Shown: one piece after another, positions 1-40,439 of the stretch
Layout of the letters: the number at the start of each line of letters is the position of its first letter
Numbering within the stretch: position 1 is the first letter of the stretch
Source: Pseudomonadota bacterium
GTDB taxonomy: Bacteria > Pseudomonadota > Alphaproteobacteria > Acetobacterales > Acetobacteraceae
Assembly: GCA_019352115.1 (NCBI GenBank)
Contig: JABBNW010000012.1
Span: forward strand, 1 to 40,439
Reading direction: 5' to 3'
Length of the DNA stretch: 40,439 nt
Program-made: the position numbers and the translations under genes
Notes under the pieces: generated by a model
Seen by the model: only the letters and a program-made list of their open reading frames with translations
What the model was told of the DNA's origin: nothing
Databases searched by the model: none

Positions 1-91
1 CCGCCAGCCGGAGCCTGCCGATCAACAGCGCAAAGCGCTCGGCGAGCTTCCAGGCCATGGTGTCGGACGGGACAAAGGCTGCACGGGGCAT
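1..91 (-). CDS. 5' end of an unidentified gene (partial)
   Basis: Only about 30 codons are visible; the rest lies beyond the left edge. The peptide begins MPRAAFVPSDTMAWKLAERF and continues with a hydrophobic/basic stretch that I cannot assign to a family. ATG at 91 is preferred because another in-frame ATG at 97 lies inside the LexA-like box; using it would add two residues. There is no Shine-Dalgarno sequence, so the transcript could be leaderless. The promoter and LexA-like box just upstream suggest a DNA-damage-inducible gene, but that rests on the site and not on the protein. The gene lies downstream of the OsmC/DsbA pair on the same strand and is separated from it by a GC-rich hairpin. 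Confidence 0.5.
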   Translation of the reverse strand, partial: MPRAAFVPSDTMAWKLAERFALLIGRLRLA

Positions 92-127
92 GGACATATA
101 TAGAACATAAATCCGGCACGGTGTCAA
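92..127 (-). promoter_or_regulatory. Promoter with LexA-like SOS box
   Basis: On the minus strand a perfect -35 hexamer TTGACA (122-127) is followed 19 bp later by TATATA (97-102). The -10 region overlaps a sequence reading GTTC-TATATAT-GTCC (92-106). This differs at one base from the alphaproteobacterial LexA consensus GTTC-N7-GTTC. The box touches the start codon of the partial gene, a position where a repressor would block transcription. The site is seen directly; LexA binding is inference. Confidence 0.55.
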
Positions 128-137
128 GCAGATTTGC

Positions 138-160
138 GGCCCGGCGCGCCGCGCCGGGCC
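138..160 (-). terminator. GC-rich hairpin downstream of the DsbA-like gene
   Basis: A perfect 10-bp stem (GGCCCGGCGC paired with GCGCCGGGCC) with a 3-nt loop lies about 78 nt past the stop of the DsbA-like gene and just ahead of the promoter of the next minus-strand gene. It has no T-run, so it may be a weak or Rho-assisted terminator or an mRNA-stabilising stem. Confidence 0.4.
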
Positions 161-237
161 GGAATCGGCGATCGGCGGCAATCCCTGCCCGGGTCGGTTC
201 TTGCTGCGCGCCGCCTTACGCGGCGTCCAACCCTCCG

Positions 238-903
238 TCAGGCCGGCTGCAACCGGGCCGCGGCCTGGGTGCCGTGACTGCGCAGCCGCCCGACCAGGGT
301 TTGCAGCGCGGCGGGTCCCTGGAACCCTTCGATCAGCCCGCTCGCCGAGACAAGGGCCGGGGTGCCGTCGATGCCGAGTGCGGCGCCGGCGCGCAGGCTG
401 CGGTGCAGCAGTCCGATGACGTCCGGCGCGGTCGCGTCCTTGGCCAGGCGCTGCGGATCGGCGCCGATCGCCGCCGCCAGCGGGGCGGCCATTTGCAGGC
501 TGTAGGTTCCCCCCTGCCCCGTCAGCCACTGGTGCGCCGCCCAGTACCGGCCCTGGCGCGCGGCGGCGAGGGCGAGTTGCGCGGCGAGGGCGGAATCCGG
601 GGCCAGGATCGGGTAGTCGGCGAACATCAGCCGCAGGTCCGGATTGGCGGTGACGAGCGCCGGCAGATAGGGGTCCATCGCCCGGCAATAGGGGCAGTGG
701 TAGTCGAAGAAATTCACCATGTGCAGCGGCGCGGCGGCGGCCCCGAGGCCGGGCAGGCCCCACCCAGGCACCGCGGCGAGGAACCGCGCCTCCGCCGGGG
801 AGGCCGCGACCGGCATCAGCCGCGGCGTGGGCAAGGCGCGCGCGAGCACGCCGCCGCCCGCGACCGCGCCGGCCACGGCGAGGGCGAACGTGCGCCGATT
901 CAC
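238..903 (-). CDS. DsbA-family periplasmic thiol oxidoreductase
   Basis: The 221-aa protein has a thioredoxin fold of the DsbA/DsbG class. The N-terminus carries NRRTFALAVAGAVAGG, a twin-arginine-like, Ala-rich export signal. The redox motif CPYC is at residues 70-73, preceded by HMVNFFDYH, and these are its only cysteines. A conserved Thr-Pro (cis-proline loop) occurs in GIDGTPALV. DsbA-like proteins oxidise, reduce or isomerise disulfides in exported proteins; which of these it does cannot be read from the sequence. The GTG start at 903 is chosen because it overlaps the upstream OsmC stop in a GTGA junction and places the export signal at the very N-terminus. The gene is translationally coupled to the OsmC gene, suggesting a joint thiol/peroxide-stress role. 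Confidence 0.85.
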   Translation of the reverse strand: MNRRTFALAVAGAVAGGGVLARALPTPRLMPVAASPAEARFLAAVPGWGLPGLGAAAAPLHMVNFFDYHCPYCRAMDPYLPALVTANPDLRLMFADYPILAPDSALAAQLALAAARQGRYWAAHQWLTGQGGTYSLQMAAPLAAAIGADPQRLAKDATAPDVIGLLHRSLRAGAALGIDGTPALVSASGLIEGFQGPAALQTLVGRLRSHGTQAAARLQPA

Positions 904-1328
904 GCCGCCGGCTCCGCGACCAGTTCGGTGACGACGTGGGAGGGGCGTTGCAGGGTGCGGCTGACCGGGCATTTCTCGGCGATTTCCAGCAGGCGCTGGC
1001 GTTGTTCGGGGGTGAGGGGGCCGGTGAGCGCGATCCGCCGCTCGAACCGGTCGATCGGTCCGGCGGGGCCGGATTCGGCCAGATGGCGGAGGGAGACGCT
1101 GATCTGGCGGACCGGCCAGGCGTGGCGGTCGGCGTACATGCGGATGGTCATGGAGGTGCAGGCGCCGAGGGCGGCGAGCAGGTATTCGTAGGGCGACATG
1201 CCGGTGTCGTGGCCGCCGGCACGCTCCGGCTCGTCGGCGCCGGTGACGTGGTGGCCGGCGAAGACGACCTGGCCGTAGGGGGCGTTGCCGCTTTCGCGAA
1301 CCACGACCTGGTCGGGGGCGGCGTCCAT
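900..1328 (-). CDS. OsmC-family thiol peroxidase-like protein
   Basis: This 142-aa protein has the OsmC fold. OsmC/Ohr proteins reduce organic hydroperoxides in the cytoplasm using a pair of cysteines. The first cysteine is C57 in GMSPYEYLLAALGACTSMTI and the second is C120 in EIAEKCPVSRTL, both in the expected places. The motif GACTSMTIRMYAD and overall length fit the YhfA/OsmC-like branch rather than Ohr, but I would not press the subfamily. ATG at 1328 is preferred over an upstream ATG at 1400, whose extra 24 residues are low-complexity and unlike the family. It is the first gene of a two-gene operon with the DsbA-like protein. Confidence 0.88.
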   Translation of the reverse strand: MDAAPDQVVVRESGNAPYGQVVFAGHHVTGADEPERAGGHDTGMSPYEYLLAALGACTSMTIRMYADRHAWPVRQISVSLRHLAESGPAGPIDRFERRIALTGPLTPEQRQRLLEIAEKCPVSRTLQRPSHVVTELVAEPAA

Positions 1329-1771
1329 GGGTGGTCTCCGGGCGGGGTGTTGGCGGCGGGGCGGTTGCGCGCCCTGCGCGGGGGCGTGGATAGCAGACAA
1401 CCGGACGGGGGGGCAGCCTCGGTCTGGGCGTGGTTGTGGGTCGGTTGAATGTCGCCTACCGACCCATGTCGGGCATGGGCTGGCTCATGGCGCAATCGCA
1501 GGAGCGGACATTCCGCGTCGGGGAGTGCCGACAGCGCCGCGCCCATGTCCGCCACCTGTTCGGTCGGAATCACTTGCAAAAAGCGAGCACCCCGTTTGTT
1601 GGTCCGACCGGCCGTGATTGGTTGAATGCGAACGATCATTCCCAGGCGCCACCCACAGCAAGAGGGTCCTGGCGCGCTGTCGCAGACGTTCCCTTATCCC
1701 TTTTCGTTCCGTGACAGACGGCCCGTTCACGGGTCTCATCCGGAGCTTTCGCAGCTCGGGCCGCGCCGCGA
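1329..1771. other. Intergenic region, no convincing gene
   Basis: This 443-bp gap separates two minus-strand transcription units. It is less GC-rich than its surroundings. It holds one clear dyad (1437-1466) and several short open frames on both strands without ribosome sites or recognisable families. One minus-strand frame, reading ...AECPLLRLRHEPAHARHG... over about 1470-1520, is reminiscent of the degenerate intergenic repeats often mistranslated as short proteins in rhizobial and related genomes. I recall this only as a resemblance. Confidence 0.5.
1437..1466. repeat. 9-bp inverted repeat upstream of the OsmC gene
   Basis: TGGGTCGGT (1437-1445) and ACCGACCCA (1458-1466) form a perfect 9-bp dyad separated by 12 nt. 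It lies about 110 bp upstream of the OsmC start codon, where a regulator could bind. No T-run follows on either strand, so an operator or structured RNA is as likely as a terminator. Confidence 0.4.
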
Positions 1772-2287
1772 TCAACCCAGCAGCCAATCAACCGCCAGAT
1801 GGCCCGGAGCAAGGATGACGGTCGCCCAAAGCACGGCCGACACCACATTTGCACATTGGAACGCGACGAAGGGCATCGAGCAGATGCCCGCAACCAGCGG
1901 CATGATGCACCTGAGGGGACCAAAGAACCGTCCGAGTATCACGCCCGCCGCCCCCCATTTTTCGAAGAATGCTTGTCCACGCAACAGCAGCTCGGGGCGC
2001 CTCGACAGCGGCCAGGTCCGGCCGATCGATCCCTTGTAATGATGGCCCAGCCAGTAGGAGAGCCAGTCTCCCAGAATCGCTCCGAGCACCGCTCCGCCCC
2101 AGACGGGCCAAAAGCCAATTCCCGCGGCACGGATGATGCCGCCGCTGCCGACCAGCACCACGGTCGCTGGCACCAGCAGCGAGATGAAGGCGAGGGACTC
2201 CCCGAAAGCCAGCGCGCACACGACGACCGGCGCAAGGGCGGCGTGCGCCTTTACGAATTGCAGCAGTGCTCCGATCAGCGGTTCCAT
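1772..2287 (-). CDS. DedA-family membrane protein
   Basis: The 171-aa integral membrane protein belongs to the DedA/SNARE-associated (VTT domain) family. Members are thought to flip or transport lipid carriers and to support membrane homeostasis. Visible hallmarks are the acidic residue in the first membrane segment (ALAFGESLAF), GAILGDWLSYWLG, and the signature RFFGPLRCIMPLVAGICSM near residues 116-135. About four to five hydrophobic segments are present. It is shorter than Escherichia coli YqjA/YghB (about 220 aa), chiefly at the C-terminus. It starts 16 nt after the P-type ATPase stop and is almost certainly cotranscribed with it from the FixK/FNR-like promoter upstream of the ATPase. Confidence 0.88.
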   Translation of the reverse strand: MEPLIGALLQFVKAHAALAPVVVCALAFGESLAFISLLVPATVVLVGSGGIIRAAGIGFWPVWGGAVLGAILGDWLSYWLGHHYKGSIGRTWPLSRRPELLLRGQAFFEKWGAAGVILGRFFGPLRCIMPLVAGICSMPFVAFQCANVVSAVLWATVILAPGHLAVDWLLG

Positions 2288-2303
2288 CGCGACGTGTGGA
2301 TAT

Positions 2304-4889
2304 CTATCGCACGAGCCGAGCGCGCCAGAGACGTTTGAGGCCTTCCAGCACCATCACCAGAGCCGCGACGATGGAAAGCACGAGCAGAACGTCGTCCGTG
2401 TGCAGCGGCCCGAAGCGGAACAGCTCACGCCCGAGCGGCAGGGCGAAAACCATTCCCAGGATCAGCAAAGTGAGAATGCTGACCCACAACAATGCGCCAT
2501 TGCGGTGACCGACGATCTCGCGCAGCGAGGTCCCGTAGCTGCGATTGACCAGCACCAGGCCGAGGTCGATCAGAACGAGCGATACGAAGGTCAGCGCGCG
2601 CGCATCCCCTTCCGGCAAGCCGCTATGGAGAGCGACCACATACAGCACGGCCAATGCCAGGAAGGCGATGGTGCCCTGCACGAGGCTCCATGCAACCAGC
2701 GAAGCCGAGAAGAGAGGCGTGCCGACCGCGCGGGGCAGCCGGCGCATGATGTCGGATTCCTCGGCCTCCGCTTCGAACACCATGGAGCACACCGGATCGA
2801 TGACCATCTCGAGGAAGGCGATATGCACAGGTCCGAAGATGAGCGGCAGGCCAGTGAGCAGCGGCAGCAGGGCCAGTCCGGCGATCGGCACGTGCACCGC
2901 GATGATATAGGCCATGGCCTTGCGCAGGTTGTCGTAGATGCGCCGGCCGAGCCGGACGGTTCGGACGATCGACCCGAAATCGTCGTCAAGCAGGACCAGC
3001 GACGCGGCTTCGCGCGCGACGTCGGTTCCCCGCCCGCCCATGGCAATGCCAATATCGGCCGCCTTCAGTGACGGCGCGTCGTTGACGCCGTCGCCCGTCA
3101 TCGCCACCACCGCGCCGGCCGCCTGCAGCGCGCGCACGATGCGCAATTTCTGCGCCGGTACGATGCGGGCGAACACGCTGACCGAGCGGACCGCGTCCTG
3201 CAGTCCGGCATCGTCCATCTGTGCGACCGCGGTCCCGTCGATCACCGCGCCGTCGTCGAGCCCCGCTTGCCGGGCGATGGCGCGGGCGGTCACGGCGTAG
3301 TCCCCGGTGATCATCACCACGCGAATGCCGGCCGCGCGGCATTCGGCAATCGCTCCGGGCACGGATCGTCGCAGCGGATCGGCGAGTCCTGCCAGGCCGA
3401 GGAAGCGGCAACGGAAGGCGCGTGGATCTTCGGGCAGAGTGCCGACCGCGGTCGCGTCCGCAATCGCGAGAACCCGCATGCCGGATTCGGCAAGCTCGTT
3501 CGCATCGCGCAGCAGCGCTTCCCGCGCCGCCCTGTTCATGCCGCACAGCTCCGCGACCGCCTCCGGTGCGCCTTTGACAGCCACCGTCAACGGGCCGGCT
3601 GCCGCCGGCTGCCACACCTGGGTCACGGCGAGCAGATCGGGTCGCAGGCCGTAGACACGCAGCAGGACGCCGGCATCCGTGGGCTGCAAGGCGCGGCGCG
3701 CGAAGTCGCGGAATGCCTGATCCATCGGATCATAGGCGTCCGGTGCGCTTGCCAGGGCCGCCACCTCGGCCAGCGGACGGAAGGAAGCCGGCAGCGCAGT
3801 GGCGGCCTCGGCCGATATGGTCGTTCCGTCCGCGCGCAGCACCGCCACGGCCATGCGGTTCTCGGTCAGCGTGCCGGTCTTGTCGGTGCACAGAACGGTC
3901 GCTTCGCCCAGCGCCTCGATCGCAGCCGCGCGGCGGGTCAGGACACGCGCCCGGGACAGGCGCCATGCCCCCATGACCATGAACACGGTCAGTACTAACG
4001 GGAATTCCTCGGGCAACATCGACATACCCAACGCCACGCCCGCCAGCAGCGCGTCCAGCCAGGAGCCGCGTAATACGCCGTACAGCAGAACGACGAGGAT
4101 GCAACAAACGAGCCCGGCGCCGGCCGCAATCCGAACCAGACGGGCAGTCTGGCGACTCAGGTTCGCAGGTGTCGTGTCGATGGCGCTCAGCGCCTGGCCG
4201 ATGCGCCCGATCTCGCTTTGCGGCCCCGTTGCGACCACCTCTGCGAGGCCTTGCCCGCGCACGACCAGGGTGCCGGAGAAGACATATGGTTGATCGTCGC
4301 CGCCTGGCTGCACGGCCGGCGCGGCGGTCCGGTCGGCGGCACGCTTGCTCACCGGCAGCGATTCGCCAGTCAGCAGCGACTCATCGGTTTGCAGGTCACG
4401 TGCCTCGATCAGCCTGGCATCGGCGGGCACGCGGTCCCCCTCAGCCAGCAGAACCATGTCGCCACGCACCACCTCACGCCCCGCGATGCGCTGCCGCTCG
4501 CCGTCGCGGATCACCAGGGCACGGGGACTGGTGAGATCGCGCAACGCTTCCAGCACATGCTCGCTGCGGGCTTCCTGGAGCACCGCGATGGCGATGGACA
4601 GCGAGGCAAAAACAAGCAGGAGCAGCGCCTCCAGCCTGTCGCCAAGCAGGAGGTAAATCAGACCGGCCCCCAACAGCAGGGCAAACATCGGCTCCGCGAG
4701 CACGTCCCGCAGGATTCGCAGGGGGTTTCGGGTACCGGCGTGAGGCAGTTCGTTCGGCCCATCGCGATGCAGCCGCCGGACCGCCTCCGCAGACGACAAG
4801 CCCGGAGTGCGCTCCGGTTCCGGGATCAAGGGCCGGCGCACGCCCGCCTTGTCGCTGTCGCCGGGATGCGCCGCCGCGGATCGGCCCAT
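2304..4889 (-). CDS. Cation-transporting P-type ATPase (P2-like)
   Basis: This 861-aa pump has all the P-type ATPase signatures. It has the N-terminal cation-ATPase segment (RTPGLSSAEAVRRLHRDGPNELP), the actuator motif LLTGESLPV, PEEFP in the fourth membrane helix, phosphorylation motif DKTGTLT with aspartate at about residue 336, hinge MTGDGVNDAP, and a C-terminal membrane domain. The PEEFP and C-terminal layout fit the Ca2+/Mn2+-like P2 group rather than heavy-metal P1B pumps; the transported ion is not determined. An ATG at 4961 would give 24 more residues, but ATG 4889 has a strong GGAGGAA five bases ahead. That start also leaves room for a promoter governed by the FixK/FNR-like box at 4973-4986. 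The skipped upstream stretch contains a partial copy of the RTPGLS motif. Confidence 0.9.
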   Translation of the reverse strand: MGRSAAAHPGDSDKAGVRRPLIPEPERTPGLSSAEAVRRLHRDGPNELPHAGTRNPLRILRDVLAEPMFALLLGAGLIYLLLGDRLEALLLLVFASLSIAIAVLQEARSEHVLEALRDLTSPRALVIRDGERQRIAGREVVRGDMVLLAEGDRVPADARLIEARDLQTDESLLTGESLPVSKRAADRTAAPAVQPGGDDQPYVFSGTLVVRGQGLAEVVATGPQSEIGRIGQALSAIDTTPANLSRQTARLVRIAAGAGLVCCILVVLLYGVLRGSWLDALLAGVALGMSMLPEEFPLVLTVFMVMGAWRLSRARVLTRRAAAIEALGEATVLCTDKTGTLTENRMAVAVLRADGTTISAEAATALPASFRPLAEVAALASAPDAYDPMDQAFRDFARRALQPTDAGVLLRVYGLRPDLLAVTQVWQPAAAGPLTVAVKGAPEAVAELCGMNRAAREALLRDANELAESGMRVLAIADATAVGTLPEDPRAFRCRFLGLAGLADPLRRSVPGAIAECRAAGIRVVMITGDYAVTARAIARQAGLDDGAVIDGTAVAQMDDAGLQDAVRSVSVFARIVPAQKLRIVRALQAAGAVVAMTGDGVNDAPSLKAADIGIAMGGRGTDVAREAASLVLLDDDFGSIVRTVRLGRRIYDNLRKAMAYIIAVHVPIAGLALLPLLTGLPLIFGPVHIAFLEMVIDPVCSMVFEAEAEESDIMRRLPRAVGTPLFSASLVAWSLVQGTIAFLALAVLYVVALHSGLPEGDARALTFVSLVLIDLGLVLVNRSYGTSLREIVGHRNGALLWVSILTLLILGMVFALPLGRELFRFGPLHTDDVLLVLSIVAALVMVLEGLKRLWRARLVR

Positions 4890-4943
4890 CTGTTCCTCCG
4901 GAGACAACCCGGGCGTTCGCCGGGCATCGATGTCCACCGCATC

Positions 4944-4986
4944 TCTGTAGCGGGCATGCAACCCGGCTGGCGATGATCGAGATCAA
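4944..4986 (-). promoter_or_regulatory. FixK/FNR-type box and promoter of the ATPase-dedA operon
   Basis: On the minus strand TTGATCTCGATCAT (4973-4986) matches the FNR/FixK consensus TTGAT-N4-ATCAA at nine of ten positions. Its centre lies 90 bp upstream of the preferred ATPase start. A TACAGA hexamer (4944-4949) sits about where the -10 element of a class II promoter (box centred at -41.5) should be, giving a leader of roughly 50 nt. The site is seen directly. Activation under low oxygen by an FNR/FixK protein is inference from the consensus and spacing. Confidence 0.6.
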
Positions 4987-5331
4987 TCAACGCCGGAGGC
5001 GGAATTGGGGAATGGAGACGCGGCCTGCCCGTCTCGACGGCTCACGTGGCACAGGAGTCCGGCGCGAAGCTGCCCGGGGGCGGCAGCCGCCGGCGCGTTC
5101 GACCAGACATGGCGGCAGCTTCGGACGGCTATGCGCTCCGGAACTGGCTGGCCGCTCCCGGCCAGGCCTCGCCATGCGGTGAATGTCCGGTATCGGCTTT
5201 CGCCGGCTGCAAGCTGACTGGCAGAAATCCATCCTTGCCGACCCTCAAATCGCCCCACCACCAGATGAGGACACGATCCGAGGTGCGCACCCCAGTTGCC
5301 AACCCGCCTCCCCGGTCGTAGCGCATCGGGC
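4987..5331. other. Intergenic region with a possible relic of an FNR-like N-terminus
   Basis: No complete gene is evident between the divergent ATPase and small membrane protein genes. A plus-strand frame from about 5109 to 5321 encodes a short peptide containing CGECPVSAFAGC. This resembles the cysteine cluster at the N-terminus of FNR-type regulators, but neither a cyclic-nucleotide-like domain nor an HTH follows. A small hairpin (CTGGCCG / CGGCCAG, 5148-5165) lies inside it. Confidence 0.3.
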
Positions 5332-5541
5332 ATGATCGCACGCGGCGACCTGCTATGGCTGGGGATCGGCGCCGGGCTGGCCGGCGGGCTGGTCGGCGGC
5401 GTGCTGCTCGGCATCGGCATCGCCCTGATCCTGAACGGCGCGCTGCCCGGCTGGGCGCTGCTGGTGGCCGCGGTGCCGCTGTCGGCAGCGCCCGGGTGGG
5501 TGCTGGCGCTGCGGCTCGCGCAGCAACAACCGCCGGAATAG
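5332..5541 (+). CDS. Small two-helix membrane protein
   Basis: A 69-aa protein made almost entirely of two hydrophobic segments: roughly residues 6-30 (LLWLGIGAGLAGGLVGGVLLG) and 35-60. It ends in a polar tail, AQQQPPE. The Gly-rich GxxxG-like pattern in the first helix would suit helix packing. I do not recognise the family. It ends 7 nt before the luciferase-like gene and probably shares its transcript. ATG 5332 is the start closest to the first helix; an upstream in-frame ATG at 5296 would add 12 residues. The ribosome site is weak at both. Confidence 0.55.
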   Translation: MIARGDLLWLGIGAGLAGGLVGGVLLGIGIALILNGALPGWALLVAAVPLSAAPGWVLALRLAQQQPPE

Positions 5542-5548
5542 GCCGCCG

Positions 5549-6529
5549 ATGCGCTTCGGAATCACCCTCGCCAACCGCGGCGTCCTGCTGGGCCTCGCCA
5601 CCCCGCGCGCGCTGCTCGCGCTGGCCGATGCGGTGGAAGCCGCCCCGGTGTTCGATTCCGTCTGGGTGGGGGACGCGCTGTTCGTCAACCGCCGGCTGGA
5701 CGCGCTGACCCTGCTGGCCGCGGTCGCCGGGCGGACCGAACGGGTGCTGCTCGGCCCGGCCTGCATGGGCTCCTTCGCGCTGCGCGATCCGCGGGTGTTC
5801 GCCTACGAATGGGCCTCGCTCGACGTGCTGTCCGGCGGGCGCACCAGGCTCGCCGTCTGCGCCGGCGGCGGCGCCGGCCCGGTGTGGGAGGGGGAGAGCG
5901 CGGCGATGGGCATCCCGCCCGGGGAACGCCGGGCGCGGATGATCGAGAACATCGCCGTGCTGCGCCACCTCTGGACCACGGACAACGAACCCTTCGAAGG
6001 CCGGTTCCTGCAATTCCCCGGCATCACCCTGGAACCCAAGCCGGTGCAATCGCCCTGCCCGATCTGGCTCACCACCAACGCCGGGCGGCTCGGCAACGGC
6101 CAGGACGACGCCGGCGGCGCGCCGGCCGCGCTGCGCCGGGTCGGCGCACTGGCCGACGGCTGGATGACGCATTCGGTCAGCCCCGAGGGCTTCCGCCGTG
6201 CCTGGACCGCGATCGAGGCCGCCGCCACCGCCGCCGGCCGCGATCCCGCCGCGCTCGACAACGTGCTGTGCCACCACGTGAATATCGGCCCCGACCGGGA
6301 AGCGGCGCTGGCCGACGCGAAGCGCTACCTCGATCTCTATTACGGCGCGAACTACACGCGCGAGCGGCTGGAGGCCTGGCTGGCCTACGGCTCCCCCGCC
6401 GACTGCATCGCCGCGCTGCGCCGCTACCGCGACACCGGCTGCCGGCGGATCACGTTCCGCCTCGTCACCATGGGCGACGCGGCCGAGCAGTTCCGTCGGC
6501 TGACCGAGGAAGTCCTGCCGTTCGTGTGA
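5549..6529 (+). CDS. LLM-class flavin-dependent oxidoreductase
   Basis: A 326-aa protein of the bacterial luciferase-like monooxygenase superfamily. These use reduced FMN or F420 in a TIM barrel to oxidise varied substrates. The N-terminal strand MRFGITLANRG, the segment FDSVWVGDALFVN, the conserved YEWASLDVLSGGRTRLAV loop and the EPKPVQSPCPIWL segment are typical of this superfamily. The C-terminal GSPADCIAALRRYRDTGCRRI also matches. The substrate cannot be predicted. A small membrane protein gene precedes it by 7 nt; no flavin reductase lies next to it, so reduced cofactor must come from elsewhere. Confidence 0.85.
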   Translation: MRFGITLANRGVLLGLATPRALLALADAVEAAPVFDSVWVGDALFVNRRLDALTLLAAVAGRTERVLLGPACMGSFALRDPRVFAYEWASLDVLSGGRTRLAVCAGGGAGPVWEGESAAMGIPPGERRARMIENIAVLRHLWTTDNEPFEGRFLQFPGITLEPKPVQSPCPIWLTTNAGRLGNGQDDAGGAPAALRRVGALADGWMTHSVSPEGFRRAWTAIEAAATAAGRDPAALDNVLCHHVNIGPDREAALADAKRYLDLYYGANYTRERLEAWLAYGSPADCIAALRRYRDTGCRRITFRLVTMGDAAEQFRRLTEEVLPFV

Positions 6530-6538
6530 CCGCGGCGG

Positions 6539-6577
6539 TTGACCTGCGCGTGTCGGAATATATATGATATGTATATC
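6539..6577 (+). promoter_or_regulatory. vapBC promoter with overlapping dyad operator
   Basis: TTGACC (6539-6544) and TATGAT (6563-6568) form a near-consensus sigma-70 promoter with an 18-bp spacer. The AT-rich dyad GATAT-GT-ATATC (6566-6577) overlaps the -10 element. This is the normal place for a toxin-antitoxin autorepression operator bound by a ribbon-helix-helix antitoxin. The short AT-rich island stands out from the GC-rich surroundings. Confidence 0.6.
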
Positions 6578-6599
6578 ACGCTCCGCGGAGTAACGCCCC

Positions 6600-6812
6600 A
6601 TGCGCGCCCTGATCGACCTGCCCGAAGACGACCTCAGCCTGCTGACCGAGCTCGGTCATCGCCAGGGCACGTCCCGCGCCGCCGTGGTGCGGGAGGCCAT
6701 CCACGCCTACCTCGCCGCCCGGCGCACCCCGGCGGAGGCGGCGGCGTTCGGCCTGTGGGGGGCGGGCGAGGACGGGCTCGCCACCCAGGCGCGGATGCGT
6801 GCCGAATGGTGA
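6600..6812 (+). CDS. vapB: Ribbon-helix-helix antitoxin (VapB-like)
   Basis: A 70-aa protein with an N-terminal ribbon-helix-helix DNA-binding region. The strand is RALIDLPEDDLSLLTEL and the helices are HRQGTSRAAVVREAIHAYLA. The C-terminal tail ends RMRAEW and would bind the toxin. It acts as antidote to VapC and as autorepressor at the dyad upstream. A GGAG lies nine bases before the ATG. Its stop overlaps the start of vapC, giving tight translational coupling. Length and order (antitoxin first) are typical. Confidence 0.82.
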   Translation: MRALIDLPEDDLSLLTELGHRQGTSRAAVVREAIHAYLAARRTPAEAAAFGLWGAGEDGLATQARMRAEW

Positions 6813-7171
6813 AGGCGCTGTTCGACACCAACATCCTGATCGACTACCTGCGCGGCCTGGAACCCGCCCGCGCCGAGCTGGAACGCTTCCCCGATCGCGC
6901 GATCAGCGTCATCACCTGGATGGAGGTGATGGCCGGCGCCCCCGCCGAGACCGCCGCCGCGACCCGCGTCTTCCTGGGCGGCTTCACCCTGGTCGCGCTC
7001 GACCCGACCGTGGCGGAGCGGGCCGTGGAAATCCGGCGGACCCATCGGCTCAAGCTGCCGGACGCGATCGTGCGCGCCTCGGCCGACGTGCAGGACCGGC
7101 TGCTGGTGACCCGTGACGAACGCGCGTTTCCCGCCGACGATCCCGCGGTGCGGGTGCCCTACCGGCTCTGA
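6806..7171 (+). CDS. vapC: PIN-domain ribonuclease toxin VapC
   Basis: This 121-aa PIN-domain protein has the acidic residues expected of an active Mg2+-dependent RNase: D7 in LFDTNILIDYL, E40 in ITWMEVM, D86 in LPDAIV and D104 in TRDERAF. VapC toxins cleave tRNA or rRNA and halt translation when VapB is degraded. The start ATG overlaps the end of vapB (ATGGTGA), so no separate ribosome site is needed. The toxin appears intact. Confidence 0.9.
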   Translation: MVKALFDTNILIDYLRGLEPARAELERFPDRAISVITWMEVMAGAPAETAAATRVFLGGFTLVALDPTVAERAVEIRRTHRLKLPDAIVRASADVQDRLLVTRDERAFPADDPAVRVPYRL

Positions 7172-7242
7172 ACCGGCACCGGCGCGGAACAGCGCCCGCC
7201 CGACCGTGCCGGGGCGGACCCGAAGGACATTCGCCTCCGTTA

Positions 7243-8778
7243 TCAGTCCTGCCGGATCGGCCGCAGCCCCCGGCCGAGGAATAGGTCCACCCGCCCCAAC
7301 ACGACGCCGCGATCCAGGATCGTCGCCGGCGGCAGCGGCGTCACGGATGCGAAATATCCGGCGAGGTTGCGCGCCGCCCCGGCGCCCGGCGCCAGCACGA
7401 GCAGCGTGCGCCCCGCGAACTGCGCGGCCGGCGCGTCGAAACCGAACTGCCGCGCGTCCGGGTTGAGGCAGATCACCCGCACCCCCGACCCCAGCGCATA
7501 GGCGATCTTGCCGCCGACCGACCAGCTCGGCACGCCCACCAGGGTGCCCGGCGCCAGCAGGCCGCGCGCCTTCAGTTGCGTGCGCAACGACGTCCAGTCG
7601 ATGCCGGCGAGGTCGGGATCGTGGCGCGCGAAGGCCGCGATCGCCGGGTGCATCCAGTCCAGCCGGATCTGCGTGCCGACGACGATGACGACAGCCACGG
7701 TCGCGATCGCGGTGCCGCTGATCCACCGCCGCACCGCGGCCAACCGCACCCGCGACGCCAGCGCGGCACCGAGCAGCGGGAACAGCATCAGGTAGCCGGG
7801 CGCGGCCCAATGGAACAGCACCCGGTCGCGCGACACCACCGCGATCAGCGCGAAGGCGAGGATCGGCGGGAAACCGAGGCACACCAGCAGCCAGCCCCGC
7901 CAGTCCGCCGGCCCGCGGCGCAACGCGGCGAAGAAGGCCAGCATCATCGGCGCCCAGATCCACGGCAGGACGAACAGCGCCTCCCCGCCCAGCACCACGA
8001 AGGCCTGCAGCGGGCGGAAGCGCAGGCCGAGCGCGCGATCGCCCTGGAAGGCGAACGAGGCCCAGTGATGCGTCGCGTTCCAGATCACGACCGGGGAGAA
8101 CACCGCGACCGCCAGCAGCCCCGCGACATAGGGCTCGGGCCGGGCCAGCCAGCGCCGGTGGACGGGGCTGGTCAGCAGATAGACGAACGCCCCGCCGATC
8201 GTGAGCACGGCGGTGTATTTCGAAAACAAGGCCAGGCCGGCGCAGAGCCCGGTTCCCACCCACCACAGGCTGCCCGCCCGCCCGCGCGCCGGCAGCGCGT
8301 GCACGAGGCAGAGCGCGGCGCCGAGCAGGGCGAGATCGAGCGGCCCGTCCGGCAGCACCCAGCTTGCGGTCGTCAGTCCGAAGACCGGCGACAGGGTCAG
8401 CGCCACCGCCGCCCACAGCCCCGCGCGCCGGTCGGCGACCGCGCTCCCGAGCCGGTACATAATCCACGTCGATAGCGCGAACGCCGCAATGAACGGCAAG
8501 CGCACGGCCAGCGGCGCGTCGGTGCCGAACAGATGCGCGCCCGCCCACTGCATCCACCACGATGCCGGCGGATGGTCGAAATAGCCGAGCCGGAAGCTGC
8601 GTCCGGTCGCGACCATGTAGGATTCGTCGATGCCGAGCCCGAGCGACCAGGCGAAGCCGATCCGCACCAGGCTCGCCGCCAGGATCAGCCAGAGGACGCA
8701 GGTGGATTCAGATGCGACCGGCCCCCCTGTCCGCGCGCGCGCGGACAGGGGGAGGGCGGCGACCTCAGGCTTCGACAA
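7243..8778 (-). CDS. GT39/ArnT-like membrane glycosyltransferase
   Basis: A 511-aa polytopic protein with about eleven membrane segments and a C-terminal soluble region. It belongs to the dolichyl-phosphate-mannose mannosyltransferase (PMT/ArnT, GT39) superfamily. These transfer sugars from a lipid-phosphate carrier to proteins or lipid A on the outer face of the inner membrane. The catalytic Asp-Glu pair is visible as GIDESY (D51-E52) in the first external loop, followed by YFDHPPASWW, another family hallmark. The acceptor is unknown. ATG 8778 overlaps the stop of the FAH-family gene by 14 nt, implying coupling. A 30-bp perfect palindrome lies in codons 9-19, before the first membrane helix. 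No better start exists between the palindrome and that helix. Confidence 0.82.
   Translation of the reverse strand: MSKPEVAALPLSARARTGGPVASESTCVLWLILAASLVRIGFAWSLGLGIDESYMVATGRSFRLGYFDHPPASWWMQWAGAHLFGTDAPLAVRLPFIAAFALSTWIMYRLGSAVADRRAGLWAAVALTLSPVFGLTTASWVLPDGPLDLALLGAALCLVHALPARGRAGSLWWVGTGLCAGLALFSKYTAVLTIGGAFVYLLTSPVHRRWLARPEPYVAGLLAVAVFSPVVIWNATHHWASFAFQGDRALGLRFRPLQAFVVLGGEALFVLPWIWAPMMLAFFAALRRGPADWRGWLLVCLGFPPILAFALIAVVSRDRVLFHWAAPGYLMLFPLLGAALASRVRLAAVRRWISGTAIATVAVVIVVGTQIRLDWMHPAIAAFARHDPDLAGIDWTSLRTQLKARGLLAPGTLVGVPSWSVGGKIAYALGSGVRVICLNPDARQFGFDAPAAQFAGRTLLVLAPGAGAARNLAGYFASVTPLPPATILDRGVVLGRVDLFLGRGLRPIRQD
8723..8752. repeat. 30-bp perfect palindrome inside the GT39 5' end
   Basis: Bases 8723-8737 (CCCCCTGTCCGCGCG) are the exact reverse complement of 8738-8752. 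In RNA this would be an extremely stable GC stem, and on DNA it has an alternating CG core. It lies about 13 nt beyond the FAH-family stop codon, inside the first codons of the glycosyltransferase. No T-run follows, so if it stops transcription it is not a classical intrinsic terminator. Confidence 0.85.
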
Positions 8779-9610
8779 CGCGCTGGGTCTGCACGCCGAG
8801 GCCTTCGACCGACAGGCGCATCACGTTGCCGGGGCGCAGGAACACGGGCTCCGGCTTCTTGCCCATGCCGACGCCGGGGGGCGTGCCGGTGGCGATCACG
8901 TCGCCGGCGTGCAGGGTGATGAAATGGCTGACATAGCTGACGATCTTGCGCACGCCGAAGATCATGGTGGCGGTGGTGCCGTCCTGCATGCGCACGCCGT
9001 CGACCTCGGTCCAGAGACGCAGGTTCTGCGGGTCCGGGACCTCGTCGCGCGTCACCATCCAGGGGCCGGTCGGGCCGAAGGTGTCGCAGCCCTTGCCCTT
9101 GTCCCAGGTGCCGCCGCGTTCGATCTGGTATTCGCGCTCGCTGACATCGTTGCAGACGCAATAGCCGGCGACGTGGTCCATCGCCGCGTGCTCCGGCACG
9201 TAGCGCGCCGTCTTGCCGATGACGATGCCGAGTTCCACTTCCCAGTCGAGCTTCGTCGACCCGCGCGGCAGGCGCACGTCGTCGGAGGGGCCGGCGAAGG
9301 CGCCGAGGGATTTCAGGAACACGATCGGTTCCTTGGGCACCGCCGCGCCGGTTTCGGCGGCGTGGTCGGCGTAGTTCAGGCCGATGCAGACATAGTTGAC
9401 GGGGCGGACGACGCAGGGGCCGATGCGCGGGTTGCCGGTGACCTTGGGCAAGGTGGCCGGGTCGATGCCGCGCAGCATGTCGAGCGCGGCATCCGACAGC
9501 GCGAAGCCGTCGATGTCGCGCAGCACCGCCGCGAGGCAGCGGATGTCGCCGGCAGCGTCGAGCAGCGCGGGTTTCTCGGCGCCCGCGGGGCCGTAGCGGA
9601 GCAGTTTCAT
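8765..9610 (-). CDS. Fumarylacetoacetate hydrolase-family protein, possible 2,4-diketo-3-deoxy-L-fuconate hydrolase
   Basis: A 281-aa FAH-fold enzyme that breaks C-C bonds of beta-diketo acids using a divalent metal. The metal ligands are E124 and E126 in DWEVELGIVIG and D155 in CVCNDVSERE. The segment VNYVCIGLNYADHAAETG and the C-terminal GDVIATGTPPGVG are classic. The neighbouring SDR resembles 2-keto-3-deoxy-L-fuconate 4-dehydrogenase. This makes the hydrolase step that yields pyruvate and L-lactate in the oxidative L-fucose/L-rhamnose route the best guess; ureidoglycolate lyase-like or aromatic meta-cleavage activity are alternatives. A GGGAG lies 8 nt before the ATG. It is followed directly by the overlapping GT39 gene. 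Confidence 0.85.
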   Translation of the reverse strand: MKLLRYGPAGAEKPALLDAAGDIRCLAAVLRDIDGFALSDAALDMLRGIDPATLPKVTGNPRIGPCVVRPVNYVCIGLNYADHAAETGAAVPKEPIVFLKSLGAFAGPSDDVRLPRGSTKLDWEVELGIVIGKTARYVPEHAAMDHVAGYCVCNDVSEREYQIERGGTWDKGKGCDTFGPTGPWMVTRDEVPDPQNLRLWTEVDGVRMQDGTTATMIFGVRKIVSYVSHFITLHAGDVIATGTPPGVGMGKKPEPVFLRPGNVMRLSVEGLGVQTQRVVEA

Positions 9611-9660
9611 TCGGTTTCTCCCTGGTGGTGTCGGATCGGTTGCGGCGACGGCGGGGTTCG

Positions 9661-10410
9661 TTACAGGGTCATGCCGCCGTCGATCACCACCGCCTGGCCG
9701 GTGATGAAGCCGGCGGCGTCGGACGCGAGATAGACCGCGAGCGCCGCGATTTCCTCCGCGGTGCCGAGCCGGCCCATCGGCTGGCGGGTGACGAAGGCGG
9801 CGCGGGCGGCATCGATCGAGCCCGCCTCGGCGGCGTTCACGGCGATGCGCTCATCGAGGCTCGGCGTCGCCACCGTGCCGGGGCAGATGCAGTTGCAGCG
9901 CACGCCGCGCGCCACGTAGTCCGCCGCGACCGCTTTCGTGAGCCCGATGACGGCGGCCTTGCTGGCGCCGTACAGTGCACGGTTGGGCACGCCCTTCACG
10001 CTGCTCGCGACCGAGGCGATGTTGACGATGGCGCCATTGCCGCGCGCCAGCATGCCCGGCAGGAACGCGCGCATCGTGCGGAACATCGCACGGACATTGA
10101 GGTCGAAGGCGAAAGTGAATTCGTCCTCGGTGGCATCGAGGATGCTGCCCTGGTGGACGAAGCCGGCGCAGTTGCAAAGGATGTCGATCGGGCCGGCGGC
10201 GGCGGCGGCCGCCGCGATCGCCTCGGGGCGCAGCACATCGAGCGCGGCGGTGCGGATCGGCCCGCCCGCGAGGTCGCGCAGCTTGGCGGCATCGAGGTCG
10301 GTGGCGATCACGCCGGCGCCCTCGGCGGCAAGCGCGCGGGCGATGGCGCGGCCGATCCCCTGCCCGGCGGCGGTGACGAAGGCGGTCTTGTTGGCGAGCG
10401 TGGAGCCCAT
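9661..10410 (-). CDS. SDR dehydrogenase, possible 2-keto-3-deoxy-L-fuconate 4-dehydrogenase
   Basis: A 249-aa classical short-chain dehydrogenase. The Rossmann glycine motif is TAAGQGIG (13-20) and acidic residues after strand two (ATDLD) predict NAD preference. The catalytic residues are S133, Y147 and K151. The stretch VPNRALYGASKAAVIGLTKA and the CICPGTVATPSL loop resemble the L-KDR/BDH2-like group that oxidises 2-keto-3-deoxy-L-fuconate or 3-hydroxybutyrate. The adjacent FAH hydrolase favours the sugar-acid substrate, which I hold as inference. It is first in a three-gene minus-strand operon and faces the chemotaxis operon across 178 bp. No fucose dehydrogenase, lactonase or dehydratase is in the window. 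Confidence 0.88.
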   Translation of the reverse strand: MGSTLANKTAFVTAAGQGIGRAIARALAAEGAGVIATDLDAAKLRDLAGGPIRTAALDVLRPEAIAAAAAAAGPIDILCNCAGFVHQGSILDATEDEFTFAFDLNVRAMFRTMRAFLPGMLARGNGAIVNIASVASSVKGVPNRALYGASKAAVIGLTKAVAADYVARGVRCNCICPGTVATPSLDERIAVNAAEAGSIDAARAAFVTRQPMGRLGTAEEIAALAVYLASDAAGFITGQAVVIDGGMTL

Positions 10411-10588
10411 GGCGACGGCACCTGTCCTTTGGAGGCCCCCGCGCTTTGCCCCCTCCGGCCGGCTTCTGCAAGGGGCCGGGGCCTACGTCCGCATGTAAGC
10501 CGCCGACGCGCCATGCCGGCGGGGTTTACCCTTTCTTGGTGGTTCCCCGCGCAGCATCGCCCGACCCGAAGCCCAACGAGGACGCGCG

Positions 10589-13327
10589 ATGGACGACCTG
10601 CTCGCCGAATTCCTGACCGAGACGAACGAGAACATCGCCGAACTCGACGTGGCGCTGGTCCGGCTCGAAACCACGCCGGAGGACGCGGAGACTTTGTCCG
10701 GCATTTTCCGTCTGGTGCATACGATCAAGGGCACCTGCGGCTTCCTCGGCCTGCCGCGGCTCGAAAAAGTCGCGCATGCGGGCGAGAACGTGCTGAGCCG
10801 GATGCGCGACGGCAGCCTGCGCGCCACCCCGCCCCTGGTGAGCCTGGTGCTGGAGGGGCTGGACCGGATCAAGCTGATCGTCGCCAATCTCGCCGCCACC
10901 GGCAGCGAGCAGACGGGCGACGACGGCCCCCTGATCGCCGCCCTGGATCGCGCCGCCGAAGGCGAGACGCCGGCGGCGGCCGAAAGCGCGATCCCGAGCG
11001 TCGCCCCCCCCGCAAGGGCCGTGGCCGCCGCGGCGCCAGCCCCGGAGCCGGTCGCCGCGATGGCGGAGGCGCCGGCGCCCGAAGCCGCCCAACCGCCCGC
11101 CGAGCCACCCGCCGAACCGCCCCCTGGCCCGCGGCCCGGCGCCGAAGCCGCCCCGCCCGCCGTCGGCGGGCCGGTGAGCGCCGCGCAGACCATCCGCGTC
11201 GGCGTCGACGTGCTCGACGACCTCATGACCCTCGTGAGCGAGCTCGTGCTCACCCGCAACCAGCTTCTGCAACTCGCCCGCACGCAGGAGAACAGCAACT
11301 TCACCGTGCCGTTGCAGCGCCTCTCGCACATCACCTCCGATCTGCAGGAAGGGGTGATGAAGACGCGCATGCAGCCGATCGGCAATGCCTGGAACAAGCT
11401 GCCGCGGGTGGTGCGCGACCTCGCGCACGAGCTCGGCAAGAAGATCGACCTCATCATGCTCGGCGCGGAGACCGAACTGGACCGGCAGGTGCTGGAGCTG
11501 ATCAAGGACCCGCTGACCCACATGGTCCGCAACTCGGCCGACCACGGGCTGGAATCCACCGTCGAACGCCGGGCCGCGGGCAAGCCGGACGCCGGCCGGA
11601 TCACCCTGACCGCGTTCCACGAAGGCGGCCACATCATCATCGAGATCGCCGACGACGGCCGCGGGCTGCCGGTCGATCGCATCCGCGCCAAGGTGCTCGC
11701 GCAGAACCTCGCCACCGAGGCCGAGCTGGCCGGCATGACCGAGATGCAGATCCAGCGCTTCATCTTCCGCGCCGGCTTCTCCACCGCCGCCGCCGTGACC
11801 GCCGTCTCCGGCCGCGGCGTCGGGATGGACGTGGTCCGCAGCAATATCGAGCGGATCGGCGGCACCATCGAGCTGCGCAGCGTCGCCGGCACCGGCACGA
11901 CGTTCACGATCAAGATCCCGCTCACCCTGGCGATCGTCTCCGCGCTGATCCTGGAAGCCGGCGGCGAGCGGTTCGCCATCCCGCAGACCAGCGTGGCCGA
12001 ACTGGTCCGCGCCCACAGCGCGGCGAGCAGCAAACCGGGCGGCGAACCGGCCGCCGGCGAGCCGACGGAGCAGGGGGGCGTGATCGAACGGATCAACGAC
12101 ACCCCGGTCCTGCGGCTGCGCGACCGCCTGCTGCCGCTCATCAGCCTGAAGGGCCTGCTGCGGCTCGACGGCGGCAGCACGGGCGGGGAGCCGCCGACCA
12201 TCGTCGTGACCCAGATCGGCGCGACCCTGCTCGGCCTGATCGTCGATCGCGTGTTCGACACCGAGGAGATCGTGGTCAAGCCGGTGGCGCCGATCCTGCG
12301 GCACGTGACGATGTTCAGCGGCAACACCATCCTGGGCGACGGGTCGGTCATCATGATCCTGGACCCGAGCGGCATCGCGCGCGCCACCGGCGCCGGCGCC
12401 CTCGAAAGCCGGGTCGGCGGGAATGCCCCGATCGAGGCGGCGCAACATTCGAACGAGCGCAGCGCGATCCTGCTGTTCCGCGCCGGCGATCCGAACGGGC
12501 CGCCGATGGCGGTGCCGCTCGCGCTGGTCTCGCGGCTTGAGGACATCCCGCGCGAACGGATCGAACGCTGCGGCGATGCGCTCGCCACCCAATATCGCGG
12601 CCGGCTGATGCCGCTGCTGGCGCTGTCGGGATCCGTCGATCCGGACCGCGCGCAGCATCCGGCGCTGGTGTTCGCCGACGGCGACCGCAGCATGGGGCTG
12701 CTGGTCGACGCGATCATCGATGTGGTGGAAGACAAGCTGGCGATCGAGCTGGGCGCCGTCCAGCCGGGCCTGCTCGGCACCGCCGTGATCAGCGGCCACG
12801 CGACCGACGTGATCGATATCGGCTACTGGCTCACCCGCGCCTTCGGCGACTGGTTCCGCCCGGATGCGGCGCGCGGCGCCCCGCCGCGGCTGCTCGCGGT
12901 GGAGGACAGCGACTTCTTCCGTGCCCTGTTGGTGCCGGCGCTCGCGGCTGCCGGGTTCGAGGTGGTGGCCGCCAGCTCGGCCGCCGAGGCGCTGCGTTTG
13001 CGCGATGCCGGCGAACGGTTCGCCGCCGTGGTGTCCGATATCGAGATGCCGGACATGAACGGGTTCGAACTGGCCCGCACCCTGCGCGCCGGCGGCCCCT
13101 GGGCGGGCCTGCCGCTGATCGCCCTGTCGGGCCGGGCGACGGCCGCCGACCGTGCCACCGCACTGGCCGCGGGGTTCACCGACCACGTGGCGAAATTCGA
13201 CCGCGACGCGCTGCTGGCCACCTTGCGCAGCGCGCTCGCCTCCTCCGATCCCACCAACGGGGCGGCGCACGGACGGCAGCCGCGGCCCGCCGCCACGCCA
13301 CGCCCCGGCAGGGAGTTCGCAGCATGA
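10589..13327 (+). CDS. cheA: Hybrid chemotaxis histidine kinase CheA with C-terminal receiver
   Basis: The 912-aa kinase begins with an Hpt (P1) domain whose phosphorylated histidine is H44 in LVHTIKGTCGFLG. A Pro/Ala-rich linker follows (about 105-195) where a P2 domain would be; no P2 is evident. Next come the P3 dimerisation helices and the HATPase domain (P4, about 270-445) with HMVRNSADHG, DDGRGLP, GRGVGMDVV and GTGTTF. Two CheW-like regions span about 446-600 and 618-755. A receiver domain (about 766-885) carries D817 in VVSDIEMPDMNG. CheA-receiver fusions head the Che1 operons of Rhodospirillum centenum and Azospirillum. The receiver may act as a phosphate sink or feedback element. The CheW gene overlaps its stop (ATGA). 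No receptor gene is adjacent. Confidence 0.95.
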   Translation: MDDLLAEFLTETNENIAELDVALVRLETTPEDAETLSGIFRLVHTIKGTCGFLGLPRLEKVAHAGENVLSRMRDGSLRATPPLVSLVLEGLDRIKLIVANLAATGSEQTGDDGPLIAALDRAAEGETPAAAESAIPSVAPPARAVAAAAPAPEPVAAMAEAPAPEAAQPPAEPPAEPPPGPRPGAEAAPPAVGGPVSAAQTIRVGVDVLDDLMTLVSELVLTRNQLLQLARTQENSNFTVPLQRLSHITSDLQEGVMKTRMQPIGNAWNKLPRVVRDLAHELGKKIDLIMLGAETELDRQVLELIKDPLTHMVRNSADHGLESTVERRAAGKPDAGRITLTAFHEGGHIIIEIADDGRGLPVDRIRAKVLAQNLATEAELAGMTEMQIQRFIFRAGFSTAAAVTAVSGRGVGMDVVRSNIERIGGTIELRSVAGTGTTFTIKIPLTLAIVSALILEAGGERFAIPQTSVAELVRAHSAASSKPGGEPAAGEPTEQGGVIERINDTPVLRLRDRLLPLISLKGLLRLDGGSTGGEPPTIVVTQIGATLLGLIVDRVFDTEEIVVKPVAPILRHVTMFSGNTILGDGSVIMILDPSGIARATGAGALESRVGGNAPIEAAQHSNERSAILLFRAGDPNGPPMAVPLALVSRLEDIPRERIERCGDALATQYRGRLMPLLALSGSVDPDRAQHPALVFADGDRSMGLLVDAIIDVVEDKLAIELGAVQPGLLGTAVISGHATDVIDIGYWLTRAFGDWFRPDAARGAPPRLLAVEDSDFFRALLVPALAAAGFEVVAASSAAEALRLRDAGERFAAVVSDIEMPDMNGFELARTLRAGGPWAGLPLIALSGRATAADRATALAAGFTDHVAKFDRDALLATLRSALASSDPTNGAAHGRQPRPAATPRPGREFAA

Positions 13328-13812
13328 ACGACACCGTCGCCGACCGGCGCCCCGCGGCACACGCCGCAGACGAGTCCCAGGGCGAGCGCCAGTTCCTGAC
13401 CCTGATCCTGGCAGGCCAGCTGTGCGGCATCCCGGTGCTCGCGGTGCGGGACGTGCTGGGCGACCAGGCGATCGCGCGCATCCCGCTCGCGCCGCCCGAC
13501 GTCGCCGGCAGCCTCAATCTGCGCGGGCGGATCGTGACCGCGATCGACCTGCGCCGGCGGCTGCGCCTGCCACCGGCCCCGCCGGGCACGCGGCGGATGT
13601 CGGTGGTCACCGAGCAGGGCGGCGAACTCTACGCCTTCCTGGTCGACCAGGTCGCGGAGGTGATGAACCTGCCGGCCAGCGCCTTCGAACACAGCCCACC
13701 GACCCTGCCCGCGGAATGGGCGGAGCATTGCCAGGGCGTCTATCGGCTGGAGGGCCGGCTGCTGGTCGTGCTCGACGTGGCCCGGCTGCTCGCCGTCGCC
13801 GTGCCGGCGTGA
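13324..13812 (+). CDS. cheW: Chemotaxis coupling protein CheW
   Basis: A 162-aa CheW scaffold that links receptors to CheA in the membrane-associated array. The CheW fold is evident in QFLTLILAGQLCGIPVLAVRD, then IARIPLAPPDVAGSLNLRG with RIVTAIDLRRRL, and LVDQVAEVMNLP. The conserved N-L-R-G after the proline-rich loop corresponds to the kinase/receptor-binding face. About 15 N-terminal residues are polar and probably disordered. Its ATG overlaps the cheA stop, so synthesis is stoichiometrically coupled. The next gene begins after 55 nt. Confidence 0.93.
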   Translation: MNDTVADRRPAAHAADESQGERQFLTLILAGQLCGIPVLAVRDVLGDQAIARIPLAPPDVAGSLNLRGRIVTAIDLRRRLRLPPAPPGTRRMSVVTEQGGELYAFLVDQVAEVMNLPASAFEHSPPTLPAEWAEHCQGVYRLEGRLLVVLDVARLLAVAVPA

Positions 13813-13867
13813 CCGGTCCGGCCATGATCCAGAGGCGTCCGCGGAAGGGAACCGGCACGGTGCGCGC

Positions 13868-14236
13868 ATGACCCGGAGCTGCCTGGTGGTCGATGACAGC
13901 CGCGTGGTGCGCAAGCTCGCCCGGCGCATCCTGGAGGCGAACGACTTCACCGTGACCGAGGCCGAGGACGGGGCCAAGGCGCTGGACGCCTGCCGCACCG
14001 CGCTGCCCGACGGGGTGCTGCTCGACTGGAACATGCCGATCATGAACGGGATCGAATTCCTGCGCGCACTGCGGGCGGAATTCGGCCCCGACCGTCCGGT
14101 GGTCCTGTTCTGCACCACCGAGACCGAAATGAGCTTCATCGCCCAGGCGCTGGAGGCGGGGGCGCAGGAATACATCATGAAGCCGTTCGATGCCGAAATC
14201 CTGCTCGGCAAGTTCGCCGAGGCCGGGCTCGCGTGA
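13868..14236 (+). CDS. cheY: CheY-type single-domain response regulator
   Basis: A 122-aa lone receiver with the full phosphorylation site: acidic pair D9-D10 in LVVDDSR, phospho-acceptor D53 in LLDWNMP, Thr at about 83 in FCTTETE and K105 in EYIMKPFD. LDWNMPIMNG is characteristic of CheY. It would carry the signal from CheA to the flagellar switch or another target. Its GTGA overlap with cheB keeps the order A-W-Y-B-R intact. Confidence 0.92.
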   Translation: MTRSCLVVDDSRVVRKLARRILEANDFTVTEAEDGAKALDACRTALPDGVLLDWNMPIMNGIEFLRALRAEFGPDRPVVLFCTTETEMSFIAQALEAGAQEYIMKPFDAEILLGKFAEAGLA

Positions 14237-15336
14237 CCCCCTCCTCCGTCGCGCCCTCGGCGCGGGTGATGATCTGCGACGATTCGGCGGTGATCCGCGG
14301 CGCCATCGCCCGCGCGCTGGAAGCCGATCCGACGATCCGGGTGGTCGCGCGCGCCGCCAACGGGCGCGACGCGGTCGAAAGCCTGCGGCGGGCCCCGGTC
14401 GACGTGATCGTGCTCGACATCGAAATGCCGGTGCTGGACGGGATCGCCGCGCTGCCGCTGCTGCTCGCGGTCGATCCGGGGGTGCGGATCGTCATGGCGT
14501 CCACGCTCACGACCCGCGGGGCGGATATCGCGCTGCGGGCGCTGCGGCTCGGGGCGGCGGACTATATCCCGAAGCCGTCGGCGATCGGGCCGCTCGGCGA
14601 CGCGCTGTTCCGCGACGAGCTGGTGGCGAAGGTGAAGGGGCTTGCCCGTCTGCGCCGGGCGGCCGCGGGCGGGGCGGCGGCGGGCGGGGGGGCGCCGCGC
14701 GCCGGCACGGGCTGCCCCCCTGCCCCCGCATCACGCCCGCCGCCCGCCCGCACCCCGCACCTGCTCGCCATCGGCAGTTCCACCGGCGGGCCGCAGGCGC
14801 TGCTCGCGCTCGTCGCCGGGCTTGGTCGGGACGTGGGGGTGCCGGTGGCCATCACGCAGCATATGCCGCCGGCCTTTACGGCCATGCTGGCGACGCACAT
14901 CACGGCGCTCGGCGGGCTGCCCTGCGCGGAAGCCGAAGACCAGGCGCCGCTGCTGCCGGGCCGCATCTACCTGGCCCCCGGCAACCGCCACCTCCTGATC
15001 GAGGCCGGCCCGACGGGGAGCCTGCGCACCCGGCTTTCCGACGCGCCGCCGGTGAATTATTGCCGGCCCGCGGTCGATCCCATGCTCGAAAGCGCCGCCG
15101 TCGCCGCCCAGGGGCGGGTGCTGGTCGCGATGCTCACCGGCATGGGCCACGACGGCCTGGCGGGCACGACCGCGGTGATCGCGGCCGGCGGCACTGCCGT
15201 CGCGCAGGATGAGGCCACCAGCGTCGTCTGGGGCATGCCCGGCGCCATCGCCCAGGCCGGGCTGTGTCACGCGGTCCTGCCGCTGCCGCGGTTGGCGCCG
15301 CGATTGCTCGAACTCCTGCGGAGCGGGCGGACGTGA
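14233..15336 (+). CDS. cheB: Chemotaxis methylesterase/glutamine deamidase CheB
   Basis: A 367-aa two-domain protein. The N-terminal receiver (about 10-130) has D62 in VLDIEMPVLDG. An Ala/Gly/Pro-rich linker of about 40 residues follows. The C-terminal methylesterase domain carries the catalytic triad S183 in IGSSTGGPQ, H210 in TQHMPP and D307 in GMGHDGLAG. CheB removes methyl groups from receptor glutamates for adaptation, so receptors must be encoded elsewhere. The GTG start overlaps the cheY stop. The linker DNA is nearly pure G/C and contains long C and G runs, a likely place for indels. Confidence 0.95.
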   Translation: MTPSSVAPSARVMICDDSAVIRGAIARALEADPTIRVVARAANGRDAVESLRRAPVDVIVLDIEMPVLDGIAALPLLLAVDPGVRIVMASTLTTRGADIALRALRLGAADYIPKPSAIGPLGDALFRDELVAKVKGLARLRRAAAGGAAAGGGAPRAGTGCPPAPASRPPPARTPHLLAIGSSTGGPQALLALVAGLGRDVGVPVAITQHMPPAFTAMLATHITALGGLPCAEAEDQAPLLPGRIYLAPGNRHLLIEAGPTGSLRTRLSDAPPVNYCRPAVDPMLESAAVAAQGRVLVAMLTGMGHDGLAGTTAVIAAGGTAVAQDEATSVVWGMPGAIAQAGLCHAVLPLPRLAPRLLELLRSGRT

Positions 15337-16259
15337 GCACCGCCACAAGCGCCCCGACCGGCAGCGCCCCGACCGCCGGCGCCCCAACCGCGAGCCCGCC
15401 CTTGCCGCAGGCCGCGTTCGACACCCTGGCCGAGCTGTTGCGCACGCGCTCCGGGCTCGTGATCGGGCCGGACAAGATATACCTGCTCGACTCCCGCCTC
15501 GGCCCGATCGCGCGCCGGGAGAAGCTGCCCAACCTGGCCGCCCTCGCCGCCAAGCTGCGCGCGCCGGGCGGGGAGCGGCTGGCGCGCGACGTGGTCGACG
15601 CGATGACCACGAACGAGAGTCTGTTCTTCCGCGACACCAAGCCCTTCGTCCATTTCCGCACCTTGGCGGTGCCGCGACTGCACGCCGCCCGCTCGGCCGG
15701 CACGCCGTTGCGGGTATGGTCGGCCGCCGCCTCCACCGGACAGGAAGCCTATTCGCTGGCGATGATCGTGGCCGATCTGCATCCCCTGCTCGGCGATCGG
15801 CGGGTGGAGATTCTCGGCACCGATCTCGCGCGGGAACCGCTGGTACGCGCCCGCGAAGGCGTCTATTCGCAGTTCGAGGTGCAGCGCGGCCTGCCGGTGC
15901 AGATGCTGGTCAAGCATTTCCGCAAGGAGGAGCAGAACTGGCGCATCTCCGACGCGCTGCGCGCCGCCGTCACGTTCCGCGAATGGAACCTGCTCGACGA
16001 CCCCGGCCCGCTCGGCCGGTTCGACATCGTGTTCTGCCGCAACGTGCTGATCTATTTCGATCCGCCGACGAAAGCGCGGGTGCTGGGCGCCATCGCGCGC
16101 CAGATGGCGCCGGACGGGGTGCTGTATCTCGGCGGGGCGGAGACGGTGCTCGGCGTGACCGACCGGCTGGCCGCGCTCGCGGACCAGCCGGGGGCCTATG
16201 GGCCGACCGCCGCGGCGCGTGGCCTCGCCGAACCGGCCGCCCCTTGGCCGCAAGCCTGA
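15333..16259 (+). CDS. cheR: Chemotaxis receptor methyltransferase CheR
   Basis: A 308-aa SAM-dependent methyltransferase that adds methyl groups to receptor glutamates, opposing CheB. An N-terminal all-helical domain (AAFDTLAELLRTRSGLVIG) is followed by the SAM-binding domain. Visible there are WSAAASTGQEAYSLAM, the acidic loop ILGTDLA, and FDIVFCRNVLIYF. The first 25 residues are a Thr/Ala/Pro repeat (SAPTAGAPTA). The GTG at 15333 is chosen because it forms a GTGA overlap with cheB; an ATG 69 nt upstream would run deep into cheB. It closes the five-gene operon. Confidence 0.93.
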   Translation: MSTATSAPTGSAPTAGAPTASPPLPQAAFDTLAELLRTRSGLVIGPDKIYLLDSRLGPIARREKLPNLAALAAKLRAPGGERLARDVVDAMTTNESLFFRDTKPFVHFRTLAVPRLHAARSAGTPLRVWSAAASTGQEAYSLAMIVADLHPLLGDRRVEILGTDLAREPLVRAREGVYSQFEVQRGLPVQMLVKHFRKEEQNWRISDALRAAVTFREWNLLDDPGPLGRFDIVFCRNVLIYFDPPTKARVLGAIARQMAPDGVLYLGGAETVLGVTDRLAALADQPGAYGPTAAARGLAEPAAPWPQA

Positions 16260-16303
16260 TCCGCGCTCTTGTGCACGCCGCAATCGCAGCAGGAGTAAGA
16301 AGC

Positions 16304-17374
16304 GTGGCGCGCAAACACCGCATCGCCGTCATCCCCGGCGACGGCATCGGCAAGGAAACCGTCCCCGAAGCCCTGAAAGTGCTCGACGCCGCGGCGTCGC
16401 GGTTCGGCTTCGCCCTCGATCTCACGCCGTATGACTGGTCCTGCGAGACCTACAAGAAAACCGGCGCCATGATGCCCGCCGACGGGATGGACCGGCTGCG
16501 CCAGTCCGACAGCATCCTGCTCGGCGCCGTGGGTTGGCCCGGCGTGCCGGACCACATCTCGCTCTGGGGTCTGCTGATCCCGATCCGCCGTGGTTTCGAC
16601 CAGTACGTGAACCTCCGGCCCTGCAAATTGATGCCCGGCGTGCGCACCCCGCTCGCCGGCCGCACCGAAGCCGACATCGACTTCTACGTCGTGCGCGAGA
16701 ACACCGAGGGCGAGTATTCCTCGGTCGGCGGGCGGATGTTCGAGGGCACGGACCGCGAGTTCGTCACCCAGCAATCCGTGTTCACCCGCCACGGCGTCGA
16801 CCGGGTGCTGCGCTTCGCCTTCGAACTCGCCGCGTCGCGCCCGAAGCGCCACCTGACGTCGGCCACGAAGTCGAACGGCATCACCTTCACGATGCCCTAC
16901 TGGGACGAGCGCTTCGCCGCACTGGGCGAGGCCTACCCCGGTGTGCGCACCGATCAGTACCATATCGACATCCTGACCGCGCATTTCGTGCAGCACCCGG
17001 ACTGGTTCGACGTGGTGGTGGGCTCGAACCTGTTCGGCGACATCCTGTCCGACCTCGGCCCCGCGGTCGCCGGCTCGATCGGCATCGCGCCGTCGGCCAA
17101 CATCAACCCCGAACGCATCTTCCCGTCCATGTTCGAGCCGGTGCACGGCTCGGCGCCGGATATCGCGGGCAAGCACATCTGCAACCCGATCGGCCAGATC
17201 TGGTCGGCCGGGCTGATGCTGGAACATCTGGGGGAGGCCGCGGCCGGGGGCGCGATCGTGGCCGCTATCGAAACCCTGCTGCGCGAGGGCGGCCCGCGCA
17301 CCCGCGACATGGGCGGCCAGGCCGGCACGGCGGAAGTGGGCGACGCCCTGGCCGCGCTCGTCGCGGGCGGCTGA
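16304..17374 (+). CDS. ttuC: Tartrate dehydrogenase / D-malate dehydrogenase (decarboxylating)
   Basis: A 356-aa metal- and NAD-dependent beta-decarboxylating dehydrogenase related to isopropylmalate and isocitrate dehydrogenases. Evidence is the N-terminal KHRIAVIPGDGIGKETVPEA, the substrate loop VVRENTEGEYSSVGGR, a metal-ligand region GSNLFGDILSDL and the adenine loop FEPVHGSAPDIAGK. The segment SLWGLLIPIRRGFDQYVNLRP is distinctive of TtuC/DmlA rather than LeuB. Likely reactions are oxidation of tartrate or oxidative decarboxylation of D-malate. GTG 16304 has AGGAG at 16291-16295 and the family N-terminus follows at once. It starts 44 nt after cheR, so readthrough is possible, but the functions are unrelated. 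Confidence 0.9.
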   Translation: MARKHRIAVIPGDGIGKETVPEALKVLDAAASRFGFALDLTPYDWSCETYKKTGAMMPADGMDRLRQSDSILLGAVGWPGVPDHISLWGLLIPIRRGFDQYVNLRPCKLMPGVRTPLAGRTEADIDFYVVRENTEGEYSSVGGRMFEGTDREFVTQQSVFTRHGVDRVLRFAFELAASRPKRHLTSATKSNGITFTMPYWDERFAALGEAYPGVRTDQYHIDILTAHFVQHPDWFDVVVGSNLFGDILSDLGPAVAGSIGIAPSANINPERIFPSMFEPVHGSAPDIAGKHICNPIGQIWSAGLMLEHLGEAAAGGAIVAAIETLLREGGPRTRDMGGQAGTAEVGDALAALVAGG

Positions 17375-17425
17375 CCGCCGGGGCGCGGAGCGCCGGACCA
17401 AGGCGGCATCGGATGCGCCCGCGGC

Positions 17426-17456
17426 CACGGGCAGCGCCGCGGCGGCGCTGCCCGTG
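17426..17456 (+). terminator. Strong hairpin downstream of ttuC
   Basis: CACGGGCAGCGCC pairs perfectly with GGCGCTGCCCGTG around the loop GCGGC, about 50 nt past the ttuC stop. A stem this strong probably ends or stabilises the transcript, though no T-run follows. Confidence 0.6.
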
Positions 17457-17572
17457 CCGACGGCCGTCGCGCGCGGCCAGCCGGGCGCGACCGCGAATGG
17501 CCGGCGTCCGGCCACCCGTCGGCGCGCCCGCGGGCGACAAAGATCGCGCCGCGGCCACCGGGTCGCGATTCA

Positions 17573-17586
17573 TTGATCTGGGTCAA
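17573..17586 (+). promoter_or_regulatory. FixK/FNR-type box upstream of the receiver gene
   Basis: TTGATCTGGGTCAA matches TTGAT-N4-ATCAA at nine of ten consensus bases and closely resembles known FixK sites. A class II promoter would start near 17621, about 60 nt before the TTG start of the receiver gene. It is the second such site in the window. No strong -10 hexamer is obvious downstream. Oxygen-dependent control is inference. Confidence 0.65.
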
Positions 17587-17682
17587 GGCGGTGGCGGGGC
17601 GAAATCGTTTGCCTCCCCCCTTGTCGCACCCCTCTCGTTGGTACCCGGCCTTGACTGATCGCGCCCGCATCGGAACCCGGCC

Positions 17683-18078
17683 TTGAGCGCCCCGCCCCTT
17701 GCGGGCTCCGATGCGGGCGCCGTGCGCCACGTCGGGATCGTCGATGACGATCCGGCGGTGCGCGACTCGCTGCACTTCCTGCTGGACGTCTCCGGCTACC
17801 CGGCGGCCACCTACGAATCGGCCGCGGATTTCGAGGCCCGCCGCGATCGGGCGGGCCTCGCCGGGTTGATCCTCGATCATCACATGCCGCTGGTGACCGG
17901 CCTCGAACTCGTGGCGCGGCTGCGCGCGGCGGGCGACGCGCTGCCGGTCCTGCTGATCACCGGCTCTCCCTCGCCGACCATCGCGGCGCAGGCGGCGGCG
18001 CTCGGGGTCGTGCGGACGGTGGAGAAGCCGCCGGCGGCAGACGAGCTCCTGGGCTTCGTCGCCTCCATCCTGGGCTGA
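17683..18078 (+). CDS. Single-domain response regulator (FixJ-like receiver)
   Basis: A 131-aa lone receiver: acidic cluster IVDDDPAVRDSL, phospho-acceptor aspartate in LILDHHMPLVTG, Thr/Ser in LITGSPS and Lys in VEKPPAADELL. The sequence (FLLDVSGYPAATYESAADF) resembles the receiver of FixJ/NarL-type regulators, but there is no output domain. It may act as a phosphate sink or by protein-protein contact. No kinase is adjacent. The TTG start is uncertain; a GTG at 17722 would remove 13 polar residues and still keep the domain intact. The upstream FixK/FNR-like box suggests oxygen-linked expression. Its 3' end overlaps the converging DUF6362-like frame. Confidence 0.82.
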   Translation: MSAPPLAGSDAGAVRHVGIVDDDPAVRDSLHFLLDVSGYPAATYESAADFEARRDRAGLAGLILDHHMPLVTGLELVARLRAAGDALPVLLITGSPSPTIAAQAAALGVVRTVEKPPAADELLGFVASILG

Positions 18079-18539
18079 ACTGTCACTCCGGCCGGGGGTC
18101 GGCCCAGGGCGGCGACGATGATCGCGATCCCGTCCTTGTGCCAGCGCTGGATCGCCTTGTGGTCGGCACCCAGGACGCCGCCCAACCGGCGCCAGGGGAA
18201 CAAATGCCGCTCCGTCACCGGGTGCACCAGGCTGCGGGCGCCGACGATGCGGCGCAGCACGTAGCGCTCGAGCGGAATATGCGCGATCCACCCGAGCGCC
18301 ACGTCCATCCGGGTGATCTTGGCGGCCGAGGGCACCGGCGGCCGCAACCGCCCCTCCCCCCAGCCATAACTTTCCGCGGCGCTGCGCACGATGTCGAGCG
18401 CGCTCGAGCGCATCCCGGTGGACCAACCGGAGGGCGGCAGGGCCAGCAGGGTCGATCCCGCCTCCTCCAGCCGCCAGATCACGTAGGCAGCGTCGATTTC
18501 GGGCAGGGTGGCACGGTCGGCGTCGAACATGGACTGCAT
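17880..18539 (-). CDS. DUF6362-like protein, 3' end possibly frameshifted
   Basis: A 219-aa frame whose first ~150 residues look like the DUF6362 group of small proteins found in alphaproteobacterial phage-like and island regions. It has AAYVIWRLEEAGSTLLALPPSGW, then ITRMDVALGWIAHIPLERYVLRRIVGARS and an HTH-like WRRLGGVLGADHKAIQRWHKDG. The function is unknown; the last segment reads like a DNA-binding helix-turn-helix. The final ~67 codons run antisense through the receiver gene and look unlike protein. A one-base deletion in the five-C run at 18094-18098 (as read on the minus strand) would end the protein at a TGA at 18083-18085, just outside the receiver gene. It follows the small HTH gene by 99 nt on the same strand. 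Confidence 0.6.
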   Translation of the reverse strand: MQSMFDADRATLPEIDAAYVIWRLEEAGSTLLALPPSGWSTGMRSSALDIVRSAAESYGWGEGRLRPPVPSAAKITRMDVALGWIAHIPLERYVLRRIVGARSLVHPVTERHLFPWRRLGGVLGADHKAIQRWHKDGIAIIVAALGRPPAGVTVQPRMEATKPRSSSAAGGFSTVRTTPSAAACAAMVGEGEPVISRTGSASPAARSRATSSRPVTSGM

Positions 18540-18638
18540 CGGGAGAGGGTCCTGCGGCTGGGGGAAGGGGATCGGCGGGCGGGGCGCTGCGCGGCAAGGC
18601 GGCGAGGTCCGGGCGGGCGCGGCGCCGGACGGTCCGCG

Positions 18639-18929
18639 TCAGGGAACGAAGACAGGCAGCGGGTAGGGCACGTCCTCCAGGACGGTGCCCGCGGTGATGG
18701 CGCCCCAACTGTGCGGGTGGCCGGGCGGCAGCGGGTCGCGCTCGGGATCTTCGGGCGGTGGGACGAAGCCGGCGGGACGCGGAAACGCGCCGATGCGACG
18801 TCCGCGCTCGATCGCGGCCCAGCGGGTGACGCCGAACAGCGCGGCGATGGCGTCCCAATGGGCACCCTCCGCGCGGAGGCGGCGCAGCCGGGTATCCTGG
18901 GCGTCGGTCCACGGTAGTTTTTTGGGCAT
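18639..18929 (-). CDS. Small helix-turn-helix protein of unknown function
   Basis: A 96-aa protein. The N-terminal half, KKLPWTDAQDTRLRRLRAEG then HWDAIAALFGVTRWAAIERG, reads as a homeodomain/SANT-like or GcrA-like helix-turn-helix. The C-terminal half is Pro-rich (PPPEDPERDPLPPGHPHSW), ending VLEDVPYPLPVFVP. I do not recognise a named family. The start is placed at the MPKK methionine because upstream residues are arginine-rich and non-conserved in character. A perfect TTGACA -35 and AATAAC -10 lie about 45 bp further upstream. It probably forms a transcript with the DUF6362-like gene and is divergent from the XRE regulator, which may repress it. Confidence 0.7.
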   Translation of the reverse strand: MPKKLPWTDAQDTRLRRLRAEGAHWDAIAALFGVTRWAAIERGRRIGAFPRPAGFVPPPEDPERDPLPPGHPHSWGAITAGTVLEDVPYPLPVFVP

Positions 18930-18963
18930 CGGGCATGGTCTCCGGCGTTCGAACAAAATCGGA

Positions 18964-19056
18964 ACTAACGCCGGTCTGTTATTCTCTCTGACGGTCGACT
19001 GTCAATAGTAATAACGTCTTTCGGGAATTTTTCTTGCCGGAGTTAGTCAGGCTGAC
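18964..19056. promoter_or_regulatory. Divergent control region with dyad operator and mirrored motifs
   Basis: For the minus-strand gene, TTGACA (19000-19005) and AATAAC (18978-18983) form a promoter with a 16-bp spacer. The dyad TGACGGTCGACTGTCA (18989-19004; 7 of 8 pairs match) covers its -35 and spacer. A second dyad with the same half-site, GTCAG-G-CTGAC, lies at 19046-19056, just before the xre ribosome site. The motif CCGG(A/C)GTTAGT also occurs once in each divergent leader (19037-19047 plus; 18964-18974 minus), mirrored around about 19005. The layout suits a repressor switch. Confidence 0.65.
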
Positions 19057-19071
19057 GTATGGAGGAGCATG

Positions 19072-19425
19072 ATGGAAATGCAGATCGAGATCGGCCGCCG
19101 GATTCGCACCGCCCGCCAGGAGCGTGGCCTGACCCAGGAGGCGCTGGCTGCCGCCATCGGCGTGTCGCGCAGTGCGGTGGCGCAGTGGGAAACCGGACGG
19201 GCCGGCCAGCTCACGACGCACCTGGCGGCGATCGCCAGTGCGCTGGAGGTCGGGGTGGAAGTCCTGATGCACGGGGCGGACAAGCGTGCCCCGGCGCAGG
19301 CAACGAGCGGGGACGAGTTGGCGCTGTTGCGGCTCTACCGGGAATGTACGGACGAGGACCGGCAGTTCCTGCTGCACACCGCGCGCCGGATGGCGCGGCT
19401 TGGCGCGCGGTCGGAAGCGGCCTGA
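19072..19425 (+). CDS. XRE-family transcriptional regulator
   Basis: A 117-aa protein with an N-terminal Cro/C1-type helix-turn-helix: IGRRIRTARQERGLTQEAL then AAAIGVSRSAVAQWETGR. A short helical C-terminal part follows (DELALLRLYRECTDEDRQFLLHTARRMARL) and may mediate dimerisation. It has no peptidase domain, so it is not a LexA-type cleavable repressor. The start is chosen among ATGs at 19069, 19072 and 19078 because GGAGG at 19061-19065 gives 6-nt spacing to 19072. It likely represses its own gene and the divergent HTH/DUF6362 pair via the TGAC/GTCA dyads between them. Confidence 0.88.
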   Translation: MEMQIEIGRRIRTARQERGLTQEALAAAIGVSRSAVAQWETGRAGQLTTHLAAIASALEVGVEVLMHGADKRAPAQATSGDELALLRLYRECTDEDRQFLLHTARRMARLGARSEAA

Positions 19426-19449
19426 GGCCCTCCGACGCCCGACTACAGC

Positions 19450-19470
19450 CGATGCCGGGCGCCGGCATCG
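19450..19470 (+). terminator. Hairpin just downstream of xre
   Basis: CGATGCCGG pairs perfectly with CCGGCATCG around a 3-nt loop, 25 nt past the xre stop. There is no T-run. It may act together with the second hairpin 35 nt further on. Confidence 0.45.
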
Positions 19471-19504
19471 CCATCCGCCCGTCGGTATCCCCGCCGCTTA
19501 TCCC

Positions 19505-19520
19505 AACCCGCGCGGGTTTT
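19505..19520 (+). terminator. Short terminator-like palindrome with T-run
   Basis: AACCCGCGCGGGTT is a 14-bp perfect palindrome that folds as a 5-bp stem with a 4-nt loop; the T-run at its 3' end is four bases (TTTT). It is the closest thing to an intrinsic terminator for the xre transcript. Confidence 0.5.
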
Positions 19521-19553
19521 GACTCTCACCCTTGCATGCCGGCTCCCCTTGCA

Positions 19554-19623
19554 TTCCAGCCCGGCGCCTTCCCGTCATGGCCGGCTCCGGGCCGGCCATG
19601 ACGGGAAGGCTTCGGGGCTGGAA
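19554..19623. repeat. 70-bp REP-like inverted repeat
   Basis: Inner arms of 20 bp (19566-19585 and 19591-19610, containing CCCGTCATGGCCGGC) are perfectly complementary around the loop TCCGG. After a 3/4-nt bulge, outer arms TTCCAGCCC (19554-19562) and GGGCTGGAA (19615-19623) also pair perfectly. Compensation on both sides of a bulge suggests a maintained structure. The sequence looks like the dispersed palindromic repeats of GC-rich alphaproteobacteria, but no second copy is in the window. Confidence 0.75.
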
Positions 19624-20247
19624 CTACCTAAGCCTCTTGGCGGGTTGATATTACCTGCGCGGCCCTTTGCAGCGAAGGCAAGGAGATCGGCATATCATTG
19701 AAAACAAAGCGATCCTGGCCGCAGATGACGGCACCATGCGTCAGGATCGGCCTCTCTCGCTGGCGATGGGGGTCCCGGCGCCGGCGTTGCCGAACCTACG
19801 CGCGCTGGCGGCTCGCGCGGCAACCGGCGCATTTCCGGCCGCGGGCGCACCGGTTCGCCTAAACAAGTGGCAGGTGCCGCTCCCGGACCGTGCGATTGCT
19901 GCGTGCGACGCGGAGCATGACCGCATCGGCAGAAACGACCGCAAGCTTTTGACGGAAAGCGGCCGTCTGGCATTTCGCTAATCAATTTTTAGGAGTGCGA
20001 TCGTAGTCTTGCCATGGGAGCCGCATTTCATACTCCGCACCCCTCGCCCGGAGACGCTCGATCATGCAGCGCCGTCCCGATGCCTTTGCCGCCGGCCGGT
20101 CGCCCCTTCTGCCCGCGACTTTCCTGCTCCGGCCGCGGCCCGTCCGCCACAGGCAAAAAAAACTCTCGCGACTCCGGGGCAATCAGCTACGTTTGCGCCC
20201 ATCTTGCATGAAGGCGCGAGGTGTTTCCCTCATACACGGAGCCGCCG

Positions 20248-22194
20248 ATGCACTCGCTCGATGATGTTTTCGCAACCTACGCGCGCAACTTCGAGGCGCA
20301 CCGCGAAGCCGACCTCACGCTCGCGGAGTATCTGGAAGCCTGCCGCGATCACCCGATGATGTACGCCACCGCGACTGAGCGCCTGCTCGACGCGATCGGC
20401 GAAGCGGAAATGGTGGACACCTCCAAGGACCCGCGCCTTGGCCGTATCTTCATGAACCGCACCATCCGGGTCTATCCCGCGTTCAGCGAATTCTTCGGCA
20501 TGGAGGAGACGATCGAACGGATCGTGGGCTTCCTCCGCCACGCTGCGCAGGGGCTCGAAGAGCGCAAGCAGATCATGTACCTGCTGGGCCCGGTGGGCGG
20601 CGGCAAATCCTCGCTCGCGGAACGGGTCAAGGCCTTGATGGAGGTCCACCCGATCTACGTCCTGAAGGCCGGCGATCAGCTCAGTCCGGTGTTCGAAAGC
20701 CCGCTCGGCCTGTTCGATCCCGATCGGATGGGCAAGCTGCTGGAGGATCGGTACGGCATTCCGCGCCGGCGGCTGAACGGGCTCATGAGCCCGTGGTGCC
20801 TCAGGCGGCTGGATGAATTCGGCGGCGATATCTCCCGGTTCCGGGTGGTCAAGCTGATGCCGTCGCGGCTGCGCCAGATCGCCATCTCCAAGACCGAGCC
20901 CGGCGACGAGAACAACCAGGACATCTCCTCCCTGGTCGGCAAGGTCGATATCCGTAAGCTGGAAATGCACGCGCAGAACGACCCCGACGCCTACAGCTAC
21001 TCGGGCGGGCTGAACCGCGGCAACCAGGGCGTGCTTGAATTCGTCGAGATGTTCAAGGCGCCGATCAAGATGCTGCATCCGCTGCTGACCGCGACGCAGG
21101 AAGGCAACTACATCGGCACCGAGAATATCGGCGCCATCCCGTTTTCCGGCATCATCCTCGCGCACTCGAACGAAGCGGAATGGCAGAGCTTCAAGAACAA
21201 CCGCAACAACGAAGCCTTCATCGATCGCATCTACGTCATCAAGGTGCCCTACTGCCTGCGGGTGACGGAGGAGCAGAGGATCTACGACAAGTTGGTGGTC
21301 AGCTCCGAACTTGCGAAGGCGCCGTGCGCCCCGGCCACCTTGGAAATGCTCGCCCGCTTCTCGGTGCTAAGCCGGCTGCGCCGGCACGAGAACTCCACCC
21401 TCTATGCGAAGATGCGGGTCTATGACGGCGAGTCGCTGAAGGAGACCGATCCGCGCGCGCGGTCCTTGCAGGAATACAAGGACGCCGCCGGGGTGGAGGA
21501 AGGGATGGACGGCGCGTCCACCCGCTTCGCCTTCAAGGTGCTCGCCGCGACCTTCAACCACGACACGACGGAGATCGCCGCCGACCCGGTGCACCTGATG
21601 TACGTGCTGGAGCAGTCGATCCGGCGCGAACAGCTCCCGGCCGAGACCGAGAAGCGCTACCTGGAGTTCATCAAGGGCGAGCTCGCGCCGCGCTACGCCG
21701 AGTTCATCGGCAACGAGATCCAGAAGGCCTACCTCGAATCCTACCACGACTACGGGCAGAACCTGTTCGACCGCTACGTCTCCTACGCCGACGCCTGGAT
21801 CGAGGATGTGGACTACAAGGACCCCGATACCGGGCAGATGCTCAACCGCGAGCTGCTGAACCAGGAGCTGACCAAGGTCGAGAAGCCGGCCGGCATCGCC
21901 AACCCGAAGGACTTCCGCAACGAGGTGGTGAAGTTCAGCCTGCGCGCCCGCGCCAACAACAACGGCCGCAACCCGTCCTGGACCAGCTACGAGAAGATCC
22001 GCGAAGTGATCGAACGGCGGATGTTCTCCCAGGTCGAGGAACTGCTGCCGGTGATCAGCTTCGGGTCGAAGAAGGACGGCGACACCGAGAAGAAGCATGC
22101 CGAGTTCGTGAGCCGCATGGCCGAACGCGGCTACACGGATCGCCAGGTTCGCCGGCTGGTGGAGTGGTACATGCGCGTCAAGCAGGCCGGCTAG
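20248..22194 (+). CDS. prkA: PrkA-family serine protein kinase (YeaG-like)
   Basis: This 648-aa protein is the full length expected for PrkA. It has an AAA+-like domain with Walker A GPVGGGKSS at about residues 114-122. The C-terminal PrkA kinase-like region ends in VRRLVEWYMRVKQAG. The N-terminus (MHSLDDVFATYARNF) aligns with the family, so ATG 20248 is used; GGAG lies six bases ahead. In Escherichia coli, YeaG supports survival under nutrient stress together with YeaH; in Bacillus, PrkA affects sporulation. Here it heads the conserved prkA-yeaH-spoVR operon (34 nt to the next gene). Whether it is mainly a kinase or an AAA+ protease-like protein is debated. Confidence 0.95.
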   Translation: MHSLDDVFATYARNFEAHREADLTLAEYLEACRDHPMMYATATERLLDAIGEAEMVDTSKDPRLGRIFMNRTIRVYPAFSEFFGMEETIERIVGFLRHAAQGLEERKQIMYLLGPVGGGKSSLAERVKALMEVHPIYVLKAGDQLSPVFESPLGLFDPDRMGKLLEDRYGIPRRRLNGLMSPWCLRRLDEFGGDISRFRVVKLMPSRLRQIAISKTEPGDENNQDISSLVGKVDIRKLEMHAQNDPDAYSYSGGLNRGNQGVLEFVEMFKAPIKMLHPLLTATQEGNYIGTENIGAIPFSGIILAHSNEAEWQSFKNNRNNEAFIDRIYVIKVPYCLRVTEEQRIYDKLVVSSELAKAPCAPATLEMLARFSVLSRLRRHENSTLYAKMRVYDGESLKETDPRARSLQEYKDAAGVEEGMDGASTRFAFKVLAATFNHDTTEIAADPVHLMYVLEQSIRREQLPAETEKRYLEFIKGELAPRYAEFIGNEIQKAYLESYHDYGQNLFDRYVSYADAWIEDVDYKDPDTGQMLNRELLNQELTKVEKPAGIANPKDFRNEVVKFSLRARANNNGRNPSWTSYEKIREVIERRMFSQVEELLPVISFGSKKDGDTEKKHAEFVSRMAERGYTDRQVRRLVEWYMRVKQAG

Positions 22195-22228
22195 TCTCGG
22201 ACCCAACCCCAGGGAACCCGCGCGCCTC

Positions 22229-23530
22229 ATGCATATCGTCGATCGTCGTCTCAATCCTGGCGGAAAAAGCCTCGCCAACCGCCAGCGCTTCATGCGCCGC
22301 GCCAAATCGCTGATCCGCAAGGCGGTGCATGAAAGCGCCGCCAGCCGCGGCATCAAGGACGCGGACGAAGGCGGCGAGGTCTCCCTGCCCGCCCAGGGGG
22401 TGCACGAACCGGGCTTCCACCGCGACCGTTCCGGTGGCATGCGCGATCACGTGCTGCCGGGCAACAAGGAATATGTTGCTGGCGATACAATCCCCCGCCC
22501 GCCGGGTGGCGCCGGCGGCGGCGGGTCCGAAGGCAGCCCGGACGGGGACGGGGAGGACGATTTCCGCTTCACCCTGACCCGCGACGAGTTCGTGGAGCTG
22601 TTCCTGGAAGACCTGGAACTGCCCGACCTCGCCAAGCGCCGGGTGGCCGATACCGAAAGCGTGAGCTGGGAACGGGCCGGATATTCGGTCACCGGCTCGC
22701 CGTCGAACCTCGCGCTGTTGCGCACCGTGCGCAACGGCCTGTCGCGACGCATTGCGCTGCATCGTCCCAAGCCGGAGGAGATGGCGGCGTTGCGCGCCGA
22801 GATCGCCGCGCTCGACGAGGCCGATCCGCGCCGGCCGGCGCTGCTGGAGGAACTGGAACGCAAGCTGCGCCGCCTCGGCGTGATCCCGTACATCGACCCG
22901 CTGGACGTGCGCTACAAGCGGTTCGACCCGCGGCCGAAGCCGGTGGCGCAGGCGGTCATGTTCTGCCTGATGGACGTGTCCGGCTCGATGACCGAGCACA
23001 TGAAGGACCTGGCGAAGCGGTTCTACGTGCTACTGTACATCTTCCTCCGCCGCAAGTACAAGCACGTGGAGGTGGTGTTCATCCGCCACACCCACCAGGC
23101 GTCCGAAGTGGACGAGGATACATTCTTCAACTCACCCGAAACCGGCGGCACCGTCGTCTCGACTGCGCTCGAGGAGATGCGCGCGGTGGTGGCCGAACGC
23201 TACAGCCCGGACGCATGGAACATCTACGCCGCCCAGGCCTCGGACGGGGACAACACGGCGTCCGACAACGAGCGCACGGCGGAGCTGCTGATCCAGGCGA
23301 TCCTGCCGGTGTGCCAGTACTATGCCTATCTGGAAGTGGGCCGCGAGTCGGAACATTTCCCGCCGGGCTTCATCCGCCGCGACAGCGACCTGTGGCAGAC
23401 CTACGCCGAGATCGTGCAGAGCGGCGCGCCGATGGCGATGCGCAAGGTCAACCACCGGCGCGACATCTACCCGGTATTCCGCGAGTTGTTCGCCCGCAAG
23501 CACGCCCACGCCGGAGCCGAGTCCGCATGA
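22229..23530 (+). CDS. yeaH: YeaH/YhbH family (DUF444) protein
   Basis: A 433-aa protein of the DUF444/UPF0229 family. It opens with MHIVDRRLNPGGKSLANRQR, typical of the family, and has a Gly-rich spacer (GGAGGGGSEGSPDGDGED). The C-terminal half is von Willebrand A-like with a MIDAS-type motif, MFCLMDVSGSMTEH (D248). The closing RDIYPVFRELFARK is also conserved. It works with PrkA under starvation; the biochemical role is unknown. It overlaps the SpoVR gene by ATGA. Confidence 0.94.
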   Translation: MHIVDRRLNPGGKSLANRQRFMRRAKSLIRKAVHESAASRGIKDADEGGEVSLPAQGVHEPGFHRDRSGGMRDHVLPGNKEYVAGDTIPRPPGGAGGGGSEGSPDGDGEDDFRFTLTRDEFVELFLEDLELPDLAKRRVADTESVSWERAGYSVTGSPSNLALLRTVRNGLSRRIALHRPKPEEMAALRAEIAALDEADPRRPALLEELERKLRRLGVIPYIDPLDVRYKRFDPRPKPVAQAVMFCLMDVSGSMTEHMKDLAKRFYVLLYIFLRRKYKHVEVVFIRHTHQASEVDEDTFFNSPETGGTVVSTALEEMRAVVAERYSPDAWNIYAAQASDGDNTASDNERTAELLIQAILPVCQYYAYLEVGRESEHFPPGFIRRDSDLWQTYAEIVQSGAPMAMRKVNHRRDIYPVFRELFARKHAHAGAESA

Positions 23531-25080
23531 CCCTCGCGACCCCCACCCGTCCGCTGTTCGAAGGTGCGGACTGGGAATTCTCCACCGTGCAGCGCGCATA
23601 CGAGGCGATCGAGCAGATCGCCCTCGGCGAGCTCGGCCTCGACGTCTATCCGAACCAGATCGAGGTCATCGGCACCGAGCAGATGCTGGATGCCTATTCC
23701 TCGATCGGGATGCCGCTGTTTTACAAGCACTGGTCGTTCGGCAAGCAGTTCGCCCGCAACGAGGCGCTGTACCGCGCCGGCATGCAGGGGCTCGCCTACG
23801 AGATCGTCATCAACTCCAACCCGTGCATCTCCTACATCATGGAGGAGAACACGGCGACGTTGCAGACCCTGGTGATCGCGCACGCGGCGTTCGGCCACAA
23901 CCACTTCTTCAAGAACAACTACCTGTTCCGCCAGTGGACCGACGCCAACGGCATCCTGGACTACCTGGAATTCGCCAAATCCTACATCGCCGAATGCGAG
24001 GAAAAGCACGGCGAGGCGGCGGTCGAACGCCTGCTGGATGCCGCCCACGCGCTGATGACGCACGGCGTCCACCGCTACCCGCGCCCGCGCGCGATCGATC
24101 TGCGCGGGGAGGAACGGCGCGCGCGCGAACGCCGCGCCTACGACGAATCCGTCTTCAACGACCTCTGGCGCACGGTTCCCGGCAAGAGCAACGCGCACAA
24201 GGACCCGACCGCCGGGGAACGCCGCCGCGCCCTGCTGCAACTGCCGCAGGAGAACATCCTTTATTTCCTGGAAAAGGCCGCGCCCCGCCTGGCGCCCTGG
24301 CAGCGCGAAATCCTGCGCATCGTCCGCCAGATCGCCCAGTATTTCTATCCGCAGAGCCAGACCAAGCTGATGAACGAGGGCTGCGCCACCTATGTGCACT
24401 ACCGGATCATGAACCGGCTGCACGAGAAGGGCCTGCTCACCGACGGCGCCATGGTCGAGTTCCTGCGCAGCCACACCAACGTCGTGTTCCAGCCGGAATT
24501 CGACGACCCGCGCTATTCCTCGATAAACCCCTACGCGCTCGGCTTCGCGATGATGCAGGATATCGCGCGCATCTGTAACGAACCGACCGCCGAGGACCTG
24601 CAGTGGTTCCCCGCCATCGCCGGCAAGGGCGACGAAATGGCGGTGCTGCGCGACGTCTGGGCGAACTACCGCGACGAAAGCTTCATCCTGCAATTCCTGA
24701 GCCCGCGCCTTATTCGCCAGTTCGGGCTGTTCCACGTGCTCGACGACGCGGAGGACCCGCACCTCACCGTGCAGGCGATCCATGACGAGCGCGGGTATCG
24801 CAAGATCCAGCGCGCGCTCGCCCGCCAGTACGACATCGCCTGGACCTTGCCGGACATCCAGGTGGTGGACGTCGACCTCGACGGCGACCGCAAGCTCGTG
24901 CTGCAGCACCGCGCGCTCAATCGGGTGCTGCTCGACGAGAAGGACGCCCGCGCCGTGCTGCAGCACCTGGCCGACCTGTGGGGCTACGACGTCGTCATGC
25001 GGGAGATCGACCCCACCGGCGAGCAGGTGATGAAGGAACACAGCCTCACCCCCCGGCCGGGAATCGTGCGCGCGATCTGA
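23527..25080 (+). CDS. SpoVR family protein (YcgB-like)
   Basis: A 517-aa SpoVR-family protein, full length. Conserved segments include WEFSTVQRAYEAIEQIA, MPLFYKHWSFGKQFARNE, INSNPCISYIMEENTATLQ and FGHNHFFKNNYLF. Later ones are QSQTKLMNEGCATYVHYRI, with a histidine-rich character that suggests a metal or nucleic acid site, and VLRDVWANYRDESFILQFL. Bacillus SpoVR is needed for spore cortex formation; in proteobacteria the family is linked to stationary-phase stress with PrkA and YeaH. Translation is coupled to yeaH through ATGA. Confidence 0.94.
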   Translation: MTLATPTRPLFEGADWEFSTVQRAYEAIEQIALGELGLDVYPNQIEVIGTEQMLDAYSSIGMPLFYKHWSFGKQFARNEALYRAGMQGLAYEIVINSNPCISYIMEENTATLQTLVIAHAAFGHNHFFKNNYLFRQWTDANGILDYLEFAKSYIAECEEKHGEAAVERLLDAAHALMTHGVHRYPRPRAIDLRGEERRARERRAYDESVFNDLWRTVPGKSNAHKDPTAGERRRALLQLPQENILYFLEKAAPRLAPWQREILRIVRQIAQYFYPQSQTKLMNEGCATYVHYRIMNRLHEKGLLTDGAMVEFLRSHTNVVFQPEFDDPRYSSINPYALGFAMMQDIARICNEPTAEDLQWFPAIAGKGDEMAVLRDVWANYRDESFILQFLSPRLIRQFGLFHVLDDAEDPHLTVQAIHDERGYRKIQRALARQYDIAWTLPDIQVVDVDLDGDRKLVLQHRALNRVLLDEKDARAVLQHLADLWGYDVVMREIDPTGEQVMKEHSLTPRPGIVRAI

Positions 25081-25098
25081 CCGGCTGGCGTCGGACGG

Positions 25099-26124
25099 CT
25101 ACGACCCGCCACCGCGATCCGACCCACCGCGATCCGACCCACCACGATCCGACCGGCCGCCGTGCGCGCGCATGATCTCGCTGAACCCGAACAGCAGCAT
25201 CAGCACGCCGGCGACCACTTCCAGCCCGGTCAGCGCGCGCACCAGCGCGGCCGCCGGGGTAATGTCGCCGATCCCGAGCGTGGTGATCGCCGCCACGCTG
25301 TAATAGAGCGCATCGGCGAAATCGATCCGGGCCGGCGTGCCGTGCAGCGCGAACTGCGGCAGCGGCGAAGTCAGATCGGCGATCCGGTACAGGCAACCGA
25401 ACACCACCACCAGAAGCCCGTAGAACGTCAGGAACGCGAGCATCGGGATCAGAAGCCGGTCCAGCCTGGCCGCCACGTTCTCGAAGATGACCGCGACATC
25501 GCGCAGCACGACGACCACGTCGCGCACGGACAGGGCGACGAACCCCGTGATCACCGCCATCGCGCCCACCAGCAACACCCCCTGGGCGCCCGCCGCCAAC
25601 GCGAGCCGCGGCAGGGCGAAGGACAGCGCACCCACCGCCATGGTTCCGCCCAGCCACCGCATCAGCCGCGGCAGATGCGCGAAGTCGCGCGGTCGGCGGC
25701 TGCGGATGATCGCCAGGATCTGCCGCCGCCGCGTCAGGCAGCCGATCAGGAACCCGCCGACCGGCAGGATCAGCCCGATGATCGAAGCGGCACCGGAGGC
25801 GCCCGGGAAGTTTGCCTGCCGGAAAAACACGAACAGGCAGGCATATACGGCAAGGAAATTCGCCACCGTCAGGCCGAAATGCGCGCCGCCCGGGAACAGC
25901 AGGTAGAAAAAGCCGAACCCGACCCCGAACACCGCAAGCGCCGAAAGCGTGAACCCCCAGCCGCCACCGATCGCGGCCGCGACCAGGCCGACCAGCCCAA
26001 GGGTCGCCAGCACCGAGCGCAACCAGTGCCGATCCAGCCGCAACGACGGTCGGCCCGCGGCCCCAGGCCGTAGCCGGCCGGGCGGGTCGGCATCAGCCCG
26101 ATGCTGCGGCGCCGCGTGAACCAC
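25099..26124 (-). CDS. Two-pore-type potassium channel family protein
   Basis: A 341-aa membrane protein with about six hydrophobic segments, ending in an ion-channel (Ion_trans_2) pore. The pore helix and filter read YYSVAAITTLGIGDITP, where the classical filter is TVGYGD. The final membrane helix (EVVAGVLMLLFGFSEIM) follows. Selectivity for K+ is likely but the Val/Tyr to Leu/Ile changes make it uncertain. The C-terminal tail is a three-fold SDRGG repeat encoded by a 15-bp tandem repeat. The GTG start at 26124 is the only in-frame start before the first membrane helix. It converges on spoVR with an 18-bp gap. Confidence 0.8.
   Translation of the reverse strand: MVHAAPQHRADADPPGRLRPGAAGRPSLRLDRHWLRSVLATLGLVGLVAAAIGGGWGFTLSALAVFGVGFGFFYLLFPGGAHFGLTVANFLAVYACLFVFFRQANFPGASGAASIIGLILPVGGFLIGCLTRRRQILAIIRSRRPRDFAHLPRLMRWLGGTMAVGALSFALPRLALAAGAQGVLLVGAMAVITGFVALSVRDVVVVLRDVAVIFENVAARLDRLLIPMLAFLTFYGLLVVVFGCLYRIADLTSPLPQFALHGTPARIDFADALYYSVAAITTLGIGDITPAAALVRALTGLEVVAGVLMLLFGFSEIMRAHGGRSDRGGSDRGGSDRGGGS
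25111..25155. repeat. 15-bp tandem repeat x3 in the channel gene
   Basis: The unit ACCGCGATCCGACCC occurs at 25111-25125 and 25126-25140, and as a two-base variant at 25141-25155. It keeps the reading frame and encodes the SDRGG repeats of the channel tail. Copy number could vary between strains by slippage. Confidence 0.85.
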
Positions 26125-26150
26125 GCCCCAGCATAACAGGCCGCCATTGC

Positions 26151-26212
26151 CCGGTCTTCGCCATCATCGGGTCTTCGCCATCATCGGGTCTTCGCCATCA
26201 TCGGGTCTTCGC
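26151..26212. repeat. 17-bp tandem repeat, about 3.6 copies
   Basis: CGGGTCTTCGCCATCAT is repeated at 26168-26184 and 26185-26201, with a one-base variant before (26151-26167) and a partial copy after (26202-26212). It lies in the divergent gap between the channel and DUF445 genes, about 60 bp upstream of the DUF445 start. The 17-bp period is not a multiple of three, in keeping with non-coding DNA. Confidence 0.85.
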
Positions 26213-26273
26213 GGCGTCCGGGCGCACCCCCCGGGGTGCGCCCACGCGCCGCGCCCGCTATGAAGGACGGCGC

Positions 26274-27551
26274 ATGACCGAATCCGATCCCGACGCCGGC
26301 CTGCGCCGCACCCTGGCGCGCCACAAGGCCTTTGCCACCGCACTCCTGCTGCTCATGGCAGCGCTCATGCTGGCCAGCTTCGCGCTGCCCCCGCATTGGG
26401 GTGGCGGCTGGCCGGCCGGGCTGCTCGGCAACGCCGCGCGGGCCGGGTTCATCGGCGGCATCGCCGATTGGTTCGCGGTGACGGCGCTGTTCCGTCATCC
26501 GCTCGGCCTGCCGATCCCGCACACCGCCATCATTCCCCGCCAGAAGGAACGCCTGGGCCAGGCGCTCGGGCGCTTCGTCGCCAGCCACGTCTTCACCGAC
26601 GCGGAGGTGTCGGGCGTGCTGCGCCGGCTCGACCTGCCGGCGATCCTGCATCGGTTCTTGGCCGACCCCGCCTCGGCCGCGCCGGCGGCGCAAGCGATCG
26701 GGGCCACCCTGCCGCGCCTGCTGGCCTCCTTGGAGGACGGGCGCGCCCGCCGCCTCGCCGCGCGCCTGTTGCCGCGGGTGCTGGGCGGGCCGGGCGCCGG
26801 CCTCGTGGTGGCCCGGGCGCTGCGCGGATTGGTCGAAGGCGGCCGGCACCAGGAAGTGTTCGGCTTCATGCTCGGCCAGATCCGCGACCTGCTCGCCAGC
26901 AAGGAAGAGGTGCTGCAGACGGCGATCGCGGAACGGGTGCGCGAGCAGGGCGGGCGCCTGGTCGGCTGGGCGCTCGGCGCCTCCGTCGCCCGCCGGGTGA
27001 TGGCGACCTTGTCGAACGAGCTCGACAAAATGAGCCCCGACGGCTCCGAACTGCGCGCCGCCTTCGACGAATGGGTCCGCCGGGAGATCGCCCGCATGGA
27101 GGAAGACCCCGCCCGCGCTGCCGAAATCGGCGCGGCGATCCGCCGGGTGGTGGCGCATGAGACGGTGCTCGCATGGCTGTGGGACATCTGGGCCCGGCTG
27201 CGGCTGGCGCTGGAGGCGGATGCCGCCCGCCCATCCGGGCGCACCGTCGCCACGATCCAGGGCGCGCTCGCCAATCTCGGCGACCTGCTGGAAACCGACC
27301 CCGCCGCCCGCCTGCGCGTGCAGACGGCAACCGAGAGCATCGCCCGCGGCCTGCTGCCCGCGGCACAGGCACAATTGTCGGGCTTCATCGCGCAGGTGGT
27401 GGGCGGGTGGGATGCCGCCACCATCACCGACAAGCTCGAACTCCGGGTCGGCAAGGACCTGCAGTTCGTGCGGGTCAACGGAACCCTGGTGGGCTTCCTG
27501 GTCGGCGCCGTCCTGTATGCCCTGCTCCGCATCGGGCTCGGCGTGGGCTGA
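26274..27551 (+). CDS. DUF445 membrane protein
   Basis: A 425-aa protein of the DUF445 (YjiN-like) family. It has one membrane helix near the N-terminus (ALLLLMAALMLASFAL), the signature GFIGGIADWFAVTALFRHP with LPIPHTAIIPRQKERLG, and a long helical middle part. A second C-terminal membrane helix follows ELRVGKDLQFVRVNGTLVG. Both ends appear anchored in the inner membrane with the middle in the periplasm or cytoplasm. The function is unknown. The start at MTESDPDAG is the only good one. It stands alone on its strand, followed after 87 nt by the amidase gene. Confidence 0.9.
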   Translation: MTESDPDAGLRRTLARHKAFATALLLLMAALMLASFALPPHWGGGWPAGLLGNAARAGFIGGIADWFAVTALFRHPLGLPIPHTAIIPRQKERLGQALGRFVASHVFTDAEVSGVLRRLDLPAILHRFLADPASAAPAAQAIGATLPRLLASLEDGRARRLAARLLPRVLGGPGAGLVVARALRGLVEGGRHQEVFGFMLGQIRDLLASKEEVLQTAIAERVREQGGRLVGWALGASVARRVMATLSNELDKMSPDGSELRAAFDEWVRREIARMEEDPARAAEIGAAIRRVVAHETVLAWLWDIWARLRLALEADAARPSGRTVATIQGALANLGDLLETDPAARLRVQTATESIARGLLPAAQAQLSGFIAQVVGGWDAATITDKLELRVGKDLQFVRVNGTLVGFLVGAVLYALLRIGLGVG

Positions 27552-27638
27552 TCCGGTCGCGGCCTGGCGCGGATCGTGCTTGACCCTTCCCCAGGATCGG
27601 CCACGATTGGCCCGCCCGCATCAGGAGATATCTACGGT

Positions 27639-28598
27639 ATGCCCACCCATCGTCTTGCCGCCACCCCTGAGACCGTCCGCTGGGGCAGTTTCGACGCCGG
27701 CTATCCGCCCGCACTCACCATCGCCTCGGGCGAGACGGTGGTGCTGGAATGCGTCTCTGCCGGGTCGCCGGACGTGCTGCCGCCGCCCGCGCTCGGCCTC
27801 GCGATCCCGCCGGCACTGACCGCCATCCTGGCGGCCAATCTGCCGCGCGTCGGCGGCCATATCCTGACCGGGCCCGTCGCCGTTACGGGTGCCGAGCCGG
27901 GCGACATGCTGGAGGTGAAGGTCGAGGCGATCGAACTTGGTGCCGACTGGGGCTACTGCGGGTTCCGTCCGCTCGTCGGCACCCTGCCGGAGGACTTCCC
28001 CGAGCGCTACCTGAGCCACATCCCGATCGACCGCGCGGCGGGCACCTGCCGCCTGCCCTGGGGCACCGAACTCACCTTGGCGCCGTTCTTCGGCGTGATG
28101 GGGGTGGCCCCGCCGGCCGAGTGGGGCACGATCTCCACGATCGAGCCGCGCGCCCATGGCGGCAACCTCGACAACAAGGAACTGGGCGCCGGCGCCACGC
28201 TGTTCCTGCCGGTGTTCGCGCCCGGCGGGCTGTTCTCGGCCGGTGACGGCCACGGCGTGCAGGGCGACGGGGAGGTCTGCATCAACGCGCTGGAGACCTG
28301 CCTGACCGGCACCTTCACCCTGAGCCTGCACAAGGGCGGCGGGCTGCGCGACCCGCTGCTGCGCTACCCGCGGGCGGAAACCGCGACCCATTTCATCACC
28401 ATGGGTATGCACGAGGACCTCGACGTGGCGATGAAGACGGCGCTGCGCGAGATGATCGCGTTCATCGCCGCACGCACCAACCTGTCGCGCCAGCAGGCGT
28501 ATCAGTTCTGCTCCCTGGCGGTGGATTTCCACGTGACGCAGACGGTCAACCGCGAGAAGGGCGTGCACGGCATGCTACGCAAGGGGTTGTTGTTCTAG
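27639..28598 (+). CDS. Acetamidase/formamidase family protein
   Basis: A 319-aa enzyme of the FmdA/AmdA family, which hydrolyses formamide or short-chain amides to ammonia and the acid. Family marks are FFGVMGVAPP, the metal-site region AHGGNLDNKELGAGATLFLPVF followed by GLFSAGDGHGVQGDGEV, and VDFHVTQTVN. AGGAG at 27623-27627 precedes ATG 27639; an upstream in-frame ATG (27576) would add residues unlike the family. No urea or amide transporter is adjacent. The substrate may be another small amide. Confidence 0.9.
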   Translation: MPTHRLAATPETVRWGSFDAGYPPALTIASGETVVLECVSAGSPDVLPPPALGLAIPPALTAILAANLPRVGGHILTGPVAVTGAEPGDMLEVKVEAIELGADWGYCGFRPLVGTLPEDFPERYLSHIPIDRAAGTCRLPWGTELTLAPFFGVMGVAPPAEWGTISTIEPRAHGGNLDNKELGAGATLFLPVFAPGGLFSAGDGHGVQGDGEVCINALETCLTGTFTLSLHKGGGLRDPLLRYPRAETATHFITMGMHEDLDVAMKTALREMIAFIAARTNLSRQQAYQFCSLAVDFHVTQTVNREKGVHGMLRKGLLF

Positions 28599-28604
28599 CC
28601 GGGG

Positions 28605-28624
28605 TTTTCCACAAGTTTTTGTGG
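28605..28624 (+). promoter_or_regulatory. DnaA-box-like site and small dyad upstream of gcrA
   Basis: TTTTCCACA (28605-28613) fits the relaxed DnaA-box consensus TTWTNCACA exactly. It overlaps a dyad, CCACAA-GTTT-TTGTGG (28609-28624). The site lies 90 bp upstream of the gcrA start codon and just past the amidase stop. DnaA activates gcrA in Caulobacter crescentus, so the position is meaningful. The dyad could alternatively be a weak terminator for the amidase gene. Confidence 0.5.
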
Positions 28625-28702
28625 TTGCCCGCGAATGCGTGCTTGCTGCGGCCGACGAAGCCCGCTACCAGATCATGCGTGTCTGGCGCGGGAGGCCACA
28701 AG

Positions 28703-29386
28703 ATGGAGTGGACGGAAGAGTCGATCCAGCGTCTGCGCGGGTTCTGGACGGAGGGGCTGTCGACCGCCGAGATCGGTCGCCGGCTCGGGGTTTCCAAGAA
28801 TGCGGTCGTCGGCAAGGCGCATCGGCTGGACCTGACGGCGCGACCGTCGCCGATCCGGTGGGATGCGGTGGGCGAAACCACCCGCCGACGCAACCGCCGG
28901 CCGGCGGCGACCCCGCGCCCGGACGGGCCGACGTTGCCGCCGCTCAGCAGCGTGGCCGGCCCGGGGCGGATGCCTGCCGCGGCGCGGCCACGGCAGGCGC
29001 GGCCGGCGCCCGCAGACGTGCAACCGGTGATCGCCGCGCCTGATATTCCGCCCCAGGGTGAGGACGTGCAGGCGGCGGCCTTACCCCCGGCTGCCCCCCA
29101 GGAGATGGCTCACCCCCGGATGGCGGCGCCTCCGGTCGCGATGCCACGGCCGGTCGCACCGTCCCCGCAGCCGGCATCGTCCCCGCAGGCGGCATCGACA
29201 CGCTTGCAGGCGGTCGCGTCCCGGCCGTACGGCCGCGTCGTCACCTGCTGCTGGCCGCTGGGCGAGCCCGGGACCAAGGCCTTTCATTTCTGCGACGCGG
29301 CCTCGGTGCCCGGCAAGCCGTATTGCGAGGGACACGCCCAGCTTGCGTACGTGAAGGTCCGGGACCGGCGCGAAGACGCGGCCTGA
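28703..29386 (+). CDS. gcrA: Cell-cycle regulator GcrA
   Basis: A 227-aa GcrA-family protein. The N-terminal DNA-binding helix-turn-helix is MEWTEESIQRLRGFWTEG followed by LSTAEIGRRLGVSKNAVVGKAHRL. A long Pro/Ala-rich linker (about 60-175) follows. The C-terminal sigma-70-binding region has CCWPLGEPGTKAFHFCDA and YCEGHAQLAYV. GcrA binds RNA polymerase holoenzyme and stimulates promoters carrying methylated GANTC, linking transcription to replication through CcrM. The length is longer than Caulobacter GcrA (about 173 aa), all in the linker. GGGAGG lies seven bases before ATG 28703. I see no GANTC in the 100 bp upstream. Confidence 0.94.
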   Translation: MEWTEESIQRLRGFWTEGLSTAEIGRRLGVSKNAVVGKAHRLDLTARPSPIRWDAVGETTRRRNRRPAATPRPDGPTLPPLSSVAGPGRMPAAARPRQARPAPADVQPVIAAPDIPPQGEDVQAAALPPAAPQEMAHPRMAAPPVAMPRPVAPSPQPASSPQAASTRLQAVASRPYGRVVTCCWPLGEPGTKAFHFCDAASVPGKPYCEGHAQLAYVKVRDRREDAA

Positions 29387-29393
29387 AGCGGCG

Positions 29394-29729
29394 TCAGATC
29401 AGGGTCGCCTCGAAGGGCGGCACGAAATCGGGAGTTTCGAACTCGATCACCCAAAGGTCGGGGTCACGGCCGAGCTGGCGGGCAATGTAGGCGTCGGCCG
29501 TTGCCTGATCGACCGGGTCGGTGCCGGTGCCGCGGGTCCAGGCGGCGGCGCCGGCGGCCGTGCGCACCTGGGCCAGCACCTGCACCCCGGTACGCCCGTG
29601 CAGCACGACCAGCACGCCGCCCGCGTCGGCATCCCCCTTGCGCAGGACCATCCCCGGGCGGCCTGCGCTGTCGCCCATCCGCAGCGCCATCTGCACCCAG
29701 AGGCCGGCTTTGACCCGCGGCTCGGTCAT
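29394..29729 (-). CDS. DUF1491 family protein
   Basis: A 111-aa alphaproteobacteria-specific protein. The pattern RVKAGLWVQMALRM, GMVLRKGDADAGGVLVVLHG, and the end YIARQLGRDPDLWVIEFETPD is that of DUF1491. Its function is unknown. ATG 29729 is chosen because the family starts with a short basic stretch; a longer frame to 29834 adds Pro/Arg-rich sequence. It converges on gcrA with a 7-bp gap. A 12-bp direct repeat (GGGAGGATGGCC, 29743-29766) lies just upstream of its start. Confidence 0.88.
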   Translation of the reverse strand: MTEPRVKAGLWVQMALRMGDSAGRPGMVLRKGDADAGGVLVVLHGRTGVQVLAQVRTAAGAAAWTRGTGTDPVDQATADAYIARQLGRDPDLWVIEFETPDFVPPFEATLI

Positions 29730-29986
29730 GACCGGCGCCAAGGGGAGGATGGCCGGGAGGATGGCCGGGGGCGGTAAGTGGCGCGGGACATGGGTTTGTG
29801 GCCGGGGTTGGATGCGGCGAACGGCCCCCAGCATCGCACGCGGGGACGGTCCGTGTCACACGCGGTCGCCCCTACCGGCCCGACGCACGGCCCGTTGGTG
29901 GAAGATCGCGCCGCCTCCCCTGCGCCGGATCGGCACCGGGCCGCACAGCTATCGCGCGCGGTTCCGGCGCTGACCGACGGGTGCGG

Positions 29987-30601
29987 TCAGAACCCGCCGC
30001 AGGCCCGGTTCAGCAGGACGCCCACCGACTGCTGGCGGAAACGTCGCCGGTAGACCGCGATCGCCTGCCGCACTCGGGCAAGCTCCACACGGGCAAACTC
30101 CGCCGGCCGGTCGGGCATCGCCGCCAGCACGTCCTTGGTCGCCTCGGTGATCATGTGCCCGGAGGCCGGGTCGCGCCACGCGCCAGTGGCATCGCGCACG
30201 GTGAACCCGTCGGGGAAGCTGCGGGCAAGCGTGTCGGCGGAGAAGCGGTTCCAGTCCGCCGCGGTCACCTGCGACGGATGCGCGCCGGCGCCGATCGTGC
30301 GGCCGAAGAACAACTCCGCCACCAGCATCCGCTGCGTGCCGGTTGGGCATGGCGTCCCGGCGGACGCCGGGACCGGCGCGACCCGACCGGCCCACGCCGA
30401 GCCTGCGACCGCGGCCGATGGTGCGCCTGCCGGCCCGGTCGCGGCGGATCCGACCGGCGCGGTTGCGCACCCCGCCAATAGCAGGCTCAGCCCCGCCGCA
30501 AGCCCCAGCCCTGTCGCAAGCCGGCACCAGCGCGCGCCACGCCCGCGCGGGTCCGACGGCTGCCCGCGCGCCCCGGACGGGGCCAACGCGGACGCCGCCA
30601 C
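29987..30601 (-). CDS. DUF3574 lipoprotein
   Basis: A 204-aa protein with a signal peptide ending in a lipobox, LLLAGC at about residues 40-45, so it should be attached to a membrane lipid. The mature part contains a DUF3574 domain: VAELFFGRTIGAG, WNRFSADTLARSFPDGFTV and the C-terminal QQSVGVLLNRACGGF. Its function is unknown. The GTG start gives an unusually long polar leader before the signal helix; no later in-frame start gives a better one. It follows the peroxiredoxin gene by 11 nt on the same strand. Confidence 0.82.
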   Translation of the reverse strand: MAASALAPSGARGQPSDPRGRGARWCRLATGLGLAAGLSLLLAGCATAPVGSAATGPAGAPSAAVAGSAWAGRVAPVPASAGTPCPTGTQRMLVAELFFGRTIGAGAHPSQVTAADWNRFSADTLARSFPDGFTVRDATGAWRDPASGHMITEATKDVLAAMPDRPAEFARVELARVRQAIAVYRRRFRQQSVGVLLNRACGGF

Positions 30602-30612
30602 GAACGCCTGGC

Positions 30613-31095
30613 TCAGAGCGCCGCCAGGATCGATTCCGCCTTGCTCACCTCGAACCCGCCCGGCTGCTCCACCGCCAGATGCGTCACCTTGCCGTCGTCG
30701 GCCACCAGCGCGTAGCGCTGGCTGCGCACGCCCATGCCGCGACCCATCAGGTCGAGCTCCAGCCCCAGCGCCTTGGCGAAGGCGGCCGAGCCGTCCGCCA
30801 GCATCAGCACCTTGCCGTCGGTGCCCTGGTCCTTGCCCCAGGCGCCCATCACGAACGCATCATTCACCGAGATGCACGCGACCGTATCGACGCCCTTGGC
30901 GTGCAGGGCCTCGGCATTCTGCACGAAGCCCGGCAGGTGCCGCGCGCTGCAGGTGGGGGTGAAGGCGCCGGGGACGGCGAACAGGACCACTTTCTTGCCC
31001 TTGAAGACCTCGTCGGTGGAAATCTCCTTCGGCCCCTCGGCGGTGGCCTGCATCAGCTTCATCGACGGAATCGTGTCGCCAACCTTGATGGTCAT
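30613..31095 (-). CDS. Peroxiredoxin, Prx5-type
   Basis: A 160-aa Prx5/AhpE-like peroxidase that reduces hydrogen and organic peroxides. The peroxidatic cysteine is C49 in VPGAFTPTCSARHLPG, and a second cysteine, C74, lies in TVACISVND. The DLMGRGMGVRSQRYALV segment is typical of glutaredoxin- or glutathione-dependent Prx5. It is cytosolic, with no signal peptide. It is cotranscribed with the DUF3574 lipoprotein and divergent from yqgE. Confidence 0.92.
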   Translation of the reverse strand: MTIKVGDTIPSMKLMQATAEGPKEISTDEVFKGKKVVLFAVPGAFTPTCSARHLPGFVQNAEALHAKGVDTVACISVNDAFVMGAWGKDQGTDGKVLMLADGSAAFAKALGLELDLMGRGMGVRSQRYALVADDGKVTHLAVEQPGGFEVSKAESILAAL

Positions 31096-31254
31096 GGCTT
31101 GCCTCGCTCCTCGTTGTGTTTCTCCGCCCGCGCGTGGCGGACCGCCTTCTGGCCGCGCCGTCGGGTGTGCCGATCGGGCCGCGACTCCTAGCCCGGCCGG
31201 CCCGCGCTGTCACGCCGCTTGCGGCGCGCGGCGGGGCGCCCCACATTCGCCGCG

Positions 31255-31917
31255 ATGGCAAAGTCACATAGCGTCAAGGCAAGGGCGGAGAAGACCGGCG
31301 TCGAGAAGGCCCGCGCGGAGACGGCCCCGATGGAAACGGCCTCTGTGGACACAGTGGGCGCGGATGCGTTCCTGACCGGCCAGTTATTGATTGCCATGCC
31401 GGCGATGCAGGACCCGCGCTTCGCCCAGAGTGTGATCTACGTCTGCGCGCACACGGCCGACGGCGCGATGGGGCTCGTCATCAACCGCCCGCTCGCCCGC
31501 CCGAGCTTCGACGAACTGCTCCGCCAGCTGGAGATCGCCCCGGTGCCGCCGGCGCGGCGCATCCGGCTCTGGGCCGGCGGCCCGGTCGACGGCGGGCGCG
31601 GCTTTGTGCTGCACACCGCCGACTGGACCGGGGAGGGCAGCCTGCGGGTGAACGAGGCGCTGGCCCTGACCGCCAGCCTCGATGTGCTGAAAGCGATCGC
31701 CGAGGGCGGCGGCCCGCGCGAGGGGCTGCTGGCGCTCGGCTACGCCGGCTGGGGACCGGGGCAGCTCGACGTGGAGATGCAGCAGAACGCCTGGCTGTCG
31801 GTGCCGGCGGACGAGGCGCTGGTGTTCGCCGCCGAGCACGACAGCAAGTGGCGGCGCGCGCTGGCCAGCCTGCACATCGACCCGCTGGCGCTGTCGTCCT
31901 TCGCCGGCCACGCCTGA
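31255..31917 (+). CDS. yqgE: YqgE/AlgH family protein
   Basis: A 220-aa member of UPF0301 (YqgE/AlgH). The family domain starts at about residue 37 with FLTGQLLIAMPAMQDPRFAQ, then SVIYVCAHTADGAMGLVINRP, LWAGGPVDGGRGFVLH and GYAGWGPGQLDVEM. The first 35 residues are an unusual extension of repeated Lys/Ala/Glu/Thr (VKARAEKTGVEKARAETAPM). The ATG at 31255 is the best placed; a shorter start inside the extension cannot be excluded. The function is unclear; roles in alginate regulation have been proposed for AlgH. Confidence 0.9.
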   Translation: MAKSHSVKARAEKTGVEKARAETAPMETASVDTVGADAFLTGQLLIAMPAMQDPRFAQSVIYVCAHTADGAMGLVINRPLARPSFDELLRQLEIAPVPPARRIRLWAGGPVDGGRGFVLHTADWTGEGSLRVNEALALTASLDVLKAIAEGGGPREGLLALGYAGWGPGQLDVEMQQNAWLSVPADEALVFAAEHDSKWRRALASLHIDPLALSSFAGHA

Positions 31918-31923
31918 GAGTTT

Positions 31924-31948
31924 CTCCCTCCCCCTGGCGGGGAGGGAG
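31924..31948. terminator. Bidirectional hairpin between yqgE and sgaA
   Basis: CTCCCTCCCC pairs perfectly with GGGGAGGGAG around the loop CTGGC. It sits 7 nt past the yqgE stop and 11 nt before the converging sgaA stop. It probably ends both transcripts, although only short T- and A-runs flank it. Confidence 0.65.
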
Positions 31949-31958
31949 TTAGGGACGA

Positions 31959-33149
31959 TCAGCCCGCGAAATACGCCATCGCGGCTTCCACGCCGCCCTT
32001 GCCGTGCGGGACGCCGTTCACCCGCAGCGCCATCTCGATCGCGGCCAGGGTGCCCAGCACCATCGGTTCGTTCAGATCGCCCATATGGCCGATGCGGAAC
32101 ACATGCCCGCTCAACTTGCCGAGCCCGCCGCCCAGGCTGACGTTGTAGCGGGTCCGTGCCGTGCGCCGCAGCGCGTCCGCGTCGTGGCCTTCCGGCATCC
32201 ACACCGCGGTCACGGAATCGGACACCCGCGCGGGGTTGGTGCAGAATAGCTGCGGGCCGTTGTTGCCGGCCCAGACGGCGATCGCACGGCGCACGCCCTC
32301 GGCCAGGCGGTGATGGCGGGCGACGACGCCATCCATCCCTTCCTCCTCCAGCAGGCGCACCGCCTCGCGCAGGCCGTAGAAAGCGTTGATCGGAACGGTG
32401 CCGACGAAACTTTCGTGCGGCTTGCGGGTCAGCATCACCGACCAATCGAAATAATACCGGCCGAGTTTGGCCTTCTTGTGCGCCGCGAACCCCTTGTCGG
32501 ACACCGCGGTGAAGCTCATGCCGGTAGGGTTCATCAACCCCTTCTGGCTGCCGCCTACCACCGCATCGATCCCCCAGTCGTCCATGCGGAACTCCAGGCT
32601 GGCGAGCGAGGAGATGGTATCGACCAGGAACAGCGCCGGATGCTTCGCCGCGTCGATCGCCGCGCGCACTTCGGCGGGCGGGATCATCAGCCCGGTGGCG
32701 GTCTCGTTGTGCACGACGCAGACCGCCTTGATGACGTGGCCGCGGTCGGCTTCCAGCGCCTCGCGGATGCGCGGCATTTCCACGCCGTGGCGCCAGTCGG
32801 CGGCGACCGTCTGCACCTCCACCCCGTGCGCGGCGGCCATCTTGCCCCATTCTTCCGAGAAATAGCCTGATTCCACCACCAGGATCGTCTCGCCCGGCGA
32901 CAGCAGGTTGGTGAGAGTCGCTTCCCAGGCGGCGTGGCCGGAGCCGGTGTACATGAACAGGTGATGCTTCGTGCCCACCACCCGCTTGATGCCGGCGAAC
33001 ACGTCCCGATAGATCGGCATGAAGTCCGGATCGTTGAAATCGAGCGTCGGCCGGTCGATCGCGCGCAGGATCGAGTCCGGGATGTTCGTCGGTCCCGGAT
33101 TGGCGAAGAAATGCCGGCCCCGCAGGGTCTTCGGCGTGGGGTTGTCCAT
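31959..33149 (-). CDS. sgaA: Serine-glyoxylate aminotransferase
   Basis: A 396-aa class V PLP-dependent aminotransferase. The PLP lysine is K203 in GGSQKGLMNPTG. Typical family stretches are RHFFANPGPTNIPD, the MYTGSGHAAWEAT loop that binds the cofactor phosphate, VDTISSLASLEF and GHMGDLNEPMVLG. It converts serine and glyoxylate to hydroxypyruvate and glycine, a central step of the serine cycle and of photorespiratory-type glyoxylate use. The neighbours here do not include other serine-cycle genes. It lies 36 nt after guaA on the same strand. Confidence 0.92.
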   Translation of the reverse strand: MDNPTPKTLRGRHFFANPGPTNIPDSILRAIDRPTLDFNDPDFMPIYRDVFAGIKRVVGTKHHLFMYTGSGHAAWEATLTNLLSPGETILVVESGYFSEEWGKMAAAHGVEVQTVAADWRHGVEMPRIREALEADRGHVIKAVCVVHNETATGLMIPPAEVRAAIDAAKHPALFLVDTISSLASLEFRMDDWGIDAVVGGSQKGLMNPTGMSFTAVSDKGFAAHKKAKLGRYYFDWSVMLTRKPHESFVGTVPINAFYGLREAVRLLEEEGMDGVVARHHRLAEGVRRAIAVWAGNNGPQLFCTNPARVSDSVTAVWMPEGHDADALRRTARTRYNVSLGGGLGKLSGHVFRIGHMGDLNEPMVLGTLAAIEMALRVNGVPHGKGGVEAAMAYFAG

Positions 33150-33185
33150 GCGCGGTGTTCCTTCTCGCTTATTCCAGCTCGCCGG

Positions 33186-34757
33186 CTATTCCCACTCGAT
33201 GGTGCCGGGCGGCTTGCTGGTGATGTCGTAGGTCACGCGGTTGATCCCGCGCACTTCGTTCACGATGCGCCCGGCCACCCGGGAGAGGAACCCGGGGTCG
33301 AACGGGAAGACGTCGGCCGTCATCCCGTCGGAGCTGGTGACGGCGCGCAGCGCGCAGGCGTGGTCGTAGGTGCGGCCGTCGCCCATCACGCCCACGGTGC
33401 GCACAGGCAGCAGCACTGCGAAGGCCTGCCAGATCGCGTCGTACAGGCCGGCGGCGCGGATCTCCTCCAGGAAGATCGCATCTGCGCGGCGCAGCAACAC
33501 CAGCCGCTCGCGCGTGATCGGGCCGGGGATGCGGATCGCGAGGCCCGGCCCGGGGAACGGGTGCCGCCCGACGATGCTGTCCGGCAGACCGAGGGTGCGG
33601 CCCAATGCGCGCACCTCGTCCTTGAACAGTTCGCGCAGCGGCTCGACCAGCTGCATGCGCATCCGTTCCGGCAGGCCACCCACGTTGTGGTGCGACTTGA
33701 TCGTGGCCGACGGGCCGCCGCGCGGGGCGACCGATTCGATCACGTCCGGATAGAGCGTGCCCTGGGCGAGGAAATCCGCCCCGCCCAGCTTTGCCGCTTC
33801 TTCCTCGAACACCTCGATGAACAGGCGGCCGATCGTCTTGCGCTTGGTCTCCGGGTCGGTCACGCCGTCGAGCGCGTCCAGGAACAGATCGGCCGCGTTG
33901 CGGTGCACCAGGCGAATGTTGAAGCGATCTCGGAACGTCGCCACCACCTCCGCCGCCTCGCCTTCGCGCAGCAGGCCGTGGTCGACAAAGATGCACGCCA
34001 ACTGGTCGCCGATCGCCTCGTGGATCAGCACCGCGGCGACCGAACTGTCCACCCCGCCCGACAGGCCGCAGATCACCCGCCCGGTGCCCACCTGGGCGCG
34101 GATGCGCGCCAACTCCGTGGTGCGGAAATTCGCCATCGTCCAGGTGCCGGCCAGGCCGGCGACGTGGTGGACGAAATTGCGCAGCAGGGCGGCGCCGTGC
34201 GGGGTGTGCACGACCTCGGGGTGGAATTGCACGCCGTAGAAGCGGCGGGTGTCGTCGGCGATGGCGGCGAACGGCGCGCCCTCGGTGGCGGCGACGGCGC
34301 GGAACCCGGGCGGCAGGCGGGTCACCCGGTCGCCGTGGCTCATCCACACCTGCTCGCGCGCGCCGGTCGGCCAGACGCCGGCGAACAGGGCGCAGTCCTC
34401 GGTCACGGTGATCTCGGCGCGGCCGAATTCGCGATGGTCGTGGGTGTCCACCGCGCCGCCCAACTGGTGACACAGCAGTTGCTCGCCGTAGCAGATGCCC
34501 AGGATGGGGACGCCGAGGCTGAAAATCCCCTCCGGCGCCAGCGGCGCGCCGGGCTCGTGGACCGAGGCCGGGCCGCCGGACAGAATGAGCGCTCCGGGCT
34601 TCCAGGCGGCGATCCGGGCGGGATCGGCGTGATGCGGCCAGATCTCCGAATACACCCCCGCCTCGCGCAGCCGCCGCGCGATGAGCTGGGTCACCTGGGA
34701 GCCGAAATCGAGGATCAGGGCGCGCTGGGAAGCCGCGTCCGGGACGGTGTCGGGCAT
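33186..34757 (-). CDS. guaA: GMP synthase (glutamine-hydrolysing)
   Basis: A 523-aa bifunctional enzyme that aminates XMP to GMP, the last step of guanine nucleotide synthesis. The N-terminal glutamine amidotransferase domain has the catalytic triad C89 in [10 protein letters not shown]179 and E181 in [10 protein letters not shown]. The ATP-pyrophosphatase domain begins with the P-loop SGGVDSS (233-239). The C-terminal dimerisation domain ends [14 protein letters not shown], as expected. ATG 34757 gives the usual length; an earlier frame would add 20 unlikely residues. No strong ribosome site is seen. Confidence 0.97.
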
Positions 34758-34891
34758 GGTGGGGGAACCGGATGTCACGGGCCCCGGGCACGTGGCACGC
34801 GGACCCTGGGTTGGCAAGGGGCGGCCCCGCCCTTGCCGTGCCCCCCGCCCTCCCGTTGAATGCCCCCGACAGCAAAGCGGGAGGCAAGGTC

Positions 34892-35653
34892 ATGGGTAAA
34901 CTGGATGGCAAGATCGCCTGGGTCACCGGCGCGGGCAGCGGGATCGGCGAGGCCGCCGCCTTGGCGCTCGCCGCGGAGGGCGCGGCCATCGTGCTCACCG
35001 GCCGCCGTCGCGCGCCGCTGGAAGCCGTTGCCGCCCGGATCGCGGCCGCCGGGGGCACCGCGCATGTGCAGCCCGCCGACCTGATGCGCGCGGCCGAGGT
35101 GAAGCAGGTCGGCGCCTTCATCGGGGCGACGCTCGGCCGGCTCGATATCCTGGTGAACAACGCCGGGCTCAACATCGTCGAACGGCACTGGGCGCAGCTC
35201 ACGCCGGAGGGGATCGACGAGGTCGTGGGCGGCAACCTGAATGCGCCGCTCTATTGCGTGCTCGTCGCGCTGCCCTTGATGCGGGCACGGAAGGACGGGG
35301 TGATCATCCATACCGCATCGATGGCTGGGCGCTTCATCGGCGGATTCTCCGGCCCGATCTACACCGCCGCCAAGCACGGCCTGGTCGCCGCCAGCCACAC
35401 GATCAACATGGAGGAATGCGTGCACGGCATCCGCTCCACCGTGATGCTGCCCGGCGAAGTCGCCACGCCCATCCTGGACAAGCGCCCGAACCCGGTCAGC
35501 GCCGAGGACCGCGCGCGCATGGTCCAGCCGGAGGATTGCGGCGACCTGGTCCGCTACATCGCGACCCTGCCGCCGCACGTGGTCATCAACGAGGTGATGA
35601 TCGCGCCCACCTGGAACCGCACCTACGTCGCCAATCTGCAACGCAAGCTGTAA
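34892..35653 (+). CDS. Short-chain dehydrogenase/reductase
   Basis: A 253-aa SDR oxidoreductase: NAD(P) motif TGAGSGIG (12-19), RRR after strand two favouring NADP, NNAGLN, and catalytic S143, Y157 and K161. The substrate is unknown. A GGGAGG lies seven bases before ATG 34892. It heads a three-gene operon with a D-2-hydroxyacid dehydrogenase (18 nt later) and a CMD-domain protein, implying oxidation and reduction of a small hydroxy acid or alcohol. It is divergent from guaA over 134 bp. Confidence 0.88.
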   Translation: MGKLDGKIAWVTGAGSGIGEAAALALAAEGAAIVLTGRRRAPLEAVAARIAAAGGTAHVQPADLMRAAEVKQVGAFIGATLGRLDILVNNAGLNIVERHWAQLTPEGIDEVVGGNLNAPLYCVLVALPLMRARKDGVIIHTASMAGRFIGGFSGPIYTAAKHGLVAASHTINMEECVHGIRSTVMLPGEVATPILDKRPNPVSAEDRARMVQPEDCGDLVRYIATLPPHVVINEVMIAPTWNRTYVANLQRKL

Positions 35654-35671
35654 CGAAGGACGTCCGCCGCC

Positions 35672-36652
35672 ATGGCCACCAACCGCAAGCTCGTGCTCGT
35701 GCCGCACACCATGGGCCGCGCCGGCACCGACCTGTTGTCGGCGCGCGACGATATCGAGATGAAGGTGTATCCCGCCGACATCACCCAGGCCGCGCTGCTG
35801 CCGCTGCTGGGCGAGACCGCGGGCATCGCGCTGTCGGGCACGCCGTACCGGCAGAAGGAGCTGGACGCCTCGCCGGCGATCGAAGTAGTGGCGCGCATCG
35901 GCGTCGGCTTCGACGCGGTGGAGGTGCCGGCGCTGACTGCGCGCCGCGTGCCGCTGATGACAGCGGGCACGTCCAATTCCACTTCGGTCGCCGAGCACGC
36001 GCTCTATCTCATCATGACGCTCGCCAAGCGCGGACCGGCGATGGACGCGCTGGTGCGCGGCGGGCGCTGGACGGACCGCCACGACGCGTTGCCGACGGAG
36101 ATTGCCGGCAAGACGGTGCTGATCGTGGGGTTCGGGCGCATCGGCACTCGTTCCGCCAGGCGCTGCGCGGCGATGGAGATGAACGTGCTGGTCCACGATC
36201 CGTATGTCGCCCCCGACATCATCCGCGATGCCGGGTATGAGCCGGTGGCCGATCTCGACACCGACCTGGCGCGCGCCGATTTCGTCTCCGTCCATTGCCC
36301 GAAGAACGCCGAGACGGTGGGGATGTTCAACGCCGCGCGGCTGGCCCGGATGCCGCGCGGGGCGGCGATCGTGAACACCGCGCGCGGCGGGATCGTCGAT
36401 GAGGCGGCGCTGGCCGCGGCGCTGCGCTCCGGCCATCTGTCCGGTGCGGGACTCGACGTGCTGGCGGAGGAACCGACGCCGATGGACAATCCGCTGCTTG
36501 CCCTGCCGCAGGTGATCGTCTCGCCGCACATGGCCGGCGTCACCACCGAGTCGGTCGCCGGCATGGCGCGCACCACGGCGGAGAACATCCTGTCCGTGCT
36601 GGACGGCCATCCGATCCGCGCGCATGCCGTGAACCCGGAGGTCTTCAACTGA
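35672..36652 (+). CDS. D-isomer-specific 2-hydroxyacid dehydrogenase
   Basis: A 326-aa NAD(P)-dependent dehydrogenase of the D-3-phosphoglycerate/glyoxylate reductase family. It has the Rossmann motif VGFGRIGTRSARR and catalytic R238 (NTARGG), E267 (AEEPTP) and H286 (SPHMAGV). There is no C-terminal ACT domain, so it is not a regulated SerA. The substrate may be hydroxypyruvate, glyoxylate or a sugar acid. sgaA (which makes hydroxypyruvate) lies 2.5 kb away, divergent, so a link is possible but unproven. It overlaps the next gene by one base (TGATG). Confidence 0.9.
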   Translation: MATNRKLVLVPHTMGRAGTDLLSARDDIEMKVYPADITQAALLPLLGETAGIALSGTPYRQKELDASPAIEVVARIGVGFDAVEVPALTARRVPLMTAGTSNSTSVAEHALYLIMTLAKRGPAMDALVRGGRWTDRHDALPTEIAGKTVLIVGFGRIGTRSARRCAAMEMNVLVHDPYVAPDIIRDAGYEPVADLDTDLARADFVSVHCPKNAETVGMFNAARLARMPRGAAIVNTARGGIVDEAALAAALRSGHLSGAGLDVLAEEPTPMDNPLLALPQVIVSPHMAGVTTESVAGMARTTAENILSVLDGHPIRAHAVNPEVFN

Positions 36653-37227
36653 TGCCCCAGCCCAAGCATATCTCCCGCCTCGGCGTGCCGGATCCGGCCA
36701 CCCTGGACGACGACCTCAAGGCGATCTGGCAGAAATGCGAGGAGAAGCTGGGGTTCGTGCCGGCGGTGTTCAGCGCCTACAGCCTGAAGCCGCAGCGGCT
36801 GCGGAATTTCATGGCGATGTACAACGAGATCATGCTGGCCCCGTCGAACCTTTCCAAGCTGGAACGCGAGATGGTGGCGGTGGTCGTCTCCTCGGCCAAC
36901 CGCTGCTACTACTGCCTGGTCGCGCACGGGGCCGCGGTGCGCCAGTTGTCGAACGACCCCGAACTGGGGGAGATGATGGCGCTGAACTACCGGGTGGCGC
37001 GGCTCGACACGCGCCAGCGGGCCATGCTCGATTTCGCGTGGAAGATGACGACAACGCCGTGGCTGATCGAGAACACCGATCGCGACGGGTTGCGCGCGGA
37101 GGGATTGTCCGAACAGGACATCTTCGACCTTTCCGAAACCATCGCTTTCTTCAACCTGTCGAACCGCATGGCCTCGGCGACCGACATGATGCCGAACCCG
37201 GAGTATCATCGGGCGGCGCGCGGTTAG
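36652..37227 (+). CDS. Peroxidase-related CMD-domain protein
   Basis: A 191-aa protein with an AhpD-like (carboxymuconolactone decarboxylase) domain. The redox motif is RCYYCLVAH with C85, C88 and H92, and E72 upstream completes the AhpD-type proton relay. It belongs to the 'uncharacterised peroxidase-related enzyme' branch, seen in catabolic operons, possibly protecting against or acting in peroxide chemistry. It is last in the SDR/2-hydroxyacid dehydrogenase operon, and its start overlaps the previous stop by one base. Its stop codon is the first base of a repeated hairpin. Confidence 0.88.
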   Translation: MPQPKHISRLGVPDPATLDDDLKAIWQKCEEKLGFVPAVFSAYSLKPQRLRNFMAMYNEIMLAPSNLSKLEREMVAVVVSSANRCYYCLVAHGAAVRQLSNDPELGEMMALNYRVARLDTRQRAMLDFAWKMTTTPWLIENTDRDGLRAEGLSEQDIFDLSETIAFFNLSNRMASATDMMPNPEYHRAARG

Positions 37228-37261
37228 TGTCCTGCCCCTGAAATGCCTTCCCATTTCAGGG
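37227..37261. repeat. First (degenerate) copy of a hairpin repeat
   Basis: It begins in the CMD gene stop codon. The 19-base left arm starting GTGTCCTGCCCC is identical to that of the second copy 64 bp downstream. The right arm matches only for 10 bases (CATTTCAGGG) before diverging. It can form a shorter stem and may terminate the CMD-operon transcript. Confidence 0.75.
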
Positions 37262-37290
37262 ACCAGCAGGCCACTGAAAACAAAGAGCTG

Positions 37291-37334
37291 GTGTCCTGCC
37301 CCTGAAATGCCTTGCCATTTCAGGGGCAGGACAC
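37291..37334. terminator. Second copy: perfect 19-bp hairpin, bidirectional
   Basis: The left arm (37291-37309, GTGTCCTGCCCCTGAAATG) pairs perfectly with 37316-37334 across a 6-nt loop. It abuts the stop codon of the converging TlpA-like gene, so it can serve both strands. There is no long T-run. Together with the first copy it looks like a duplicated dispersed palindrome. Confidence 0.75.
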
Positions 37335-37880
37335 CTAGCCGCCTATCAGCGCCTTCACCCGCGCGAGGCTGGCGGGCGCGTCCCAATCCTGACCGCCTTC
37401 GATCCAGCCGGCCTCCGCGCCCGTTGGGGTGACGAGGTAGGTCGTGGGCACGCCGCGCACGTGCAGTGCTTCCAGTACGGCCCCATCGGGGTCGAGCAAC
37501 ACCGGCAGGGCGGTGATGTGGTGCGTCGCATAGAAGCGCTGCACCACCTTGGCCCCGCCGAGGTCGGACGACAGCGCCAGCACCGCGATGCGGCTGCCCC
37601 GCAGCGCCGCCGCCGCGCGGTCGAGCGAGGGCAGTTCCGCCACGCAGGGCGCGCACCAGGTTGCCCAGAGGTTCAGGACCACGCCCCGCCCTCGGTATTC
37701 CGCCAGGGTGTGCACGCGCCCGGCGGCATCGCGGAAGCGCAGCGGCGGCAGCGGCTTCGGCGGCGCCAGCACGTGCAGGTCGGGCAGGCCCGCCGGCTCG
37801 GCGGCGCGCGGTTTGCGCGGGACCAGCCCCGCGGCTAGGGTCCCGCCGGCCAGGACCGCGCGTCGGGTCAGTGTCTGCAT
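37335..37880 (-). CDS. TlpA-like periplasmic thioredoxin
   Basis: A 181-aa exported thiol-disulfide oxidoreductase. A twin-arginine-like signal ([15 protein letters not shown]) is followed by a thioredoxin fold with WCAPC (C76, C79) and a conserved Pro in [10 protein letters not shown]. TlpA/ResA relatives keep cysteines reduced for cytochrome c or oxidase maturation; no cytochrome genes are in the window. The gene is divergent from argH across 15 bp, an arrangement common in related species. Confidence 0.9.
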
Positions 37881-37895
37881 GGAAGAACGCCTCCG

Positions 37896-39311
37896 GTGAA
37901 CGATACGCAGGATCGTCCGGGCCCCGCGCCCGCCGCCAATCCGCAATGGGGCGGGCGCTTCGCCGCCGGCCCGGCCGCGGTGATGCGCGAGATCAATGCC
38001 TCGATCGGCTTCGACCGCAAGCTCTGGCGGCAGGATATCGCGGGGTCGCGCGCGCACGCGGCGATGCTGGCGCGGACCGGCATCATCGCCGCGGCCGATG
38101 CGGATGCGATCGCCGGCGGGCTCGATGCGATCGCCGCCGAGATCGAGGCCGGGCGCTTCGCCTTCGACGAGGCGCTGGAAGACATCCACATGAACATCGA
38201 GGCGCGGCTGGCCCTGCGCATCGGCGAGGCCGGCAAGCGCCTGCACACCGCGCGCAGCCGCAACGACCAGGTGGCGACCGATTTCCGCCTGTGGGTGCGC
38301 GACGCGATCGACGGCCTGACGGCGCAGGTCACCGACGTGATGCGCGCGTTTGCCGCCCGGGCAGCGGAGCACGCGGCCGACCCGATGCCGGGGTTCACGC
38401 ATCTGCAGACCGCGCAGCCGGTGACCTTCGGGCACCATCTGCTCGCCTATGTGGAGATGCTGGCCCGCGACCGCGGGCGGCTGGACGATTGCCGGCGGCG
38501 GTTGAACGAATCGCCCCTTGGTGCGGCGGCGCTGGCCGGCACGTCGTTCCCGATCGACCGCGACATGACCGCCACGGCGTTGGGGTTCGACCGGCCCGCG
38601 GCCAATTCGCTCGATGCGGTATCCGATCGGGATTTTGCGCTCGAATTTCTGGCCGCGGCGGCGATCTCGGCGATGCACCTATCGCGCTTCGCCGAGGAGG
38701 TGGTGATCTGGTGCAGCGCGCCCTACCGCTTCATCCGCCTGTCGGACGCCTTCACCACCGGCAGTTCCATCATGCCGCAGAAGCGCAATCCGGACGCGGC
38801 GGAACTGGTGCGGGCGAAGACCGGGCGCATCACCGGGGCGCTGGTCGGCCTGCTCACGGTGATGAAGGGCCTGCCGCTCGCCTACGCGAAGGACATGCAG
38901 GAGGACAAGGAGGGCGTGTTCGACGCCGCTGCCGCCTGGGCGCTGGCCTTGGCCGCGACGGCGGGGATGGTGCGCGACCTGACGGCGGATACGGCGCGGA
39001 TGCGGGCGCTGGCCGGATCGGGCTTCGCCACCGCGACCGATCTGGCGGACTGGCTGGTGCGGGTCCTGCACCTGCCGTTCCGCGATGCGCACCATGTGAC
39101 CGGGCGGATCGTGGCGTTGGCGGAGGCCAAGGGGGTCGATCTCGCCGGGCTCTCGCTGGCGGACATGCAGGAGGTCGAACCACGCATCACGGCCGCGGTG
39201 TTCGCGGTGCTGTCGGTGGAGGCGTCGGTGGCGTCGCGCATCAGCTTCGGCGGCACCGCGCCCGCGAATGTGGCCGCCGCGGCGGCGCGCTGGATCGCGG
39301 CACTGGCATGA
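37896..39311 (+). CDS. argH: Argininosuccinate lyase
   Basis: A 471-aa enzyme of the fumarase/aspartase superfamily that splits argininosuccinate into arginine and fumarate. Family marks are WGGRF, the [14 protein letters not shown] segment and the signature [12 protein letters not shown] at about 289-300, which holds the catalytic serine loop. The GTG start sits 15 nt from the divergent tlpA-like start. The lptM gene overlaps its stop by ATGA. Confidence 0.97.
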
Positions 39312-39439
39312 GGGCGACCTTGCTGCTCGCCGGGCTGCTCGCGGCGCTGGCGCTGGCGGGATGCGGGAAGAAGGGGCCGCCGTCGCCGCCGGGGCCGCCC
39401 AGCCAGGTGACGTGGCCGCGGAGTTACCCGACGCATTGA
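39308..39439 (+). CDS. lptM: LptM-like small lipoprotein
   Basis: A 43-aa lipoprotein. A signal helix [19 protein letters not shown] carries the lipobox LAGC with Cys19, followed by GKKGPP, exactly the pattern of LptM (YifL). A Pro-rich tail ends SYPTH. LptM supports assembly of the LptD/E lipopolysaccharide translocon in the outer membrane. ATGA overlap with argH is the usual genomic setting. The gene is too short for many automatic callers. Confidence 0.9.
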
Positions 39440-39454
39440 GGGGATACCGGGGGC

Positions 39455-39483
39455 TGGACACAGTAAGGATTATTCCTTACATT
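39455..39483 (+). promoter_or_regulatory. prlF-yhaV promoter with dyad operator
   Basis: TGGACA (39455-39460) and TACATT (39478-39483) form a promoter with a 17-bp spacer. The spacer holds the dyad GTAAGGA-TTAT-TCCTTAC (39463-39480), AT-rich against a GC-rich background. PrlF-type antitoxins autorepress from such dyads. Confidence 0.65.
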
Positions 39484-39504
39484 AATCGGGCGAGGAGCAA
39501 TCCC

Positions 39505-39831
39505 ATGTCCGTAATCGAAGAGGTCTGCACGATTACCGCGAAAGGCCAGACCACCGTGCCCAAGGCGATCCGCCGGGCGCTCGGCATCGGCTATGGCGGG
39601 CGCATCGCCTTCCGGGTGGAGGACGGCACGGTCAGCCTCCATGCCGTGCCGCCGGCGGACGAGGTGGACCCGGCGCTCGCGCCGTTTCTGGCCCTTCTTG
39701 CGCGCAGCCTCGCCGTCCAGCCGGAGGCGCTGGCCGGGCTCACGCCGGCGCTGGCAGCGCGGGTGGTGGCGGCGACCGAGGGGGTGGCGGCGGATCCGGA
39801 TGCGCCGATCGAGGGCGACGTGGCGCTGTAG
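39505..39831 (+). CDS. prlF: PrlF (SohA)-family antitoxin
   Basis: A 108-aa protein. The N-terminal swapped-hairpin AbrB/SpoVT-type DNA-binding domain is VCTITAKGQTTVPKAIRRAL followed by GIGYGGRIAFRVEDG. The C-terminal half, rich in Ala/Leu/Pro, would bind and block the YhaV toxin. A GAGGAG lies about seven bases before ATG 39505, which begins at the conserved domain. It lies upstream of yhaV with a 7-nt gap, the standard order. Confidence 0.88.
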   Translation: MSVIEEVCTITAKGQTTVPKAIRRALGIGYGGRIAFRVEDGTVSLHAVPPADEVDPALAPFLALLARSLAVQPEALAGLTPALAARVVAATEGVAADPDAPIEGDVAL

Positions 39832-39838
39832 CCCGGCC

Positions 39839-40327
39839 GTGCTGGAACGCCAGGGTTGGCACCTGTTCGCGCATCCGCTGTTGCTCGATCAACTCGATCG
39901 GCTGATCGCCGCGGCGGAACGTGCCCGACGCGCGGACCCGGAGGGTTGGCGCGGCAACGCCAACGTCCGGCTGCTGGCCAATCTGCGCGACCTGATGTTC
40001 GACCGCGTACCGCGCGACCCGCTGGGTCCGGCGTTCCGCCAGGGCAACACCCTTGGGCCGGCGCACCGGCATTGGTTTCGCGCGAAGTTCGGCGGCAACC
40101 GGTTCCGGCTGTTCTTCCGGGCCGATTCCGGGGCGCGGATTGTCGTCTATGCGTGGGTGAACGATCGCGACAGCCTGCGCAAGGCCGGGGCCGCAACCGA
40201 TCCCTATGCGGTGTTCGCCCGCATGCTGGGCCAGGGCAATCCGCCTGACGACTGGGCCGGTCTGCTGTCGGCGGCGCGGGAGGCGGAGGCGGTGCGGCGC
40301 TTCGGGAGCGGGGCGGAAGGAGGCTGA
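39839..40327 (+). CDS. yhaV: YhaV-family ribonuclease toxin
   Basis: A 162-aa RelE-superfamily toxin of the YhaV family. Conserved stretches include GWHLFAHPLLLDQLDRLI, FRQGNTLGPAHRHWFRAKF, GNRFRLFFRADS, VVYAWVNDRDSLRKAG and the C-terminal VFARMLGQGNPPDDW. YhaV is a ribosome-associated RNase inhibited by PrlF. The GTG start is used because the conserved region begins right after it. It looks intact. The pair sits after argH-lptM, where lysA is often found in related genomes. Confidence 0.92.
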   Translation: MLERQGWHLFAHPLLLDQLDRLIAAAERARRADPEGWRGNANVRLLANLRDLMFDRVPRDPLGPAFRQGNTLGPAHRHWFRAKFGGNRFRLFFRADSGARIVVYAWVNDRDSLRKAGAATDPYAVFARMLGQGNPPDDWAGLLSAAREAEAVRRFGSGAEGG

Positions 40328-40331
40328 CGGG

Positions 40332-40439
40332 ATGCCCGAGAAGCCGCAACCGTGCCCGTCGGTGTCCTACCGCGCAGACCCAGCTTCGGTGTTCGGTGCC
40401 CGATCCGCCGGTCCTTACGCTGCGCCGGCCCCCGTCTTC
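40332..40439 (+). CDS. 5' end of an unidentified gene (partial)
   Basis: Thirty-six open codons run to the window edge, starting at ATG 40332. A strong GGAGG (40319-40323) lies eight bases ahead, partly inside the yhaV end, so translation is probably coupled. The peptide starts MPEKPQPCPSVSYRAD and is Pro/Ala-rich; I cannot assign it. It does not look like the N-terminus of LysA. Confidence 0.5.
   Translation, partial: MPEKPQPCPSVSYRADPASVFGARSAGPYAAPAPVF

Follow-up and report, generated by a model that had tools for sequence, protein, structure and literature searches.

In the OR regions of phages lambda, P22 and 434, a repressor gene and an early operon diverge from three similar palindromes that overlap both promoters, and the cI mRNA of lambda is leaderless. 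The particles of the gene transfer agent (GTA) RcGTA are not known to have a tail sheath. In Caulobacter, as described in PMC9632790, RogA represses gafYZ, and the inverted repeats bound by RogA at the gafYZ promoter have the form GGAA-N4-TTCC (PMC9632790, PMC11150451). The same two papers portray GafZ as an antiterminating protein with a sigma-factor-like HTH and a single target, which carries an element between -35 and -10; elements in this position are described for both Q and GafZ (PMC11150451). XRE factors that repress a GTA activator have also been reported (PMC10688885). According to the account in PMC9662315, GTAs are recognized by a genome that is endogenized, often across several loci, by mostly vertical inheritance with host-congruent trees, and by particles that carry random host DNA, cannot hold their own genome and deliver DNA.

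The locus described here resembles these systems in several respects. It lies in the window, the whole stretch of 40,439 nucleotides that was analysed, which corresponds to contig C234 in an Acetobacteraceae draft genome of 4.76 Mb. The features of its divergent control region are as follows.

19069 to 19425, plus strand: xre, an open reading frame for an XRE protein of 118 residues (HTH_3, 1.8e-14)
18639 to 18929, minus strand: HTH gene, 96 residues, an open reading frame read from the ATG at 18929
17880 to 18539, minus strand: DUF6362 gene, an open reading frame of 219 residues from the ATG at 18539 (PF19889, 6.4e-11; phrog_6836, 1.8e-18)
18978 to 18992, no strand: predicted operator O1, GTTATTCTCTCTGAC, from a pattern scan, its position conserved in relatives
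19001 to 19015, no strand: predicted operator O2, GTCAATAGTAATAAC, 23 bp from O1
19042 to 19056, no strand: predicted operator O3, GTTAGTCAGGCTGAC, 41 bp from O2
18977 to 19005, minus strand: predicted HTH promoter, with -35 TTGACA (19005-19000), a 17-bp spacer and -10 ATAACA (18982-18977)
19058 to 19063, plus strand: predicted xre -10, TATGGA, one base after O3

The HTH gene and then the DUF6362 gene stand opposite xre, both on the minus strand. The only family found in the XRE protein is the HTH; a C-terminal peptidase domain was not found, nor did Pfam detect the S24 domain responsible for the RecA-stimulated self-cleavage of CI, and damage-triggered self-cleavage of XRE is therefore not expected. 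The P22 c2 and 434 repressors are among its best matches to sequences of solved structures. The HTH protein combines a predicted GcrA-like DNA-binding fold with a conserved tail, PAGHP.SWG...PYPxPVF, and Pfam assigns to it and its neighbor no family other than DUF6362. The homologous part of the DUF6362 protein is confined to 18078-18539; about 65 extra codons run on to 17880, antisense through a convergent response-regulator gene (17683-18078), and the stretch 17880-18078 is possibly the left junction of the xre-HTH-DUF6362 triad. On the other side, 3' of xre, there is a near-perfect, very strong hairpin (19553-19625); the folding energy of 19530-19635 is -70.8 kcal/mol (z -7.7). Its core occurs at one place in the genome, hence it does not form a repeat family there.

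Between xre and the HTH gene the repeated unit is a 15-bp palindrome, GTYA-N7-TRAC, in three perfect copies. It was found by reading and by scanning the regions upstream of xre homologues from 29 further genomes. Three perfect 15-mers are far beyond chance: shuffles of the region contain 0.013 on average and one at most, and the 40-kb window has no fourth perfect copy. In relatives the 15-mers often occur in tandem, 22-23 bp apart. A perfect site is present in 71 of 78 genome loci, a phased tandem pair in 52 and a phased triple in 29 (two of the 80 loci, with less than 150 bp upstream, were left out); the seven loci that lack a perfect site are L081, L086, L096, L119, L130, L137 and L142, and the phased pair is absent from 26. 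The corresponding numbers for the viral collection are 65, 34 and 18 of 66 loci, counted without 14 loci with more distant XREs (L280-L293), ten of which have no site and four of which (L286, L290, L291, L292) have one imperfect site each. In 100 dinucleotide shuffles of either set no pair and no triple arose, and at least one perfect site was obtained in 0.6 loci on average. The sets used are not independent, as the G genomes overlap with the named genome loci (for example G036 with L072), and some of the viral records are nearly identical. A pattern-free count also returned GTTA-N7-TAAC as the commonest inverted repeat with 4-bp arms (29 of 78 loci, whereas none of 30 shuffles gave more than 6). 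A search of the 4.76-Mb genome for the tandem O1-O2 pattern gave this place alone, and the reversed control gave none. The distance between O2 and O3 is 41 bp in the window, 42 and 41 bp in two loci of the same genus, and 22-24 bp in many other relatives, such that the longer spacing adds nearly two helical turns. O1-O3 are thus three copies of one putative repressor-binding site, conserved across the Acetobacteraceae.

An earlier note on this DNA had described the region by other elements, two dyads and a pair of leader motifs, arranged almost symmetrically about position 19005.

18989 to 19004, no strand: 16-bp dyad, TGACGGTCGACTGTCA, with 7 of 8 pairs matching
19046 to 19056, no strand: second dyad, GTCAGGCTGAC, string present
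18964 to 18974, no strand: leader motif on the HTH side, ACTAACGCCGG, string present
19037 to 19047, no strand: leader motif on the xre side, CCGGAGTTAGT, string present

All the strings quoted there are present in the sequence, and the idea that this region controls divergent genes through more than one XRE operator looks right, with three GTYA-N7-TRAC sites. Taken alone, however, the earlier motifs are weak: among 300 dinucleotide shuffles of the 201-bp region, 16-bp dyads in which 7 or all 8 pairs match arose in 8%, and 11-nt inverted repeats with one mismatch or none in 6%. The near-symmetry disappears when the centers of the sites are considered, which lie at 18985, 19008 and 19049. The 16-bp dyad is not a unit of its own; it consists of the right half of O1 and the left half of O2. 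Its TGAC-N8-GTCA form is found in 5 of 80 genome loci and 6 of 66 viral loci, and the TGAC-N7-GTCA form in 12 of 78 loci; these forms are rare because the center of the dyad varies with an operator spacing of 22 or 23 bp. The second dyad does exist near the presumed ribosome site of xre but lies inside O3.

The leader motif pair, CCGG(A/C)GTTAGT, had been offered as a second operator or a shared RNA element. The two strings, 62 nt apart, are indeed complementary at 10 of 11 positions, a kind of repeat that the shuffles also yield at the frequency given above. The conservation check, in which both strands of the 260 bp before the xre match were searched, located the pair in none of the 80 genome loci and none of the 66 viral loci, and it is therefore not a conserved second operator or RNA element. 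Its only conserved part is GTTAG, the left half of O3; the copy on the HTH side is a lone TAAC half-site together with one arm of a small predicted leader hairpin and is not conserved. A shared RNA element was rejected, as the motif has no Rfam match and folding is weak, neither leader being more than slightly more stable than its shuffles (z -1.5 and +0.2). Such an element is also unlikely because the copy on the xre side is upstream of the predicted transcription start. Taken together, either interpretation of the leader pair is extremely improbable.

A consensus promoter scan called no promoter, and both promoters were therefore inferred by reading. The predicted -35 of the HTH promoter lies in O2 and its -10 overlaps O1. 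On the xre side, an O3-like site accompanied by an in-frame start is present in 106 loci, the other 40 of 146 having no such site, and in 28 of the 106 O3 is 12-14 nt from the start codon. In these 28 loci TA follows two bases after O3 in 24 and TAnnnT in 16, whereas GGAG, GAGG or AGGA precedes the start codon in only 4. In the window the gap is 12 nt and holds TATGGA as well as GGAGGAG (19061-19067), which could be the ribosome site of xre. The spacing pattern suggests that the xre transcript is probably leaderless, starting at or near the ATG at 19069, with O3 in the promoter. In several Rhodopila-like loci (among L067-L076 and L097-L109) a further operator-like site stands 16-19 bp ahead of the xre match, and its right half holds a -10-like TATACT or TAAACT; autorepression would be arranged differently there, with a start that is once more nearly leaderless.

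The gene arrangement is shared by many relatives. DUF6362 matches were obtained in 70 of the 80 named XRE loci, all of them divergent from XRE, and HTH matches in 67. The HTH gene occurs in 35 of 147 sampled genomes (E 1e-8), including the one studied here, and the large terminase gene (TerL) in 40. With cut-offs of 1e-8 for HTH and 1e-100 for the terminase, both genes are present in 30 genomes, HTH only in 5, TerL only in 10 and neither in 102 (p 1e-17); one of the five HTH-only genomes (G024) has a TerL fragment below the cut-off (2.4e-33), and in another (G060) a terminase-like start was seen by eye. With XRE at the looser threshold of 1e-12, 32 genomes have both, 19 XRE only, 8 the terminase only and 88 neither. 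In locus L237 and genome G080 the order is xre|HTH-DUF6362-..-TerL, and the genes downstream include terminase, portal, scaffold and capsid. The terminase of L237 has one homologue in the genome studied here, on contig C159, where it is followed by portal, scaffold and capsid genes and lies beside dnaQ-coaE-aroE (names by eye). The tail sheath is encoded at the edge of contig C27. On C159 and C27 the cluster genes that could be observed have open frames, and the two contigs may be one cluster split by assembly.

The order in L237 and G080, and the presence of TerL within the fetched flanks (up to 6 kb) of 14 of the 80 loci, would fit a reading in which HTH and/or DUF6362 are small-terminase or packaging proteins and XRE represses the head of a packaging operon. 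Yet TerL lies on a contig other than that of the triad in the genome studied here and 224 kb from XRE on one contig in G066; it has a promoter element of its own, and the models of HTH and DUF6362 resemble transcription factors. We regard a packaging operon as improbable.

The promoter element upstream of the terminase reads CTTGCCCA-N2-CGCCCC(A/G)...GTATA. The pattern CTTGCCCA-N4-CCCCR-N8-TA, searched over about 132 Mb (listed sizes), occurs at 20 exact places in 18 of 30 genomes, and the reversed control occurs once. Nineteen of these places are about 35-720 bp upstream of the terminase match and on its strand; the remaining one, in G015, is about 1.5 kb past the terminase end and, judged by position, inside the cluster. 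This specificity suffices to locate the cluster by a search of whole genomes. When up to 3 mismatches in 15 positions were allowed and the best match within 900 bp was taken, 25 of the 30 genomes had the element, and one of the five without it, G015, has it nearer TerL. Conservation extends over the spacer between -35 and -10. In all 25 the TA of the -10 stands at the same distance, and the A located eight bases past the -10, close to where transcription is expected to begin, is invariant. An ATGATGG-like sequence is conserved just after the -10 (L294, 6220-6246, and 24 further cases) and might act as a pause signal or open a small leaderless ORF. Direct action of XRE at this promoter was rejected: a perfect XRE site is present in the TerL upstream region of only 1 of 30 genomes (G066), and direct XRE control of the cluster is therefore not general.

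Structure models of the two divergent proteins were compared with known folds. The model of DUF6362 (154 residues, 18078-18539, pLDDT 81) has Q21 in the first five rows, with Z 8.0-8.9 over residues 13-154, rmsd 4.0-4.8, 109-122 aligned residues and 7-9% identity. Region 4 of the sigma factor WhiG, at Z 8.0, is formally tied with Q21, and other sigma factors match at Z 5.5-7.5; a Z such as that of Q21 can reflect helices arranged in a common way. Foldseek E-values were 0.2-0.9, and by itself Foldseek found nothing significant for DUF6362 (E 0.9). In the HTH model (pLDDT 88) the first row is the DNA-binding domain of GcrA (Z 7.5, rmsd 2.0, 48 residues aligned with 33% identity), although other Myb-like rows tie with it; we attribute the matches beyond GcrA (spliceosome Myb domains, LSD1 and others, Z 6-7.5) to the common Myb/HTH fold. 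The models suggest that DUF6362 most resembles Q21 and HTH resembles GcrA, neither of them decisively. DUF6362 homologues were also encountered on plasmids. The 55-kb Rhodovastum atsumiense record NZ_OW485608.1, apparently a phage-plasmid, encodes one (41%, 3e-22; L405, 5971-6435) after a run of genes with a DnaB-like helicase and before HNH, terminase, portal and capsid genes. This is the place of a Q-type late regulator, which supports a role in late-gene regulation. A second plasmid match is from Azospirillum thermophilum (6e-4). A plasmid or phage origin, sought through direct matches, was rejected: the 50,697 phage records contain no match to DUF6362, and neither they nor 72,556 plasmids contain a match to HTH.

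We consider it likely that a lambda-OR-like tripartite XRE operator controls a domesticated, GTA-like element through HTH-DUF6362. The operators and their conservation, the triad, its co-occurrence with the cluster and the dedicated promoter element are computed features; protein-DNA binding, repression, activation, antitermination and particle production are what we infer. XRE dimers would bind to O1, O2 and O3. At O1 and O2 they would cover the divergent HTH-DUF6362 promoter and keep the operon off; at O3, beside the -10 of xre, they would limit the transcription of xre itself. Once repression is lifted, the GcrA-like HTH protein and the Q21-like DUF6362 protein would act in trans on one dedicated promoter, which precedes the terminase-portal-capsid-contractile tail cluster elsewhere in the genome. 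DUF6362 may load between the -35 and -10 of the cluster promoter as an antiterminator. The proposed cascade would thus consist of XRE as the off-switch, HTH as the activator and DUF6362 as the antiterminator, and the triad probably serves as the switch that keeps a domesticated phage-like cluster off.

What the cluster is can be judged from its content and inheritance. In G080 it encodes a sheath (phrog_23) and baseplate proteins, and Pfam assigned 23 families to 34 proteins chosen from the cluster region, some of them encoded by flanking host genes; no integrase or replication family was found among these 34, and the PHROG comparison speaks for the 25 families listed out of 66. Its structural genes share about 35-79% identity with those of G056 and G066 over most of the cluster. 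Thirty genomes were selected for the presence of both XRE and TerL, and all 30 have a single terminase at E 1e-60; G071 and G073 carry a second, 34% TerL. Terminase distances follow rpoB distances (Mantel r 0.54, p 0.0005; 28 of the 30 genomes, since G039 and G087 have no rpoB match), with r 0.22 (p 0.03) for XRE and rpoB and r 0.40 (p 0.0005) for XRE and TerL. The TerL and rpoB trees have only 4 of 25 splits in common, with rpoB fragmented in several drafts. The same response regulator is found beside TerL in 4 of the 30 genomes, from four genera (1.5-kb flanks). The genome of the element is spread over several loci, as in the GTAs described, both in the draft genome studied here (triad on C234, TerL on C159, sheath on C27) and in G066.

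An ordinary temperate phage would explain part of these data. In that case XRE would be a lysogeny repressor and the window would contain a remnant of an immunity region, whose operators are kept by inertia or for superinfection immunity. The same gene pair and operators are present in IMG/VR records, which may be predicted proviruses, and TerL was found in all 11 viral records that were looked up. The kinship of XRE with P22 c2 and 434 repressors and the position of the DUF6362 homologue, which a phage-like plasmid carries amid replication and late genes, also agree with a phage, as do solo triads between host genes in the window and in G046 and the running of the DUF6362 frame of the window into the neighbor gene. 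An ordinary phage is less easily reconciled with the single terminase in all 30 genomes, the Pfam result on integrase and replication families, the lack of HTH and DUF6362 matches in the phage records, the correlation of TerL with rpoB and the open cluster genes on C159 and C27. We consider a temperate-phage immunity region unlikely, though by no means negligible.

The cluster is most likely a domesticated prophage or GTA-like element. A domesticated, GTA-like state is somewhat more likely than an ordinary prophage because the terminase is present in a single copy, the loci lie on different contigs, no integrase was found, TerL distances follow those of rpoB, structural genes are held in common at 35-79% identity, and the same response regulator adjoins TerL in 4 of 30 genomes. 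Counter-evidence to domestication comes from the 4 of 25 common splits, an AAA ATPase gene in some triads, the IMG/VR records and a triad site that is not conserved. PrkA adjoins xre only in two loci, of 93-94% identity, and the site is therefore not conserved beyond near relatives. The AAA ATPase-like gene (RepA-like by eye) lies between HTH and DUF6362 in L295 (8336-9565), L122 (3788-5074) and L252 (4092-5906) and may be a leftover phage replication gene. In G046 (L077, 5057-6330) a solo triad like that of the window lies between host genes (amidase and sdh-like by eye), and no terminase was found in this genome at 1e-20.

It is conceivable, if something short of an even prospect, that the cluster represents an unrecognized contractile-tailed GTA lineage of the Acetobacteraceae, regulated by an XRE/three-operator switch, a GcrA-like activator and a Q21-like antiterminator. 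The switch of such a GTA could lie far from the structural genes, and the RogA-GafYZ logic would have been invented a second time with different proteins. If the cluster is a GTA, GTAs extend to contractile tails and to the family of the acetic acid bacteria, with the same control logic arising from different proteins. Independently of this, an unexplained motif pair has become a defined operator, a likely master switch can be named for a phage-derived cluster whose terminase is present in 40 of 147 sampled genomes, DUF6362 gains a testable role in antitermination, and the terminase-promoter pattern provides a means to find the cluster in whole genomes.

The titles and abstracts of open-licence papers yielded no description of this switch or of an Acetobacteraceae GTA, and no literature record of DUF6362 was found among open-licence papers. 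The Sphagnum virome study (PMC12142844), in the parts available, reports Acetobacteraceae phage-like contigs with P2/Mu-like baseplate domains and no integrase or replication module, and its authors name GTAs as one outcome for cryptic phages. Those regions are possibly the same elements as the present cluster; a switch or operator does not figure in that part of the description. The best-ranked TerL in the 50,697 phage records is that of Acetobacter phage phiAO1 (LC644971; 46% identity), which according to PMC8566455 stems from mitomycin-induced myovirus-like particles and has no integrase. It was rejected as the same element: the G080 proteins match it by TerL and two weak matches only, and neither HTH nor DUF6362 has a match in it better than E 0.1.

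As in the OR regions of lambda, P22 and 434, three related operators, similar palindromes about two helical turns apart, lie between a divergent repressor gene and an early operon and overlap both predicted promoters, and the predicted xre mRNA is leaderless like that of lambda cI. Unlike those repressors, XRE has only 118 residues and no cleavable C-terminal domain of the CI (S24) type; the divergent HTH gene is outside the Cro/HTH_3 family, and the O2-O3 spacing varies. With regard to RcGTA-like GTAs (Rhodogtaviriformidae), the cluster has a phrog_23 sheath, which RcGTA is not known to have, and HTH and DUF6362 match no Pfam family except DUF6362. The sheath is also a difference from CcGTA, as are operators of the form GTYA-N7-TRAC instead of the GGAA-N4-TTCC described for RogA and what are apparently other proteins. 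With RogA-GafYZ, as far as the published accounts cited above describe it, the locus would share a repressor of a two-gene activator operon and activators directed at a single promoter of the structural cluster, in which an element lies between -35 and -10. DUF6362 differs from phage 21 Q in sequence (7-9% identity) and is tied with sigma region 4 by Z, and its antitermination is a predicted one; it may resemble Q in the nearly whole-length match of its model (Z 8.0-8.9) and in the late-type promoter with a conserved spacer element that precedes the terminase.
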